Shown here: positions 1 to 64,000 of the stretch, in pieces
How the letters are laid out: the number at the start of each line of letters is the position of its first letter
How positions within the stretch are numbered: the stretch's first letter is position 1
Assembly: GCF_024623785.1 (NCBI RefSeq)
Contig: NZ_JANKBZ010000005.1
Location: 62,001-126,000, forward strand
Direction: 5' to 3'
Source of the DNA: Archangium lipolyticum
Lineage (GTDB): Bacteria > Myxococcota > Myxococcia > Myxococcales > Myxococcaceae
Length of the DNA stretch: 64,000 bases
Made by a program: the position numbers and the translations under genes
Notes under the pieces: model-generated
Database searches by the model: none
Seen by the model: only the letters and a program-made list of their open reading frames with translations
Told to the model about the DNA's origin: nothing

Positions 1-2436
1 CGGGTGTGGGCGGCGAACGAGGCCTACCTGGAGATGCTGGGCCAGGGCCGGGCGCAGGTGGAGGGCCGCCTGTTCCTGGACTTCGTCCGTCCGGAAGACC
101 GGGCGCGTCTGGAGGCGCGCTACCGCAAGCGCGAGGAAGGGGTGCTGAAGGAGTCGGGCCCCCAGCGCTACCTGTTGCCCCGGGCGGGCGGGGGGTCGCT
201 CGAGGTGGCGACCTACGTGCAGGAGGTGGAGCTGGAGGAGAGCGGCCGCGCGATGCTCATCAACCTCCTGGTGCTGGGCGAGCGGCCGGCGGAGCTGGTG
301 GTGGCCGAGCGCCTGGTGGAGACGTCCGCGGAGCTGGTCGCGGCGCGCTCGGAGGAGGCGGTGCGGAGGGTGGCGCTGGCGGGCCTCACGGGCGCGGGGT
401 TCTCCGCGCACTTCCTGGTGCGCGAAGGCGAGCGCTTCGTCATCCGGGACGGAGATGGGGCACTGCCTCCGGAGGACATGGCGCTGGGGCTGCGGGCACT
501 CGCCGAGGGGCGGCCCACTTTCGGGCACCAGCCCGAGTGGGAGTCCAGCCACGTCTACCTCCCCCTGGGCACCACGCTGTCGGAGGTGCTGTGGGTGTCG
601 GGGCAAGGGCTGTCGTCCTCGTACGGCTCGGTGCTGGCGCTCTTCGCCAAGGTGGTGGGCGCCGCGCTCACCGACGCGCGGCTGCTGGCGGAAGTGGAGC
701 GGGGCCGGTTGGAGCTGGGGGCCGTGGCCGAGCTGGCGCGCTTCGTCGCCCAGCCGGAGCCGCCCTCGCCCGAGGCCTTCCTCTCGCGCCTGGCCACGCT
801 GCTCAGCGCGGACGCCGCCCTGCTGTATGCCCCCGAGTCTCCAGAGGGGGAGCTGGTCCTCACGGCGCAGGTGGGACTGGATGGACAGCTGAGCGCCGTG
901 CTCGCCGCGCCGCTCGGAGGCATGTCGCCGTCCCTGGCGGCGGCCCGGGGCGCGGTGCTCTCCAGCGAGGCCGAGGAGGGGGTGTTGATGGAGGCCACCG
1001 GCGGGCGCCTGGGCTGTGGCGCGGCGGTCCGCCTGGCCCATGGTGGCCACCCGCGGGGGTTGCTCCAGGTACTGCGTGCCCCGGGACGCCCCTTCGCCGG
1101 GGGAGATCTGCGGCTGCTGTTCCCACTGTCCGAGCTGATGATGACGCTGCTCGACCAGCGCCGCCTGCGCAGCGAGTCCGCCCGGCAGCTCGCCGATACG
1201 CGCCTGCTGCTGGACCTGGCCCGCACCACCACCGCCACGCTGGAGGTGGCCAGCATCCTGGACGTGGCCTCGGACTTCCTCGTCAAGCTGCTGGACGTCT
1301 CCAACTGCTTCATCCTGCTGCATGACGAGCAGTCGGGAGTCCTGCGCGGCGCCGCCGCCTCCGCCACCCACCGCGACTTCTTCCGCGGCGTGGTGATTCC
1401 GGTGGAGGAGCCCGTGAGCATCGCGGCGCGCGTGGCCCGCGAGCGCCGGCCGTTCGCAGTGCCGGACCTGTCGAAGGTCGCGGAGCTGGCGCAGCGCGAG
1501 CTCGTCCGCCGTTTCGATGAGAAGGCCGTGCTGGCCCTGCCACTCACCTCGCGCGAGGAGCTCATCGGCGTGGTGCTGCTGGACGACACCCGCCGCCCGC
1601 GCACCTTCCCGCCCGCCTTCATCGAGCTGGCCGAGGCCACGTGCGGGCAGATCGCCCTGGCCATCGCCAACGCCCGCCTCTACGAGTCCCTCTGGGCCTC
1701 CTACGCGGAGCTGGCCGCGGCGCGCGCGGAGATGGTCAAGCGCGAGCGCCTGGCCGCGCTCGGCGAGCTGTCCGCCATCGTGGCCCACGAGGTGCGCAAC
1801 CCCCTGGGCGTCATCTTCAACGCCGTGGCCTCGCTGCGCCGCATGATCAAGGCCGAGGGCGACGCGGGCATGCTGCTGGACATCCTCGCGGAGGAGAGCG
1901 ACCGGCTCAACCGCATGGTGGGGGACCTGCTGGACTACACCCGCCCGCGCGAGCCCATGCTGCACCCGGAGGAAGTCCCGCGCGTGCTGCAGGAATCGGC
2001 GGACTCCGCGCGGGCTCAGCAGGGGGGCTCCGGCCGCATCTCCTTCACCGTCGACGCGGACCCGGAGCTGCCGCGGGTGCCGATGGACCGGCGCCTCATC
2101 CGCCAGGCGCTCGTCAACGTGCTCATCAACTCCATCCAGTCCATGCCCCAGGGCGGCCCCATCCAGGTGCGCGCCCGGCGCGAGCCGCATGGCGGCAAGG
2201 ACATGCTGCGCATCGACGTGACGGACCAGGGCTGTGGCATCCCCACCGAGCTCGTCCACCGCGTCTTCGAACCCTTCTTCACCACCAAGGCCCAGGGCAC
2301 GGGCCTGGGGCTCGCCGTGGTCAAACGCATCATCGAGGAGCACCACGGGGAGATTTCCGTGGAGAGTGCTCCGGGCCGTGGCACCACCTTCACCCTCCGC
2401 CTTCCCCTCACCCAGCTGACGACGAGCCTGCCGTGA
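1..2436 (+). CDS. pxrK: sensor histidine kinase, PAS-GAF (5' end cut by window)
   Basis: Hybrid-free sensor kinase that should phosphorylate the response regulator encoded next. The frame is open to base 1, so the true start lies upstream. In order: the end of a PAS domain (residues 1-100 of the visible part), two or three GAF-like domains (about 105-555), a HisKA domain with the H-box AIVAHEVRNPLG (the phospho-accepting His codon is at 1786-1788), and a HATPase domain with DQGCGIP, the F-box EPFFTTK and the G2 box GTGLGLAVV. No transmembrane segment is visible, so it is probably cytosolic. Its TGA overlaps the GTG start of the next gene, which implies translational coupling. The name follows recalled M. 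xanthus synteny (kinase and NtrC-like regulator immediately upstream of pxr); the biochemical class is certain, the name less so. Confidence 0.85.
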   Translation, partial: RVWAANEAYLEMLGQGRAQVEGRLFLDFVRPEDRARLEARYRKREEGVLKESGPQRYLLPRAGGGSLEVATYVQEVELEESGRAMLINLLVLGERPAELVVAERLVETSAELVAARSEEAVRRVALAGLTGAGFSAHFLVREGERFVIRDGDGALPPEDMALGLRALAEGRPTFGHQPEWESSHVYLPLGTTLSEVLWVSGQGLSSSYGSVLALFAKVVGAALTDARLLAEVERGRLELGAVAELARFVAQPEPPSPEAFLSRLATLLSADAALLYAPESPEGELVLTAQVGLDGQLSAVLAAPLGGMSPSLAAARGAVLSSEAEEGVLMEATGGRLGCGAAVRLAHGGHPRGLLQVLRAPGRPFAGGDLRLLFPLSELMMTLLDQRRLRSESARQLADTRLLLDLARTTTATLEVASILDVASDFLVKLLDVSNCFILLHDEQSGVLRGAAASATHRDFFRGVVIPVEEPVSIAARVARERRPFAVPDLSKVAELAQRELVRRFDEKAVLALPLTSREELIGVVLLDDTRRPRTFPPAFIELAEATCGQIALAIANARLYESLWASYAELAAARAEMVKRERLAALGELSAIVAHEVRNPLGVIFNAVASLRRMIKAEGDAGMLLDILAEESDRLNRMVGDLLDYTRPREPMLHPEEVPRVLQESADSARAQQGGSGRISFTVDADPELPRVPMDRRLIRQALVNVLINSIQSMPQGGPIQVRARREPHGGKDMLRIDVTDQGCGIPTELVHRVFEPFFTTKAQGTGLGLAVVKRIIEEHHGEISVESAPGRGTTFTLRLPLTQLTTSLP

Positions 2437-3869
2437 CCGACGCACCCACTCAGCTCTCCCGGGGCCGCATCCTGGTCGTGGACGACCAGCGCAACCTGCG
2501 GACCACCACCGCGCTCCTGCTGCGCTCCGCGCAGTATTCCGTCTTCGAGGCCGCCAACGGCGAGGAGGCGCTCGCGACCCTGGCGAACAACGGGGTGGAC
2601 CTGATGTTGACGGACCTGAAGATGGAGCCGATGGACGGGCTCACCCTCCTCAAGAAGGCGCTGGAGGTCAGCCCGCGTCTTCAGGTCATCATGATGACGG
2701 CCTTCGGCTCCATCGAGAGCGCGGTGACGGCCATGCGCGAGGGGGCGTTCGACTACATCACCAAGCCCTTCAAGGAGAGCGAGCTGCGCCTGCGGGTGGA
2801 GCATGCGCTGGAGCGGGCCCGGCTGCTGGCGGCGGTGGACATGTTCGCCGGTGAGTTCAACGAGCGCTACGGCCTGTCCGCGCTGGTGGGCCGCAGCCCG
2901 GCGATGCAGGAGCTGCAGTCGCGGTTGATCCGCGTGGCGCAGAGCGACGCCACGGTGCTGGTGCAGGGCGAGAGCGGCACGGGCAAGGAGCTCGTCGCCC
3001 GGGCGGTGCACGCGCAGAGCCGGCGCAAGGACAAGCCCTTCGTCCCGGTGAACTGCGCCGCCATCTCCGAGACGCTGTTGGAGAGCGAGCTGTTCGGCCA
3101 CGCCAAGGGGGCCTTCACCGGCGCGGTGCGTGCCCGGCGTGGCCTCGTCGAGGAGGCGGACGGAGGCACGCTCTTCATCGACGAGGTGACGGAGACGACG
3201 CCCGCCTTCCAGTCCAAGCTGCTGCGCACCCTGCAGGAGGGCGAGGTGCGGCGCGTGGGCGAGTCCGTCCCGGTGAAGGTGGACGTGCGCATCGTCGCCG
3301 CCACCAACCGGGACATCGAGCTGGAGGTGCGCGAGAAGCGCTTCCGGCAGGACCTGTACTACCGGCTCAACGTGGTGTCGTTGCGCGTGCCACCCCTGCG
3401 CGAGCGCCTGGAGGACGTGCCGGCACTGGCCGAGCACTTCCTCAAGCGCGCCAACGCCCGCAGCCCGGCGCCCAAGCGCCTGTCGAAGGCGGCGGTGGAG
3501 CACCTGATGAACTACAGCTTCCCCGGCAACGTGCGCGAGCTGGAGAACCTGGTGGAGCAGGCGGCGGCGCTGGCCGAGTCGCCGGAGCTGCTTCCCGAGG
3601 ACTTCCCCGTGCGCCTCGAGGCCCGCGTGGATGCCGCGGGCCCCGTGGGGGCCACGTCCTCAGCCCTGGTGGCGGACACCAGCACCCGGATGCCCACGCT
3701 GGCCGAGGCGGTGGATGATGCCGAGCGCCGGGCGATCGCCCAGGCCCTGGAGCGGCACGGGACGGACCTGGGCCGGGTCGCCGAGGAGCTGGCCATCTCC
3801 TCGACCACGCTGTGGCGGAAGATGAAGCGCCTCAACCTGCGTCCACCCGGGGCCGAACACCGGGACTGA
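2433..3869 (+). CDS. pxrR: sigma-54-dependent response regulator (NtrC family)
   Basis: Bacterial enhancer-binding protein of 478 residues. The receiver domain (12-130) has the acidic pair D17-D18 and phospho-acceptor D61 (LMLTDLKM). The central AAA+ domain has Walker A GESGTGKE, the sigma-54-contacting GAFTGA loop and Walker B GGTLFIDEV. A Fis-type helix-turn-helix lies at the C-terminus (VAEELAISSTTLWRKMKRL). The start is GTG at 2433, overlapping the kinase stop by 4 nt; it places the receiver at the N-terminus as the family requires, and longer frames upstream only read the kinase out of frame. Four sigma-54 promoters begin about 200 nt downstream, so the natural targets are the adjacent small RNAs (inference). 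Confidence 0.93.
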   Translation: MTDAPTQLSRGRILVVDDQRNLRTTTALLLRSAQYSVFEAANGEEALATLANNGVDLMLTDLKMEPMDGLTLLKKALEVSPRLQVIMMTAFGSIESAVTAMREGAFDYITKPFKESELRLRVEHALERARLLAAVDMFAGEFNERYGLSALVGRSPAMQELQSRLIRVAQSDATVLVQGESGTGKELVARAVHAQSRRKDKPFVPVNCAAISETLLESELFGHAKGAFTGAVRARRGLVEEADGGTLFIDEVTETTPAFQSKLLRTLQEGEVRRVGESVPVKVDVRIVAATNRDIELEVREKRFRQDLYYRLNVVSLRVPPLRERLEDVPALAEHFLKRANARSPAPKRLSKAAVEHLMNYSFPGNVRELENLVEQAAALAESPELLPEDFPVRLEARVDAAGPVGATSSALVADTSTRMPTLAEAVDDAERRAIAQALERHGTDLGRVAEELAISSTTLWRKMKRLNLRPPGAEHRD

Positions 3870-3963
3870 GGCTGTACGGGCGATGTCTCCTGCTTCACTC
3901 CTTGTCAGGATTGCAAAGCGTATTCAATCCTGAAAAGCAGAAGTGCCCGGGATGAGGCCAGAT

Positions 3964-3997
3964 TTTCAGATCTGGAAGTGGATTGCAGCGCTGCAAT
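3964..3997 (+). promoter_or_regulatory. candidate enhancer (paired dyads) for RNA copy 1
   Basis: Two inverted repeats of the form TTKCA-N4-TGMAA. The first is TTTCA-gatc-TGGAA (3964-3977). The second is the perfect 16-bp palindrome ATTGCAGCGCTGCAAT (3982-3997). Their centres are 19 bp apart, about two helical turns, and they end 77 bp upstream of the -24 element. This is a typical position for a sigma-54 activator; binding by the adjacent regulator is inferred. Confidence 0.6.
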
Positions 3998-4073
3998 GGC
4001 TGGAGGGGGGGCCTGGGAGGCAGGGGGAATGCTAAGTGCCTGAAATTACTGGCCTCTGAGAGTCTGGGGGCCG

Positions 4074-4089
4074 TGGCATGGCGAGTGCT
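4074..4089 (+). promoter_or_regulatory. sigma-54 promoter of RNA copy 1
   Basis: TGGCATGgcgaGTGCT carries the invariant GG (4075-4076) and GC (4087-4088) with exact -24/-12 spacing. Transcription is predicted to start near 4100. The identical 16-mer precedes all four RNA copies. Confidence 0.85.
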
Positions 4090-4099
4090 AAAGAGAAGA

Positions 4100-4224
4100 C
4101 CCGGAGCACATCGAAGCGAGGCTGAAGGCGGTTCCCCCCCACCCCTTCAGCACTTCCGGTGAGCTTTTCGAGAAGAACCCGCGGCCCGGTATCCTCCATG
4201 AGGGTGCCGGGCCGCCTTCTTTTT
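4100..4224 (+). ncRNA. pxr: Pxr-type small RNA, copy 1
   Basis: Predicted ~125-nt transcript from the -24/-12 promoter to its U-tract. Stem-loop 1 pairs GCTGAAGG (4121-4128) with CCTTCAGC (4144-4151); an inner GGT/ACC pairing presents a loop of U plus seven C (C run 4134-4140). A small stem CTTT-tcga-GAAG follows (4164-4175). Stem-loop 3 is a strong terminator (stem 4181-4215) followed by TTCTTTTT. In M. xanthus, Pxr blocks the start of fruiting-body development while nutrients last; I recall a C-run as the site of the mutation that restores development. Identification rests on synteny, the C7 loop and the architecture, without a covariance search. Confidence 0.75.
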
Positions 4225-4267
4225 GGGGCCTCGGGGCCCGGGTCCTTCTTTCCACTGCTGAAAGCCC

Positions 4268-4302
4268 TTTCACTTCTGCAAAGCGGATTTCAAGATTGCA
4301 AT
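4268..4302 (+). promoter_or_regulatory. candidate enhancer (paired dyads) for RNA copy 2
   Basis: Dyads TTTCA-cttc-TGCAA (4268-4281) and ATTTCA-agat-TGCAAT (4287-4302), centres 20 bp apart, ending 84 bp upstream of the -24 element. A third dyad-like element, TTCA-aggg-TGAA, follows directly. This is the same layout as the other units. Confidence 0.55.
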
Positions 4303-4385
4303 TCAAGGGTGAAAAGCAGGAGGGCGTGCTGGGGTCGAGCGGCGCCAAGTGCCCGGAAGGATTGGCCTTCGAGACCGTCTCCGGC

Positions 4386-4401
4386 TGGCATGGCGAGTGC
4401 T
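4386..4401 (+). promoter_or_regulatory. sigma-54 promoter of RNA copy 2
   Basis: The 16-mer TGGCATGgcgaGTGCT with GG at 4387-4388 and GC at 4399-4400, identical to the other three copies. Start of transcription expected near 4412. Confidence 0.85.
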
Positions 4402-4411
4402 AAAGAGAAGA

Positions 4412-4536
4412 TTCAGAGCACGTCGAAGCAGGCTGAAAGAGGTTCCCCCCCACCGCTTTCAGCGCTTCCGGTGAGCTTCCTGAGAAGAACCCGCGGCCCG
4501 GTATCCTTCATGAGGATGCCGGGCCGCCTTCTTTTT
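4412..4536 (+). ncRNA. pxr: Pxr-type small RNA, copy 2
   Basis: Paralog of copy 1 with the same three-stem plan. Stem 1 here pairs GCTGAAAG (4432-4439) with CTTTCAGC (4456-4463): the G-C pair of copies 1 and 3 has become A-U on both sides, a compensatory change that supports a functional stem. The loop keeps U plus seven C. Stem 2 is CTTC-ctga-GAAG. The terminator stem spans 4493-4527 and is followed by CTTCTTTTT to 4536. Confidence 0.75.
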
Positions 4537-4576
4537 GCGGCTCTGCTCACGGCCCCCGCTGCTCGAGCGGAGTGGT

Positions 4577-4610
4577 TTTCACTTCTGAAAGCGGATTTCA
4601 AAGCTGCAAT
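4577..4610 (+). promoter_or_regulatory. candidate enhancer (paired dyads) for RNA copy 3
   Basis: The perfect dyad TTTCA-cttc-TGAAA (4577-4590) and ATTTCA-aagc-TGCAAT (4595-4610), centres 19 bp apart, ending 84 bp before the -24 element. The third element TTCA-aggg-TGAA is at 4610-4621. Confidence 0.55.
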
Positions 4611-4693
4611 TCAAGGGTGAAAAGCAGGAGGGCGTGCCGAGGCCGAGCGGCGCCAAGTGCCCGGAACGACTGGCCTTCGAGGCCATCTCCGGC

Positions 4694-4709
4694 TGGCATG
4701 GCGAGTGCT
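4694..4709 (+). promoter_or_regulatory. sigma-54 promoter of RNA copy 3
   Basis: Same 16-mer as the other copies, with GG at 4695-4696 and GC at 4707-4708. Transcription start expected near 4720. Confidence 0.85.
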
Positions 4710-4719
4710 AAAGAGAAGA

Positions 4720-4844
4720 TCCGGAGCACGTCGAAGCAGGCTGAAGGAGGTTCCCCCCCACCGCCTTCAGCACTTCCGGTGAGCTTCCTGAGAAGAACTC
4801 GCGGCCCGGTATCCTTCATGAGGATGCCGGGCCGCCTTCTTTTT
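4720..4844 (+). ncRNA. pxr: Pxr-type small RNA, copy 3
   Basis: Third paralog. Stem 1 pairs GCTGAAGG (4740-4747) with CCTTCAGC (4764-4771) around the U plus seven-C loop. Stem 2 is CTTC-ctga-GAAG. The terminator stem is at 4801-4835 with a T-rich tail to 4844. It differs from copy 2 by only a few bases within the transcript. Confidence 0.75.
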
Positions 4845-4873
4845 GGGCCTCGGGGGGCGGCGGAGATGGGCGT

Positions 4874-4908
4874 TTGCACTTCTGCAAGGCGGATTGCAAG
4901 GCTGCAAT
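4874..4908 (+). promoter_or_regulatory. candidate enhancer (paired dyads) for RNA copy 4
   Basis: The perfect dyad TTGCA-cttc-TGCAA (4874-4887) and ATTGCA-aggc-TGCAAT (4893-4908), centres 20 bp apart, ending 85 bp before the -24 element. This is the cleanest example of the TTKCA-N4-TGMAA site. Confidence 0.6.
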
Positions 4909-4992
4909 TCAAGGGTGAAAAGCAGGAGGGCGTGCCGGTGTCGAGCGGCGCCAAGTGCCCGGAAGGACTGGCCTTCGAGCCCCCCTCCGGCT

Positions 4993-5008
4993 TGGCATGG
5001 CGAGTGCT
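4993..5008 (+). promoter_or_regulatory. sigma-54 promoter of RNA copy 4
   Basis: Same 16-mer as the other copies, with GG at 4994-4995 and GC at 5006-5007. The initial transcribed region just downstream is 2 nt shorter than in copies 1-3. Confidence 0.85.
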
Positions 5009-5018
5009 AAAGAAGACT

Positions 5019-5142
5019 CGGAGCACGTCGAAGCAGGTCGAAGGAGGTTCCCCCCCACCGCCTTCAACCGCTTCCGGTGAGCTTCCTGAGAAGAACCCGC
5101 GGCCCGGTATCCTTCATGAGGATGCCGGGCCGCCTTCTTTTT
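5019..5142 (+). ncRNA. pxr: Pxr-type small RNA, copy 4 (divergent stem 1)
   Basis: Fourth paralog and the most altered in stem 1. Here GGTCGAAGG pairs with CCTTCAACC, adding outer G-C, G-C and T-A pairs at the cost of an internal C-A mismatch. The U plus seven-C loop is kept (C run 5050-5056). The second stem and the terminator (stem 5099-5133, T-tail to 5142) are unchanged. The 5' end has a 2-nt deletion relative to the others, so its exact start could shift. It may respond to different partners; that is speculation. Confidence 0.7.
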
Positions 5143-5189
5143 GCGGCTCCGCGGCTCTGCTTCGGCTTCCGATGCCTGTGCGCCCAAAT

Positions 5190-5220
5190 GAAAACGCCCG
5201 GGCGGAAGCCGCCCGGGCGT
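5190..5220 (-). terminator. intrinsic terminator of the nuo operon
   Basis: On the minus strand an 11-bp GC stem (CGCCCGGGCGG / CCGCCCGGGCG, 3-nt loop) is followed by TTTT. It lies just past the nuoN stop, facing the RNA array, so it separates the two convergent units. Confidence 0.85.
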
Positions 5221-5244
5221 CGGTGAATCCAGCGGACTGGGAGC

Positions 5245-6804
5245 TCAGCGGCTGAAGATCGAGCCGGCCTGGACGATCCACTCGCCGACGGGGCCGGGCA
5301 TGATGCCCATCAGCACCACGGCGACGGTGGAGAGCACGAGGGCCAGCTCCGTCATCCAGTTGCGCTCGAGGGTGTGGGCGCCCTCGGGCACGGGCCGCAT
5401 GTACATGTAGACGACCACGCGCAGGTAGTAATAGGCGCCGGCCGCGCTGGAGAGGACGGCGATGATGGTGAGGCCCACGAGGCCCGCGTCCACGGCGGCC
5501 TGGAAGAGGATGAGCTTTCCGATGAAGCCGACGGTGGGGGGGATACCGGCGAGCGACAGCATGAAGGCGGCCATGGCGAAGGCCCAACCTGGCCGGCGCT
5601 GCGCCAGGCCACTGAAGCGCTCGAGATCCCACGCGGTGCCCTTCTCCTCGTCCTCGCGGCGCTCCAGCATGGAGATGATGCCGAAGGCGCCCACCGCGGT
5701 GACGGTATAGGCGAGCAGGTAGAAGAGGATGCTGCGCAGGGCCTGGTTCTGGGCGATGGCCTCGGGGCTGGCGCCCACGAGCGCGGTGGGGCCCAGCAGG
5801 TTGAACTCCTGGCCCGGCTGCGACACGAAGAGGGCAGCCACGCCCAGCATGAGGTAGCCGGCGTGGGCGATGGAGGAGTAGGCCAGCATGCGCTTCACGT
5901 TGCGCTGCGGGATGGCCAGCAGGTTGCCCGCCACCATGGTGAGCAGCGCCAGGGCGGAGAAGAGCGCCAGGGGCAGCTCCGGGCTGATGCCCTTGCTCAG
6001 GACGACGAACACGCGCACCAGGGCCACGAAGGCGGCGGCCTTCACACCGGCGCTCATCAGCGCGGTGACGGGGGTGGGAGCGCCCTCGTACACGTCCGGC
6101 GTCCACATGTGGAAGGGCACCGCGGCCACCTTGAAGGCGAAGCCGGCGGCTACCAGCACCGCGCCCGCGTAGACGAGCGCCGGGTTGACGGTCATCGCGC
6201 TCTTGAGCGGGGCCGCCATGTCGCCCAGCAGCGTGGTGCCGGTGGCGCCGTACAGCAGCGCCGAGCCGTACAGCAGCACCGCCGAGGAGAAGGCGCCGAG
6301 GATGAAGTACTTGAAGCCCGCCTCGCTCGGCCGCGTGCCGCGCCGCAGGTAGGACGTCAGCGCGTACGTGGAGATGGAGAGGACCTCGATGTTGACGAAG
6401 AGCGTGATGAGCTCGTTGGACACGCCCAGCAGGCTCATACCGGCGCCCGCGAAGAGCATGAGCGCGTAGAACTCACCGCGCTCGGCGCCGCGCTTGCGCA
6501 GGAAGCCGGCCGAGGTGAGCGCCGCCAGCCCCACCGACACGCAGACGATGAAGGTGAGGAAGCTGGAGAACGGGTCCAGCACCCCGAAGCCGAGGAACAC
6601 CTCGCGTGGCGGCTCGGCCAGCAGCGACAGCGACACGATGCCCGCGATGACGGACGTGACGGTGGCGAGCACCGCCTGATAGCCGCGCGACGAGGTGGCG
6701 GAGAGGAACACCTCCGACACCAGCAGGATGCACGCTCCCAGCACCAGGATGAGGGCGGGGATGAGCGGCAGGAAGTCCGCCGAGGTGAGGTTGGGAATGT
6801 TCAT
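5245..6804 (-). CDS. nuoN: NADH-quinone oxidoreductase subunit N
   Basis: Antiporter-like, proton-pumping membrane subunit of respiratory complex I, 519 residues and about 14 hydrophobic helices. The family core is visible (YFILGAFSSAVLLYGSALLY, then FKVAAVPFHMWTPDVYEGAP with the conserved lysine and W-PD motif, and KRMLAYSSIAHAGYLMLG). Length fits the family. Last gene of the minus-strand nuo cluster, 15 nt after nuoM, with a terminator directly behind it. The ATG at 6804 is the only start that keeps the first helix without an extra polar leader. Confidence 0.96.
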   Translation of the reverse strand: MNIPNLTSADFLPLIPALILVLGACILLVSEVFLSATSSRGYQAVLATVTSVIAGIVSLSLLAEPPREVFLGFGVLDPFSSFLTFIVCVSVGLAALTSAGFLRKRGAERGEFYALMLFAGAGMSLLGVSNELITLFVNIEVLSISTYALTSYLRRGTRPSEAGFKYFILGAFSSAVLLYGSALLYGATGTTLLGDMAAPLKSAMTVNPALVYAGAVLVAAGFAFKVAAVPFHMWTPDVYEGAPTPVTALMSAGVKAAAFVALVRVFVVLSKGISPELPLALFSALALLTMVAGNLLAIPQRNVKRMLAYSSIAHAGYLMLGVAALFVSQPGQEFNLLGPTALVGASPEAIAQNQALRSILFYLLAYTVTAVGAFGIISMLERREDEEKGTAWDLERFSGLAQRRPGWAFAMAAFMLSLAGIPPTVGFIGKLILFQAAVDAGLVGLTIIAVLSSAAGAYYYLRVVVYMYMRPVPEGAHTLERNWMTELALVLSTVAVVLMGIMPGPVGEWIVQAGSIFSR

Positions 6805-6819
6805 GGTGGGGACTCTCGA

Positions 6820-8508
6820 CTAGCGCCGGTCGGCGAGCTGGCCCGACGGCTGGGCGGTGGGGGCGGCGGCCATTCCGGAGGGAGGCAGGGGCATCACGGT
6901 GATCTTCACGTCACCGGGCTGCACCTTGCTGCCGGGGGCGCCCAGGTTGGCGCGGGTGATGAAACGCTCGGTGGACGGGTTGATGCGGTCCAGGAAGGGC
7001 TGCGGCATCAGGCCCATCACCACCACCAGGATGAGGAAGGGCAGCACCGTGGCGAACTCGCGCAGGCTCAGGTCCGACAGGTGCTGGTTCTCGCGGTGGG
7101 TGAGGGGGCCGAAGAACACCTTCTGCACCATCCACAGCATGTACGCCGCGCCGAGGATGACGCCCAGGGCGGCCAGCGCACCGACGGCCAGGCCCAGGTT
7201 GCTCTTGAAGGTACCCAGGAGCACCAGGAACTCGCCCACGAAGCCGTTGGTGCCCGGCACCGCCACGGACGAGAAGGTGATGATGAGGAAGGAGGCCGTG
7301 TACACCGGCACCACCTTGGCGATGCCGCCGTAGTCGGACATCAGGCGGGTGTGGCGCCGCTCGTAGAGGAAGCCGAACAGGAGGAACAGCGCGCCCGTGG
7401 ACACGCCGTGGTTGAGCATCTGGTAGGCGCTGCCGGTGGCGCCCTCGGCGGTGAGCGCCAGCATGCCCAGCATGCAGTAGCCCAGGTGGCTGACCGAGGA
7501 GTAGGCGATGAGCTTCTTGATGTCCCGCTGCGCCAGGCACATGAGCGCGCCGTAGACGATGCCGATGACGGCCAGGGCCGACAGGAAGGGCCGGGCCTGG
7601 TGCGTCGCCGCCGGGAAGAAGGGAATCGCGAAGCGCCAGAAGCCGAAGGTACCCATCTTCAGCATCACGCCGGCCAGGATCATGGAGCCCGCCACGGGCG
7701 CCTGCACGTGGGCATCCGGCAACCACGTGTGGACCGGCCACATCGGGACCTTGATGGCGAAGGCCAGCGCGAAGGCGGCGAACAGCCAGGGGCCCCAGCG
7801 GTAGAGCGTTCCGGCCAGACCCGCGAGCTGCCCGCAGTCACCACCGGTGGCCATGCAGGTGGAGATCTCCCGGTTGGCGGCCACCAGGCTGTTGTAGATG
7901 GCGGCGTAGTCGAAGGAGCGGTTCCCCGGCGTGCTGCTCATGAAGTACACGGCGACGATCGCCACCAGCATCAGCAGCGAGCCCACCAGGGTGTAGAGGA
8001 AGAACTTCACGGCCGCCATCTGGCGGTCCTCGCTGCCCCACACGCCCACCAGCAGGTACATGGGGATGAGCATGGCCTCCCAGAAGACGTAGAAGAGCAG
8101 CACGTCCAGGGACACCAGCGCGCCGAGCATCACCGTCTGCAGCGCGAGGAGCGACAGGTGGAACTCCTTCACGCGCTCGGTGATGTACGTCTGCGAGGCC
8201 ATCACCACCAGGGGCCCGAGGAACACGGTCAGCAGCAGCAGGCTGATGGCCAGGCCGTCCACGCCGATGTGGTAGCTGACACCGAGCTGCTCGAGCCACC
8301 GGGTGCGGTACTCGAGCTGGAACTCGGCCCCTCCCGGCTCGAAGCGCATGTAGGCCCAGACGCCGAACACCAGGTCCACCAGCATGCCGATGAACGTGAG
8401 GGTGCGGATCTGCCCGCGCTCGGTGCCCGGGAGCAGCCAGATGAGGGCCGCGAAGAGCAGCGGCAGGTAGACGACGATGTTGAGCAGATGGGTATCGAAG
8501 AAGCTCAT
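6820..8508 (-). CDS. nuoM: NADH-quinone oxidoreductase subunit M
   Basis: Second antiporter-like proton-pumping subunit of complex I, 562 residues with about 14 helices. The conserved glutamate motif (LFYVFWEAMLIPMYLL) and the lysine-helix segment FAIKVPMWPVHTWLPDAH are plain. The chosen ATG at 8508 overlaps the nuoL TGA by 4 nt (ATGA); the frame extends further upstream only through nuoL sequence. Both C- and N-terminal hydrophobic profiles match NuoM. Cotranscribed with nuoL and nuoN. Confidence 0.96.
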   Translation of the reverse strand: MSFFDTHLLNIVVYLPLLFAALIWLLPGTERGQIRTLTFIGMLVDLVFGVWAYMRFEPGGAEFQLEYRTRWLEQLGVSYHIGVDGLAISLLLLTVFLGPLVVMASQTYITERVKEFHLSLLALQTVMLGALVSLDVLLFYVFWEAMLIPMYLLVGVWGSEDRQMAAVKFFLYTLVGSLLMLVAIVAVYFMSSTPGNRSFDYAAIYNSLVAANREISTCMATGGDCGQLAGLAGTLYRWGPWLFAAFALAFAIKVPMWPVHTWLPDAHVQAPVAGSMILAGVMLKMGTFGFWRFAIPFFPAATHQARPFLSALAVIGIVYGALMCLAQRDIKKLIAYSSVSHLGYCMLGMLALTAEGATGSAYQMLNHGVSTGALFLLFGFLYERRHTRLMSDYGGIAKVVPVYTASFLIITFSSVAVPGTNGFVGEFLVLLGTFKSNLGLAVGALAALGVILGAAYMLWMVQKVFFGPLTHRENQHLSDLSLREFATVLPFLILVVVMGLMPQPFLDRINPSTERFITRANLGAPGSKVQPGDVKITVMPLPPSGMAAAPTAQPSGQLADRR

Positions 8509-10742
8509 TGCAGCACCTGGATGAGCGCGTAGACCGCGCCGCCGAGCAGGGCCAGGGCCATCACCGCGGCATAGCCCTGTGCATCTCCCGTCTGCACGTA
8601 GCGCAGGGCGCTGCCCACGCGGGCCGTGACCCACGCGGTACCGCGCACCGCCACCGTGTCGATGAGGAGCGTGTCCACCAGCTTGTAGAGGATGCCGCTC
8701 ACGTTCTTCACCGGCCGGATGACCAGGAACTCGTAGGCCTCATCCACGTAGAACTTGTTCTGGGTGAAGCGGCGCACCGAGCGGGCGAAGGCCGGAGCCG
8801 GCTTGCCCACCTGCGCGGGGAAGTACTTCATGTACAGGAAGGCCGCCGCGGCACCGCCCGTCAGCGCCACCAGCCAGGCGAAGAGGTAGTCCCCGAAGCC
8901 GGGAACGCTGTGGTCCAGCTTCACCAGGTCGGCGCGGCCGGCGATGCGCTCGGCGCTGGCGAACACGGGGCCCAGGAAGTTCTCCATCACCGGCTGGGGC
9001 CCGCTGCGGCCCGGCATCAGCGGCAGCGCGTACACCAGCGCCACCACGCTGAGCACCGCCAGCACCACCAGCGGCAGCGTCATCTGCCAGGCGCTCTCGT
9101 GCGCGTGGGCGATCTTCGCCTCCGGCGAGCGCTTGCCCTCGAAGGTGAGCAGGTAGGCGCGCGACATGTAGAAGGCGGTGCTCGCCGCGATGAGCAGGCC
9201 CACGTAGTACAGCGCGTGGGTGACGCTCTCGTAGCCGTGCAGGTGGTTGTGGTGCAGGCCGTGGAAGATGGCGTCCTTGGAGAAGAAGCCGGAGAGCGGG
9301 ACGATACCGGTGATGGCCAGGGTGGCCACCAGGAAGGTGCCCCACGTCCACTTCATCTCGTGACGCAGGCCGCCCAGCTTCTTGATGTCCGTCTCGTCCG
9401 CGTTGCCGTGCATGACGCTACCGGCGCCGAGGAAGAGGCAGGCCTTGAAGAACGCGTGGGTGACGAGGTGCAGCACCGCCGCCCAGAAGATGCCGGCGCC
9501 CACGCCCATGAACATGATGCCCAGCTGGGACACCGTGGAGTAGGCGAGCACCTTCTTGATGTCGTCCTGCGCGAAGGCGATGAGCGCGGCCAGCAGCGAG
9601 GTGATGGTGCCGATGATGGCCACCGTCGTCATGGCGGTGGGGCTGAGCACCAGCAGGAAGCTCATGCGGCTGAAGAGGTAGACGCCCGCGGTCACCATCG
9701 TCGCCGCGTGGATGAGGGCGGAGACGGGGGTCGGACCGGCCATGGCGTCCGGCAGCCAGACGTACAGCGGGAACTGGGCGCTCTTGCCCGCCGCACCCAG
9801 GAGGAACAGGAGCAGCGCCACCGTCAGCACGCCACCGAAGGTGCGGCCGGCGAGCGGCCCCTCCGCGATGGGCGTCTCCAAGGTGACGGCCGCCTGGGCG
9901 TTGACCTTCGCGTTCTGCGGCAGCGCGTTGGCCAGGACCTCCAGGCCCTGGAAGGCCACGGGGCCCTTGAGCTGCTGGCCCTCGCGGAAGCGCACCTGGG
10001 CGGTCTCTGCGGCGCCGCTCACCGTGGTGAAGTTGGCCACGTTCGCCTGGCTGTTGAAGGCGCTGACCAGCAGCACGATGAGGAAGGTGGCGATGAGGAA
10101 CGCGAAGTCACCGATGCGGTTGGTGATGAACGCCTTGCGCCCCGCCCACGCCTTGGCCGCGTCCGTGTACCAGAAGCCGATGAGCAGGTAGCTGGCCATA
10201 CCGACACCCTCCCAGCCCACGAAGAGCAGGACGAGGTTGTCGGCCAGCACCAGCGTGAGCATGGCCGCCACGAACAGGTTGAGGTACGCGAAGTACCGCC
10301 AGTACCCGTCGTCGTGCTCCATGTAGCTGGTGGAGTACAGGTGGATGAGGAAGCCCACGCCGGTGATGACCAGCAGGAGCGTTCCGGACAGGTGGTCCAC
10401 CAGCAGGCCGAAGTTCACCCGGAAGGTACCCACGGAGAACCAGGTGCCGTAGTCGTAACCGATGGCGTAGCGGATGGCGTTGGGCGAGTAGACGCTCTCC
10501 ATGGCCACCGGAGTGCCGCCCTGCACGTGGCTGACGGACCAGAAGGCCAGCACGGACAGCACGAAGGAACCGGCCACCGTCGCGCACGCGATCAGGTGGA
10601 CGTTGCCGCGGCCCAGCATCTTGCCGAACACGCCGCACACGAACGCGCCCAACAGCGGCAGCGCGATGATGAGCCACAGGGACTGCGCGAAGGTGGCGGG
10701 GTCCACCGGCGCGGTCATGAAGAATTGCTTGAGGGCTTCCAT
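8505..10742 (-). CDS. nuoL: NADH-quinone oxidoreductase subunit L
   Basis: Largest antiporter-like membrane subunit of complex I, whose long C-terminal lateral helix spans the membrane arm. It has 745 residues, longer than the ~613 of E. coli. Much of the excess is a polar insertion around residues 230-310 (Gln/Ala-rich, between two helices), probably a periplasmic loop. Core motifs are present: LFVGWEGVGMASYLLIGFWY, FPLYVWLPDAMAGPTPVSAL and KKVLAYSTVSQLGIMFMGVG. The C-terminal extension after residue 600 fits the lateral helix. It follows nuoK by about 40 nt and overlaps nuoM. Confidence 0.96.
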   Translation of the reverse strand: MEALKQFFMTAPVDPATFAQSLWLIIALPLLGAFVCGVFGKMLGRGNVHLIACATVAGSFVLSVLAFWSVSHVQGGTPVAMESVYSPNAIRYAIGYDYGTWFSVGTFRVNFGLLVDHLSGTLLLVITGVGFLIHLYSTSYMEHDDGYWRYFAYLNLFVAAMLTLVLADNLVLLFVGWEGVGMASYLLIGFWYTDAAKAWAGRKAFITNRIGDFAFLIATFLIVLLVSAFNSQANVANFTTVSGAAETAQVRFREGQQLKGPVAFQGLEVLANALPQNAKVNAQAAVTLETPIAEGPLAGRTFGGVLTVALLLFLLGAAGKSAQFPLYVWLPDAMAGPTPVSALIHAATMVTAGVYLFSRMSFLLVLSPTAMTTVAIIGTITSLLAALIAFAQDDIKKVLAYSTVSQLGIMFMGVGAGIFWAAVLHLVTHAFFKACLFLGAGSVMHGNADETDIKKLGGLRHEMKWTWGTFLVATLAITGIVPLSGFFSKDAIFHGLHHNHLHGYESVTHALYYVGLLIAASTAFYMSRAYLLTFEGKRSPEAKIAHAHESAWQMTLPLVVLAVLSVVALVYALPLMPGRSGPQPVMENFLGPVFASAERIAGRADLVKLDHSVPGFGDYLFAWLVALTGGAAAAFLYMKYFPAQVGKPAPAFARSVRRFTQNKFYVDEAYEFLVIRPVKNVSGILYKLVDTLLIDTVAVRGTAWVTARVGSALRYVQTGDAQGYAAVMALALLGGAVYALIQVLQ

Positions 10743-10782
10743 GGGCAGAGGGGCTCTCTTGGCGGAAGGAGGGGCCGGGCCG

Positions 10783-11085
10783 TCAGTGCTTCATCGTCCG
10801 GATTTCGTCGATGTTGACGGTGCCTCGGCTGCGGAACACGGCGATGACGATGGCGAGGCCGATGGAGGCCTCGGCCGCCGCGACCGCGATCACGAAGAAG
10901 GCGGACACGTGGCCCGTCAGGTCGCCGTTCTGTTTGGCGAAGGCGAGAAACGTCAGGTTCGCCGCGTTGAGCATCAGCTCCACGCACATGAACACCACCA
11001 GGGCGTTGCGGCGGATGAGCACGCCGAACATGCCGAGGCAGAACAGGGCTGCGGCGAGGATCAGGTAGTACGAGATCGGGACCAT
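10783..11085 (-). CDS. nuoK: NADH-quinone oxidoreductase subunit K
   Basis: Small three-helix membrane subunit of complex I, 100 residues, the usual length. The two membrane-buried glutamates needed for proton transfer are visible in FMCVELMLNAANL and AAEASIGLAIVIAVF. It lies between nuoJ and nuoL on the minus strand, in the usual J-K-L order. Confidence 0.96.
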   Translation of the reverse strand: MVPISYYLILAAALFCLGMFGVLIRRNALVVFMCVELMLNAANLTFLAFAKQNGDLTGHVSAFFVIAVAAAEASIGLAIVIAVFRSRGTVNIDEIRTMKH

Positions 11086-11147
11086 GGCCGGACTTGGGGG
11101 AGGGCGAGCGCCGCCCGCCTTCTAGCAGAGGGTTGAAGGGGACGGGC

Positions 11148-11659
11148 TCAAATCCGCGACTTGGCCACCACCACCGCGCCCACCATGCCCACCAGCAGCA
11201 GGAGGCTGACGGCCTCGAAGGGCAGCAGCCACTTGGTGTAGATGGTCTGGCCGATGACCGCCAGGGTGCCGAAGCCGTTGGCCACCGCCTGCGCGCCCGT
11301 GAACGTCTCGACGCGCTCCGGCATCCGCCAGATGGCCACCACCAGCACCGCAAGCAGCCCCGCCGCCGCCGCCCCGCCCGCGATGCGCGAGAGCGTCAGC
11401 CGCGGCCCGGTCGAGGTGGACTCGCCCAGGTTGAGCAGCATGATGACGAAGAGGAAGAGCACCATGATGGCGCCCGCGTAGACCAGCACCTGCAGCACCG
11501 CCACGGTGTGGGCCCACAGCAGCACGTAGATGCCGGCCAGGAAGAAGAACGTGGCCACCAGCGACATCGCGGAGCTGATGGGGCTCTTGGCGAAGATGAC
11601 CAGCCCGGCCGACAGCAGCGTCAGGAGCGCGAAGGCTCCGAAGAGAATCAGCTCGATGT

Positions 11660-11663
<4 letters not shown>
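11148..11663 (-). CDS. nuoJ: NADH-quinone oxidoreductase subunit J
   Basis: Five-helix membrane subunit of complex I, 171 residues. Hydrophobic segments and the conserved YAGAIMVLFLFVIMLLN stretch identify the family. I place the start at the GTG (11661-11663) that overlaps the nuoF stop as GTGA, matching the coupling used elsewhere in the operon. A second GTG six bases upstream would add two residues and cannot be excluded. Subunits A-D, G, H and I, which usually surround it, are not here. Confidence 0.93.
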
Positions 11664-12994
<1,331 letters not shown>

Positions 12995-13020
12995 GGAATC
13001 AGGTTCCTTGATGCAGGAGT

Positions 13021-13509
13021 TCAGGGGAGCTTGTCGAAGATCGCGTCGACCTTGGCCTTCGTCAGGCTCTCGTGGTGCTCCTCGTTGATTTGCAGGCACG
13101 GCGCGGTGCCGCAAGAGGCCAGGCACTCGGTCTCGCGCAGGAAGAAGCGCTCGTTCGACTCACCGGCCTTCAGCCCGAGCTTCTGCTCCAGGTAGGCGAG
13201 CATCTTCTCCGCGCCCCAGAGGGAGCAGGAGAGATTGGTGCAGACGTCGACGGTGTACTTGCCGGGCTTCTTGAGGTGGTACATCACGTAGAAGCTCGCC
13301 ACCTCGTAGGCGCGCTCGGGGGTGACGCCCAACCGGCTGGCGACCAGCTTGAGTCCCTCGGGGGGCAGCCAGCCTTTCAACTCCTGCAGCAGCCGGAGCG
13401 CGGGCAGCATCGCTGCGCTCTTCCGATCCGCGGGGTAGTGCGAGAGGATCTCCGCGATCTCCGCGTCGAACTTCTTCTGCTCTTCGGGGGTGAACAGGGG
13501 CTCCGCCAT
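13021..13509 (-). CDS. nuoE: NADH-quinone oxidoreductase subunit E
   Basis: 24-kDa-type subunit of complex I that carries the N1a [2Fe-2S] cluster; 162 residues from the chosen ATG. Ligands are visible as C-x4-C (CTNLSC) and, about 35 residues on, C-x3-C (CLASC). The alternative in-frame ATG at 13551 would add 14 residues and has a GAGGG only 3 nt away; the shorter start begins MAEPLFTPEEQ, typical of the family. First gene of the minus-strand nuo cluster, divergent from the PilZ-receiver gene. Confidence 0.93.
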   Translation of the reverse strand: MAEPLFTPEEQKKFDAEIAEILSHYPADRKSAAMLPALRLLQELKGWLPPEGLKLVASRLGVTPERAYEVASFYVMYHLKKPGKYTVDVCTNLSCSLWGAEKMLAYLEQKLGLKAGESNERFFLRETECLASCGTAPCLQINEEHHESLTKAKVDAIFDKLP

Positions 13510-13612
13510 GGCGGGCGCTTCGTAAGGCTCGAATGGCCGCGTTGTCAACATAAACCCTCGGAGCTACACTCCGTCCCATCAGCGAAATGCCGAGCGATTT
13601 CAACCCCTTGTT

Positions 13613-14368
13613 ATGAATCGGGGATCAGACGACAAGCGAGATGAGCCCCGAGTGCCGCTCGTGCTGCGGGTGCGCTTCCCGGATCAGGCTCGGATGGCGG
13701 CCGTGACGGAGAACCTCTCCAAGGGGGGCATCTTCGTCCAGACGGACCGTGTATTCACGGCCGGTGAAGAGGTGGGGTTGGCACTTTCTTTCCCGGGGCT
13801 GCTGAATCCGGTAGAAGTCGTGGGGACGGTGGCGTGGGTAAGGCCAGCGTCGGCCGAGGCGCCGGGTGGTGTCGGCATCCGGGTGGTGCGCGATCAGGAC
13901 CGGCAGCGATTGGGTGAAATCTTGAGTTCGGCAGGACAGACCCGCGCATCGGACCAGAAGGCGCTCCCCGCCGAGGGTTATCGCGTCCTCATCGTCGAGG
14001 ACAACCCGCACATCGTGGAGATGTACAGCTACGTGCTCAAGAAGCTGGCGAGCGGCGAACTGGCGGGCAAGGTGCCGCTGGAGGTGCATTTCTCTCCGGA
14101 TGGGCACCACGCGCTGCAGGCCCTGCGCTCCAGCCGCTTCAGCCTGGTGATGACGGACCTGTACATGCCGGTGATGGACGGGTTCGCGCTCATCGAGCGC
14201 ATCCGCGCCGAGGAGCCGCTCAAGTCCATTCCCGTGGTGGCCATCTCCGCGGGAGGCCCCGAGGCGCGTGAGCGCGCCATGCAACTGGGCGTGGACATCT
14301 ACCTGCGCAAGCCCGTGCGCTTCCAGGAAGTGCTGGAGACCGTGAAGCAGCTGCTTCACATTCCCTGA
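13613..14368 (+). CDS. PilZ-like domain fused to a response regulator receiver
   Basis: 251 residues. The N-terminal half (about 10-105) is a PilZ-like domain of the myxobacterial type, with PRVPLVLRVRF and the ENLSKGGIFVQT core. The C-terminal half (123-250) is a CheY-like receiver with VEDN and phospho-acceptor D182 (VMTDLYMPVMDG). There is no DNA-binding or enzymatic output, so it probably signals by protein contact, perhaps tying phosphorylation to c-di-GMP; whether this PilZ subtype binds c-di-GMP is unclear because the canonical RxxxR motif is weak. Divergent from nuoE across a 103-bp gap. Confidence 0.88.
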   Translation: MNRGSDDKRDEPRVPLVLRVRFPDQARMAAVTENLSKGGIFVQTDRVFTAGEEVGLALSFPGLLNPVEVVGTVAWVRPASAEAPGGVGIRVVRDQDRQRLGEILSSAGQTRASDQKALPAEGYRVLIVEDNPHIVEMYSYVLKKLASGELAGKVPLEVHFSPDGHHALQALRSSRFSLVMTDLYMPVMDGFALIERIRAEEPLKSIPVVAISAGGPEARERAMQLGVDIYLRKPVRFQEVLETVKQLLHIP

Positions 14369-14427
14369 CAGTCGGAGGGGAGGCCCGCTTTGTGGCGCGG
14401 AGCCGGGACGGCTAGAGTCCGGCTCGC

Positions 14428-15918
14428 ATGCCCAAGTCCGCCATCCACCGCGATACCGTCTGCGGCGAGGCGCTGTTCATCCTCCGGAGTCTGAAGGAGA
14501 ACGGCCGTCTGGGGCGCTCGAACAAGCTGGCCGATGTGAAGGCCTCGCTCGAGCCCTCCGTCTCGCTGGAGTTCGACAGCTACTACCTCTTCCTTCGCAA
14601 GTACCTCTACATCGCGCTGGACCCGCGGGAGGCGCAGCTGCGTCTCACCGAGCCGGGTGAGCGCGTGGTGGACGGCGAGCTGCAGGACAAGTTCTCCCTG
14701 GAGGTGGACGAGTTCTTCGCCGAGCAGCTGCTCGGGGACGACGCCGTCCCGGCCGATGACGAGGAGGGCGACCCGAGCATGCCGCCTCCCCCTCCGGACA
14801 TCCTCCTGGACGAGAACGAGGTGCTGCCGCACGTGGAGCAGCCGCCCGCGTTGCCGAGGGCTCGCGCGTCCGTGGCGTTGGAGGTGCCGCTGCCGCCGTC
14901 CGTGCCCGTGCCTCCCCCGGTGGCGAGCATGCGCAACGAGGCCGTCCCCCTGCCGCCCGCCGTGCCCGTTCCCCCCGCCGCTCCCGTCGCGCCCCCCGCT
15001 CCGATGCCCGCTCCCGCCCCCGCGCCCATCCCTCCGCTGGCCACCTCTCCCGCTCCCAAGGCCGCCGAGGTGCTGGACCAGCGCTACCAGAAGCTTGAGG
15101 CCATCGGCTCCGGGCCTCTCGGGACCGCCTACAAGGGCCGCTTCAACGCGCTCGGGCTGGACATCTGCGTCAAGGAGCTGAAGGACATCTTCGGCTACTT
15201 CTCCTTCCTGCAGCGCGGCGAGGTGCTCAAGCGGCTGAGGAAGGAGCTGTGCGCGCAGGCCCAGGTGCGCCACCCGGGCATCATCCAGGTGCTGGACCAG
15301 AACGCGGAGGCGGCCCGGCCCTACTACGTGCTGGAGCTGCTGCACGGCAGCCTCAAGGACAAGCTGGAAGAGGGTGGAGGCAAGGGCGTGCCGGTGTCCC
15401 TGGCCATGCGCTGCTTCCTGCAGCTCGCCTATGCGCTGCGCGCCGCGCACGCCGTGGGCCTCACGCACCACAACCTCAAGCCGGAGAACGTCCTCTTCGA
15501 CCTCTACGGCAACGCGAAGCTGGGTGACTTCGGCCTGAGCCGCGTGGTGGAGCAGGACGCCTCCAAGGGCCTGCCCCAGGTCTTCGTGGGGGCCGGTGGC
15601 ATGGCCTACCTGGCGCCCGAGCTCCTCCAGCCGCAGCGCGCGAAGGATGCCGGCCCCGCCTCGGACGTCTACGGGCTGGGCATCATCCTCTACGAGATGC
15701 TCACCGGGCAGATTCCCGGCCGCCGCTCGCCGCTGCCCTCCGAGGTCAACCCCGAGGCTCCCGCCGGCCTGGACGCCATCTTCGACAAGATGACCCATGA
15801 CCGGGTGGACCAGCGCTACCCGGACATCGACACGATGCTGGAGGACTTCTACAAGTCCTTCACCGAGGCGCAGTTCCTCGCCAGGGGCGACCTCATCCTG
15901 TCCTCCGAGCCACAGTAA
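14428..15918 (+). CDS. Ser/Thr protein kinase-like protein, predicted pseudokinase
   Basis: 496 residues. The N-terminal domain (1-100) is unrecognised. A long Pro/Ala/Val-rich linker (about 112-210) precedes a Hanks-type kinase fold (215-480). The glycine loop (IGSGPLGTAYKG), the ATP lysine K249 (DICVKELK) and DFG (D367) are present, but the catalytic loop reads HHNLKPEN: the proton-acceptor aspartate is Asn349. Loss of that residue predicts little or no phosphotransfer, so it may act as a scaffold or allosteric partner. No transmembrane helix. It sits 44 nt before serB. Confidence 0.85.
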   Translation: MPKSAIHRDTVCGEALFILRSLKENGRLGRSNKLADVKASLEPSVSLEFDSYYLFLRKYLYIALDPREAQLRLTEPGERVVDGELQDKFSLEVDEFFAEQLLGDDAVPADDEEGDPSMPPPPPDILLDENEVLPHVEQPPALPRARASVALEVPLPPSVPVPPPVASMRNEAVPLPPAVPVPPAAPVAPPAPMPAPAPAPIPPLATSPAPKAAEVLDQRYQKLEAIGSGPLGTAYKGRFNALGLDICVKELKDIFGYFSFLQRGEVLKRLRKELCAQAQVRHPGIIQVLDQNAEAARPYYVLELLHGSLKDKLEEGGGKGVPVSLAMRCFLQLAYALRAAHAVGLTHHNLKPENVLFDLYGNAKLGDFGLSRVVEQDASKGLPQVFVGAGGMAYLAPELLQPQRAKDAGPASDVYGLGIILYEMLTGQIPGRRSPLPSEVNPEAPAGLDAIFDKMTHDRVDQRYPDIDTMLEDFYKSFTEAQFLARGDLILSSEPQ

Positions 15919-15962
15919 CGAGTGCTCGCGGTGGACGGGCCAGGCTGTAAAACTCGTCCTCC

Positions 15963-17162
15963 ATGAGCAACAGCCCGAATTCGCAAGACTCCGTGCTCGT
16001 CACCGTCACCGGACGGGACGAGCCCGGCATCCTGGCCCGCCTGACCGGCATCCTGTCCGAGGTGGGCGCGGTATTGCTCGACATCGAGCAGGTGGTGGTG
16101 CACGGCCAGCTCACCCTGTCCCTGCTGGTGCGCCTGCCCGAGACGCGCAGCGTCCTCAAGGAGCTGCTCTTCGCGGCGAAGGAGCTCGGCATGTCGCTGG
16201 ACTTCAAGCCGGTGGAGGGACCGAGCACTCCCGTCGCCCCGAGCCTCAGCCGCCATGTCGTCACCGTGGTGGGCGCCCTGGGAGCCCGCGAGCTGCACGC
16301 CGTCGCCGAGCGCCTGGCCCGGCACGGGGCCAACATCGAGCGCATCAACCGCCTGTCCGACGCGGAGCTCGGCTCGGTGGAGATCCACATCGCCCTGCCG
16401 CCGGAGAGGGATCCGGAGGAGCTCAAGCGCTCGTTGCTGGAGCTGGCCATGTCCACCAGCGCCTTCGACGTGGCGCTGCAGCGCGAGAGCCTCTACCGGC
16501 GCAGCAAGCGGTTGGTGGTGATGGACATGGACTCCACGCTCATCCGCATCGAGGTCATCGACGAGCTGGCGCGGGCGTACGGGGTGGGGGAGCAGGTGGT
16601 GCGCATCACCGAGCGCGCCATGCATGGGGAGATGGACTACGACGAGTCCCTGCGCCAGCGCGTGGCGCTGCTGAAGGGCATGGACGCGAAGGTGCTGAGG
16701 GATCTCGCCGCCAACCTCCCGCTCACCCAGGGCGCGGAGACGCTCATCCGGGTGCTCAAGCGGCTGGGCTACCGCACCGCCATCATCAGCGGCGGCTTCT
16801 CCGTGGCGGCCGAGGCCCTCAAGGCACGGCTGGGTATCGACTACGCCCACTCCAACATGCTGGAGGAGGCGGACGGCAAGCTCACCGGGCGCACGCTCGG
16901 GCCCATCGTCAACGCGCGCCGCAAGGCGGAGCTGCTGGAGAACATCGCCCAGGCGGAGGGCATCCTCCTCGACCAGGTCATCGCGGTGGGTGACGGTGCG
17001 AACGACCTGCTGATGCTGGAGCGCGCGGGCCTGGGCATCGCCTTCCGCGCCAAGCCCAAGCTGCGCCAGGCGGCCGATACCTCCATCTCCGCCGGCGGCC
17101 TGGACACCATCCTCTACCTCCTGGGACTCAGCGCTCGCGAGCTCCAGGAGGTGCTCGGCTAG
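15963..17162 (+). CDS. serB: phosphoserine phosphatase
   Basis: Final step of serine synthesis (phosphoserine to serine and phosphate), 399 residues. Two N-terminal ACT domains (about 8-80 and 95-165), which in this class bind amino acids, precede a HAD phosphatase. The HAD nucleophile motif is VVMDMDSTLI, followed by the substrate-specific E in RIEVIDELA, motif II IISGGFSV and motif III VGDGANDLLML. The ACT-ACT-HAD plan is the long actinobacterial/myxobacterial form. Converges with the MshEN gene, ending 6 nt from it. Confidence 0.95.
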   Translation: MSNSPNSQDSVLVTVTGRDEPGILARLTGILSEVGAVLLDIEQVVVHGQLTLSLLVRLPETRSVLKELLFAAKELGMSLDFKPVEGPSTPVAPSLSRHVVTVVGALGARELHAVAERLARHGANIERINRLSDAELGSVEIHIALPPERDPEELKRSLLELAMSTSAFDVALQRESLYRRSKRLVVMDMDSTLIRIEVIDELARAYGVGEQVVRITERAMHGEMDYDESLRQRVALLKGMDAKVLRDLAANLPLTQGAETLIRVLKRLGYRTAIISGGFSVAAEALKARLGIDYAHSNMLEEADGKLTGRTLGPIVNARRKAELLENIAQAEGILLDQVIAVGDGANDLLMLERAGLGIAFRAKPKLRQAADTSISAGGLDTILYLLGLSARELQEVLG

Positions 17163-17168
17163 GACGGC

Positions 17169-17999
17169 TCACGAGGCGCGCATGCGCGCCGCCAGCTCCC
17201 TCTGCTGGATGGCGCCCTTCTCCAGCAGCAGCTCGAGCAGGGCGCGCAAAATCTTGGAGCTCTTCTCCTGGTTGACCTGCACCGTCTGCAGCCGCTGCAT
17301 CTCCTCGGGGGAGAACACCTCGGCCGGGGCGGGCGAGGCGCTGAGGATCTCATCGAGCAGATCCGCGGCGCTCGCCCCTCCACCGGGACGCGGGGTCGCG
17401 GCGGCCGCCGCCTGGCGCTGGGCGTTCTCCTCGGCCAGCTTCGGGGAGATGTCGGCGAGGGACTTCCTCACCGTCTTGCCGCTCATGTCGACGATCTTGA
17501 ACTCGTCCTCGTCGCCCGAGGGCTTGTCCCTGCGCATGCCCGTTGGCGTGAGGGACGGCTCCATGTTGCGGTAGTGCCGCATGATGGCGTTCTCGATCTC
17601 CCGGTCTCCCGCCACCATGGGGATGACGCGCGTGCGGCTGCGCGCGGCCACCTGATCGATGGTCTGCAGGTCGGACGGGTCCGCCATGGCGAGCACGAGC
17701 GTCTTGCCGTTGTCGCGCAGGGCCACGGGGAAGACGCCCTTCTGCTCGGCGAAGGTGACGTCCAGCTTCGCGAGGGCGCCCGGATCCTTGGCGGTGCCCA
17801 GCTGGACGCGCTGCACGCCCAGGCCCTGGGCAATGGCCTCGGTGAGGGTGTCCTCCGCGGCGAGCCCCATGTCGGTGACGATGCGCGACAGGCGTCCGCC
17901 CCACTGGTCGTGCTGGGCGAGCGCGCTGCGAAGCTGCATCTCGTCGATGACGCGGGCCTTGACGAGAATCTCTCCGATACGGTTGCGAGGTGCGGCCAT
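17169..17999 (-). CDS. standalone MshEN (GspE N-terminal) domain protein
   Basis: 276 residues. Residues 5-145 match the N-terminal domain of type II secretion/type IV pilus ATPases: RIGEILVKARVIDEMQLRSA, then GGRLSRIVTDMGLAAEDTLTEAIAQ, a repeat of the MshEN motif that binds c-di-GMP in some members. No ATPase follows; instead there is a low-complexity linker and a C-terminal helical segment (about 230-275, coiled-coil-like). It may serve as a free c-di-GMP-responsive adaptor for gliding or pilus machinery (inference). Divergent from the DUF309 gene. Confidence 0.85.
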   Translation of the reverse strand: MAAPRNRIGEILVKARVIDEMQLRSALAQHDQWGGRLSRIVTDMGLAAEDTLTEAIAQGLGVQRVQLGTAKDPGALAKLDVTFAEQKGVFPVALRDNGKTLVLAMADPSDLQTIDQVAARSRTRVIPMVAGDREIENAIMRHYRNMEPSLTPTGMRRDKPSGDEDEFKIVDMSGKTVRKSLADISPKLAEENAQRQAAAAATPRPGGGASAADLLDEILSASPAPAEVFSPEEMQRLQTVQVNQEKSSKILRALLELLLEKGAIQQRELAARMRAS

Positions 18000-18040
18000 G
18001 CTCGTCAGTCTACGGAGGAAGGAGCCCGGAGTCGCGTTCG

Positions 18041-18400
18041 ATGCCGCGAGGATTCGATACCTGCCTGGCAGAAGGGGTGGCGCTCTTCAACGCGGGGCAC
18101 TTCTTCGAGGCCCACGAGGCCTGGGAGGAGGCCTGGACGCACGAGCGCGGCCCGCGCCGGCTGCTCCTCCAGGGCCTCATCCTCGTGGCGGCGGGCTGGC
18201 TGAAGCGGGACGCGGGCAATGTCCGGGGGGCGTGGACGCTCTTCTCCCGCGCGCTGGACCGGCTCGAGTCCCTGCCCCCCGTCTGCGAGGGCGTGGACGT
18301 GGGCGGCCTGCGCCCCCGGGTGCAGCGCTGGCGCGAGGGCGAGGCCCCTGACCGGCCCCTGCTCGCTCGGCTGGCCACCGGCCAGGGAGGAGACTTCTGA
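18041..18400 (+). CDS. DUF309 domain protein
   Basis: 119 residues. Carries both hallmarks of DUF309: GVALFNAGHFFEAHEAWEEA near the N-terminus and QGLILVAAGWLK in the middle; helical, metal-ligand-like His and Glu residues are preserved. Molecular function unknown. The ATG at 18041 starts the conserved MPRGFDTCLAEG segment; longer starts read through the promoter region of the divergent neighbour. Its stop overlaps the next start (TGATG), so the two are translationally coupled. Confidence 0.85.
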   Translation: MPRGFDTCLAEGVALFNAGHFFEAHEAWEEAWTHERGPRRLLLQGLILVAAGWLKRDAGNVRGAWTLFSRALDRLESLPPVCEGVDVGGLRPRVQRWREGEAPDRPLLARLATGQGGDF

Positions 18401-18594
18401 TGCAACCCTTCGCGGACGAGCAGACGCACCTGTGCCCCTACTGCGGCGAGGAGGTGGAGGTGGCGGTGGACCCGGGCGGTCCCTCCTCGGAGACGTACGT
18501 GGAGGACTGCCCGGTGTGCTGCCGGCCGTGGGTGGTGCACGTCTCCCGCGAGGGGGACGAGGTGTCCGTCCACCTGGGGCGCGAGGACGACTGA
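18400..18594 (+). CDS. CPXCG-motif cysteine-rich protein
   Basis: 64-residue zinc-ribbon-like protein of the CPXCG family: CPYCGE near the N-terminus and DCPVCCRPW in the middle give the paired Cys-x2-Cys knuckles. Function unknown in the family. Starts within the stop of the DUF309 gene. Confidence 0.88.
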   Translation: MQPFADEQTHLCPYCGEEVEVAVDPGGPSSETYVEDCPVCCRPWVVHVSREGDEVSVHLGREDD

Positions 18595-18666
18595 GCCGGC
18601 CGGAACGGGCTCGCGGCGCGTCGCCTTGACACGTTCCGAAGCATGGTTCTCTTGAAGCTGTGAGAG

Positions 18667-18698
18667 GCGCCGGGCCCGAAGGAACGAGGGCCCGGCGC
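18667..18698 (+). promoter_or_regulatory. perfect 11-bp hairpin in the hsp20 leader
   Basis: GCGCCGGGCCC (18667-18677) and GGGCCCGGCGC (18688-18698) form a perfect GC stem with a 10-nt loop. It lies about 80 nt upstream of the small heat-shock gene and is not followed by a T-tract. It could protect or regulate the leader RNA. A TTGACA at 18626-18631 may be a -35 element, but no convincing -10 is seen. Confidence 0.5.
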
Positions 18699-18776
18699 GG
18701 TGGAAACAACCGTTCAAACCCAGTCGAGAGACGCGCCGTCACTCCGTCCGGAGTGCGACGCGATGAGGAGACGTCC

Positions 18777-19223
18777 ATGCAGACCCGTTGGAATCCGTTC
18801 GCCGTGAGCAATGGTGCCGTCGCCCTGGGCCCCCTGATGGCGCGGGAGTTCGACCAGCTCTTCCGTGACCTGTCCCTGCGCCCTGATTCGCGCGAGCTCG
18901 TGCCGCCGGCGGACATCTACGAGACGGCCGAGGGCATCACCCTGCAGGTGGACCTGCCGGGACATGACCCGAAGGCCATCGAGGTGAAGGTGGAGAACGA
19001 CACCCTCACGCTCAGGTCGGAGCGCAAGACGGAGCGCTCGGACAAGGACGGCGCGCGGCGCCTGGAGCGCAGCTTCGGCGTGTACGCCCGCACCTTCGTG
19101 GTGCCCCGCACGGTGGACGCGTCCAAGGTGGAGGCCCGCTACGACAATGGCGTGCTCACCCTGACGCTGCCGCGGCGCGAGGAGTCCCGCCCCCGCGTGG
19201 TCGAGGTGAAGGTCAACAGCTGA
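18777..19223 (+). CDS. small heat-shock protein (Hsp20/alpha-crystallin)
   Basis: ATP-independent holdase chaperone, 148 residues. The alpha-crystallin domain spans about 45-140, with PADIYETAEGITLQVDLPG, the FGVYARTFVVP strand, and the A-x-x-x-NGVLTLTLP motif followed by the C-terminal tail. The start at 18777 has GAGGAG 7 nt upstream; the open frame extends further back only through a leader containing a strong hairpin. M. xanthus sHsps act in heat shock and development, but which paralog this is cannot be told. Confidence 0.93.
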   Translation: MQTRWNPFAVSNGAVALGPLMAREFDQLFRDLSLRPDSRELVPPADIYETAEGITLQVDLPGHDPKAIEVKVENDTLTLRSERKTERSDKDGARRLERSFGVYARTFVVPRTVDASKVEARYDNGVLTLTLPRREESRPRVVEVKVNS

Positions 19224-19396
19224 GGCGTGACGCGGAGAGGTGACGCATCACAACTGGTGGGGACGGGTTCCCGAGAGGGGGCTCGTCCCCGAGCCGTTGC
19301 CGATGCATGCGAAATACACGAGCGGCGACGCGCCCTCACACGGGGCCTGGGAAGGGACCCCGTGGAGACACTTCGCCGCTCTCGTCGTCTGGCGCG

Positions 19397-19990
19397 CTAG
19401 CGCTTGACGGCGGTGTTGGCCCCGAGCGCCAGCGGCACGCGGAACAGGTCGAGCACCTGCTGCACGTCCAGCGGCTTGGGCAGGCACGCCACGGCGCCCG
19501 CCTGCTTCGACTGCTCCACCACCTCGGGCGAGTGGGCGGACGTCATGGTGATGAGCCGCACGCCCTCCATCTGCTTGCGGGCGCGGATGCGGCGGCACAC
19601 CTCGATACCGTCGATGTCCGGCATGTTCAGGTCGATGAGCATGCCGTGCGGCTTCTGCTCGCTCACCAGCAGCAGCGCCTCGACGCCACTGGTGGTCGTC
19701 TGCAGCTCCACCTGGTTGGCGTATGGCTTGAAGGCACGCTTGATGGCGTCGAGCACCTGCCGCTCGTCATCCACCACCAGCAGGCGCACGGTGCTGCTGC
19801 CCAGCTCCTCGGGCACCGGCATCTGGTGGGTGATGAGGAACGTGCGGAGATCCGCCGAGCGAACCCTCCGGTGACCACCCGGCGTCCGGAACGCCATGAG
19901 GATGCCGCGGTCGATCCACTTGCTCACCGTGGACGGGTCCACCTGGAGCAATCGACTGATGTCGTGGGTCGTGTAGAGCTGATCCGTCAT
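19397..19990 (-). CDS. HTH (MerR/excisionase-type) and receiver domain regulator
   Basis: 197 residues. A winged helix of the MerR/HTH_17 type at the N-terminus (YTTHDISRLLQVDPSTVSKW and TPGGHRRV) is followed by a receiver (70-185) with VVDDE and phospho-acceptor in MLIDLNMPDIDG. The order is the reverse of most response regulators, whose receiver comes first. The ATG at 19990 has GGGGAG upstream. No kinase is adjacent, so it is an orphan. The DNA target is unknown. Confidence 0.88.
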   Translation of the reverse strand: MTDQLYTTHDISRLLQVDPSTVSKWIDRGILMAFRTPGGHRRVRSADLRTFLITHQMPVPEELGSSTVRLLVVDDERQVLDAIKRAFKPYANQVELQTTTSGVEALLLVSEQKPHGMLIDLNMPDIDGIEVCRRIRARKQMEGVRLITMTSAHSPEVVEQSKQAGAVACLPKPLDVQQVLDLFRVPLALGANTAVKR

Positions 19991-20075
19991 CGAACTCCCC
20001 TCACTCTGCACTGCTGGCTGGCTTCCGGCCTTCATAGGATAAGACACCTAAGCGGGAAGCGAAAATTCTTCGATT

Positions 20076-20654
20076 TCACAACTTGACAGCTTGTAGGGCA
20101 TCAGGGTCTCTCATGTGTTGAACGGTGGTCTCCCATTGGCCCGAGGCCTTCAAGCAGAGCTCCACCAGCTCACGCGCGGCGCCGTGTCCCCCTCGGCTCC
20201 GAGCCACATAATGCACTTCCTGGCGTACCTCGGGGGCTGCATCCGCGGGACACGCCGAGAGACCCGCCATCCCCAGGGGACCCAGGTCGTTGATGTCATC
20301 CCCCATATAGGCACACTCCTCAGGGGAGACCTCGAGCTGCGCCAGCAGTTCACGAAAACCCGCTGCTTTGTTCTTCCGGCCCTGGAGCACGGCGGTGACA
20401 CCCAGCTCGAGGCCACGCACCTCCACGATGGAGGAGGAGCGCGCGGTGAGGATGGCGGTGCGCAACCCCGCCAGCCTCGCCATCACCAGCCCGTGACCAT
20501 CCTTGACGTCGAAGCGCTTCATCGCCTCGCCGCCATCACCGTAGTAGAGGCCGCCATCCGTGAGCACGCCGTCCACGTCGAACACGAGCAGACGCACGCG
20601 CGAGGCACGTTCCGTCAGCTCGTCCTTGTTCGGCTTTGGTGGCAGCTCCGTCAT
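20076..20654 (-). CDS. kdsC: 3-deoxy-D-manno-octulosonate 8-phosphate phosphatase
   Basis: HAD-family phosphatase that converts KDO-8-phosphate to KDO for lipopolysaccharide, 192 residues, no cap domain, as expected for KdsC tetramers. Motif I VFDVDGVLTDGGLYY, the TARSS segment (motif II), and motif III YMGDDINDLGPL are all visible. Third gene of the minus-strand pyrG-kdsA-kdsC unit, 42 nt after kdsA. Confidence 0.94.
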   Translation of the reverse strand: MTELPPKPNKDELTERASRVRLLVFDVDGVLTDGGLYYGDGGEAMKRFDVKDGHGLVMARLAGLRTAILTARSSSIVEVRGLELGVTAVLQGRKNKAAGFRELLAQLEVSPEECAYMGDDINDLGPLGMAGLSACPADAAPEVRQEVHYVARSRGGHGAARELVELCLKASGQWETTVQHMRDPDALQAVKL

Positions 20655-20696
20655 GTCGTGTCCCCTCGGACTCCCTCCCCACGGTTTCGTTTCACT

Positions 20697-23182
<2,486 letters not shown>

Positions 23183-23246
23183 TCAATGATTCTGTCAGGC
23201 GGCGCGGACGGCCGCCTGGTCCCGGAAGTCCGGCAAGGGACGGATC

Positions 23247-23480
23247 TCAATCCTGCCCCTGGGTCCGCGGGCGGGATTCGGCGTAGTCCCGGGCGCGGGG
23301 CTCGCTGTCGCGCTGCTCGCGCAGCGGGCAGTGGCGGCAGGTCCAGCCGTCCCAGCCCCGCTTCACCGCGAGGTGCAGGCAGGCGTCATAATTGAAGCAG
23401 AACAGGTTGCGCTGGGCCTCCACCGCCGACTCGTCACGCAGCGCGGAGGGCAGAGGGCTCGGGCAAGGTGTGATGGACAA
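23247..23480 (-). CDS. small four-cysteine protein of unknown function
   Basis: 77 residues from a TTG start with AGGAGG 8 nt upstream, which supports real translation. The core is CFNYDACLHLAVKRGWDGW followed by TCRHC: a C-x5-C and a C-x2-C pair that could bind zinc or an iron-sulfur cluster. The ends are low complexity. Lies between the terminator at 23.57 kb and pyrG on the same strand. I do not recognise a named family. Confidence 0.65.
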   Translation of the reverse strand: MSITPCPSPLPSALRDESAVEAQRNLFCFNYDACLHLAVKRGWDGWTCRHCPLREQRDSEPRARDYAESRPRTQGQD

Positions 23481-23565
23481 GGTCAGGGCCTCCTGCGGAT
23501 GAACGGGCCGGTACCCCCCGGCGCGTGCAACAGGTCCGTCGCACGCTCATTCCCGAGGTCCGGGC

Positions 23566-23625
23566 AAAAAAAGACCCGCCCGTCCCGCGGCCCCGGTTTT
23601 TGGTGGGGTGCGCGAAACGGGCGGG
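23566..23625 (-). terminator. intrinsic terminator behind the ABC exporter transcript
   Basis: On the minus strand CCCGCCCGT pairs with ACGGGCGGG (arms 23617-23625 and 23575-23583) and is followed by TCTTTTTTT. The 33-nt loop can itself fold through a short CCCC/GGGG pairing. It closes the transcript coming from the ABC transporter gene and the mini-ORF. Confidence 0.75.
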
Positions 23626-23668
23626 CCCGAACTGCCTGGCATCTCACTTCCGCCGCATGGTGGCTTCT

Positions 23669-23719
23669 TCAGCGCGCCAGACGAGCGGAGGTGGACGCCT
23701 GACTCTTGCTGTCGGTCAA
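23669..23719 (-). CDS. candidate 16-residue mini-ORF behind a perfect Shine-Dalgarno
   Basis: Minus-strand TTG ACC GAC... to TGA encodes MTDSKSQASTSARLAR. It is preceded by AAAGGAGGTGAT, a full match to the anti-Shine-Dalgarno, 3-9 nt from the start. Both the ribosome site and the TTG are buried in a strong hairpin (23687-23731). It lies about 100 nt after the ABC exporter stop and before a terminator. It could be a leader or regulatory peptide, or a decoy site; nothing in the peptide is recognisable. Confidence 0.4.
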   Translation of the reverse strand: MTDSKSQASTSARLAR

Positions 23720-23731
23720 GGCATCACCTCC
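23687..23731 (-). promoter_or_regulatory. 16-bp hairpin that hides a perfect ribosome-binding site
   Basis: On the minus strand GGAGGTG pairs with CACCTCC (7 bp), ATGCC with GGCGT (5 bp, one G-U), and TGAC with GTCA (4 bp), with single-base bulges and an 11-nt loop. The 5' arm is the Shine-Dalgarno and spacer of the mini-ORF. The 352-bp stretch between the ABC gene and the small cysteine protein holds this, the mini-ORF and the terminator; nothing else was seen. Confidence 0.65.
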
Positions 23732-23832
23732 TTTCTGCGGCCACTTACTTAATGAGGGGATTCTGGCGGCGCCATGTGTGATGCCGCACGAATCCAATCC
23801 GGAAGGAGGGCAGGCGAGGAGGCAGGCACTCC

Positions 23833-25593
23833 TCAAGCGGCCACGAACTGGCGTTCCACCAGGCGGCGGTAGAGGCCGTCCTGGCCCATGAGCGCGGCGT
23901 GGTTGCCGCTCTGCACCACCTTGCCGCCCTCCAGCACCAGCACGCGGTCCGCGCCGATCACCGTGGACAGGCGGTGGGCGATGATGAGGGTGGTGCGGCC
24001 CTTCATCAGCCGCTCCAGGGCCTCCTGCACCAGGTGCTCGCTCTCCGCGTCGAGCGCGCTCGTCGCCTCGTCCAGCACCAGCAGGCGCGGATTCTTGAGC
24101 ACCGCGCGGGCGATGGCGATGCGCTGCTTCTGCCCACCGGACAGCTGCACGCCGCGCTCGCCCACCAGGGTGCGGTAGCCCTCGGGGAAGCGGGAGATGA
24201 AGTCGTGCGCGTTGGCGGCGCGCGCGGCGGCCTCCACCTCTTCGTCCGAGGCGTCCATGCGGCCGTAGCGGATGTTGTCGGCGATGGAGGAGGCGAAGAG
24301 CATCGGCTCCTGGGCCACCGTTCCCACCTGCTGGCGCAGCCACTCGGGGTCGAGCGTGCGCAGCTCCGTGCCGTCCAGCAGCACGCGCCCGCCCTGCGGG
24401 TCATACATGCGCGCCAGCATGGCGGCGATGGTGGACTTGCCCGCGCCCGAGGGGCCGACGATGGCCACCACCTCGCCCGGGGCGAGCGCCATGTCGATGC
24501 CCTGGAGCACCGGGACGTCCGGGCGCGTGGGGTAGGCGAAGCGCACGCTCTGGAACTCGACGCGGCCCTGCACGGACGGCAGGCGCTCGCCGCCCGAGGC
24601 GGGGATGGCGGGCTGGCGGTCGATGAGCTCGAAGACGCGCTCGGCGGCGCCGGAGGCGCGCATGAAGTCCGCCCAGAGGTCCGCCAGGGCGCCCAGCGCG
24701 AAGGCCACCATCAGCGAGTAGATGAGGAAGGAGGTGAGGCTGCCCACGGACATCCTGCCGTCGAGCACCAGACGGCCGCCGTACCAGAGCACCACCGCCG
24801 AGGCGATGTAGCCGGCCGAGGAGGCCCCGGCCAGGAAGAAGGAGGACTGCTTCACCCGGCGGCGCGCGACGTCGAAGGCGCGCTCGGTGGTGTCGCGGTA
24901 GCGATCCACCTCGTGGCGCTCGGCGGCGAAGGAGCGCACGGTGCGGATGCCGGAGAGGCTCTCCTCGGCCACCTCGTTGGCGGCGGCGAGTGCGTCCTGC
25001 ACTTCCTTGGACAGCCCGCGCACCTTGCGGCCGTACGTCACCGCCCCCACCGCCACCGCCGGCACGATGGCCAGCATCAGCCCCGTGAGCACCGGCGAGG
25101 TGTAGAAGAGCAGCGCGATGCCGCCCAGCGCCTGCGCCGCGTTGCGCAGCCCCATGGAAATGTTCACGCTCACGGTGTTTTGCAGCACCGTGGTGTCCGA
25201 GGCGAGGCGGTTGGTGAGCTCACCCGTCTTGCGCTCGTCGAAGAAGCCCACCTCCTGGCCCATGAGGCTGGCGAAGAGGTCCTGCCGCAGTTGCGTCACC
25301 ACGCGCTCGCCCGCGGTGGTGAAGAGGTAGAAGCGCAGGGCCATGGCCACGCCCTGGAAGATGAAGACGGCCACCATGGCCAGGGCGGCCTTGTCGATGA
25401 GGCCGTGGTCCTTGGCTCCGAGCGCCTCGTCGATGATGTAGCCGATGGCCTTGGGGTACAGCAGGCCCAGGCCACTGGCGAGCAGCAGGAAGAAGGTACC
25501 GGCGAGGAGTCTGCGCGCCTGGGGCCGGGCAAGGCCCAGGATGCGGCGGAACGTCAGGCGGGAGAACTTGGGTTTCTTGGGGGCGTCGGACAC
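23833..25593 (-). CDS. ABC exporter, MsbA-like half-transporter
   Basis: 586 residues: a six-helix membrane domain (about 20-320) fused to an ATPase. Walker A GPSGAGKST, Q-loop VAQEPMLF, signature LSGGQKQR, Walker B LLVLDEATSALD and H-loop IIAHRLST are intact. Homodimers of this type flip lipids or drugs; the neighbouring KDO and CTP genes suggest lipid A or another envelope lipid, but sequence alone does not fix the substrate. 62 nt downstream of kdsB on the same strand. Confidence 0.92.
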   Translation of the reverse strand: MSDAPKKPKFSRLTFRRILGLARPQARRLLAGTFFLLLASGLGLLYPKAIGYIIDEALGAKDHGLIDKAALAMVAVFIFQGVAMALRFYLFTTAGERVVTQLRQDLFASLMGQEVGFFDERKTGELTNRLASDTTVLQNTVSVNISMGLRNAAQALGGIALLFYTSPVLTGLMLAIVPAVAVGAVTYGRKVRGLSKEVQDALAAANEVAEESLSGIRTVRSFAAERHEVDRYRDTTERAFDVARRRVKQSSFFLAGASSAGYIASAVVLWYGGRLVLDGRMSVGSLTSFLIYSLMVAFALGALADLWADFMRASGAAERVFELIDRQPAIPASGGERLPSVQGRVEFQSVRFAYPTRPDVPVLQGIDMALAPGEVVAIVGPSGAGKSTIAAMLARMYDPQGGRVLLDGTELRTLDPEWLRQQVGTVAQEPMLFASSIADNIRYGRMDASDEEVEAAARAANAHDFISRFPEGYRTLVGERGVQLSGGQKQRIAIARAVLKNPRLLVLDEATSALDAESEHLVQEALERLMKGRTTLIIAHRLSTVIGADRVLVLEGGKVVQSGNHAALMGQDGLYRRLVERQFVAA

Positions 25594-25655
25594 GGGCGCA
25601 GACTAACGCGGGATGCCCACCGCCGCACGATTGCCCGCGTGTGGAGCGGGCGGGC

Positions 25656-26393
25656 TCAACCGCGCATCGCCTCCTCCACCCGGGCCACGTCCTCGGGCAC
25701 GTCCACCGCCACCGTGCGCCCCGCGACCTTCCCGCAACGGATGCGGATGCCGTGCTCCAGGGCCCGGAGTTGTTCCAACTTCTCAGACTGCTCCAGTGGC
25801 GTGGCGCTCAGGCCCGCCAGCCGCAGCAGCGTCTCGCGCCGGTAGCCGTACAGCCCCAGGTGCGCCCAGCGCTTCACCGCCGCGGCCTCGGCCGGCTCGC
25901 GCAGGAAGGGGATGGTGCTGCGGCTGAAGTAGAGCGCGTCTCCGTTGAGCGCTAGCACCGCCTTCACCACATGCGGGCTCTCCGCCTCGATGGCATCCAG
26001 CGGGCGCACCAGCGTACCCATCCCCACCTCCGGGTCGGCGAAGAGGCCCGCCAACACCCGGAGTGAATCCGGATCCACCAGCGGCTCGTCGCCCTGGACG
26101 TTGATCCAGACGTCCACCTCCGGACGGGCCCGCGCCACCTCGGCCACCCGGTCCGTGCCCGTGGCGCAGTCCGGCGACGTCATCACCGCCGTGCCGCCGA
26201 AGCGCGCCACCGCCTCCTGGATGCGCGCGTCGTCGGTGGCCACCACCACCTCGTCGAAGACGCGCGCCTCCTGGCAGCGGCGCCAGACGTGCTCGATCAT
26301 CGGCCGGCCGGCGATGAGGGCCAGGGGCTTGCCGGGAAAGCGCGTGCTGGCGTAGCGGGCGGGAATGACGGCGAGGGTGCGGTGGGAGGACAT
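25656..26393 (-). CDS. kdsB: CMP-KDO synthetase
   Basis: Activates KDO with CTP to CMP-KDO for lipopolysaccharide, 245 residues. The nucleotide-binding N-terminus VIPARYASTRFPGKPL, VVVATDD, and INVQGDEPLVDP are diagnostic. With kdsA, kdsC and pyrG nearby, all but the isomerase of the KDO route is in this 6-kb stretch. Divergent from wecB across 94 bp. Confidence 0.95.
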   Translation of the reverse strand: MSSHRTLAVIPARYASTRFPGKPLALIAGRPMIEHVWRRCQEARVFDEVVVATDDARIQEAVARFGGTAVMTSPDCATGTDRVAEVARARPEVDVWINVQGDEPLVDPDSLRVLAGLFADPEVGMGTLVRPLDAIEAESPHVVKAVLALNGDALYFSRSTIPFLREPAEAAAVKRWAHLGLYGYRRETLLRLAGLSATPLEQSEKLEQLRALEHGIRIRCGKVAGRTVAVDVPEDVARVEEAMRG

Positions 26394-26487
26394 GGCGCCG
26401 CCTGTCTATCAGATTCAGGACGCCGCGAGGCACCGTCGGACGGGGGGCACTAGGCACCCGGGGGGGCATGCCTAGCTTCCCGCCACC

Positions 26488-27615
26488 ATGAAGAAGGTTC
26501 TCCATATCGTTGGGGCGCGTCCCAACTTCATGAAGGTCGCGCCCATCCACCGGGCCATTTCCGAGCGTGGCGTGCTCGCCCAGAAGCTGGTGCACACCGG
26601 CCAGCACTACGACGTGAAGATGAGCGACGTCTTCTTCACGGACCTGGGCATGCCCGCTCCGGACATCCACCTGGGTATCGGCTCCGGCAGCCACGCGGAG
26701 CAGACGGCCCGGCTGATGATCGAACTGGAGAAGGTGTTCACCAGTGAGAAGCCGGAGCTCGTCTCCGTGGTGGGAGACGTCAACAGCACCCTGGCCGCCG
26801 CGCTCGTGGCGGTGAAGATGGGCATCCCCATCGGTCACGTGGAGGCGGGTCTGCGCAGCTTCGACCGCGCCATGCCCGAGGAGATCAACCGCATCCTCAC
26901 CGACAGCATCGCGGACCTGCTGCTGACGCCCTCGTCCGACGCGGACGCCAACCTCATCCGCGAGGGCGTGGAGCCCCAGCGCATCCGGCTCGTCGGCAAC
27001 GTGATGATCGACTCGCTCCTGGCGGCCCGGGAGAAGGCGCTGAAGCTCTCCACGCTCGCGGACATGGGGCTCACTCCGCGCGGCTACGCGGTGTGCACGC
27101 TGCACCGGGCCTCCAACGTGGATGACGCGAAGGTGCTCGGGGGGCTGCTGTCCGCCCTGGGCCACCTGTCCCACCGGCTGCCCGTCGTCTTCCCCGTCCA
27201 CCCGCGCACCCGCAAGCGCATCGCGGAGACGGGGCTGGAGGCCTCGCTGGCGCGCACCCCGGGCCTGCGCCTGGTGGAGCCCATGGGCTACCTGGAGTTC
27301 CTCGCGCTCACCTCGCAGGCCCGGCTCGTCTTCACCGACTCCGGTGGCCTCCAGGAGGAGACCACCGTGCTCGGCATTCCCTGCCTCACCGTGCGCGAGA
27401 ACACCGAGCGTCCCATCACCGTGGACGTCGGCACCAACCTCGTGGTGGGCACCGAGCCGGCCCGCATCCAGCAGGCCGCCGAGCGCATCCTCGATGGTCA
27501 CGAGAAGAAGGGCCGTGTCCCCGACCTGTGGGACGGGCGCTCCGGGGAGCGCATCGCCCAGGTGTACGAGGAGTTCCTCGGGGTGGGGCAGACGCCGCAG
27601 CGCGCGGCCGGCTAG
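26488..27615 (+). CDS. wecB: UDP-N-acetylglucosamine 2-epimerase
   Basis: Non-hydrolysing epimerase giving UDP-ManNAc for surface polysaccharide, 375 residues. The family start KKVLHIVGARPNFMK, the HVEAGLRSFDRAMPEEINR active-site segment, and TDSGGLQEETTVLGIPCL are all present. The ATG at 26488 is the first codon of the conserved N-terminus. Product could enter enterobacterial-type, O-antigen or capsule routes; partners are not adjacent. Confidence 0.94.
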   Translation: MKKVLHIVGARPNFMKVAPIHRAISERGVLAQKLVHTGQHYDVKMSDVFFTDLGMPAPDIHLGIGSGSHAEQTARLMIELEKVFTSEKPELVSVVGDVNSTLAAALVAVKMGIPIGHVEAGLRSFDRAMPEEINRILTDSIADLLLTPSSDADANLIREGVEPQRIRLVGNVMIDSLLAAREKALKLSTLADMGLTPRGYAVCTLHRASNVDDAKVLGGLLSALGHLSHRLPVVFPVHPRTRKRIAETGLEASLARTPGLRLVEPMGYLEFLALTSQARLVFTDSGGLQEETTVLGIPCLTVRENTERPITVDVGTNLVVGTEPARIQQAAERILDGHEKKGRVPDLWDGRSGERIAQVYEEFLGVGQTPQRAAG

Positions 27616-27644
27616 CCGCGACGAGCGAAGACCGGGAGGTCCAC

Positions 27645-28385
27645 ATGGCAGGGGTGCGCGTGCTCACGTCGTCCAGGGGCTTGCTCGGGGCGGCTCTGCT
27701 GGGGGCCTCCCTGGCCTGCGCGCCGCCTCCGCTCCAGGAGGTCATCACCACCGAGCGTTGTCACACGGTGTCCCTGGAGCCCGGTTCCTCCATCCCCTTC
27801 TCCGCGGGCTTCTTCCGCATGGGGCAGAGCGAGGAGGAGCAGCTCTGGCGGATGCGGGTCCGCATGCCCGCGCTTCCCGAGGGACTCTCGCTCTCCCCCG
27901 AGGAGATCATCATGGACGGCACGGGGCCCCTCACCGCGCGCGGTGTGCTCTCCGCCGCGCCAGGTGTCACGTTCCGGGGGCCCTCCCTCATGATGGTGGA
28001 GGCCCACTCCGACAACTCGAGCGCCATGGCTGGCCAGCCCTGCTACCTCGTGGTGCTCGATCCACCCGTGGCCACCCCGGACTTCTCCCTCACGGTTCCC
28101 CAGCAGGTGTCGATCCTCCCGGGTGGCCAGAGCCCCGTGCCGGTGTCGCTCGTGCGCGCGGAGGGCTTCACCCAGGAGGTCCGGGTGACGGTCGATCCTC
28201 TACCCCAGGGCATCTCCGCGGAGCCGATCACCCTGCCCGCCGGAGAGACCCTGGGAACACTCCTCCTTCATTCGATGAAGAGCGTCTCCACCGGTCCTCT
28301 CGTGCTCAGGGTGGTGGGCTCCTCCGCGAGCGGACAGGCCGTGGACCCGTTCACCCTCGAGGTGTCCTCGCGCGTCGATCGCTGA
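27645..28385 (+). CDS. putative lipoprotein, unknown function
   Basis: 246 residues. A signal sequence (LLGAALLGASLAC) ends at Cys25, a lipobox-like site although Ser rather than Leu is at -3. The rest has no recognised domain; its beta-rich repeats of about 90 residues (GGQSPVPVSLVRAEGFTQEV, PAGETLGTLLL) resemble bacterial immunoglobulin-like folds. The ATG at 27645 follows GGGAGGT. It ends 28 nt from the convergent kinase gene. Confidence 0.7.
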   Translation: MAGVRVLTSSRGLLGAALLGASLACAPPPLQEVITTERCHTVSLEPGSSIPFSAGFFRMGQSEEEQLWRMRVRMPALPEGLSLSPEEIIMDGTGPLTARGVLSAAPGVTFRGPSLMMVEAHSDNSSAMAGQPCYLVVLDPPVATPDFSLTVPQQVSILPGGQSPVPVSLVRAEGFTQEVRVTVDPLPQGISAEPITLPAGETLGTLLLHSMKSVSTGPLVLRVVGSSASGQAVDPFTLEVSSRVDR

Positions 28386-28413
28386 GGGACTCGCTCCTCC
28401 CGGGTTTCGAGCG

Positions 28414-29988
28414 TCAGCGCCGCGCGGTCACTTTGGGAAGGAGTCTGGCCGCCCGGCTCTGGACGTTGGCATAGGAGGCCGAGCGCGCCGCTTCCTCGAG
28501 GAACGGGGCCGCGGGGGCGCCCACCTCGCGCACGAGGAACTCACCGCACTTCGCATGGAAGCGATCGCTCACCAGGCAGCGGATGACGTTGCGGATGAGC
28601 TTCGGATCCGAGCGGTAGGCGGAGTCGTTGCGGATGGCCGCGCCATAGGAGGCGAGGCCATCCATCCAGCGGAGATTGTCGAAGTTGACGTGTCCCTCGA
28701 GATAGGGAGCGTAGGCACTCGCGGGGTACTGCGCGCGAAGCTTCGCGAGCGCGCGGAGCGACTGATCCCGCCGCCGCTCTCCCTCCTTCACCCAGCGTTC
28801 GATCTGCTCGATGCCGGGGAGCTCCTCGCGGGGAGGTGTCTGTTCCCCAGCGGAGTCCTCCACCTCCTCGACGGCGGTTGGCTGTTGTGGCTTCGGTGCG
28901 GAGGTGTCCCGGGTCACGGGAGGACGCATGTTCGAGGCGGGCACCGCGCCCTGCTTCGTCGGCCAGAGCAGGGCCGCGCCGAGTCCCAGCAGCACCAGTC
29001 CCGCGGCACTCGCGGCCACCCACCGCCTTCGTCCCGTGAACCGGTTCATCTCCCGCAGGAGGGACTGCGTCGAGGGCGCCTCCGGCCGAGGGACGGACGT
29101 GTCGAAGCCCGGGGCGGGTGTGGCGGCCATCTGCGGGAGCGCGTCCAGCGCGGCGGCGAAGTCCGCGGCCGACTGGAAGCGATCTCCTGGATGTTTGGCC
29201 AGGGCCTTGCCGACCACCCGCTCCAGCTCCTGGGAAAACCCTCCTCCGGGGGTGGTGCTGCCCAGCGTCGGCGGAGTCGCCTGCTGGTGCTGACGCATCA
29301 GCTCGGCGGACTGTTCCGCGTGGAAGGGTTTGGTCCCGGTGAGCAGCTCGAAGAGGAGCACGCCGACGGAGTAGAGGTCCGTTCGGGCATCGACCTCGCC
29401 GGTGCTGATCTGCTCCGGAGCCATGTAGGCCGGGGTGCCCACGATGAGGCCCGCGGTCAGGCCCGTCACCGTGTCGCGCAGCCGGGCCAGTCCGAAGTCG
29501 AGGATGCGGACCTGCTCTCCGAGCCCGATGGCCTCCGTCAGGACGATGTTGTCCGGCTTGATGTCCCGGTGGACGATGCCCTGGGCGTGCGCGTGAGCCA
29601 GCCCCGCCAGCACCTGGCGCACGAGGCCCAGCGCCCGCTTCACGGGGAGCGGACCGCCTTCGCGCACCAGCGAGCCCAGCGTCCGCCCCGTGACGAAGTC
29701 CATCACCATGAAGGGTGAATCGCCCTCCACGCCGAAGTCGATGAGCGAGACGCAGCAGGGATGGGACAGCCGGCTCATCGCCTGCGCCTCGAGCTGGAAG
29801 CGCCGCTGGAAGCTCGGCTCCGCGGCGATCCAGGGATGGAGGAACTTGATGGCCACGGGGCGCCCGACCTCCAGGCGCTCGCCGCGATACACCACGCCCA
29901 TGCCACCGGCCGCGAGCCGTTGGAGGAGCCGGTAACGTCCTTGCAGGATGGTGCCGAGGCGGGGGTCGGAGACGAGGGTCGGGTCCAT
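28414..29988 (-). CDS. membrane Ser/Thr protein kinase (PknB-like)
   Basis: 524 residues. A full Hanks-type kinase occupies 18-285: glycine loop LAAGGMGVVY, ATP lysine K48, catalytic HRDIKPDN (D142), and DFG (D164), plus GTPAYMAPE, so it should be active. One transmembrane helix at about 340-360 (VAASAAGLVLLGLGAALLW) anchors it. An extracytoplasmic part (365-524) with TPR-like helices may be the sensor. The ATG at 29988 is chosen over an adjoining TTG. Typical of the eukaryote-like kinases abundant in myxobacteria. Confidence 0.92.
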   Translation of the reverse strand: MDPTLVSDPRLGTILQGRYRLLQRLAAGGMGVVYRGERLEVGRPVAIKFLHPWIAAEPSFQRRFQLEAQAMSRLSHPCCVSLIDFGVEGDSPFMVMDFVTGRTLGSLVREGGPLPVKRALGLVRQVLAGLAHAHAQGIVHRDIKPDNIVLTEAIGLGEQVRILDFGLARLRDTVTGLTAGLIVGTPAYMAPEQISTGEVDARTDLYSVGVLLFELLTGTKPFHAEQSAELMRQHQQATPPTLGSTTPGGGFSQELERVVGKALAKHPGDRFQSAADFAAALDALPQMAATPAPGFDTSVPRPEAPSTQSLLREMNRFTGRRRWVAASAAGLVLLGLGAALLWPTKQGAVPASNMRPPVTRDTSAPKPQQPTAVEEVEDSAGEQTPPREELPGIEQIERWVKEGERRRDQSLRALAKLRAQYPASAYAPYLEGHVNFDNLRWMDGLASYGAAIRNDSAYRSDPKLIRNVIRCLVSDRFHAKCGEFLVREVGAPAAPFLEEAARSASYANVQSRAARLLPKVTARR

Positions 29989-30105
29989 CAAGGGCGCGCA
30001 GGTTATCAGGCCGGCTCCCAGGTAGGGAGCGGGCGGGCAGCATGACGGGGCCTCGCACGCGGGGGAGAAAGCGGTCCTTCCGCTGTGTTAAGCCCACGCC
30101 GCCGC

Positions 30106-31125
30106 ATGCGAGACCCGAGCGAGGACATCCCCCACGCCATCGGCGAGGCCCCCGAGGGCTACGTCGACATTCCATTCGTCGTCGAGCCGAACTACGCCGG
30201 CTGGCGGTTGGAGCGCTACCTCTCCGAGAAGCTCCGCCGCCTCACGCGCGAGCGCCTCCACGGCATCATCCAGCGCGGCGTCCTCTGTGAGGAGCGCCGT
30301 CTCAAGCCCTCCACGCCCGTCTACCCGGGCCTCGCCTTCCGCATCCGTCGCCCAGCCAACACCGAGCCGGAGACTCCCACCGAGCTGCCCGCCCTCTTCC
30401 AGGACGACTGGTTGCTCGTGCTCGACAAGCCCGCCGGGCTCCCCATCCACCCCACCGCCCGCTACCACAAGGGCACGCTCGTCTCCCTCCTGCGCGAGCG
30501 CTTCGGCGAGGCCTTCGCCGAACCCGCCCACCGTCTGGACCGCGAGACGAGCGGCCTCGTCGTCTGCGGGCGCACCACCGAATCCTGCCGCGTCCTCGGG
30601 CGTCTCTTCGTCTCCCGCGACGTGCACAAGGAGTACCTCGCCATCTGTGAGGGCCACCCGCCCGAGGACTCCTTCTCCGTGGACGCCCCCATCGCCGAGG
30701 GCACCGAGCTCATCCGCATCGCCGTGCGCATCGACCCCGTGGAGGGCAAGGAGAGCCGCACCCGCTTCCAGGTGCTCCAGCGCTTCACCCATGATGGCCA
30801 GCCGTTCGCCCTGCTGCGCTGCTACCCGGAGACCGGGCGCCAGCATCAGATCCGCATCCACCTGCGTGAGGCCGGCTTTCCCCTGGTGGGGGACAAGATG
30901 TACGGCCCGGACCCTGGCTACTTCGATCGCTTCAGCAAGCACTGCCTGGAACCCGAGGCCTGGGTGAAGCTGCGTCTGCCTCGCCACGCCCTCCACGCCG
31001 CGCACATCTCCTTCCCCCACCCGGGCACGGGGGAGACCGTCTCCTTCGACTCGCCCCTGCCCGCGGACCTTCAGGATTTCATTGTCCGAGGGCCTTCCCA
31101 CGAGCGGCGCCAGGCCGGTCCATGA
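30106..31125 (+). CDS. RluA-family pseudouridine synthase
   Basis: Isomerises uridine in rRNA or tRNA, 339 residues. An S4-like N-terminal region (25-90; NYAGWRLERYLSEKLRRL) precedes the catalytic domain. The catalytic aspartate is Asp145 in HRLDRETSG; other family motifs are LLVLDKPAGLPIHP and the CYPETGRQHQIRIHL segment. Which of RluA, C or D it replaces cannot be told. Divergent from the kinase gene. Confidence 0.92.
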   Translation: MRDPSEDIPHAIGEAPEGYVDIPFVVEPNYAGWRLERYLSEKLRRLTRERLHGIIQRGVLCEERRLKPSTPVYPGLAFRIRRPANTEPETPTELPALFQDDWLLVLDKPAGLPIHPTARYHKGTLVSLLRERFGEAFAEPAHRLDRETSGLVVCGRTTESCRVLGRLFVSRDVHKEYLAICEGHPPEDSFSVDAPIAEGTELIRIAVRIDPVEGKESRTRFQVLQRFTHDGQPFALLRCYPETGRQHQIRIHLREAGFPLVGDKMYGPDPGYFDRFSKHCLEPEAWVKLRLPRHALHAAHISFPHPGTGETVSFDSPLPADLQDFIVRGPSHERRQAGP

Positions 31126-31196
31126 GCACCCGTTCGTGAGTCAGCGTTCGTGTCAGAAGAGGTGAAGGCAGGCACTCATCGCGGTAGGCTTGGGGG

Positions 31197-32375
31197 GTGG
31201 ACATCACAGCCGTGGCCCTGAAACTTCAGACGCTTCGCTCCCTGATGACCGGTCACACCGACCGGAACGACGAGCGGCGCATCCTGGACCTGCTCTCCGA
31301 CGCGACCACCGCCGAGCTCAACCACCTCCTGCTCAACGTGGACCTGAACCGGTTGCTCTCCGACGTGGATGACCGTGTCGTCGGCCCGGACAACCTCACC
31401 ACGCTGTTGGACCTGCTGTGCGTGAAGCGGGCGCGCGAGCTGGGCCTGCCGCTGCGCGCCGCGCTCGTGGCGGCGCTCCAGAAGGGCTTCACCCACGAGG
31501 CCTTCGAGCGCCGGGTGCGCGACCTGTTCCTCGGGCTGCACGGCCGGGAGCTGACGGAGTTCAAGAACCTGCTCGACGGCCGAGGCAGCTACCACGACCT
31601 GCAGCAGCTCCTCTTCCACGACGTGGATGACGAGGCCATCCGCCAGGACATCCTCGCGCACATCTTCCGGGAGGCCATCCCGAGCGGCGAGAACAAGGTG
31701 CTGAGCGACATCGACGACACCTTCCTCGCCAACTGGAAGGACACGCGCTACCCGTCGAAGACGGTGTACCCGGGAGTGCTCCAGTTCTACCGCGAGCTGG
31801 ACCGCGGGCCGGGCGTCATCCCCGGGCGCGAGGGCGACCTCACCTTCATCAGCGCGCGGCCGGCGGATCCGCTCGGCCTCATCGAGGATCGCACGCTGGC
31901 CACCCTGAGCCAGCACGGGGTGGGCCCCTCCGTGATGCTCTCCGGTGCGTTCACCCACCTGCTCGGCAACGCGCGCATCGCCGCCATGAAGTTCGAGAAC
32001 TTCAGCCGCTACGTCCAGCTCTATCCCGAGTACGGCTTCGTCTTCACGGGCGACAGCGGCCAGGGCGACGTGGCCTTCGGCGAGCAGATGCTCGCGGCGT
32101 ACCCGGAGGTGGTGCGGGCCGTGTTCATCCACGACGTGGTCGACACCCCCGCGCCCGTCCGCCAGCGGTGGCGCGACAAGCGCATCTTCTTCTTCGACAC
32201 CTACGTGGGGGCCGCGATGGATGCCTTCGAGGTGGGTGTCATCGCCCTCGACGGGGTGGGCCGCATCGCCCGCGCCGCCCAGGAGGAGATGGAGCGGGTG
32301 CCGTTCGCCTCCGAGTCCCAGCGGCAGGCCCGCCTGGCCGAGCTGTCGAGGGATCTGCGCCGCGCGGAGATATAG
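31197..32375 (+). CDS. App1-like (DUF2183) phosphatase-domain protein
   Basis: 392 residues from a GTG start. Residues 165-370 carry the catalytic domain of yeast phosphatidate phosphatase App1: HAD-type nucleophile motif VLSDIDDTFLANWKD, and downstream FISARPADP and FTGDSGQGDVAFG. The N-terminal 160 residues are helical and unrecognised. Substrate likely a phospholipid or inositol phosphate, by family only. No signal peptide seen. Confidence 0.82.
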   Translation: MDITAVALKLQTLRSLMTGHTDRNDERRILDLLSDATTAELNHLLLNVDLNRLLSDVDDRVVGPDNLTTLLDLLCVKRARELGLPLRAALVAALQKGFTHEAFERRVRDLFLGLHGRELTEFKNLLDGRGSYHDLQQLLFHDVDDEAIRQDILAHIFREAIPSGENKVLSDIDDTFLANWKDTRYPSKTVYPGVLQFYRELDRGPGVIPGREGDLTFISARPADPLGLIEDRTLATLSQHGVGPSVMLSGAFTHLLGNARIAAMKFENFSRYVQLYPEYGFVFTGDSGQGDVAFGEQMLAAYPEVVRAVFIHDVVDTPAPVRQRWRDKRIFFFDTYVGAAMDAFEVGVIALDGVGRIARAAQEEMERVPFASESQRQARLAELSRDLRRAEI

Positions 32376-32516
32376 GGAGGGAGATTGGCTCCCCGAGATG
32401 CGAGGGAGGGAGCGAGGGCCGCCTGCGAGGGGATGCCCGGATTCCCATCTTCCTCCGGGGGTCATCTGGGGAAGGCCCGGCGGCCCCCGTTCTCTCACCG
32501 CAGCGAGGAGCGAGCC

Positions 32517-32915
32517 ATGGCGCAGCGGATGGACGTTCGGGTTGGCATGACTGTGAAGAGCAGGGATGGGCACCGGTTGGGCAAGGTCATCGGCACGGCG
32601 GAGGACGCCTTCGTCGTGGAGAAGGGCGTGTTCTACGCCAGGGACTACCGGGTTCCCTTCCGGTCCGTGGAGCGGCTCGAGGGAGATGACATCCACCTCT
32701 CGCTCGACAAGGACCAGCTCCAGAAGGCCAGCCTGGGCGAGGTGCTGGAGGCGGCCGACAGATTGGACATGGGGACGGATTCGCTCTCCGAGGCCCGCAT
32801 GGACAGCGCCAAGTTCCAGGACCATGACAAGTACGACGTGCGCACCGAGGGCGAGAAGGAAGCCGAGGCGACGCGTCCCATCGGGTTCGATCCGAACGCG
32901 CCCACGCACTATTAG
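32517..32915 (+). CDS. DUF2171/PRC-barrel-like protein
   Basis: 132 residues. Positions 8-65 (VGMTVKSRDGHRLGKVIG ... RVPFRSVERLEGDDIHL) match the PRC-barrel/DUF2171 fold. The tail is charged, with many Asp and Lys. Such proteins are often stress-induced, but function is not established. The ATG at 32517 has GAGGAG 8 nt upstream. Confidence 0.75.
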   Translation: MAQRMDVRVGMTVKSRDGHRLGKVIGTAEDAFVVEKGVFYARDYRVPFRSVERLEGDDIHLSLDKDQLQKASLGEVLEAADRLDMGTDSLSEARMDSAKFQDHDKYDVRTEGEKEAEATRPIGFDPNAPTHY

Positions 32916-32918
32916 GGC

Positions 32919-33224
32919 ATGCACATCGTCCAGTTCCTGCTGCCGCTGCGGGACAACGAGCGGCGCCCCTTCGCCCGCGCGGACTTCGAGAAGGTCCGCG
33001 CCGAGCTCACCGACCGGTTCGGTGGCGTCACCGCCTTCCTCCAATCCCCGGCCGCGGGCGCCTGGAAGGAGGAGGGCGAGACGGTGCGGGACGAGATGTT
33101 GCTCTTCGAGGTGATGGTCGAAGCGCTCGACCGAGCCTGGTGGAGCGGTTACCGCGCGGAGCTGGAGCGCCGCTTCCGGCAGGAGCGCGTGTTGGTGCGC
33201 GCCCTCGGGGCCGAGATGCTCTGA
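32919..33224 (+). CDS. conserved hypothetical protein, 101 aa
   Basis: Compact alpha/beta protein beginning HIVQFLLPLRDNERRPF, with a later EMLLFEVMVEALDRAWW segment that could form a small dimeric fold. No named domain recognised. It starts 3 nt after the DUF2171 gene, so the two are probably cotranscribed. Confidence 0.75.
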   Translation: MHIVQFLLPLRDNERRPFARADFEKVRAELTDRFGGVTAFLQSPAAGAWKEEGETVRDEMLLFEVMVEALDRAWWSGYRAELERRFRQERVLVRALGAEML

Positions 33225-33265
33225 GTCCTGTCACAACGGCACGGACACCACTCCTTCCGCGCGGA

Positions 33266-33784
33266 ATGATGGAGGGAATGCCCGTGCTGGAGCTTCGCAC
33301 CGACCGCCTGTTGCTCCGTCCCTTCGCTCCGGAGGACGAGGACGCGCTCTTCGGCCTCTGGAACGACCCGTACGTCCGCCGCTACCTCTGGGATGACCGG
33401 CTCGTGTCGCGCGAGGAGGTGCGGGAGCAGATCGCCCTGAGCGAGCGGGACTTCCGGGAGCGGGGCTACGGCGGGTTCGTCCTCTCCCTCGTGGACTGGC
33501 CCGGAGCGCTCATCGGCTTCTGCGGGCTGCGGCGCATCGAGGGCCGTGAGGACGTGGAGCTCCTGTACGGACTCTATCGGGACTTCTGGGGGCGGGGCCT
33601 CGCCACCGAGGCGGCCCGGGCCGTGCTGCGCTTCGGCTTCGAGCGGGTGGGGCTGAAGGACATCTACGCCCGCGCGGACCTCGCCAACGCCGCGTCCATC
33701 CGGGTGATGGAGCGGCTCGGGATGTCGCCCCACGCACCACCGACGGTGACCTACCGGCTCCGGCGGAGCGACTTCGCCCCATGA
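33266..33784 (+). CDS. GNAT-family N-acetyltransferase (RimJ/RimL type)
   Basis: About 172 residues. The ELRTDRLLLRPF start, the central FVLSLVDWPGALIGFCGLRR strands and the acetyl-CoA pyrophosphate loop region (RDFWGRGLATEAARAV) are typical of the RimJ/RimL branch. Start is uncertain: ATGs at 33266, 33269 and 33278 are in frame and none has an ideal ribosome site. Substrate unknown. Convergent with purF. Confidence 0.88.
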   Translation: MMEGMPVLELRTDRLLLRPFAPEDEDALFGLWNDPYVRRYLWDDRLVSREEVREQIALSERDFRERGYGGFVLSLVDWPGALIGFCGLRRIEGREDVELLYGLYRDFWGRGLATEAARAVLRFGFERVGLKDIYARADLANAASIRVMERLGMSPHAPPTVTYRLRRSDFAP

Positions 33785-33809
33785 CACCTGGGGCGAGCGG
33801 GGAGGGGGC

Positions 33810-35204
<1,395 letters not shown>

Positions 35205-35352
35205 GCGCGTTGCCCTTATCCCCTTCGGGTGCCGAACGGAACTGGAGAACGGTTGCTTCGTTCGACGGTATTCCGCGGGCAGGGGGATGTGAGGAACGGA
35301 CGAGCAGCCGGGCACCCGGAATTCCCCGCTTGGAGGTAGGCTTCCACCCCCC

Positions 35353-36657
35353 ATGTCTCCCCGCTGGCGGCGGTTCCTTCGTTCCCTGCTTCCCCTGTTC
35401 GTGCTGACCCTCGGGTCCGCGTACGCGCTCGCGTCATGGAACTGGTGCGGGCGGTGGAGCGAGCGGACGCCCGTGGTGCGAGGGCAGGCGCGCGCCGAGG
35501 GCTCCTTGAGGGCCGGAGCGGCGAAGGTGGCCCTGGAACCGCCCTTTCCCGTGGTGGTGGCCGGTTATGGGCCTCCTCGTCCGGAGGCCAGCCAGGCGGA
35601 TCCTCCCCCCTGGGCGCGCGCGGTGGTGCTGGCCATGGGGGATGTGAAGGTGGGGCTGGTGTCGCTGGAGCTGCTGCTGGTGCCCGACGCGCTCGTGGCC
35701 GCGGTGCGCGAGCGTGCCTCCGACCTGGGGCTCCAGGGTCTGGTGGTGGTGGCCACGCACTCACACTCGTCCTTCGGCGGGTATGACCCGCGGCTGGTGT
35801 CGCAGCTCGCCGGCACCGGGCGGTACCGGAAGTCCGCGCTGGAGGCGGCGGCGGCCGGAGCCAGCGAGGCGCTGCACCAGGCCGCGGCGAGGCTCACGGA
35901 CGTCACGCTGGAGGTGGGCGAGGCCCGGGAGCCGGGGCTGGTGCGCTCGCGCTCGGGCGGAGAGGCGCCGGATGGGACGCTCACCCGCGCCGTGCTGAGG
36001 AGCGCGTCCGGGCCCGTGGCGGAGCTGCTGGTGTTCTCCTCGCACCCCACGGTGGTTCCGAGGAAGAGGGCCTTCGTGGATCCGGACTGGCCGGGGCGCT
36101 TGAGCCTGCTGCGCGAGGAGAAGGGTGGGGTGGCGCTGGTGCTGCAGGGGGCGGCGGGCAACGTCTCGGTGTCCTTCGACGAGGGGGAGGGTGTGGAGAA
36201 GGCGGCGGCCTATGCGCGGGCGGTGGCGGGGCTGGCCGAGCGCGCGGCGCCGGTGGCGGCCGGGACGTCGCGGCTGGCCCATGCGCGGGTGGAGGTGGCG
36301 CTGCCGAGGCCGGACGCCTCGCGGCTGGTGCCGTCGTACTCGCGGGCGGCGGGGGACAACTTCCTGTGTGCGTCGTCCTCCCGGACGGCGGAGGTGGGGG
36401 CGCTGGTGCTGGGGCCGCTGGAGCTGCTGTTGCTGCCGGGCGAGCCCACGGTGGCGGCGGGGTCGGCGCTGGTCCAGCGCACGGGAGCCACGGGGGTGCT
36501 GGGACTGGCGGACGGGTACGTGGGCTACGTGGACACGCCGGAGCAGGTGAAGGCGGGCCAGGGCGAGGCCCGTCACCAGTACTTCAGCCCCGCGCTGCTC
36601 GACAGGTTGGGCGCGGGGGTGGAAGTGGCGGCCCAGGCCGCGGGCTTCACCCGCTGA
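35353..36657 (+). CDS. neutral ceramidase-like amidase domain protein
   Basis: 434 residues. An N-terminal hydrophobic stretch ([18 protein letters not shown]) acts as a signal anchor. The rest resembles the N-terminal domain of neutral/alkaline ceramidases: [19 protein letters not shown], then [13 protein letters not shown], a zinc-ligand HxH motif. The C-terminal beta domain of full ceramidases is missing, so the enzyme is short. Substrate unproved; sphingolipids occur in myxobacteria. Confidence 0.78.
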
Positions 36658-36666
36658 GGGCGCTCC

Positions 36667-36957
36667 TCAGTAGTCCTCGAACTCCGAGTCCTCCGCGCGC
36701 TTCTTGAAGAGCAGCGCGGTGCGGCCCAGGAGCTGGACCAGCTCGGCGCTGGTGCCCTGGGCCAGCTTCTCGGCGGCCTCGTGACGGTCCTCGGGACCCT
36801 CGTTGATCTTCACCTTGATGAGCTCGTGGTCGTGCAGCGCCTGCTCGACGGCGGCGATGACGCCCTCGGTGACGCCCGACTGGCCCACGATGACCACCGG
36901 CTCCAGGTGGTGTCCCAGCCCGCGAAGCTGGCGGCGCTGTTTTCCGGTCAACGGCAA
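36667..36957 (-). CDS. yhbY: YhbY-type CRM-domain RNA-binding protein
   Basis: 96 residues, a single CRM domain. The family opening LTGKQRRQLRGLGHHLEPVV and GQSGVTEGV are present, with the KVKINEG and LLGRTALLFKK strands. YhbY associates with pre-50S ribosomal subunits. 54 nt after the DUF4388/J-domain gene on the same strand. Confidence 0.93.
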   Translation of the reverse strand: MPLTGKQRRQLRGLGHHLEPVVIVGQSGVTEGVIAAVEQALHDHELIKVKINEGPEDRHEAAEKLAQGTSAELVQLLGRTALLFKKRAEDSEFEDY

Positions 36958-37011
36958 GACTCTTCTCCTCGTGTGGGGGAGCCCACGGTGGCGCTCCCGA
37001 GGTGGCGCACC

Positions 37012-39612
37012 CTACTTCTTTTGCGCCGCCATGCGGATCTCCCGCTGCGCGTCGATGTGATTTGGCTGAATCTCCACCGTCCTCTGGAAGTGCTTCAGCG
37101 CGCCGCTGTTGTCTCCGCAAAGTTTGGCGATGACACCCAGGAAGTAGTGCGCCGAGGCGACCTTCTCGTTCTTCTTCAGACAGGCCTGGATGTCCTTGAA
37201 GGCCTCGGCGTAGGCCACCTTCTTGTCCTCGAAGGTGAAGAAGCGGGCATAGCCGCGCCAGGCGTAGAACTCGGGCTCCTCGCCGTTGAGCTGGATGGCC
37301 TCGTCGAGGATCTTCACCGCCTCGGCGAACTTCCGGGCCTTGATGTGCAGGCCGGCCTTGCGGAAGAGCTCCTCGCTCTTGAGGATGGCCTCCACGTCGA
37401 CCTGCTGCTCCTGCTTGCCGCCGCCATGCTTGAGCTCCTCGATGTAGGCGGCGCGGCTCTTGTCGTCCGCGAGGGCCCGGTAGGCCTCGCCGATGTAGGC
37501 GAAGACGTCGGCCTTGAGCTTCTCCAGCTCCGGAGGCGCGCCGGGCGGCAGGGTGTCCGGGTGGTACAGCCTGGCCAGCTTGAAGTAGGCGATCTTCACC
37601 GCCGGGCCGTTGGTGTCCGCTCCCAGACCCAGGCGCTCGAAGTGGTTCTGCTCCTTGAGCTTCTCGGCCAGCTCGCGGAGGACGGGAATCTCGTTGGCGC
37701 CCGGAGTGGCGCCCGAGGCGGCGGGAGCCGGAGCCGGAGCGGCCGGTTTGGCGGCGGGAGCGGGGGCGGCTGGTTTCGCGGCGGGCATGGCCGGAGCGGC
37801 TGGTTTCGCCACGGGAGTGGCGGGAGCGGCCGGTTTGGCGGCGGGCGCGGTGGGAGCAGCCGGTTTCGCCACGGGAGCTGCGGGAGCCGTCGCCGGGCGT
37901 GGTGCCTGGGGAGTGGCACCGGCCTGGGCAACACCCGGAGCGGTGACGGCGCGTCCAGGCGCGGGGGCACCAGCCTGGGCAACACCCGGAGCGGTGACGG
38001 CGCGTCCAGGAGCGGGCGCGGCGGGCTGGGGCGTGGCGCCAGCCTGGGCAACACCAGGAGCGGTGACAGCGCGTCCAGGGGCGGGCGCGGCGGGCCGGGG
38101 TGCCGAGGCTTGTGGCGGCGGGGCCGCGCGCTGGGCCACGGCCGCGAAGGACACCCCATCGAGTTCCTTGAGGAGGAACACGAGCCGCAGCACGTGGTCG
38201 GCGTCCTGGGGAACGTCGGTGAGGAGCTGACCGGTGGAGCGCACCCCGTCGATGAGGGCGAGCACGCGCATCTCGTGAGGGGTGAGGCGCAGGTCGCCGG
38301 TGGCCACGCGTCCGTTGGACTTCATCACCGGCAGGCCGAGGACGGGCTGGAGCCTGCGCCGGAGGTCCGCGCTGGGCAGGCGGCGCACGAGGTCGCTCAG
38401 CACCGCCCACTTGTTGCCCAGGGGCATGGCCTTGGCGGCGGGCAGGTCCTTGGGCTCGAAGGTGAAGGCGCCGGACTCGGCGCGCAGGCCCTTGAGGAGG
38501 ATGGTCTGGGCGCGGTGCGCCAGCTGGGTGAAGGCGGAGGGGGGTTGGAGCAGGCCCAGGCCGAAGAGGGCGGCGAGCAGCTCACCGCCGAAGCGGCCCC
38601 GGGCGGCCTCGGCCTGCTGGAGCTGCTCCGGGGTGACGAGCTTCGCCTGGAGGAGCGAGGTGCTCAGCGCGTCCTCGGGGTGCGAGGAGTCGATGAACTC
38701 GGGGTTGCCCTTGCGGAAGTGGAGGCTGACGGTGCAGTCGGCGAGGGTGAGCGTGAGCAGACCCGTGTGGTTGCCGGCGGCGAGAAGTCCGTAGAGGCGC
38801 ACGAGCGAGTGCGTCTCGAGCTGCCCGCTGCTGGGAGGCACTTCCGCCGGACCCGTGGCCGCCGTGGGAGCGGGGTGGGTGGGGATGCCCGCTCCGACGG
38901 GACGCGCGGTGGTGGCGGGCGCGGGGGCCTGCTGGGGCGTGGCACCGGGCGGCACGGGACGCGCGGCGGCGGGAGCCCCGGGGGCGGCGGCCTGTGGCGC
39001 GGTGCCTGGAGCGGGGTGGGTGGGGATTCCGGGCCCGACGGGACGCGCGGTGGTGGCGGGCGCGGGGGGGCGCTGGGGCGCGGCGCCGGGAGCCCCGGGA
39101 CGCGGAGCCACGGTGGGGACCGCTCCGGGCATTCCGGGCGCGAGCGTCGAGCCGGGCGGGCGGGCGGCACCCGGGGGCGCCCCGGGAGGAACGGCTCCTG
39201 GAGGCGCGGCGGGCCGGGCGCCTGGACCCGCCACGGGGGCACCGGGCCGTGTGGCGGCGACGGCCCCGGGACCAGCCATGGGCGCTCCGGCGGGTCCTCG
39301 CGGCGCGACGCCGGGGGCGGGCTTGCCCTGGGGGCCGGTGGGCGTGGCGGTCGGGGCGGCTCCCATGGCCGGAGCCATCGGGGTGGTGGGGCCGGGGACC
39401 ACGACGTCTCCCCACATCTCCCGAGGGAAGGCATCGCGAATGTGGGGGAAGAGCCCCGGGAAGGCGAAGTTGATGCCGTCCTCGGAGACCTGGAGCCGAC
39501 CCTGGATGCTGCCGTTATCGATGAGCAACTCGATGGTCGGCAGGGCCAGTGGACCCCAGATCATCCCCGTCTCGTTCCGCACGAAGTATTGCCGGACGTC
39601 TCCCTCCGCCAT
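37012..39612 (-). CDS. GYF_2 / DUF4388 / J-domain / TPR scaffold protein
   Basis: 866 residues. In order: a GYF_2-like module ([20 protein letters not shown]), a long Pro/Ala/Gly linker (about 60-225), a DUF4388 (PATAN) region (230-440), a second Pro/Ala-rich repeat linker, a J domain with the HPD motif (LYHPDTLP) near residue 685, and TPR-like repeats to the end. The HPD implies cooperation with DnaK. I chose the ATG at 39612, about 11 nt after AAGGAG; a GTG at 39624 abuts that site directly and is less likely. Role unknown; it may be a motility or signalling scaffold. Confidence 0.85.
37733..38092 (-). repeat. two in-frame repeat tracts in the scaffold gene
   Basis: From 37901 to 38092 a ~54-bp unit encoding [16 protein letters not shown] occurs three times. 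From 37733 to 37880 shorter units encode KPAAPAxPxA about seven times. Both lie in the linker before the J domain. Such tracts change length readily by slippage. Confidence 0.8.
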
Positions 39613-39688
39613 CTCCGATGTCACTCCTTGTGTGCGTCGGCCACCCTACCCCTGTCTCGGGGGTTGGGAAAGCAAGCTGCCGGGCGCC

Positions 39689-40492
39689 CTACGGCGCCTC
39701 CATCACGGCCAGACCGATCAGGCTCAGACAGGCGGGGTCGGCGTCCTGGGTGCTCGGCGGGTCGAAACAGTGGACTTCCGTGTCGAACACCTTGCACAGG
39801 CCCTTGGGGGTGGCCGCGCAGGCCACCTTGGAGTAGGCCTTGGTGCAGCCGTAGCCGCACACCGGCTGGTTGTCGCTGAGCTGGCACTGCAGGGGCGGCA
39901 GCGACTTGCCCCAGGCGCAGAACGCCTGGGCGGGCGGGTCGAAGCAGCTGAGCTGGAGGCCATCGCTCTTGCAGACGCCCACCGGCGTCCTGCTGCAGGC
40001 CACCTTTCCGGCGCCGAGGGTGCACTTGTAGCCGCACGAGATCTCCGTGCCATTGCCACGGCACTCGGCCTTGGGCGTCTCCCGGCCGTAGACGGCGTAC
40101 ACCTCGGGGGGAGGATCGAAGCAGACGATTTCGTCATTCCGGCCGGAGCAGATGCCCGCCGGGGTGCGAGCGCACTTCACCTTGCCGAACTGGGTGGCGC
40201 ACTGGTAGCCGCAGGCGACCTGCCCGTCGATGCTCTTGCACTCGGGCTGGGGCAGCGCGTCGCCGTAGATGCGGACGATGTGAGCGGGCGGGTCGAAGCA
40301 GACGGCCTGACCGTCGATGACCTGGCAATATCCCTGGGGAGTCTGGGCGCACCGGACACGCTGGCCATCCGACTTGCACTGGTAGCCGCAGGCCACGTGA
40401 CCGTCGATGGAGCGGCAGGTGGGTCCTTTCGGGTCCACGGGCGCCGCCGACAGCAGCGCGAGGGTCATCACGGAGACGAGGGACGCGAGCAT
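39689..40492 (-). CDS. secreted protein of four six-cysteine repeats
   Basis: 267 residues with an N-terminal signal peptide (MLASLVSVMTLALLSAAP). The mature part is four tandem ~58-residue modules, each with six cysteines in the pattern C-CGYxC-C-C-CFDPP (for example ACGYQC ... CAQTPQGYC ... VCFDPP). The even cysteine count suggests three disulfides per module. No known family recognised. The ATG at 40492 has AAGG 7 nt upstream. It is divergent from the permease gene. Confidence 0.82.
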   Translation of the reverse strand: MLASLVSVMTLALLSAAPVDPKGPTCRSIDGHVACGYQCKSDGQRVRCAQTPQGYCQVIDGQAVCFDPPAHIVRIYGDALPQPECKSIDGQVACGYQCATQFGKVKCARTPAGICSGRNDEIVCFDPPPEVYAVYGRETPKAECRGNGTEISCGYKCTLGAGKVACSRTPVGVCKSDGLQLSCFDPPAQAFCAWGKSLPPLQCQLSDNQPVCGYGCTKAYSKVACAATPKGLCKVFDTEVHCFDPPSTQDADPACLSLIGLAVMEAP

Positions 40493-40579
40493 GATGGAAC
40501 CTTGGCGGGGGGACTGGGACCCTGATTGACGCCCAGAGTCGCCGCGCGCGCAAGCTTTGGACGTGGTAGGTGGCCGCTC

Positions 40580-41347
40580 GTGGACGTCACCCCGCTCGAA
40601 ATCGTCCTGTTGTGCGTCGCGGCCCTCACGGCCGGTGTGGTGGATGCCATCGCCGGAGGAGGAGGGCTGGTGACGCTGCCCGCCCTCCTGGCGACCGGCC
40701 TGCCGCCGCACGTGGTCCTGGGCACGAACAAGGGCCAGTCCGTGTTCGGCGCGTTCGCGGCGCTGGTGCGCTTCGCGCGGGCCGGGTTGGTGAAGGGGAA
40801 GCTCGCGGTCATCACCTTCCCGATGGGGCTGGTGGGCTCGCTCCTCGGGGCGGCGCTGGTGCTGCTGCTGCGCCCCGAGGTGCTCAAGCCCGTGGTGCTG
40901 GTGCTGCTGGTGGCGGTGGCCGCCTTCCTGGCCTTCCGCCGGGGGCCGCCGCCGGGCGAACGGCCGGAACCGCCGGCCCGGCGCATGATGACGCTGGGCG
41001 CGGTCATCTCGCTCGTCATCGGCACCTATGACGGCTTCTTCGGGCCGGGAACGGGGACGTTCCTCATCATCTGCTTCTCGGGGCTGCTGGGGCACAACCT
41101 GACGAAGGCCTCGGCGGACGCGAAGGTGGTGAACTTCGCGACGAACCTCGCGGCGGTGGGCCTCTTCGCGTACCGGGGCCTGGTGCTGTGGCAGGTGGCC
41201 CTGCCCATGGCCGCGGCCCAGTTCACCGGTGCGTGGATCGGCGCGCACATGGCCGTGCGCGGGGGCGACAAGCTGGTGCGCAAGGTGGTGCTGCTGGTGG
41301 TGGTGGCGCTCGTCATCAAGCTGGGCCGCGACGTGCTCGTCGGGTAG
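40580..41347 (+). CDS. TauE/SafE (TSUP) family permease
   Basis: 255 residues, about eight helices in two halves. The family motif is doubled: AGGGGLVTLPALLATGLPP near the N-terminus and DGFFGPGTGTFLII in the middle, each with the conserved proline/glycine break. Family members export sulfite or organosulfonates, or take up others; direction and substrate are not evident. GTG start with TAGGTGG upstream. Confidence 0.88.
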   Translation: MDVTPLEIVLLCVAALTAGVVDAIAGGGGLVTLPALLATGLPPHVVLGTNKGQSVFGAFAALVRFARAGLVKGKLAVITFPMGLVGSLLGAALVLLLRPEVLKPVVLVLLVAVAAFLAFRRGPPPGERPEPPARRMMTLGAVISLVIGTYDGFFGPGTGTFLIICFSGLLGHNLTKASADAKVVNFATNLAAVGLFAYRGLVLWQVALPMAAAQFTGAWIGAHMAVRGGDKLVRKVVLLVVVALVIKLGRDVLVG

Positions 41348-41359
41348 GCCGGAGGCCGC

Positions 41360-42709
41360 GTGTCGAGGCAGGGATGCCGTGAGCCCTCCCGCGTGGGGGC
41401 GTGTTTGCTGGTGCTTCTCCTGTTGTCCTCATGCACGGGGCCCCGGGTGGAAGGGCCTTGGCTGGAGAGGGGGCGGCCCGTCACGGAGGATCATCGGACG
41501 GGCGCTTTCCCCGCGCCCGTCGAACTGACGCCACTTCCGGATGGAAGATGGCGGCTCGTCGTGCGGTCCCCTCCAGATGCGCAGCATTCCAGGGAGTTCA
41601 CCCTTCAAGAAGCGCGGAGCGTGCTCTCCGTGCTCCACGACGACCGCACCCAGCCACGTGCACGGCCCGCTGTCTTTCAGCTCACTCCGAAGGCGAATGG
41701 CTTGGACGAGGGAGACGGACCGTCCGGTTGGGAGCGCCGGTTGTGGTCCGATTACGCGGCCAGGTACGGTGCGTCCTCTCTACCACCACTGGATGAGTTG
41801 GCGGATGCGCGTCTCCGTCTCGCGTTGCGTCTCTCGCCTGGGTACATGGACGAAGGCGTGCGAGAGGCCGCGGAGGTGCTCCTCACGGACCCGGTTTTCG
41901 TTACGGGCGTCATTGTTTCGATGACCCTCTACATGGCGGCGTGGGCCATGCCGGAGCCGCTCTTCTCCAAGGCGACGGCGGCAGCTCTGACCTTCGTCTT
42001 GATGATGAGCTTCACGGTGGCGGAGATCCGGAACGCCGCGGTCGTGTTGTTGCGTCTGGACCGGGACGTGCGGAAGGCACATTCCCTGGCCGAACTGGAG
42101 GCGATCTCGGAGCGCTTCGGCCGGGCAGCGGGAGCGACGCTCTTGCGGATTCTGGTGATGGTGGCGGGCTGGGCCGTGGGGAAGGCACTGCCTCCTGTAC
42201 CTCGCGGAGGGATGGGAGGGCGGCTCATGGCTCCCTCGGGTCCGAGGCTCCCTGATGGAAGCCTTATCTCCTCTGGTCAGGTAGTCGCCGACGGCAGTCT
42301 CGTCATGACGGGGATCGCGAGTGGAACCGTGGCCTCAGCCGCACGCCAGGAGAGCCTGTGCAGCGATGGCGCGGAGGACGACGGAGTTCCGGGACACCAC
42401 ATCGCCACCATCCGCAACAGGGCTTCCAACGTACGTGGAGGACCCTGGACATTGGTCTTCGAACCCCTCTTCAAAAAAGCCGGAATGAGTCTCGATGCGC
42501 CTGAGAACATCGTCCGGGTCAGAGGACACAAGGGCCCTCATTCCGAGGAGTACCATTCAGAGGTTTTCAGACGGATCTCGACCGCGCTTCGAGGATGCAA
42601 CGGTGTGGATGAGTGTCGAAGAACTCTGATTTCAGAACTCAAAGCACTTGCAGCGGAGATCTGCACTCCTGGAACCTTACTGAACGAACTTCTGATGCGG
42701 AAGCGCTGA
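41360..42709 (+). CDS. lipoprotein toxin with AHH-type nuclease domain
   Basis: 449 residues from GTG (GGAGG 4 nt upstream). The signal sequence ends in the lipobox LSSC (Cys25). The middle (about 175-235) has two hydrophobic helices. The last 110 residues match AHH nucleases of the HNH/endonuclease VII group: PGHHIATIRN (His346, His347), FKKAGMSLDAPENIV (Asn383), and GHKGPHSEEYHSEVF (His390, His394, Tyr398). Myxobacterial lipoprotein toxins of the SitA type are passed to siblings by outer-membrane exchange and kill non-immune cells; I infer that role from the lipobox plus nuclease plus adjacent immunity gene. No SitB-like gene is adjacent. Confidence 0.82.
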   Translation: MSRQGCREPSRVGACLLVLLLLSSCTGPRVEGPWLERGRPVTEDHRTGAFPAPVELTPLPDGRWRLVVRSPPDAQHSREFTLQEARSVLSVLHDDRTQPRARPAVFQLTPKANGLDEGDGPSGWERRLWSDYAARYGASSLPPLDELADARLRLALRLSPGYMDEGVREAAEVLLTDPVFVTGVIVSMTLYMAAWAMPEPLFSKATAAALTFVLMMSFTVAEIRNAAVVLLRLDRDVRKAHSLAELEAISERFGRAAGATLLRILVMVAGWAVGKALPPVPRGGMGGRLMAPSGPRLPDGSLISSGQVVADGSLVMTGIASGTVASAARQESLCSDGAEDDGVPGHHIATIRNRASNVRGGPWTLVFEPLFKKAGMSLDAPENIVRVRGHKGPHSEEYHSEVFRRISTALRGCNGVDECRRTLISELKALAAEICTPGTLLNELLMRKR

Positions 42710-42729
42710 TGCTGAGGTGATCGCAACCC

Positions 42730-43293
42730 ATGCCGAGATATTTCGACCTGGTAGATGACAAGTACGTGCCTGACAGATGGTTTCTGGGTGCTCCTGTTGA
42801 TTCGCACGGGCAAGAACTCAACCCCTGGCAATTCACAGAGGGAATTCGGCTCAAGATAGGAGGGAAACTCCGCCTTCCTGTTCTTCAGGAGGGAACACCC
42901 TTGGATCTCGATCAGGCGTCTTTCGCCATTCCTGTTGCTCACGCCCGGGTCGTCGACATCTTCGAGCGTCTCGGAGTGAAGGATGTCCAATTCATCCCTG
43001 TCGAGATTGAGTCCCAACCCGACAGCTACTTCATCCTCAACGCCACCCGTGTGGTGAAATGCATCGATGACGCCCGCAGCGGTCAGGTGAATTACTGGAA
43101 ACCCGAGGATGGACAGCCCGCCAAGGTTGGCACCTACCGGGCTGTCCACCGGCTACGCATCGACCCGACGAAGGTCGGTGATGCGCGCATCTTCCGAACT
43201 TGGGGCTGGGTGGTGACCCTCGTCATCTCCGAGGACATCAAGGAGGCATTGGAGCGCGAGCACGTGATTGGCACGCGCTTCGTCGAGGTATGA
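42730..43293 (+). CDS. Imm11-family immunity protein
   Basis: 187 residues. The middle reads FILNATRVVKCIDDARS and the C-terminus RIFRTWGWVVTLVISEDIK, the pattern of the Imm11 (DUF1629) family. No signal peptide, so it is cytosolic and could block the nuclease in the cell. A GAGGTGATC ribosome site precedes the ATG, and it starts 20 nt after the toxin stop. Base composition (near 53% GC in sampled lines) is much lower than the flanks, a sign of transfer. Confidence 0.8.
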   Translation: MPRYFDLVDDKYVPDRWFLGAPVDSHGQELNPWQFTEGIRLKIGGKLRLPVLQEGTPLDLDQASFAIPVAHARVVDIFERLGVKDVQFIPVEIESQPDSYFILNATRVVKCIDDARSGQVNYWKPEDGQPAKVGTYRAVHRLRIDPTKVGDARIFRTWGWVVTLVISEDIKEALEREHVIGTRFVEV

Positions 43294-43315
43294 CGTCTGC
43301 TAGCGCCGCGCCCGC

Positions 43316-43831
43316 TCAGCCGATGAACACCAGCAGGCCGTGGCCGCGCTTCGCCACGGCGGCCGTGAACTTCTTCAGTTCATCGAAGTAGGAGGCCAGC
43401 TCCTCCTTCGGGTCCAGGTCCGGCGGAGGTTCTTCCCAGAAGCCCGGGTAGATGTCCTCTTCCTGCATCCGCGCCGGGTCGTAACGCTCCAGCAGCGTCT
43501 TCTCGGTGAGGGCTCCGAGGGACTTGGACAGCGCCTTCACCTCGTCCGCCGTGAAGACGCGCGCCGTACCCTCGTCCGAGGGGATGTCACCCACGTCCTC
43601 GCCGCCTCGCACCAGGAAGTCCAGCGGCGCCTTGCCCTCCCACGCCGTTCCCGTCAGCAGGTACTGCAGGCCGTGCCACGTCTCCCCGATGTCCAGGTCC
43701 AGGAACCGCGCGCCCTCGGCGTCACCGAAGTCCTCCTCGTCGTCGATGAACTCCTCGAGCGTGTCGGGGTGCTCCAGCAGCTTCTGGCGCTGGTTCTCCG
43801 TCAGGCTGCGCAGCGTGCAGAGCATTTCCAT
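43316..43831 (-). CDS. DUF1877 (YfbM-like) protein
   Basis: 171 residues from ATG 43831; an upstream GTG (43846) would run into the palindromic repeat. The family signs are GETWHGLQYLLTG and FTADEVKALSKSL, with DIYPGFWEE further on. Function unknown. Last gene of the minus-strand carboxylase/mutase cluster, though it may be a separate insertion since a repeat lies in front of it. Confidence 0.82.
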   Translation of the reverse strand: MEMLCTLRSLTENQRQKLLEHPDTLEEFIDDEEDFGDAEGARFLDLDIGETWHGLQYLLTGTAWEGKAPLDFLVRGGEDVGDIPSDEGTARVFTADEVKALSKSLGALTEKTLLERYDPARMQEEDIYPGFWEEPPPDLDPKEELASYFDELKKFTAAVAKRGHGLLVFIG

Positions 43832-43837
43832 CAGGTA

Positions 43838-43876
43838 GACCCTCACCCCAGCCCTCTCCCAGAGGGAGAGGGGGTT
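43838..43876. repeat. palindromic interspersed repeat (CCCTCTCCC type)
   Basis: CCCTCTCCC (43852-43860) and GGGAGAGGG (43864-43872) form a 9-bp perfect stem with an AGA loop, set in ACCCTCACCCCAG ... GGGGG context. This motif is a well-known intergenic repeat in many GC-rich genomes. It occupies the gap between the mutase and DUF1877 genes. Confidence 0.75.
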
Positions 43877-43877
43877 C

Positions 43878-45539
<1,662 letters not shown>

Positions 45540-45560
45540 GGCGCTTCCTCGGTGTCGCGT

Positions 45561-46070
45561 CTACTCGACCACCACGAGCTTCGCGTTGATCTCCACAGCG
45601 GTGCCCTCCTTGGCGGGCAGCTCCACCACCTTGCCGGCCTTGGGGCTCTTCAGCTCGTTCTCCATCTTCATCGCCTCGACGACCACCAGCCCCTGGCCCT
45701 CCTTCACCTCGTCGCCGAGCTTCACCAGCACCTTCACCACCTTGCCGGGCATGGGCGCGGCGATGACCTGCTTGCCCTCCACCGAGAACGCCGCCGTGCC
45801 CGCGCGCAGGCGCAGCCGGCGCTCGTCCGCCACGTCGATGCGGGTCACCTGCCCCCGCACCAGCACCTGCACCTCGTCGCCCTGCTCGTCGAACTCGACA
45901 CCGTAGGACGTGCCGTCCACCAGCATCGACACCGCGCCGTGGTCCAACGTCAGCGCGTCCACGAGGAACGTCTTCCCGCCGTGCGTGAGCTTGAAGCTGT
46001 TCTCTCCGGCCGGCTCGATGTCCACCGGCACCGCTTCCTTCTGTCCCTGCAGCTTCGCGAAGTAACGCAT
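45561..46070 (-). CDS. biotin carboxyl carrier subunit of acyl-CoA carboxylase
   Basis: 169 residues. The biotinyl domain at the C-terminus has the biotin site EAMKMEN and the family flank PMPGKVVKVLVKLGDEVKEG. The N-terminal half (MRYFAKLQGQKEAV) is the usual linker domain of propionyl-CoA carboxylases. Between the biotin carboxylase and mutase genes in the same direction. Confidence 0.9.
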   Translation of the reverse strand: MRYFAKLQGQKEAVPVDIEPAGENSFKLTHGGKTFLVDALTLDHGAVSMLVDGTSYGVEFDEQGDEVQVLVRGQVTRIDVADERRLRLRAGTAAFSVEGKQVIAAPMPGKVVKVLVKLGDEVKEGQGLVVVEAMKMENELKSPKAGKVVELPAKEGTAVEINAKLVVVE

Positions 46071-46090
46071 TGGTGTGGTCCCGTGTGGAG

Positions 46091-47602
46091 TTAGCGCCCG
46101 CGGCGGCTCGACAGCCGCCACGCGGAGATTCCGCCCTTGCCGCCTTGAGACGGCGCCTGGGTCAGGGTCTTCGCCCGCTTCTGGTCCCGCTGGTACGCGT
46201 ACACCACGCTCGCCAGCAGCGCCGCCTCGGTCAGCTGCGGATCTTCCTTGCCCAGCAGCGTCTCGTGCTCGCGCGTGAGGAAGCTCGTGTCGTAGTCACC
46301 CTCGACGAACTCCGGGTGCGACAGGATTCCCTTCAGGTAGCGCACGTTGGTGGTGATGCCCTTCACCACGTACTCGCTCAGCGCACGCTTCGCCCGCTCG
46401 ATGGCCTCTCGCCGCGTGGGGGCCCACACGGACAGCTTGGAGATCATCGGGTCATACGTGTTGGGCACCGTGTACCCGGGGAACACGCCCGAGTCGTCGC
46501 GCAGGTACGGGCCTCCCGGCACGCGCAGGTAGTTGATGCGGCCCGGGCTCGGCATGAAGTTGCGCGCGGGGTCTTCCGCGTAGATGCGCACCTCGATGGA
46601 GTGCCCGTTCGGCTTGGGCGCCTCGGTGTACGGGAGCTTCTCGCCCTCGGCGACCTTGATCTGCCAGGCCACCAGGTCCAACCCCGTCACCCACTCCGTC
46701 ACCGGGTGCTCCACCTGGAGACGGGTGTTCATCTCCAGGAAGTAGAAGTTGCGGTGCACGTCCACGAGGAACTCCACCGTGCCCGCGCCCACGTAGCCCA
46801 CGGCCTTGGCGGCCTTCACCGCCACCTCGCCCATCTTCGCCCGCAGCTCCGGGGTGAGGATGGGGCTGGGCGTCTCCTCCACCACCTTCTGGTGGCGGCG
46901 CTGCGCCGAGCACTCGCGCTCGTTGAGGTGGATGGTGTTGCCGTACTGGTCGGCGAACACCTGGATCTCCACGTGGTGCGGCTTCTCGAGGTACTTCTCG
47001 ATGTAGACGGCGTCGTTGCCGAAGGCGTTCATCGCCTCGCTCTTGGCCGCGCGCCAGGAGGACTCGAAGTCCTCCATCCGCTCCACCTTGCGCATGCCCT
47101 TGCCGCCACCGCCGCCGGCCGCCTTGAGCATCACCGGCACGCCGATCTTCTCGGCGTAGGCGCGGGCCTCCTCGACGGTGGCGATGGGCTCGGCGGTGCC
47201 GGGCACCACGGGCACACCGGCCTTGATCATGTTCTGCCGGGCGCGCGTCTTCTCGCCCATGGCGTCCATGGCGCTGGCGGGCGGGCCGATGAAGGTGATG
47301 CCGGCCTTCTCGCACGCGCGCACGAAGGACGCGTTCTCCGACAGGAAGCCGTAGCCGGGGTGGATGGCGTCCGCGCCGGCCTTCTTGGCGGCCTCCAGAA
47401 TCCGCTCCTGTACGAGATAGCTCTCGCGCGAGGGCGGGGGGCCCACCAGGAAGGCCTGGTCGGCGGTGCGGACGTGAAGGGCGGAGCGGTCCGCCTCGGA
47501 GTAGACCGCCACCGTGGAGATGCCGAGCTCCTTGCAGGTGCGCATCACCCGGACGGCGATCTCGCCGCGATTGGCGACGAGGATTTTGCGGATCTTGGGC
47601 AT
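46091..47602 (-). CDS. biotin carboxylase subunit of acyl-CoA carboxylase
   Basis: Carboxylates the biotin carrier using ATP and bicarbonate, 503 residues. The N-terminus MPKIRKILVANRGEIAVR, the glycine-rich ATP loop KAAGGGGGKGM, and the EMNTRLQVEHPVTE signature are present. The chosen ATG at 47602 begins the conserved segment; two earlier in-frame codons add only MLKGAS. By context it belongs to propionyl-CoA carboxylase; the same subunit could also serve acetyl-CoA. Confidence 0.93.
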   Translation of the reverse strand: MPKIRKILVANRGEIAVRVMRTCKELGISTVAVYSEADRSALHVRTADQAFLVGPPPSRESYLVQERILEAAKKAGADAIHPGYGFLSENASFVRACEKAGITFIGPPASAMDAMGEKTRARQNMIKAGVPVVPGTAEPIATVEEARAYAEKIGVPVMLKAAGGGGGKGMRKVERMEDFESSWRAAKSEAMNAFGNDAVYIEKYLEKPHHVEIQVFADQYGNTIHLNERECSAQRRHQKVVEETPSPILTPELRAKMGEVAVKAAKAVGYVGAGTVEFLVDVHRNFYFLEMNTRLQVEHPVTEWVTGLDLVAWQIKVAEGEKLPYTEAPKPNGHSIEVRIYAEDPARNFMPSPGRINYLRVPGGPYLRDDSGVFPGYTVPNTYDPMISKLSVWAPTRREAIERAKRALSEYVVKGITTNVRYLKGILSHPEFVEGDYDTSFLTREHETLLGKEDPQLTEAALLASVVYAYQRDQKRAKTLTQAPSQGGKGGISAWRLSSRRGR

Positions 47603-47716
47603 GGACGCTCCCTTTAGCACAGGGGAGCGCGTGCCCGGGCGAGCGCGATGGCGCCCGGTGCCGGGCGCTGGCCGCCGATACGTCGCGCTACTCGGAGCGT
47701 GTAGCTCCGGAAGTGG

Positions 47717-48361
47717 CTACTTGCGGCTGCTGAGGTACTGCTCCATCAGCCGGCGGGCCTCGCTCAGCTTGGCCTCGACGAAGCGGTCATCCTCGTCCGG
47801 CTCGGGCGGCGCGGGGGGCTGCTCCGCCGGGTGCCGGCCCTTGCCCTGGGCCTTGCCGCCCTTGGCGGGCGCGGGGGCATGGGGCTCGTCACCGCCGAAG
47901 TCCACCGCCGCGGCGAGCAGGTTGCGGGCCGTGGCACCGCCATCGAGCAGCCGGCCGAGCAGGGGAGCCTCCACGCCCAGCCAGCGGGCCGTTTGACGCA
48001 CCACGTCAATGTACTCGCCCTCGAGGGAGCGCGAGGGGCGGCCGGGCTCGCTCAGGGAGGCGCGGCCATAGCTGCCGGCCTTGTCGGTGTAGAGGCCCAC
48101 GGCCTGGTCGCGGAAGTCACGGGCCACGGAGCGGACGAGGGAGTCCAGGTGGTCCTCGGGGACGGCCTTGCCACCAGAGGGGGTCAACTTCAGCTCGGCC
48201 ACCCGCCAGCCGGCATCGGCCAGGGCGGTGGCGGACTCGACCCAGCGGACCTCCGGCATGGGGACGTTGGCGGCCTCACAGGCGCGGGTGAGCGTCTGGC
48301 GCAGGGCGGTGAGGTTGCCTTCGATGTCGGCGAGGAAGAGGATGAGGCGGGGTTGAGACAA
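47717..48361 (-). CDS. hypothetical protein, 214 aa
   Basis: TTG start with AAGGAG 8 nt upstream. The N-terminal half begins with LILFLADIEGNLTALRQTL; a Gly/Pro/Lys linker (about 150-180) precedes a charged C-terminal helix. No family recognised. Encoded within the carboxylase gene series, so it may be cotranscribed, but no link to the pathway is seen. Confidence 0.7.
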   Translation of the reverse strand: MSQPRLILFLADIEGNLTALRQTLTRACEAANVPMPEVRWVESATALADAGWRVAELKLTPSGGKAVPEDHLDSLVRSVARDFRDQAVGLYTDKAGSYGRASLSEPGRPSRSLEGEYIDVVRQTARWLGVEAPLLGRLLDGGATARNLLAAAVDFGGDEPHAPAPAKGGKAQGKGRHPAEQPPAPPEPDEDDRFVEAKLSEARRLMEQYLSSRK

Positions 48362-48398
48362 AAGGGGGCTCCTTATCTGGTGCGCTCCTTCAAAGCGT

Positions 48399-48434
48399 GA
48401 ACGCCCCCCCTAAAATTTCCCCGGGGAGGCGTTC
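48399..48434. other. stem-loop between carboxyltransferase and 214-aa gene
   Basis: GAACGCC (48399-48405) pairs with GGCGTTC (48428-48434), and C and G runs extend the stem. There is no T-tract, so it is not a typical intrinsic terminator. It may stabilise or process the message. Confidence 0.4.
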
Positions 48435-48473
48435 TGTCACTTCTCTGTCAGTAACCCCTGCCTGCTCGCCTGC

Positions 48474-50036
<1,563 letters not shown>

Positions 50037-50181
50037 GTGGCGCGCATCTAGCACGATTGGGCCCGTGCCGGGCACCTGGGGGTGCGGACTTCGAGAGGCC
50101 CGGGATGAAGATGGATGAGCCTCACTTACGGACGTCCGTTGGGGATGTGGGTGTATGTATGTGCTGCTTGCGGATGAGCCA

Positions 50182-51594
50182 TCAAGGCGCGGCGGGCAGC
50201 TTCCAGGTGGAGGAGAAGCGGTGGGCACCGCCGGAGGTGCTGTCGAGCCAGCCGGAGATTCGTTCGCTATTGGCCAGCAGGGGCCCCAGCTCCAGCCCCA
50301 CGGCGAAGAGGGTGGCGAGTTGCTGTTGGGAGACCACGTCCATCAGCGACACCTGGTTCAGCCCGCGCGACAGCCGCTTCGGGTCCACCGTGAAGTCCAC
50401 TGCGTGCGGCAGCTTCGCGCCCTCCTGGGGCAGTCCCGTCATGAGCGACTGGGCCACCGCTTCGTCATTGCCCAGCACGAGGTGCCGGCCCTTCAGCCGG
50501 ACGAAGACGGTGCCTCCCTGCACGTCCAGCGCATACCCATCCTCCAACGTCCTCGCGCCGGGGAACTTCGCCATCGGCGCGAGCGCGGTCCTCATCGCCG
50601 CGGCGTCCGTCACTTCGGCGGCGAGCGCCTGGCGCGGGGCGAAGAAGCGGCCCTCGGGCGTGCGCAGGTTGGGGCGGGATCTCACGCTGTCCACCACCAC
50701 CACCACGTTGCCGGTGAGGCGCTCGGCCACCGCGCGTGCCACCGCCGAGACCTGGGCCGAAGGGCAGGCGGGGCACACCTGCTGGATGCTCGCGCGCACG
50801 CCGCCCACCGCCTGGGCCACCCCGGACGGTGCCACCCGTGCCCGGGACACGAGCATTCCCTCGGGCTTCATCGCGCCGTAGGGGCTCGTCCCCGCGGCCT
50901 GGAAGGGCGGCAGCGGAAGCTCCGTGGCGGTGCCCTCCAGCCGCAGCTCGGAGCCGCTGCCATCCACACCCACCACCATGCCGCGCTCGGGCATGAGCAC
51001 GTAGGCGACCCCGGGCAACTGCGCGAGCCGCGCGTCCGCCTTGGGCGCCTTGCCCACCAGCCGCGAGGCCTCCTTCAACAGCACCTGGCCCTGCCCATCG
51101 TCGACGAAGCCCCCACCGGAGCTCGCGAAGGCACACGCCTCCTGGCCCTTGAGGGCATAGCCGGCTTGTCCACCGGACTCGCGCGGGACGCTCACCGAGG
51201 TGATGCCTCCGGAGGTGGTGGGCTTCACCTCCGCCTTGCTCCCCGCGGATTCCAGCATCGCGGCGGCTCTCTCCTGGAAGGCCTTGGGGTCCGTCAGGCG
51301 CGTGCAGGAGATGCGGCCGTTCCCACGCTGGGAGACGGTGAGGGGGCCGGTGGGGTCGATGCCCGCGCGGGTGAGGGTCTCTGGCTGGCTCGGGTCGAGC
51401 GAAAGGAAAGGGTGGAGCTCGGCGAACCAGACGACGGGCCGCATCAGGGCGGCGTTCTGTCCCGCCCGGTCCATGAAGGCGGTCACTCCCTGGAGCGCGT
51501 CCAGCCGGGGGATGTGGACGACGGTCCCCGAGGCGGTGGCGGCGCGGGGCGCGGGAGTGGCGGCGAGCGTGGCCGCGAGAACGAAGGAGAACAT
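50182..51594 (-). CDS. secreted or periplasmic protein of unknown function
   Basis: 470 residues. A short leader ([20 protein letters not shown]) looks like a signal peptide. The mature protein has one C-x2-C pair (QVCPACPS), a long helical-and-strand body, and no recognised domain. The start at 51594 is the first Met after a region that only reads in the wrong frame of the neighbouring peptidase promoter. Such paralogs occur in myxobacteria, but I cannot assign a role. Confidence 0.7.
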
Positions 51595-51744
51595 GGCCAC
51601 TCGTGAGAGCAGCGCGCCCGGTGACCTGTCAAGGTGAAGTGCCGTGCCATGTCCGTTCCCGTGCGTGCACTCCCAGACGCCCCGCCCGGCCTGCCCCTCG
51701 CGATTGCTGCCAACCGCGAGCCCCTGCCCTAACGTCAGAAGGCA

Positions 51745-53877
51745 ATGACCGCGCCTACATCTGACAATCCGCTGCTTCAGACCGAAGGTCTTCCGAAGTT
51801 CGACCGCATCCGCCCGGAGCATGTCGAGCCCGCCATCCGGGAGCTGCTCGCACGCCTGCACACCGACCTCGACGCGCTCGAGCGTGACGTACGCCCCACG
51901 TGGGAGCAGACGGTTGCCCGCCTGTCCGCCATCACCGAGCCCATCGGTCTGGCCTGGGGCGTGGTGAACCACCTCATGGGCGTGCAGAACAGCCCGGAGC
52001 TGCGTCAGGCCCACGCCGCCGTCGAGGGCGAGGTGGTCGAGGCCTTCATGCGCATCGGCCAGAGCGAGCCTCTCTACAAGGCGCTCAAGGCGCTGCGCGA
52101 GGGCCCGGACTGGAAGAAGCTCGACGACACCCAGCACCGCATCGTCGACGCCTCCATCCGTGACGCCGAGCTGTCCGGCGTGGGGCTACAGGGCGAGGCC
52201 CGTGCGCGCTTCCAGGAGATCGAGCGCGAGCTGGCCGAGCTGTCCACCCGCTTCGCCAACAACGTCATCGACGCCACCAAGGCCTGGTCCATGACGCTCA
52301 CCAGGCCCGAGGAGGTGGAGGGCCTGCCGCCCAGCGCGCTCGCCGCCGCCGCCCAGGCGGCGAAGCAGGGACTGGCCGAGGGAGCCCCCGAGCCCACCCC
52401 CGAGAAGGGGCCCTGGCGCATCACCCTGGAGGCACCCAGCTACGTGCCCTTCCTCGAGCACTCGCGCCGGCCGGAGCTGCGCGAGAAGCTCTACCGGGCC
52501 TTCGTCACCCGCGCCTCCTCGGGAGACACGGACAACGGCCCGCTCATCGAGCGCGTCCTCACCCTGCGCCGCGAGAAGGCCCGCCTGCTCGGCCACGGCT
52601 CGTTCGCCGAGGTGAGCCTGGCGGCGAAGATGGCGCCCGGCGTCCAGGCCGTCGAGCAGCTGCTCGGCGAGCTGCGCAAGGCCGCCCGTGTTCGCGCCCG
52701 CGACGAGAACGCCGAGCTCACCGAGTACGCGCGCCGCAAGACGGGCAACACCTCGCTCGAGCTGAAGCTGTGGGACGTGCCCTTCTGGGCCGAGCGTCTG
52801 CGCGAGGAGCGCTACGCCTATACCGACGAGGAGCTCCGGCCGTACTTCGCGATGCCGCGCGTGCTGGAGGGCCTGTTCGACACGGCCAGGCGCCTCTTCG
52901 GCGTCACGGTGCGTGCCGCCGACGGTGAAGTTCCCGTGTGGGACCCCAGCGTCCGCTTCTTCCGCGTGGCGGACGAGTCGGGCAAGGACATCGCCGCCTT
53001 CTACCTGGACCCCTACAGCCGCCCGGCCACCAAGCGCGGTGGAGCGTGGATGAACGGCGCCGTCGACCGCAAGCGCAAGCCCGACGGGAGCCTGCGCCTG
53101 CCGGTGGCCTACCTCGTCTGCAATGCCACGCCTCCAGTGGGCAACAAGCCCGCGCTCCTCACCTTCCGCGAAGTGGAGACGCTCTTCCACGAGTTCGGCC
53201 ATGGCCTGCAGCACATGCTCACCCGGGTGGACTACCCCGAGGCCGCCGGCATCAACAACGTGGAGTGGGACGCGGTGGAGCTGCCCAGCCAGTTCATGGA
53301 GAACTGGTGCTTCCACGAGGAGACGCTCTCCCGGCTCGCGCGCCACGTGGACACGGGCGAGCCGTTGCCCAAGGCCCTCCAGGAGAAGCTCCGCGCCGGG
53401 CGCATCTACCGTGCCGCCTCGCAGACGCTGCGGCAGGTGTACTTCGCCACGCTGGACCTGGAGCTGCACCACCGATACCCCGCGGGGGACGATGACGCGC
53501 CGAGCGTCCTCGACATGCAGACGCGCATCGCCGCGGACAACACGGTCCTCAAGCCGCTCCCGGAGGACCGCTTCCTGTGCAGCTTCACCCACATCTTCGC
53601 GGGCGGGTACGCCGCCGGCTACTACAGCTACAAGTGGGCCGAGGTCCTCTCCGCGGATGCCTTCTCCGCCTTCGAGGAGGCGGGGCTGTCCGATGCCCAG
53701 GCCGTCGCCAACACCGGGCGGCGCTTCCGGGACACGGTGCTCGCGCTCGGCGGTAGCCGCCACCCGCTCGAGGTCTTCCAGTCCTTCCGGGGCCGCGCTC
53801 CCAGCACCCACCCGCTGCTCAAGCAGACGGGATTGTTGGAGACGCAGGAGCTCGAGACGACGGCGCCGATGATGTAG
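51745..53877 (+). CDS. M3-family oligopeptidase (PrlC/OpdA type)
   Basis: Cytosolic metallopeptidase that trims peptides, 710 residues, the usual length. The thermolysin-like zinc motif is HEFGH (His482, Glu483, His486) with the third ligand Glu about 25 residues on (NNVEWDAVE). The N-terminus TSDNPLLQTEGLPKFDRI is typical of the oligopeptidase A branch. No signal peptide. Divergent from the secreted-protein gene. Confidence 0.93.
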   Translation: MTAPTSDNPLLQTEGLPKFDRIRPEHVEPAIRELLARLHTDLDALERDVRPTWEQTVARLSAITEPIGLAWGVVNHLMGVQNSPELRQAHAAVEGEVVEAFMRIGQSEPLYKALKALREGPDWKKLDDTQHRIVDASIRDAELSGVGLQGEARARFQEIERELAELSTRFANNVIDATKAWSMTLTRPEEVEGLPPSALAAAAQAAKQGLAEGAPEPTPEKGPWRITLEAPSYVPFLEHSRRPELREKLYRAFVTRASSGDTDNGPLIERVLTLRREKARLLGHGSFAEVSLAAKMAPGVQAVEQLLGELRKAARVRARDENAELTEYARRKTGNTSLELKLWDVPFWAERLREERYAYTDEELRPYFAMPRVLEGLFDTARRLFGVTVRAADGEVPVWDPSVRFFRVADESGKDIAAFYLDPYSRPATKRGGAWMNGAVDRKRKPDGSLRLPVAYLVCNATPPVGNKPALLTFREVETLFHEFGHGLQHMLTRVDYPEAAGINNVEWDAVELPSQFMENWCFHEETLSRLARHVDTGEPLPKALQEKLRAGRIYRAASQTLRQVYFATLDLELHHRYPAGDDDAPSVLDMQTRIAADNTVLKPLPEDRFLCSFTHIFAGGYAAGYYSYKWAEVLSADAFSAFEEAGLSDAQAVANTGRRFRDTVLALGGSRHPLEVFQSFRGRAPSTHPLLKQTGLLETQELETTAPMM

Positions 53878-53889
53878 CGCGCGCCGCCG

Positions 53890-54312
53890 TCAGGGCCCCT
53901 GGCTGGCCTGGGTGAGCCCCGCCTCCTGGAGGCGCTCGGCCGCCCAGGCCTCCGCTTCCTCCGGCCGGGCGAAGATGGCGACGGGGTTGGGCAGGGGCTT
54001 GAAGTACGTGATGGCGCTGAGCGCCAGCCGGATGACGGGCGAGGTGATGACGAGGGCGGAGCCGAGCACCTGCTCGCGCAAGCGCTGGTCGTACTGCTCG
54101 AACCATTCGACCTGGCGCCAGCGCTGCTCGATCGGCACCATCCCGACCCGGCTCAGGTCGATGTAGAGGAGGAGCTTCTCGGAGCGCAGCAGGTAGTCGG
54201 CGAAGGTACCGAGGAAGCTCTCGTACTCCGTCGCGGAAAGCACCCTCGGGAACCGGATGCGCAGCAGGGGCCAGCGCGAGTCGTCGAAGATGGGCGGGGC
54301 CGCGTTCTTCAT
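53890..54312 (-). CDS. STAS-like small protein, unknown function
   Basis: 140 residues. The pattern LRIRFPRVLSATEYESFL ... LLLYIDLSRVGMVP resembles the myxobacterial STAS/SpoIIAA-like family seen as orphan proteins. No phospho-serine motif is evident. Convergent with the peptidase gene and divergent from the VUT gene. Confidence 0.6.
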   Translation of the reverse strand: MKNAAPPIFDDSRWPLLRIRFPRVLSATEYESFLGTFADYLLRSEKLLLYIDLSRVGMVPIEQRWRQVEWFEQYDQRLREQVLGSALVITSPVIRLALSAITYFKPLPNPVAIFARPEEAEAWAAERLQEAGLTQASQGP

Positions 54313-54411
54313 AAAGAGGGGAGGGGCGCATTCTGACAGCGCCGGGGAAACGTGCTATGCCGCGCGCGCCCCGGATGCCAGGAACATCCGTTCGTCGTGG
54401 AGCAGAAGCAC

Positions 54412-54966
54412 ATGGAGCAGCGTCGAGTCGAGGGATTCATCTACCTGTTGGGCTTCTGTGCCTCGATTCCACTCTCCAACTGGATGATCGGCCACGTGGG
54501 GGTGGTGTGCCCGGACAACGGCCCCTGCCTGCTCCCCGTGGGCCCTGGCATCCTGGCCCCCAGCGGCGTCCTCATCGTCGGCATCGCCCTGGTGCTGCGT
54601 GACCTGGTGCAGCGCCGGCTGGGCAAGAACTGGACCCTGCTGGCCATCGCGGTGGGCGCGCTGCTGTCGGCGGTGCTCGCTCCGCCTCCGCTCGTCGTCG
54701 CCTCCGGGTGCGCCTTCGCCATCTCCGAGCTGGCCGACTTCGCCGTCTACACGCCGCTGCAACGGCGCGGGCTGGTGCTCGCCGTGTTCGTCAGCAGCCT
54801 CGTGGGCCTCGTCGTCGACAGCGTCCTCTTCCTCCAGCTCGCCTTTGGCGGTCTCGAATTTCTGATGGGGCAGGTGCTGGGAAAAGTGTGGATGGTGCTG
54901 CTGTCGCTGCCGCTGGTCGCCTGGCTCCGACGGAGAGACGAGCGGCTCGGCATCCAGCCGGCCTGA
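54412..54966 (+). CDS. VUT-family transporter (YhhQ-like)
   Basis: 184 residues, six hydrophobic segments. ISELADFAVYTPLQRRG is the family core, and PVGPGILAPSGVLIVGIALV precedes the RDLVQRRLG motif. E. coli YhhQ takes up queuosine precursors; substrate here unproved. The ATG at 54412 is chosen; a GTG 15 nt upstream is possible. No riboswitch is visible upstream. Confidence 0.82.
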   Translation: MEQRRVEGFIYLLGFCASIPLSNWMIGHVGVVCPDNGPCLLPVGPGILAPSGVLIVGIALVLRDLVQRRLGKNWTLLAIAVGALLSAVLAPPPLVVASGCAFAISELADFAVYTPLQRRGLVLAVFVSSLVGLVVDSVLFLQLAFGGLEFLMGQVLGKVWMVLLSLPLVAWLRRRDERLGIQPA

Positions 54967-55045
54967 ATCCGGCGGTGCACGCGCCTTGCATCGTCCTCGT
55001 TCCACGACCCGTATTCACGGGCGGAGAACGAAGAGGAGGGGCGAT

Positions 55046-55459
55046 ATGCCTCGTTGGAACATGTTCCTTGGCAGTGTGGCGCTCGGGCTGATGGCCTGTG
55101 GCGCGCCCGTGGTGGGCGACGCGGTCCTGAAGACGGACCGGGGCTTGTACGTGACCGGCTCGGAGCTGTCGCTGCGGCTGAGCAACGAGTCGCTTCAGCC
55201 ACTCGGCTACAATCTCTGCTTCTCCACGCTGCAGCGTCACGTGGGAGAGGCCTGGGAGACGGTGCCGCTCATCGACAACGAGGTCTGCGCGGCCATCCAG
55301 AAGCGGCTGGGTCCGGGTGAGGAGTCCTCCGAGCGCCGCGTCCTCCGGGAGTCCCTGGCGGAGGGCGAGTACCGCTACCTCACGGACGTGGAGTGGGATG
55401 GGGAGCGGCAGGAGGTGACGTCCGCCCCCTTCCGCGTGGTGCGCCCGGGCACGCCCTGA
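55046..55459 (+). CDS. small putative lipoprotein, 137 aa
   Basis: Signal sequence ending at LMAC (lipobox-like), with GAGGAGGGG 6 nt before the ATG. The mature part (YVTGSELSLRLSNESLQPLG, two further Cys) resembles a single immunoglobulin-like strand-rich domain of the kind annotated as hypothetical in myxobacteria. Function unknown. Confidence 0.7.
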   Translation: MPRWNMFLGSVALGLMACGAPVVGDAVLKTDRGLYVTGSELSLRLSNESLQPLGYNLCFSTLQRHVGEAWETVPLIDNEVCAAIQKRLGPGEESSERRVLRESLAEGEYRYLTDVEWDGERQEVTSAPFRVVRPGTP

Positions 55460-55466
55460 GCCGCCC

Positions 55467-56174
55467 TCAGGAGGCGCTCTCGTCCGGGTAGCTCCGGCGG
55501 AAGTCCTCCTTCACCGCCGCCAGGGCGATGGAGCTCGCGGCCTGGCGGGCCTCGTCGGAGGAGGGCGCGGATCCGCTCGTGAAGCCCACCAGGACCGTGT
55601 CCAGCGCCCGCTCCAGGCGCTGGGTCCGGCGGATGCCCTGGGACTCCAACAGCCAGCCGAGGGCCTGGTGGGTGTAGCGGGACCAGCCCTCCTCGCAGCG
55701 GGTCGCCTCGACGGTGAAGTCGATGACCCGCCGCACCGCGTCCGACAGCACCGCCGCGCGGTCCGCCTCGTCCAGGGGCAGGGCCAGGGAGCGGAAGTAC
55801 GTGTCGAGCGTGCACAGCCACGCATGGGCGGCGCCGAGCGCGGAGAGGATGCGCTGGATGTTGCTCTCCACGCCGACGTCGGGGGGCTCGCCCTGGTTGA
55901 AGAAGCCGTGACACCGGCAGTAGTCACCCAGCACTTCATTGCCGAGCGGGACGTGGGCCTCCGTGTACCAGGCCCCGGCGTGCTCGGCGAGCAGCTCGCC
56001 GACACCCTCGAGCAGGGCCGAGCGCGTCCGCTCGTCGAGGTGCTTCGCTCCCTGGGGGATGCGGGGGACCAGGTACTCGCGCAGCCGCGCCGCGAGCTGC
56101 GCGGGGTGGAAGTCATCCAGACTCTCGCGGATGGAAGTCCAGGTGCCGTCGTCCCGTTGCTTCTTCTTCCTCAT
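55467..56174 (-). CDS. hypothetical protein, 235 aa
   Basis: Helical, soluble. A GDYCRCHGFFNQGEPPD segment stands out in the middle; the remainder is leucine- and arginine-rich without recognised motifs. Convergent with the lipoprotein gene (7-nt gap). Confidence 0.65.
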   Translation of the reverse strand: MRKKKQRDDGTWTSIRESLDDFHPAQLAARLREYLVPRIPQGAKHLDERTRSALLEGVGELLAEHAGAWYTEAHVPLGNEVLGDYCRCHGFFNQGEPPDVGVESNIQRILSALGAAHAWLCTLDTYFRSLALPLDEADRAAVLSDAVRRVIDFTVEATRCEEGWSRYTHQALGWLLESQGIRRTQRLERALDTVLVGFTSGSAPSSDEARQAASSIALAAVKEDFRRSYPDESAS

Positions 56175-56442
56175 GGTTCCTCCCTTCCGGAGCGGGTGAC
56201 GGTCACGAGCTCAGGGCAGCGGGGTGGTGTCATGGTGCTCACCAAACGGGCTCCATGCACGCCAGTCGTGTTGTGGCGTCACGCATCCACCATGTGTCTT
56301 CCCGTTCTCCCGGAGCACGCTGGAAAACCAATGCCTCTCCAAGCGCATCTTTCCAAGATTGCCGTGCTCTGACCGGCGCCGACGTTTGTCTCGCACGTGT
56401 CGCTCTATTCCGGGTCGCTCCCATGGGTACAATCCTGGAGTC

Positions 56443-56934
56443 ATGCCCGCTCCATCCAATCCAGAACTCGAGGCGTTCACCCGGCCGCTGATGACGCGAG
56501 CGGCGGTGGGCAGCCTCAAGTTGCCGCCGGTGGCGACCTGGCTGGTGCGGGTGAGGCACCCCGAGCACGGTGATGAGCTCAACGGCAGGGCGCTCTGCGA
56601 TGAGATCCGCCAGGCGTTGAAGCACCAGCCGGGCACCTTCTGCTTCTTCTACGACGGCATGGGGATGGTGAACGCGAGGATCGGCTACGCGAACGTGTTC
56701 AAGGAGCTGGATCGCGAGCTGTCGGACCGGGTGACGGAGGTGGTGTGCGCCATCCCCGGTCCCATCCCCCGGATGATGGCCTATACGGTCGCGACGTTGT
56801 CGAGGAGCTCCTGGACCATCTTCCGCACGCTCGCGGAAGCCGAGACGCACCTGCGGATGCGCGGCTATATCGGCCCCGACCTCACCCAGCCCCTCGAGGG
56901 CGGCGTGAATGTCCGGGTGTTGCGCCGCGCCTGA
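56443..56934 (+). CDS. hypothetical STAS-like protein, 163 aa
   Basis: The segment FCFFYDGMGMVNARIGYANVF followed by VVCAIPGPIPRMM suggests an alpha/beta fold like the STAS-type protein at 53.9 kb, but similarity is weak. The ATG at 56443 follows a GGAG. It lies 34 nt before the monooxygenase gene. Confidence 0.6.
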   Translation: MPAPSNPELEAFTRPLMTRAAVGSLKLPPVATWLVRVRHPEHGDELNGRALCDEIRQALKHQPGTFCFFYDGMGMVNARIGYANVFKELDRELSDRVTEVVCAIPGPIPRMMAYTVATLSRSSWTIFRTLAEAETHLRMRGYIGPDLTQPLEGGVNVRVLRRA

Positions 56935-56968
56935 GCTATCGTGGGGCTCCGAAGTTCCTGGGGGGCCC

Positions 56969-58141
56969 ATGGAATCACACGGAGTCGTCATCGTTGGCGG
57001 AGGTATTGGCGGGCTGTGCGCCGCCATCGCGCTCCGCCAGGCTGGATTGGATGTCGCGGTGTACGAGCGGGCCGGGGTCTGGCGGCACGCCGGGGCCGGG
57101 TTGTCGCTCTGGCCCAATGCGATGCGGGCGCTCGATGCGCTGGGACTGGCGCGAGAGGTGGGCGCCCTGGGCGCTCCCTGGCGGGAGACGGTGATCCACC
57201 GCTGGGATGGCAAGGTGCTCTCCCGCCTCCCCGTCGAGGTGCTGTGCCGCGAGCTGGGACAGCCGACCCTGGTGCTGCACCGCGCGGAGCTCATGCGGGT
57301 GCTGCTGAAGGCGCTCGGGCCGGAGGGGGTGCGCCTGGGCGCCGCCTGCACGGGCTTCCTCCGCGAGGACGACGGCGTGCGGATCGACTTCGCCGATGGC
57401 GGGCAGGTGCGTGGCCAGTGCCTCATCGGCGCGGATGGATTGCACTCGGCCGTGCGTCAGCAGCTGTTCCCGGACGTGCGAGTCCGGTACGGCGGCCGGA
57501 CGTCCTGGCGCGGCATCGTGGACGTCACCTCCACCCCGGTGCCCGAAGGGGAGCAGTTCGAGATCTACGGTCCGGGAGCGCGCTTCGGCATCTGTCACAT
57601 CGGCCCGGGGGCGTCGGGCTCGAAGCGGATGTATTGGTTCCTGCTGGCGGCCGCTCCCGAGGGAGGCAAGGACCCCGAGGGAGGGCACAAGGAGGCGGTG
57701 CTGAGCCGCGTCCGCGGATGGATGGCGCCCGTGGAGTCCCTGGTCCACGCCACGCCCGAGGCGGAGATCCTCCGCACGGACATCCACTACCTGGCGCCGC
57801 TGCCGAGCTGGGGTGAGGGGCCGGTCTCGCTGCTGGGAGACGCGGCGCACGCGATGGTCACCGACATGGCCCAGGGTGCGTGCCAGGCCATCGAGGACGC
57901 GCTGGTGCTGGCGAAGCGGCTGCGCAAGGACACCGACAAGGTCCGAGCGCTGCGGGCCTACGAGGCGAGACGTCAACCCCGCACGGCCTACGTGGCCGGG
58001 CTGAGCCTTCGCGTGGGGTCCACCCGGTACCTGCGCAACCCGCTGGGGCGTTGGGCGAGGGATCTGCTGATGCGGACCCTTCCGCCCGCTGTCGCACTGA
58101 ACCAGCTCCGGCCCGTGGTGGCTCACGACTTCATGAGTTAG
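56969..58141 (+). CDS. FAD-dependent aromatic-type monooxygenase
   Basis: 390 residues. The FAD motif is GVVIVGGGIGGLCAAIALRQ; the second (GD) motif is SLLGDAAHAMVTDMAQGACQ, and the linking DG motif is CLIGADGLHSAVR. These place it with para-hydroxybenzoate hydroxylase/zeaxanthin epoxidase relatives. Substrate unknown. Nine nucleotides before the methyltransferase gene, hence probably the same operon. Confidence 0.9.
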   Translation: MESHGVVIVGGGIGGLCAAIALRQAGLDVAVYERAGVWRHAGAGLSLWPNAMRALDALGLAREVGALGAPWRETVIHRWDGKVLSRLPVEVLCRELGQPTLVLHRAELMRVLLKALGPEGVRLGAACTGFLREDDGVRIDFADGGQVRGQCLIGADGLHSAVRQQLFPDVRVRYGGRTSWRGIVDVTSTPVPEGEQFEIYGPGARFGICHIGPGASGSKRMYWFLLAAAPEGGKDPEGGHKEAVLSRVRGWMAPVESLVHATPEAEILRTDIHYLAPLPSWGEGPVSLLGDAAHAMVTDMAQGACQAIEDALVLAKRLRKDTDKVRALRAYEARRQPRTAYVAGLSLRVGSTRYLRNPLGRWARDLLMRTLPPAVALNQLRPVVAHDFMS

Positions 58142-58150
58142 GAGCCATCC

Positions 58151-61100
58151 ATGGCCACCTACCCCGCGTCGCCCCGGGAAGCGTTCCAGCAGCTGCGCAC
58201 CCTGTCCGAGCAGCTCGCGGTGCCCGAGAGCCGCCCGCGTGCCCTCGCGGAGCTGCGGGAGCTGGCCGGGCTCGCCCGGGACAAGCCCGAGGGCGCGCCC
58301 CTGCGGCTCGGCTCGGTGGTGGTGGCGGTGGGCTCCTCCCAGGAGCGGCTGGAGTTGCTGCTGCTGCCCTCCATCTTCTCGCCCGAGGCCTGGGCCCACA
58401 CCTTCCTGGAGGGACTGTTGAAGGTCCCCCTCGATGAGTACGCCGGCAAGCGGCTGGTGGAGGTGGGCGCGGGCTCGGGGTGGGTGTGCATCGCGCTGGC
58501 CCGCTTCACCCGGCTGGCGCACATCCTCGGGGTGGACCTCAATCCCCACTCGGCGCCCGTGGCGTGGTGCAACGCCTGGCTCAACGGGGACGAGGCGCTG
58601 GTGTCGCGGCTCTCCTTCGGGGAGAGCGACCTGCTGCGCCAGGTGGCCGGGCCGGAGCCGTGGGACTTCGTGGTGGGCTGCATTCCGCAGGTGCTGCGCG
58701 GCGAGGGGTTGCCGGCGGAGGTATCCCAGGCCGACGAGCAGGCCCTGTACGACCTGTCCAACTACTGCGCCATCCAGAACGTTTACGAGGACCACTTCGG
58801 GCTGGGGCTCATCGCGCGGCTGCTGGACGAGGTGCCCGAGCGCCTGGCGCCGGACGGGCGGCTGCTGCTCAACCTCGCGGGGCGGCCCGGGCGGGCCATC
58901 ATCGAGCGCATGTTCACCCGGCGCGGCTTCACCACCCGGGTGCGCGTGGCGCGGCGGGTGATGCAGGCGGCGGACACGGACATCCGCCCCCTGGTGGCGC
59001 TGGAGCAGCGCACGCAGCGCGAGTTCGAATTCTTCATGGAGGCGCACAGCCCCGAGCCCCTGCGCGCCGCCACCGCGCTCGGGTGGCTGGCCGCGGGTCA
59101 TCCCATCTGGCACGAGGTGGCGGTATGGGAGGCGAGGCTCGCCCTGCCGCGCGAGACGCTCGCGTTGCGCGCCGCCCTGCGCGCCCTGGGCCTGCCCCGG
59201 TTGCAGGAGGCGCTGGACCTGGCGGCCTCCCCGCCCGAGCAGCTCGGCTTCGTGGCCGGGCTGGCTGAGCGTCTGGCCCGCTCGCCCTTCCTTCCGTACG
59301 CGCACGAGTCCGGGGACCTCAGCCTGCGCCAGCTCGTGGCGCGCTACCTGGGACGCTTCTTCGAGCTGCGGCTCGCGGAGGAGGAACTCTTCGTGGCGCC
59401 CGAGCGCGAGCAGGCGGTGTACTCGCTGCTGCTGGCCACCTGCGACGAGGGCGACGGAGTGCTCGTGTCGCACAACCTGCACGGCGTGTACGCGCCGGTG
59501 CTGGCCAAGGCGGGCGTGCACGTCACCGTCACGCACAACACGCTGGGGGAGATCCGCCGGCTGTTGGGGGCGTTCGACGTGAAGGTGGTGCTGCTGTCGG
59601 TGGAGCCCGGGGAGCGCGCCAACATGGCGGAGCTGCGGGACATCCTCGCCGAGGCGGAGCGGCGGGGCATCCTGGTGGTGCTCGACGAGAGCCCCTTCTT
59701 CAACATCACCGCCGAGGTGGAGCCGCGCACGCTCTTCGAGTTCCTGGCCCGCGAGCCGCACACCTCGCACCTGGTGGTGCTGTACGGGCTCATCAAGAAC
59801 GCCGTCTTCCCGGACTGGGAGCTGACGCTGCTGCTGCCGGTGCCGGAGCGCCTGCGAGAGGACCTGGAGGTGGCGGCGGAGGTGACGTACTCGCGCATCA
59901 GCACGCTGGTGCAGTGGTTCTACGAGCGCACCTTCGCGGAGCTGCTCACCTTCCGCATCGCCTTCGCGGAGCCGCGGCCCCCGCCCGCGCGCCCGGTGCC
60001 GGAGGTGCCCCTGCCGCGCTCCAAGCGCATCGCCCGGCTGGCGGGCTTCCCGGCCTTCGCGCCCAAGGTGTTCCGCGTCGACGACCCGGAGCTCATCCGC
60101 CTGGACTACGGGGAGAACGAGTACCCCCTGCCGCAACCGTTGATGGAGGGGCTGGTGGCGGCGTGCGCGGCGCCGCGCGACTCGGGGACGCAGCACGGGT
60201 TGGCGGAGTCGGTGGCGGCCTTCCTGCTGGAGACGCGGGGCGTGCGCTACACGCCCGAGGAGATATTGCTCGCGCCCGGGGTGTGGCCGCTGGTGCACCA
60301 CCTGGGCGTGGCGCTGCGGCGGATGTTGGGACGTGCTCCGCGCGTGTTCGTGGCCACCCCCTGCTACGGCGTGTTGCCACCCGCGTGGGTGGCCGCCGGG
60401 GCCGAGGTGGACCTGGCGCCCCTGTCCGCCCTTCAGGCGCGGCGGGGGCCGGGCGCTCCGGACGTGGTGGTCATCTCGCAGCCCTCCAACCCCGCCGGGT
60501 ACTACCTGTCCCACGAGGAGCTGGTGGGCCTGGCCGCGTACGTGGTGGAGCAGCGCTGCCTGCTCGTCTCGGATGAAATCTTCGGGTTGGTGAACCTCTC
60601 CAACCCGACGGCGGAGACGGTGCACGGCCCGGTGGGACTGGAGGCGACGGTGCCGGGCATCGGCGCGCGGACGGTGGTGCTCGGGGGCCTGTCCAAGGAG
60701 TTCGCGGCGGGTGGCCTGCGCGTGGGGTGGATGGCGACACGGGACCGGGCGCTGGCGGCGGCGGTGCGGGAGAGCGCGCCGGGCGTGTTGCACCTGGCCA
60801 CGGCGCGGGCGGCTTCGCGTCTCTACGCGGCCTATGCGCGCAGCCCGGAGGGGAAGCTGCTCTACCCGGAGCGGCACCGGGCCCTGCGCGAGTTCCTCGC
60901 GCGCATGCGGAGGGATCTCGCGGAGAAGCGGGAGCTCATCGCCGAGGCTCTGCCCGAGGACGGAAGGGCCGAGACGGTGGAGGCCGGAGGCCTCTTCCTG
61001 GCGCCGAGGGTGACCTCCTGGCTGGGACGCGAGGTGGACGGGGAGCGGCTCACCGTGGAGAACCTGCCCGCGGTGGTGTACGCGCGCACGCACGTGGTGC

Positions 61101-61219
61101 TGAACGGAGGGGACTGGTGTGGAGACCCGGCGCGGATGCGCGTGGTCTTCTCCATTCCCCGCGAGACGTTGCTGAAGGCACGGGAGCGGTTGCTGGCCTT
61201 CGCGGCCGACCTGCGCTGA
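58151..61219 (+). CDS. methionine S-methyltransferase homolog (MTase plus two PLP-fold domains)
   Basis: 1022 residues with the plan of plant methionine S-methyltransferase: an AdoMet methyltransferase (about 60-350; motif I VEVGAGSGW, motif IV VVGCIPQVL), then a first aminotransferase-fold domain (375-640), then a second (660-1020). Landmarks I recall from the plant enzyme are kept: LSNYCAIQ, FGLGLIAR, MQAADTDI and the FEFFM stretch. The first fold has Lys549 in GLIKNAVFPDW and the second Lys849 in GLSKEFAAGGLRVGW, the Schiff-base position of aminotransferases. Predicted product is S-methylmethionine. Not tested by alignment here. Confidence 0.85.
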   Translation: MATYPASPREAFQQLRTLSEQLAVPESRPRALAELRELAGLARDKPEGAPLRLGSVVVAVGSSQERLELLLLPSIFSPEAWAHTFLEGLLKVPLDEYAGKRLVEVGAGSGWVCIALARFTRLAHILGVDLNPHSAPVAWCNAWLNGDEALVSRLSFGESDLLRQVAGPEPWDFVVGCIPQVLRGEGLPAEVSQADEQALYDLSNYCAIQNVYEDHFGLGLIARLLDEVPERLAPDGRLLLNLAGRPGRAIIERMFTRRGFTTRVRVARRVMQAADTDIRPLVALEQRTQREFEFFMEAHSPEPLRAATALGWLAAGHPIWHEVAVWEARLALPRETLALRAALRALGLPRLQEALDLAASPPEQLGFVAGLAERLARSPFLPYAHESGDLSLRQLVARYLGRFFELRLAEEELFVAPEREQAVYSLLLATCDEGDGVLVSHNLHGVYAPVLAKAGVHVTVTHNTLGEIRRLLGAFDVKVVLLSVEPGERANMAELRDILAEAERRGILVVLDESPFFNITAEVEPRTLFEFLAREPHTSHLVVLYGLIKNAVFPDWELTLLLPVPERLREDLEVAAEVTYSRISTLVQWFYERTFAELLTFRIAFAEPRPPPARPVPEVPLPRSKRIARLAGFPAFAPKVFRVDDPELIRLDYGENEYPLPQPLMEGLVAACAAPRDSGTQHGLAESVAAFLLETRGVRYTPEEILLAPGVWPLVHHLGVALRRMLGRAPRVFVATPCYGVLPPAWVAAGAEVDLAPLSALQARRGPGAPDVVVISQPSNPAGYYLSHEELVGLAAYVVEQRCLLVSDEIFGLVNLSNPTAETVHGPVGLEATVPGIGARTVVLGGLSKEFAAGGLRVGWMATRDRALAAAVRESAPGVLHLATARAASRLYAAYARSPEGKLLYPERHRALREFLARMRRDLAEKRELIAEALPEDGRAETVEAGGLFLAPRVTSWLGREVDGERLTVENLPAVVYARTHVVLNGGDWCGDPARMRVVFSIPRETLLKARERLLAFAADLR

Positions 61220-61381
61220 AAGCCTGTCGCGGCGCGTCAGTGTTCATCCCCGAAAACTCCCCGCGTCCGTGATGTGACGGCGGGGCCGCCCACCCTTCCC
61301 GGCTCCGTGCATTCCAGGTATCCCGGGGTTCCGGTCTGATAGGGACCGGGAATCCGGCGCCACGCGCCGTGGGGGGATGTC

Positions 61382-62377
61382 ATGGCGAACCTGAGGAATC
61401 TGCCTCGTCAGGCTTTGGGGGATCTGCAATTCAAGCTGCGCCACCTGCCCCTGGTGGGGACGCTGCGAAACATGCTCGTGAGCGCGCCACCGGAGCTGTC
61501 GAGCCCGGTGCCCCGGGACTCGGGCCTGGTGGATGCGGAGCGGGTGGAGACGTACCGGCGCGCCATCGAGCGCTACGTGAAGCCGGGCCACGTGGTGGTG
61601 GACGTGGGCACGGGCAATGGCCTGCGGGCCTTCCTCGCGGCGAAGCACGGTCCCCGGAAGCTGTACGCGGTGGATGCCTCGCGCAATCTGGACACGGCCC
61701 GCTGGGTGGCCCGCCGCAACGGGCTCTCGGACATCGAGTTCGTGCGCGTGGACAGCTCGCGCTTCCAGCCCCCGGAGAAGGCGGACGTCCTGCTGCATGA
61801 CCAGGTGGGGGACGCGCTCTTCGACACGGGGCTGGTGCCCCGGCTGTTGAACCTGCGCGACCGGGTGCTGGCGCGCGGCGGCCGCATCCTGCCCAACCGC
61901 TTCGAGGTCTTCTTCGAGCCGGTGCAGCTGCGCGAGGAGGCGCGCCTGCCCTTCATCTGGAACCAGCGTCTGCCCAGCGTGGACTTCAGCTGCCTGCAGG
62001 TGCTGCGGGACACGATGGACCCCGCGTACTTCACCCGCTTCATCCGGCCCCAGGACGTGGAGCGGTTGCTGTGCGACCCCGAGCCCGCCTTCGCCCTCGA
62101 CCTGGAGACGCTGCGGGCCGGCGCGCTGCCGCAGCGCCTGCGCCTGTCCCGGCCGGTGGTGCGCGAGGGCCGCATGGACGGCCTGTGCCTCTTCTACCGG
62201 TCCCGCTTCGACTCGGAGCTGTCCTTCGACACCTTCCCCGAGCGCCAGCGGGCTTGTACTCCAGTGCTACTGCTGCGGACGGATCCGCGGGACTTTGCCC
62301 GCTACGAGACGGTTCACGTGGAACTGTCGTTGCCGGAGCTGCCGGACATCACCACATGGCGGTGGAGCTTCCAGTGA
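61382..62377 (+). CDS. PRMT-like class I methyltransferase
   Basis: 331 residues. AdoMet motif I DVGTGNGLRAFLAAKHGP, then LYAVDAS, and a C-terminal beta-barrel-like part with PNRFEVFFEPVQL, as in protein arginine methyltransferases. The double-glutamate loop of eukaryotic PRMTs is not kept (DQVGDALFD). The substrate is therefore open. Translation starts at the ATG of a GGGGGGAT leader; about 160 nt downstream of the MMT gene. Confidence 0.82.
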   Translation: MANLRNLPRQALGDLQFKLRHLPLVGTLRNMLVSAPPELSSPVPRDSGLVDAERVETYRRAIERYVKPGHVVVDVGTGNGLRAFLAAKHGPRKLYAVDASRNLDTARWVARRNGLSDIEFVRVDSSRFQPPEKADVLLHDQVGDALFDTGLVPRLLNLRDRVLARGGRILPNRFEVFFEPVQLREEARLPFIWNQRLPSVDFSCLQVLRDTMDPAYFTRFIRPQDVERLLCDPEPAFALDLETLRAGALPQRLRLSRPVVREGRMDGLCLFYRSRFDSELSFDTFPERQRACTPVLLLRTDPRDFARYETVHVELSLPELPDITTWRWSFQ

Positions 62378-62387
62378 GGGTAACCAC

Positions 62388-63209
62388 CTGCGTGTCTCCA
62401 GCTTCGTTCCGCTCCTCCTGTTGCTGAGCCTGCCCGCCGGGGCGCAGTCCCCCGCGGGCCAACCGGCCGCCAGCAAGCCGCGCACCCTGGCCGGCCGCTG
62501 CGGCTCGGCCAACTGGGTCTGCGTGTCCCGCTGCATCGACGTGACGTGCGTGGACCGCTGCCTGGCCAAGGGGTGCGAGGAGGCGCTGAAGTCGCTCGGG
62601 GACTGCGCCGCGAAGTCCGGCTGCGGTGCGGATGATTCGGCCTGCGTGGCCCGTACCTGCGGGCCGCAGTGCGGACGCACCTTCGAGCCCGCGCCGCCCA
62701 GCCCCGAGAAGGAGACCACGGACCCGTGCGCGGATGCCTCGATGGGCTCTGGAAAGGTGCCCGAGGAGGTGGTGGGCCGTTGGACCCTGGAGGCGGCGAG
62801 CCTGCGGCCCAACGAAAGGGCCCGCGTCGTCGGTGGCGAGGGCACGGAGGACGCGAAGCCACGGCCGGATTACGAGCGCTGGCTGGAGGTGACGCCCCAG
62901 GGCTGCTTCGTCCTGAGCACGAAGCTGGAGGACGCCACGCTGGGCAAGGGCAACGAGCTGCAGGTCCGCTCCTGGGGCGCCTTCCAGGTGGACGAGAAGA
63001 AGGACACGGTGGACCTGAAGACGAAGTCCGGACAGGCGGTGGGGACGGTGTGCGGCAAGCCGCGCGTCATCGGTCTGTCGAAAGAGCGCTTCGAGCCGGG
63101 CCGTCCCTACAAATACGATGTGGAGGGGGACACGCTCACGCTCACGGCGCAGACGCCCTCCAAGCAGACGTTCCAGTTCCGCCGGCAGAAGCCGGAAGAG
63201 ACGAAGTAG
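62388..63209 (+). CDS. cysteine-rich secreted protein with apparent CTG start
   Basis: 273 residues. A signal peptide (RVSSFVPLLLLLSLPAGAQ) is followed by about 100 residues with many cysteines (CGSANWVCVSRC, DVTCVDRCLAKGC, CGPQC) and a beta-rich C-terminal domain. No ATG, GTG or TTG begins the signal peptide in frame; CTG at 62388, with GAGGG 6-7 nt upstream, fits. An alternative TTG at 62295 would overlap the previous gene by 83 nt. Confidence 0.65.
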   Translation: MRVSSFVPLLLLLSLPAGAQSPAGQPAASKPRTLAGRCGSANWVCVSRCIDVTCVDRCLAKGCEEALKSLGDCAAKSGCGADDSACVARTCGPQCGRTFEPAPPSPEKETTDPCADASMGSGKVPEEVVGRWTLEAASLRPNERARVVGGEGTEDAKPRPDYERWLEVTPQGCFVLSTKLEDATLGKGNELQVRSWGAFQVDEKKDTVDLKTKSGQAVGTVCGKPRVIGLSKERFEPGRPYKYDVEGDTLTLTAQTPSKQTFQFRRQKPEETK

Positions 63210-63214
63210 GAAGA

Positions 63215-64000
63215 ATGTCCGAGCGGATGACGCACGTGGACGCGGCGTGGCTCCAGATGGAGGAGCCCACGAGCCTGATGGTCATCACGGCGGTGCTCTG
63301 GTTCGATGAGCCCGTGGACCCGGAGCGGCTGGCGGAGGTGGTGCGCGAGCGGCTGGTGGAGCGCTACCCGCGCTTCCGGCAGCGCGTGGTGACGGGCGGG
63401 GTGCTGGGGGCGCCCCGCTGGGAGGAGGACCCGGGCTTCCGGTTGGAGGCGCACCTGCGGCACACGGAGCTGCCAGCGCCCGGAGACCGCGCCGGGCTGG
63501 AAGCGCTGGTGGGCGCGTCCATGAGCACGCCCCTGGATTTCTCGCGACCGCTCTGGGAGCTGCACCTCATCCAGGGATACGAGGCGGGGGGCGCGCTGCT
63601 GATGCGCGTGCACCACTGCATCTCGGACGGCATCTCGCTGGCGAGGGTGCTGCTGTCGCTGACGGATGATGGCGCGGGGGGTGGCCGGGCGTCCGTGGGC
63701 ATCGAGGAGGAGGCGGAGACGCCAGGGGCGCTGGCGCGCCTGCTGCGGGGCGCGCGCACGGTGGTGGGCTCGACACGGTCGGCGTGGAAGCGGGGCTCGG
63801 AGCTGCTGGCCGAGCCCATCCAGCTCATGGACCTGGCGGTGGAGGGCGCGCGAGGGGCCTCGGCGCTGAGCAGACTGCTGACGCTGACACAGGACCCACC
63901 GTCTCCCCTCAAGGGCCAGCTCGGAACGGAGAAGCGGGTGGCCTGGTCGCGGCCGGTTCCGGTGGGGAGGATGAGGGAGATCGGCCACGGCACCGGGAGC
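63215..64000 (+). CDS. wax ester synthase/diacylglycerol acyltransferase (3' end cut)
   Basis: The open frame runs to the end of the window, 262 codons. The WS/DGAT active-site motif is HHCISDG (His133, His134, Asp138), with MTHVDAAWLQMEEP at the N-terminus as in the family. It makes neutral lipid from fatty acyl-CoA and an alcohol or diacylglycerol; M. xanthus accumulates neutral lipid during development. Five nucleotides after the cysteine-rich gene. Confidence 0.9.
   Translation, partial: MSERMTHVDAAWLQMEEPTSLMVITAVLWFDEPVDPERLAEVVRERLVERYPRFRQRVVTGGVLGAPRWEEDPGFRLEAHLRHTELPAPGDRAGLEALVGASMSTPLDFSRPLWELHLIQGYEAGGALLMRVHHCISDGISLARVLLSLTDDGAGGGRASVGIEEEAETPGALARLLRGARTVVGSTRSAWKRGSELLAEPIQLMDLAVEGARGASALSRLLTLTQDPPSPLKGQLGTEKRVAWSRPVPVGRMREIGHGTGS

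Follow-up and report, generated by a model that had tools for sequence, protein, structure and literature searches.

The window analysed here, a 64,000-nucleotide stretch of the genome of the soil bacterium Archangium lipolyticum, contains four tandem genes for the small RNA Pxr at positions 3960-5142, with pxrK-pxrR on one side and nuoN on the other. In Myxococcus xanthus, Pxr restrains fruiting-body development when nutrients are present (PMC5568312, PMC5684412, PMC10217877), and it gates entry into multicellular development. By homology, the window copies would do the same in growing cells, acting by way of their C-rich loop. On our reading, which we consider probable, these would be four separate genes activated by PxrK/PxrR, with leader-closed hairpin RNAs, an old copy 1, and amplified copies 2-4 that raise output. 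Chen, Velicer and Yu described tandem pxr paralogs with their own sigma-54 promoters in Cystobacter violaceus (Archangium violaceum in current NCBI naming) and C. minor (PMC5568312). Because both the tandem paralogs and their functional divergence are in print there, the main inference of a first-pass annotation of this DNA, that paralogs under one activator may tune the start of development by dosage or division of labour, is not new, and the window array is a further, four-copy example of the published situation. The features of the locus are as follows.

4..2436, + strand: pxrK-like sensor histidine kinase (Pfam: GAF, HisKA, HATPase_c; 5' end truncated at the window boundary)
2433..3869, + strand: pxrR, NtrC-type response regulator (Pfam: receiver, sigma-54 activator AAA+, Fis-type HTH)
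3964..3996, + strand: unit 1 enhancer dyads (TTTCAGATCTGGAA, TTGCAGCGCTGCAA; dyad search; position kept in relatives)
4074..4091, + strand: unit 1 sigma-54 -24/-12 promoter (18-mer search)
4100..4224, + strand: pxr copy 1, predicted start to terminator (Rfam match 4114-4223)
4103..4113, + strand: copy 1 leader strand, pairing with 4157-4167 in the region of the former stem-loop 2
4268..4314, + strand: unit 2 enhancer dyads (dyad search)
4386..4403, + strand: unit 2 sigma-54 promoter (18-mer search)
4412..4536, + strand: pxr copy 2 (Rfam match 4426-4535)
4577..4622, + strand: unit 3 enhancer dyads (dyad search)
4694..4711, + strand: unit 3 sigma-54 promoter (18-mer search)
4720..4844, + strand: pxr copy 3 (Rfam match 4734-4843)
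4874..4920, + strand: unit 4 enhancer dyads (dyad search)
4993..5010, + strand: unit 4 sigma-54 promoter (18-mer search)
5019..5142, + strand: pxr copy 4 (Rfam match 5031-5141; 75.4 bits, under the gathering score)
5245..6804, - strand: nuoN, convergent with the array

Scored with RF01812, the Rfam model for Pxr, copies 1 to 4 reached 100.6, 85.5, 88.8 and 75.4 bits. Copies 1-3 exceed the gathering score of 80 bits, which served as the threshold for membership; copy 4 falls below it (E = 7.9e-13) and was assigned to Pxr on the basis of its tandem position and its 92% unit identity to copy 3. No further Pxr copy was found elsewhere in the genome with the same model. All four copies carry stem-loop 1 (SL1) with an identical UUC7 loop (GGTTCCCCCCCACC) and a terminator (GCGGCCCGG...CCGGGCCGCCTTCTTTTT), the latter together with the conserved stem of stem-loop 3 (SL3), and successive loops lie 311, 308 and 297 bp apart. 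In M. xanthus, a C-to-A change in this loop abolishes function, and the conserved SL3 stem is needed for Pxr accumulation. The locus, too, is that of Pxr, between a sigma-54 response regulator and an NADH dehydrogenase gene and with a sigma-54 promoter. From sequence and synteny, we regard the identity as Pxr as solid, and the array would consist of four separately transcribed small-RNA genes. Because one contig spans the array, and four to five copies are also present in congeneric genomes assembled as single contigs, it is not an assembly artefact. What the first-pass annotation had read here was borne out: an array of four units (spacing, promoter, loop and terminator in 4/4), each with an intrinsic terminator and a C-rich loop; their identity as Pxr (the covariance search it had proposed, and synteny); and a kinase and an NtrC-like regulator upstream with nuoN facing (Pfam domains, gene order).

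Each unit also has its own control region. An 18-mer of sigma-54 type (GG-N10-GC), TGGCATGGCGAGTGCTAA, is present precisely four times, at 4074, 4386, 4694 and 4993, as expected from the earlier claim of an identical -24/-12 motif per unit, and no other match with up to three mismatches was found in the 64 kb (chance expectation 0.02). Upstream of every unit's promoter lie two or three dyads of the form TTKCA-N4-TGMAA; allowing up to one mismatch, 14 of the 15 sites in the 64 kb fall within 3903-4920, compared to a mean of 1.2 per whole window in shuffled sequence. Single-copy pxr genes of several other genera have such dyads at similar upstream positions. Since the same type of dyad stands at all four units, we infer that these are PxrR sites and that one activator serves four genes, which supports the common activator that had been proposed. 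PxrK/PxrR would activate each copy through its own dyads and sigma-54 promoter, with transcription predicted to start about 12 nt past the -12 element. The start of pxrR overlaps the pxrK stop, and pxrR orthologs adjoining pxr in distant genera are 71-76% identical. Two extra, weaker dyads were observed between the pxrR end and unit 1 (3903-3916 and 3922-3935). A separate block, CAAGTGCCTGRAA..ACTGG, lies between the dyads and the promoter of every unit (4033-4055, 4346-4368, 4654-4676 and 4952-4974) as well as in single-copy genomes, and is a possible site for a second regulator.

The predicted fold departs from the three-stem RNA that had been proposed. Published stem-loop 2 (SL2; GGUG-AGU-CACC) is broken by non-standard pairs in all four copies and absent from their predicted folds, so the three-stem description fails; the best fold consists of two long stem-loops. 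The SL2 hairpin of the single-copy consensus is thus found in no window copy, and we did not treat it as defining Pxr because it is absent also from the published paralogs Cb.1 and Cb.3. The predicted transcription start lies approximately 14 nt ahead of the point where both the RF01812 model and the 108-nt gene as published begin, and this 5' leader pairs with the segment after SL1, formerly the SL2 region, closing SL1 into one long hairpin (in M. xanthus, leader GACACAUCG with partner CGGUGAGUC). At least six leader bases are paired in this way in the minimum-energy fold of 99 of 100 distinct transcripts.

RNAalifold did not return the leader helix from a plain MAFFT alignment of all 58 sequences, an outcome attributable to register shifts in that alignment, and we therefore used an alignment-free swap test, in which duplex energies were compared for leaders with their own and with permuted partners among 25 divergent representatives. 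The native sum was -379.8 versus -255.6 (sd 14.1) for permuted partners (z = -8.8; 0 of 100,000 permutations as low), so that leader and partner covary across the family. Whole leader and whole inter-stem segments were compared, but the hypothesis came from the same data, the representatives are divergent and not fully independent, and the start site of one was adjusted manually. In a second alignment (A2), of 39 sequences from a closer group, pairing across the helix reaches 87% and double-change cells number 25, versus 10.8 in shuffled controls; sliding the partner by one to three columns reduces pairing to 29-54%. The published SL2 hairpin is 71% paired and gave no covariation signal. Myxococcus-type RNAs are predicted to be able to form either fold. 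We consider the leader helix a well-supported addition to the predicted structure, and it seems to be new, as it is found in neither the published three-stem model nor the Rfam model; the helix suggests that these two models, both starting past the leader, are incomplete. With its first ~14 nt paired to the segment separating SL1 from SL3, the RNA would consist of a long leader-closed hairpin, which exposes the invariant UUCCCCCCCA loop, and of the SL3 terminator. The helix offers a specific, compensable structure for mutation.

To place the array among its relatives, a comparison the first-pass annotation had called for, 195 genomes of the phylum were surveyed. Pxr is present in 93, all within one GTDB family. 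Complete genomes of the window's genus, to which A. violaceum Cb vi76 and A. lansinium belong, carry arrays of four to five copies; a second genus has two to five and a third up to two, and single copies are found in genera that we take to be Myxococcus-, Corallococcus- and Stigmatella-like. A tree built from 43 units unites the first copies of all ten array genomes (94/85) and clusters copies 2 and up by genome or genus. Within single genomes some of the latter are identical (G064 and G092 show two-unit block duplications). This pattern points to one old duplication followed by repeated lineage-specific amplification and homogenisation. From the tree, copy 1 is read as one old orthologous class and copies 2 and up as amplified within lineages. 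Two tandem copies with divergent bodies in another genus (L049-L052, in G068-G071) seemingly represent a separate duplication.

Copies 2-4, as lineage-specific amplifications, would most likely increase the overall amount of Pxr produced, with the switch itself unchanged. That they are homogenised, with copy 1 an old class, fits dosage for copies 2-4 and a possible division of labour between copy 1 and the rest; that dosage is additive is our inference. It is possible, if somewhat doubtful, that labour is in fact divided, class A (copy 1) differing from class B (copies 2-4) in enhancer arrangement, stability or targets, and the two acting at different times or on different genes. The A/B split predates the divergence of Archangium from Cystobacter-type lineages, the enhancer regions of the two classes are only 57% alike, and in M. 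xanthus the published paralogs vary both in how they accumulate and in their effect (PMC5568312). However, the loop is identical in all copies, as are the promoter 18-mers, and the differences lie mainly in the SL1 lower stem, the leader and the SL3 loop. In M. xanthus, second-position paralogs block development while first and third do not, and two of the four published alleles neither accumulated nor blocked development (PMC5568312), so not every copy need be active, a point against the main reading. The series from one to five copies across relatives provides natural material for dosage tests.

The leader may also bear on these transfers. RNase D has been shown to act in the step from Pxr-XL to Pxr-L (PMC10217877); removal of the leader might be the step from Pxr-L to Pxr-S. 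We consider it rather unlikely, taken as a whole, that the leader locks Pxr-L until its removal yields active Pxr-S, that the arrays have lost the SL2 fold, and that failed transfers partly reflect leader mismatch. If this were so, two Archangium paralogs would have failed partly through a foreign, mismatched leader and not through lost function. In the published transfers, foreign pxr bodies minus the first A were joined to the M. xanthus upstream region and therefore carried the M. xanthus leader. Paired in silico with this leader, second copies of Archangium bodies pair best (10.1-10.7 of 13 bases), compared to 7.4-8.1 for first and 8.5-9.7 for third or last copies, in a comparison of A. 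violaceum (first and last copies only), A. lansinium, G061 and G064 made without the exact published alleles. This order matches the reported function of the paralogs, with modest differences that the window copies do not clearly follow, and leader mismatch as an account of the transfer results would be a lead.

It is very unlikely that the extra copies are decaying or are mere titration sites for PxrR and sigma-54, even though copy 4 has the lowest score and, in M. xanthus merodiploids, a second promoter copy has been proposed to reduce Pxr-L (PMC5684412). Copies 2-4 are mutually 91-92% alike. When they are compared together with copies 2-4 of the relative G065, identity is 0.97 for the promoter, 0.88 for the leader, 0.89 for SL1, 1.00 for the leader partner, 0.99 for SL3 and 0.86 for the enhancer dyads (UAS), versus 0.37-0.59 in three of four spacers and 0.73 in the fourth. 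RNA-level features are therefore as conserved as promoters, and a decoy would need no leader, SL1 or SL3; regulatory and transcribed parts conserved among mostly unconserved spacers are what one sees when genes are maintained, in contrast to repeats that decay. That the repeats encode protein, as mechanical ORFs of 153 and 227 aa crossing the units might suggest, can practically be dismissed, since neither 311 nor 308, two of the unit spacings, is divisible by three, so that the frame shifts between copies, changes follow base pairing, and terminators lie inside the ORFs.

Vibrio Qrr small RNAs (four to five copies) are under one NtrC-type activator (LuxO) and sigma-54; their genes are dispersed and Hfq-dependent. 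They resemble the array in being several similar small RNAs, a comparison made in PMC5568312, where Qrr-like additive or divergent roles of pxr paralogs are discussed, but are unrelated to Pxr in sequence. The arrays of C. violaceus, of the same genus as the window, and C. minor share the locus between pxrR/nla19 and an NADH dehydrogenase gene and the separate sigma-54 promoters; three copies were reported there compared to four here, and SL2 is lost in some of those copies whereas it is broken in all of the window's. The single-copy M. xanthus pxr (RF01812) shares the loop, SL1, the SL3 terminator, the sigma-54 promoter, enhancer dyads, regulators and nuoN, but keeps the SL2 alternative and is adjoined by pxrA, which the window has lost.

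The GNAT-like pxrA is a proposed Pxr target in M. xanthus (PMC11928866). It lies directly after the array in three other relatives and is absent from this genome (window 5143-5244, between array and nuoN) and from G064 and G065, which also have arrays; we therefore rejected it as an essential target. When sequences preceding ATG were searched for GGGGGGGAA, the complement of the loop, the result was a class III nucleotide cyclase gene that has GGGGGGGAAGGAG, complementary to the Pxr loop, at its ribosome site (L119 1501-1524; G000:C9:80965-80988). The site is kept in five of six genomes of the genus and in one MAG, is not family-wide, and makes the cyclase a lead only as a candidate target.

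Three small-genome relatives (L059, L060 and L061, in G143-G145; 2.1-2.7 Mb) retain pxr with a C6 loop, near nuoN in L060, where this was checked. No pxrR ortholog was found in them (best matches 41-46%), so that in these lineages, which may not form fruiting bodies, Pxr would lack the regulator it usually has. In G140 and G141 (L072 and L091), pxr has no clear sigma-54 motif but a sigma-70-like TTGTCA element instead, and G140 has no pxrR ortholog (best match 46%), pointing to a possible switch of promoter class.

Follow-up and report, generated by a model that had tools for sequence, protein, structure and literature searches.

A plant-type methionine S-methyltransferase of Archangium lipolyticum and a predicted PLP site shared by its two aminotransferase folds

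For the plant methionine S-methyltransferase (MMT) we found no explanation of the purpose served by the large aminotransferase part of the chain. A gene of the soil bacterium Archangium lipolyticum raises the question of what this part might do in a bacterial relative: does it form one PLP site, two, or a module without any catalysis of its own? The gene lies in a stretch of 64,000 nucleotides (the window, in which all positions below are given), where 58151-61219 on the plus strand translates as a single uninterrupted frame with one stop into a protein of 1022 residues (P0001 in our alignments). From its translation, homologues and structural model we annotate it as the coding sequence of a Group III (plant-type) MMT. 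The first-pass annotation had called it a full-length plant-type MMT in a bacterium and pointed to the motif MQAADTDI, which is indeed found in the translation together with the GxGxG-type motif VGAGSG. In a search with a profile of 29 relatives, hits to class I/II aminotransferases reached E values as low as 6.6e-43 and MmtN (7vvv) was recovered at 1e-27, and matches with E<=1e-30 were obtained in 60 of the 195 genomes of the phylum (12 of 90 genera); thus, the resemblance is not one of chance. An AlphaFold model of the full protein, in the underlying alignment of which the row L037 was entered as a short copy, has a pLDDT of 87.9 and a pTM of 0.86. A search of the whole 12.6-Mb genome recovered one full-length copy.

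Profile comparison and residue mapping delineate a SAM-dependent methyltransferase domain at the N-terminus (residues about 50-330; 58298-59140, plus strand), which is marked by VGAGSG, Asp129, Leu161, Cys177 and QAADTD. This domain is homologous to that of Roseovarius indicus MmtN, the solved chain of which (305 residues) is without the aminotransferase part that the protein described here possesses; a 19-row profile of the domain recovered 7vvv at 1.7e-28, the best score among the other solved methyltransferases being 2.7e-10. In the main text of PMC9135737 Asp69, Leu102 and Cys121 of MmtN are given as SAM-binding, and Glu127, Arg132 and Glu250 as methionine-binding residues. The former three correspond to Asp129 (conserved in 19/19 rows), Leu161 (19/19) and Cys177 (18/19), and residue mapping places Asp160 at the position of MmtN Ser101. 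The methionine-binding three are without an alignable counterpart here: the stretch from the IPQ motif to SNY is a variable loop, and Glu250 falls on a gap. This lack of a match speaks for a reading in which the domain acts on a substrate other than methionine, making the protein a homologue of MMT rather than an MMT. We regard this as unlikely: MmtN stands well apart from the next solved methyltransferase in the above profile search, and the main text of PMC9135737 counts the bacterial dual-domain proteins as Group III methionine S-methyltransferases, with most SAM- and Met-binding residues described as conserved in MMT.

Two hallmarks of a Group III MMT are found in this protein, namely an N-terminal MmtN-type domain with GxGxG and SAM-binding residues, and an aminotransferase part in the same chain, as seen in profiles and structure comparison. 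Judged by architecture and homology, it is probably a plant-type full-length MMT, and the N-terminal domain would pass the methyl group of SAM to the methionine sulfur to yield S-methylmethionine (SMM), using the proximity mechanism proposed for MmtN. Recognition of the bacterial Group III is reportedly due to Williams 2019 and Peng 2022. The first-pass identification is probably sound but not novel, since the main text of PMC9135737 already describes, as 'Group III', MMTs from Deltaproteobacteria and Oligoflexia that have the dual-domain plan of plants; the plan and the bacterial groups are the same as here, and nothing sets this protein apart from them.

The remainder of the chain comprises two aminotransferase folds, and a comparison of one with the other by hhalign shows them to be related (E 1.5e-13, probability 98). 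Profiles and models thus agree with the earlier proposal of a methyltransferase followed by two such folds, with the qualification that the first consists of a large domain only. Fold 1 (residues about 360-602; 59228-59956, plus strand; delimited by model, VIA and hhalign) gave a pLDDT of 87.8 when modelled separately and superimposes on residues 47-294 of 2x5d_D (VIA Z 20.2, rmsd 3.3, 234 aligned); it matches just the large domain of class I aminotransferases, the C-terminal small domain being absent. Fold 2 (residues 621-1022; 60011-61216, plus strand) is, according to VIA and profile, a complete class I/II fold (6f77_A: VIA Z 41.0, rmsd 2.3, 370 aligned). Its similarity to class I/II aminotransferases, including prephenate/aspartate aminotransferase (6f77, 6f5v) and ACC synthase (3piu, 1m4n), ranges from Z 41.0 to about 36, and ACC synthase 3piu, with Z 37.2, is a fold-level match to fold 2 only, one among many aminotransferases. 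The scores of ACC synthase, GntC, CobD, PatB and numerous aminotransferases fall within one broad band, so that no specific chemistry can be assigned to fold 2 and none of those identities is excluded. The PLP lysine, the aspartate, the asparagine and both arginines of these enzymes are also present in fold 2. However, unlike them, fold 2 shares its chain with a methyltransferase and another, truncated fold, has a phenylalanine in place of Tyr225, and would take its partner tyrosine from fold 1.

The predicted Schiff-base lysine for PLP is Lys849 of fold 2 (60695-60697, plus strand), which is situated within GLSKEFAAGGLRVGW. It is present in 66 of 67 aligned rows, the remaining row having a gap, a count that derives from 91 open reading frames reduced to 66 rows by merging identical C-terminal ends, plus P0001, with the query counted twice, and that has to be read alongside the use of [SA]KEFAAGG as one of the two patterns of our contig scan, which favors rows retaining Lys849. 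Homology searches that did not use the KEFAAGG pattern returned rows with SKLFAAGG, SKEWAIGG and SKEFAVGG, in which the lysine is still kept, and the rows L085, L086, L087, L093, L095 and L096, likewise obtained independently of that pattern, all retain Lys849. Asp808 and Arg857 are each conserved in 66/67 rows, and Asn780, Tyr739 and Arg997 in 65/67 each.

We compared the two folds over 29 rows using the ordinary aminotransferase P0009 as a ruler. This revealed that the equivalents of the Schiff-base lysine, Asp222, Asn194, Arg266 and Arg386 are all present in fold 2, as Lys849, Asp808, Asn780, Arg857 and Arg997 respectively. A lysine occupies the Schiff-base position of fold 2 in all 29 rows and that of fold 1 in 20, and the Arg266 position holds an arginine in 29/29 rows in fold 2 as against 2/29 in fold 1. 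In ordinary aminotransferase dimers Tyr70 enters the active site of the neighboring subunit and holds the PLP phosphate. A tyrosine of this type is found in fold 1 in 28 of the 29 rows (Tyr383 here; 59297-59299, plus strand) and at the corresponding position of fold 2 in a single one; Arg393 of fold 1 is invariant (29/29). Fold 1 has thus retained what serves its partner and given up much of the equipment for a site of its own, while fold 2 shows the reverse, from which we infer one intramolecular PLP site built from both folds. By these residue patterns only fold 2 resembles a PLP site, and fold 1 looks like its partner.

These patterns also bear on the first-pass statement that the 'PLP lysines' are kept. 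Both are indeed present in this protein, with Lys549 (59795-59797, plus strand) at the Schiff-base position of fold 1, though Lys849 alone is conserved in the relatives. Binding of PLP by both folds, via Lys549 and Lys849 respectively, might be argued from the position of the former and from the motif LDES, which puts an aspartate ahead of it. Against this, fold 1 lacks the small domain and an NPxG motif, it has a glutamate at the Arg266 position, and Lys549 is absent in 9/29 rows; we accordingly hold two PLP sites to be very improbable, and of the two implied earlier retain that of fold 2, with fold 1 as its partner.

The explanation that best accommodates these observations, and which we consider probable on the strength of sequence conservation and models, is a Group III MMT that would make SMM and have one PLP site shared by the two folds, possibly a catalytic one. 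Packed against each other within one chain, the two aminotransferase folds would take the place of the dimer that aminotransferases usually form. Fold 2 would supply Lys849, Asp808, Asn780, Tyr739, Arg857 and Arg997 to the single site, and Tyr383 of fold 1 would reach across to the PLP phosphate. More speculatively, the site would be catalytic and act on SMM or a close relative thereof. Transamination would be the default chemistry, being that of the nearest families. However, the equivalent of Tyr225 is absent from fold 2, which has Phe811 at this position (phenylalanine in 27/29 rows); this would weaken an ordinary transaminase and would permit decarboxylation or elimination.

The same phenylalanine is consistent with another account, whose probability we place a little below even, namely that the PLP site is occupied and non-catalytic, the module serving a monofunctional MMT in a regulatory or structural role, as is presumed for plants; the effector would be PLP or an amino acid. 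That fold 1 has already been cut to half a subunit, and that the gene has no linked pathway genes, would also fit. Less easily reconciled with it is the retention of the main cofactor residues and Tyr383 across rows that share only about 25-30% identity. Also pointing away from it is the relative L096, a protein of 632 residues with unrelated genes on either side, which consists of the two folds without a methyltransferase domain and yet keeps the PLP residues, suggesting that the module can be worth keeping in its own right. Elsewhere in the available assembly of the L096 genome the methyltransferase profile gave no strong hit, the best being 2.9e-9 in an open frame of 297 residues. By eye, the ORF adjoining this stand-alone two-fold protein (L096:1480-3378) reads like an ammonium transporter.

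Decay in a different direction is seen in L071 (L071:8001-10925): the frame is open and Lys849 is retained, but in the methyltransferase domain the GxGxG and IPQ/SNY motifs are degraded or gone, and Asn780, Tyr739 and Arg997 are lost. This counts against the favored explanation, as do the lack of alignable methionine-binding residues, the absence of a neighboring gene that would point to a substrate, and the fact that four of six genomes of the genus do without the gene. Three further relatives from 'Deltaproteobacteria' MAGs (L075:3442-8175, L076:2667-7406 and L079:3299-8689) carry N-terminal extensions of roughly 600-870 residues that gave no Pfam match.

The first-pass annotation had further proposed that the second-fold lysine is kept where plants have lost theirs, and that the bacterial form could be the older, catalytically complete one. 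For comparison we used a sequence that we take to be that of Arabidopsis MMT (At5g49810). It aligns over nearly its full length, sharing 25% identity with P0001 and 38% with either of the nearest two Bdellovibrionota MMTs, and presumably has the same SAM motifs and QAADTDI as the protein described here. Assuming this sequence to be correct, five PLP-site letters that the bacterial protein possesses are changed in the plant enzyme: leucine stands at Lys849, serine at Asn780, lysine at Arg857, asparagine at Tyr739 and phenylalanine at Tyr383, while Asp808, Arg997 and Lys549 are kept. The loss of the lysine in plants, as set against the bacterial conservation of Lys849 noted above, is therefore as proposed, on that presumed sequence. 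Given that Lys549 is found both there and in 20/29 bacterial rows, it is no marker of a difference between bacteria and plants.

In a tree of 20 of the 30 rows (L095, L096 and eight close Myxococcota rows being left out) the presumed Arabidopsis sequence groups with six Bdellovibrionota-type rows on a branch with support 100/100, its place inside the group being unsettled in this long-branch tree. Lys849, Arg857, Asp808 and Tyr383 are present in 6/6 of these rows, and Asn780 in 5/6, L074 having an aspartate. Since the bacterial rows keep Lys849 and the presumed plant sequence groups with Bdellovibrionota, parsimony favors the bacterial, PLP-complete state as the older. On this reading of one assumed plant sequence and a long-branch tree, the PLP site would have been lost on the plant line, where the aminotransferase module would persist as a scaffold or regulator. 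The proposed polarity may thus be upheld by parsimony, with the plant letters taken on our assumption. Williams 2019 and Bourgis 1999, which are said to be the key earlier papers on MMT, lie outside the coverage of our literature search, within which there was no recognized report of the lost plant lysine. In the main text of PMC9135737 'PLP' and 'pyridoxal' each have 0 occurrences; the account of Group III MMT given there is without an analysis of the PLP site, unlike the one presented here.

We also examined the locus and its relatives for contextual information. Directly upstream of the MMT gene, across a gap of 9 bp, lies a gene for an FAD-dependent monooxygenase-like protein (56909-58141, plus strand, start codon uncertain; Pfam FAD_binding_3, 3.5e-30), which is likely co-transcribed with MMT here; in the other genera examined, no such gene was seen next to MMT. 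Within the genus the two genes (56909-61219) are present in 2/6 genomes and absent from 4/6, with collinear flanks. In one of the latter (L109) the left flank match ends at window position 56935 and the right one begins at 61229, at adjoining positions of the locus, so that the junction is almost exact and the two genes are missing together; in L107, L108 and L110 about 0.8-1.1 kb without a match to the window separates the flank matches. Downstream of MMT (61382-62377) is a methyltransferase-like gene of the PrmA/Methyltransf_31 type. Many loci of Myxococcus and Pyxidicoccus have this gene close to MMT, unlike the Corallococcus loci searched. Because the MMT of Pyxidicoccus and several Myxococcus adjoins this same gene, the evidence favors loss from the four congeners rather than gain here, and their lack of the gene indicates that MMT is dispensable.

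No methionine or DMSP genes were seen near MMT in the loci compared, and the flanking genes vary between genera, on account of which we rejected the neighborhood as a clue to the substrate. The main text of PMC9135737 likewise describes Group III MMT as having no linked DMSP or methionine genes and a role that is difficult to predict, and reports that one of four tested strains made DMSP. Elsewhere in the same genome an ORF of 330 residues (L098:1450-2442), just downstream of an alcohol dehydrogenase-like ORF, resembles homocysteine methyltransferases and is a possible SMM-using partner. The genome also has a MetH-size open frame elsewhere. Since both score below the cut-off curated for the MmuM-type family, an SMM cycle in this genome is only possible.

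The 60 matching genomes of the phylum were sampled by reading loci from 30, from 8 more, and from the records shared with the contig scan. Beyond them, profile searches recovered relatives in 7/368 genomes from the phylum of L073, in 1/298 genomes from the order of Longispora albida, and in 6/46 genomes from the phylum of L075, two of the latter six being without the methyltransferase part, one of these at a contig end. The contig scan returned 36 loci, among them ones from Myxococcus xanthus, Corallococcus, Pyxidicoccus, Longispora and Bdellovibrionota; the last of the 36 (L080) proved to be an ordinary aminotransferase only. One record titled Comamonas sp. KCTC 72670 (L060) carries a myxobacterial MMT locus, and its name looks wrong. 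Mobile or viral spread of MMT was considered and rejected, with no relative in the IMG/VR pattern scan and no match in plasmids at 1e-20.

The protein itself joins the known Group III, and it is the proposed PLP site split between two folds that is worth following. We put forward, as a proposal that we hold to be possible but rather doubtful, that these proteins are bifunctional MMTs that both make and consume SMM (or a relative) at the shared PLP site, and that plants inherited a Bdellovibrionota-like form and dismantled the site, leaving a relic scaffold. Candidate products of such a bifunctional enzyme would be DMSP-amine if it decarboxylates, dimethyl sulfide and ACC if it catalyzes an elimination, or else the oxo acid known from the DMSP route. 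If the bacterial relatives do use a working PLP site, a relic would be the most fitting interpretation of the aminotransferase part of the plant enzyme, and what SMM does in these bacteria would become testable.
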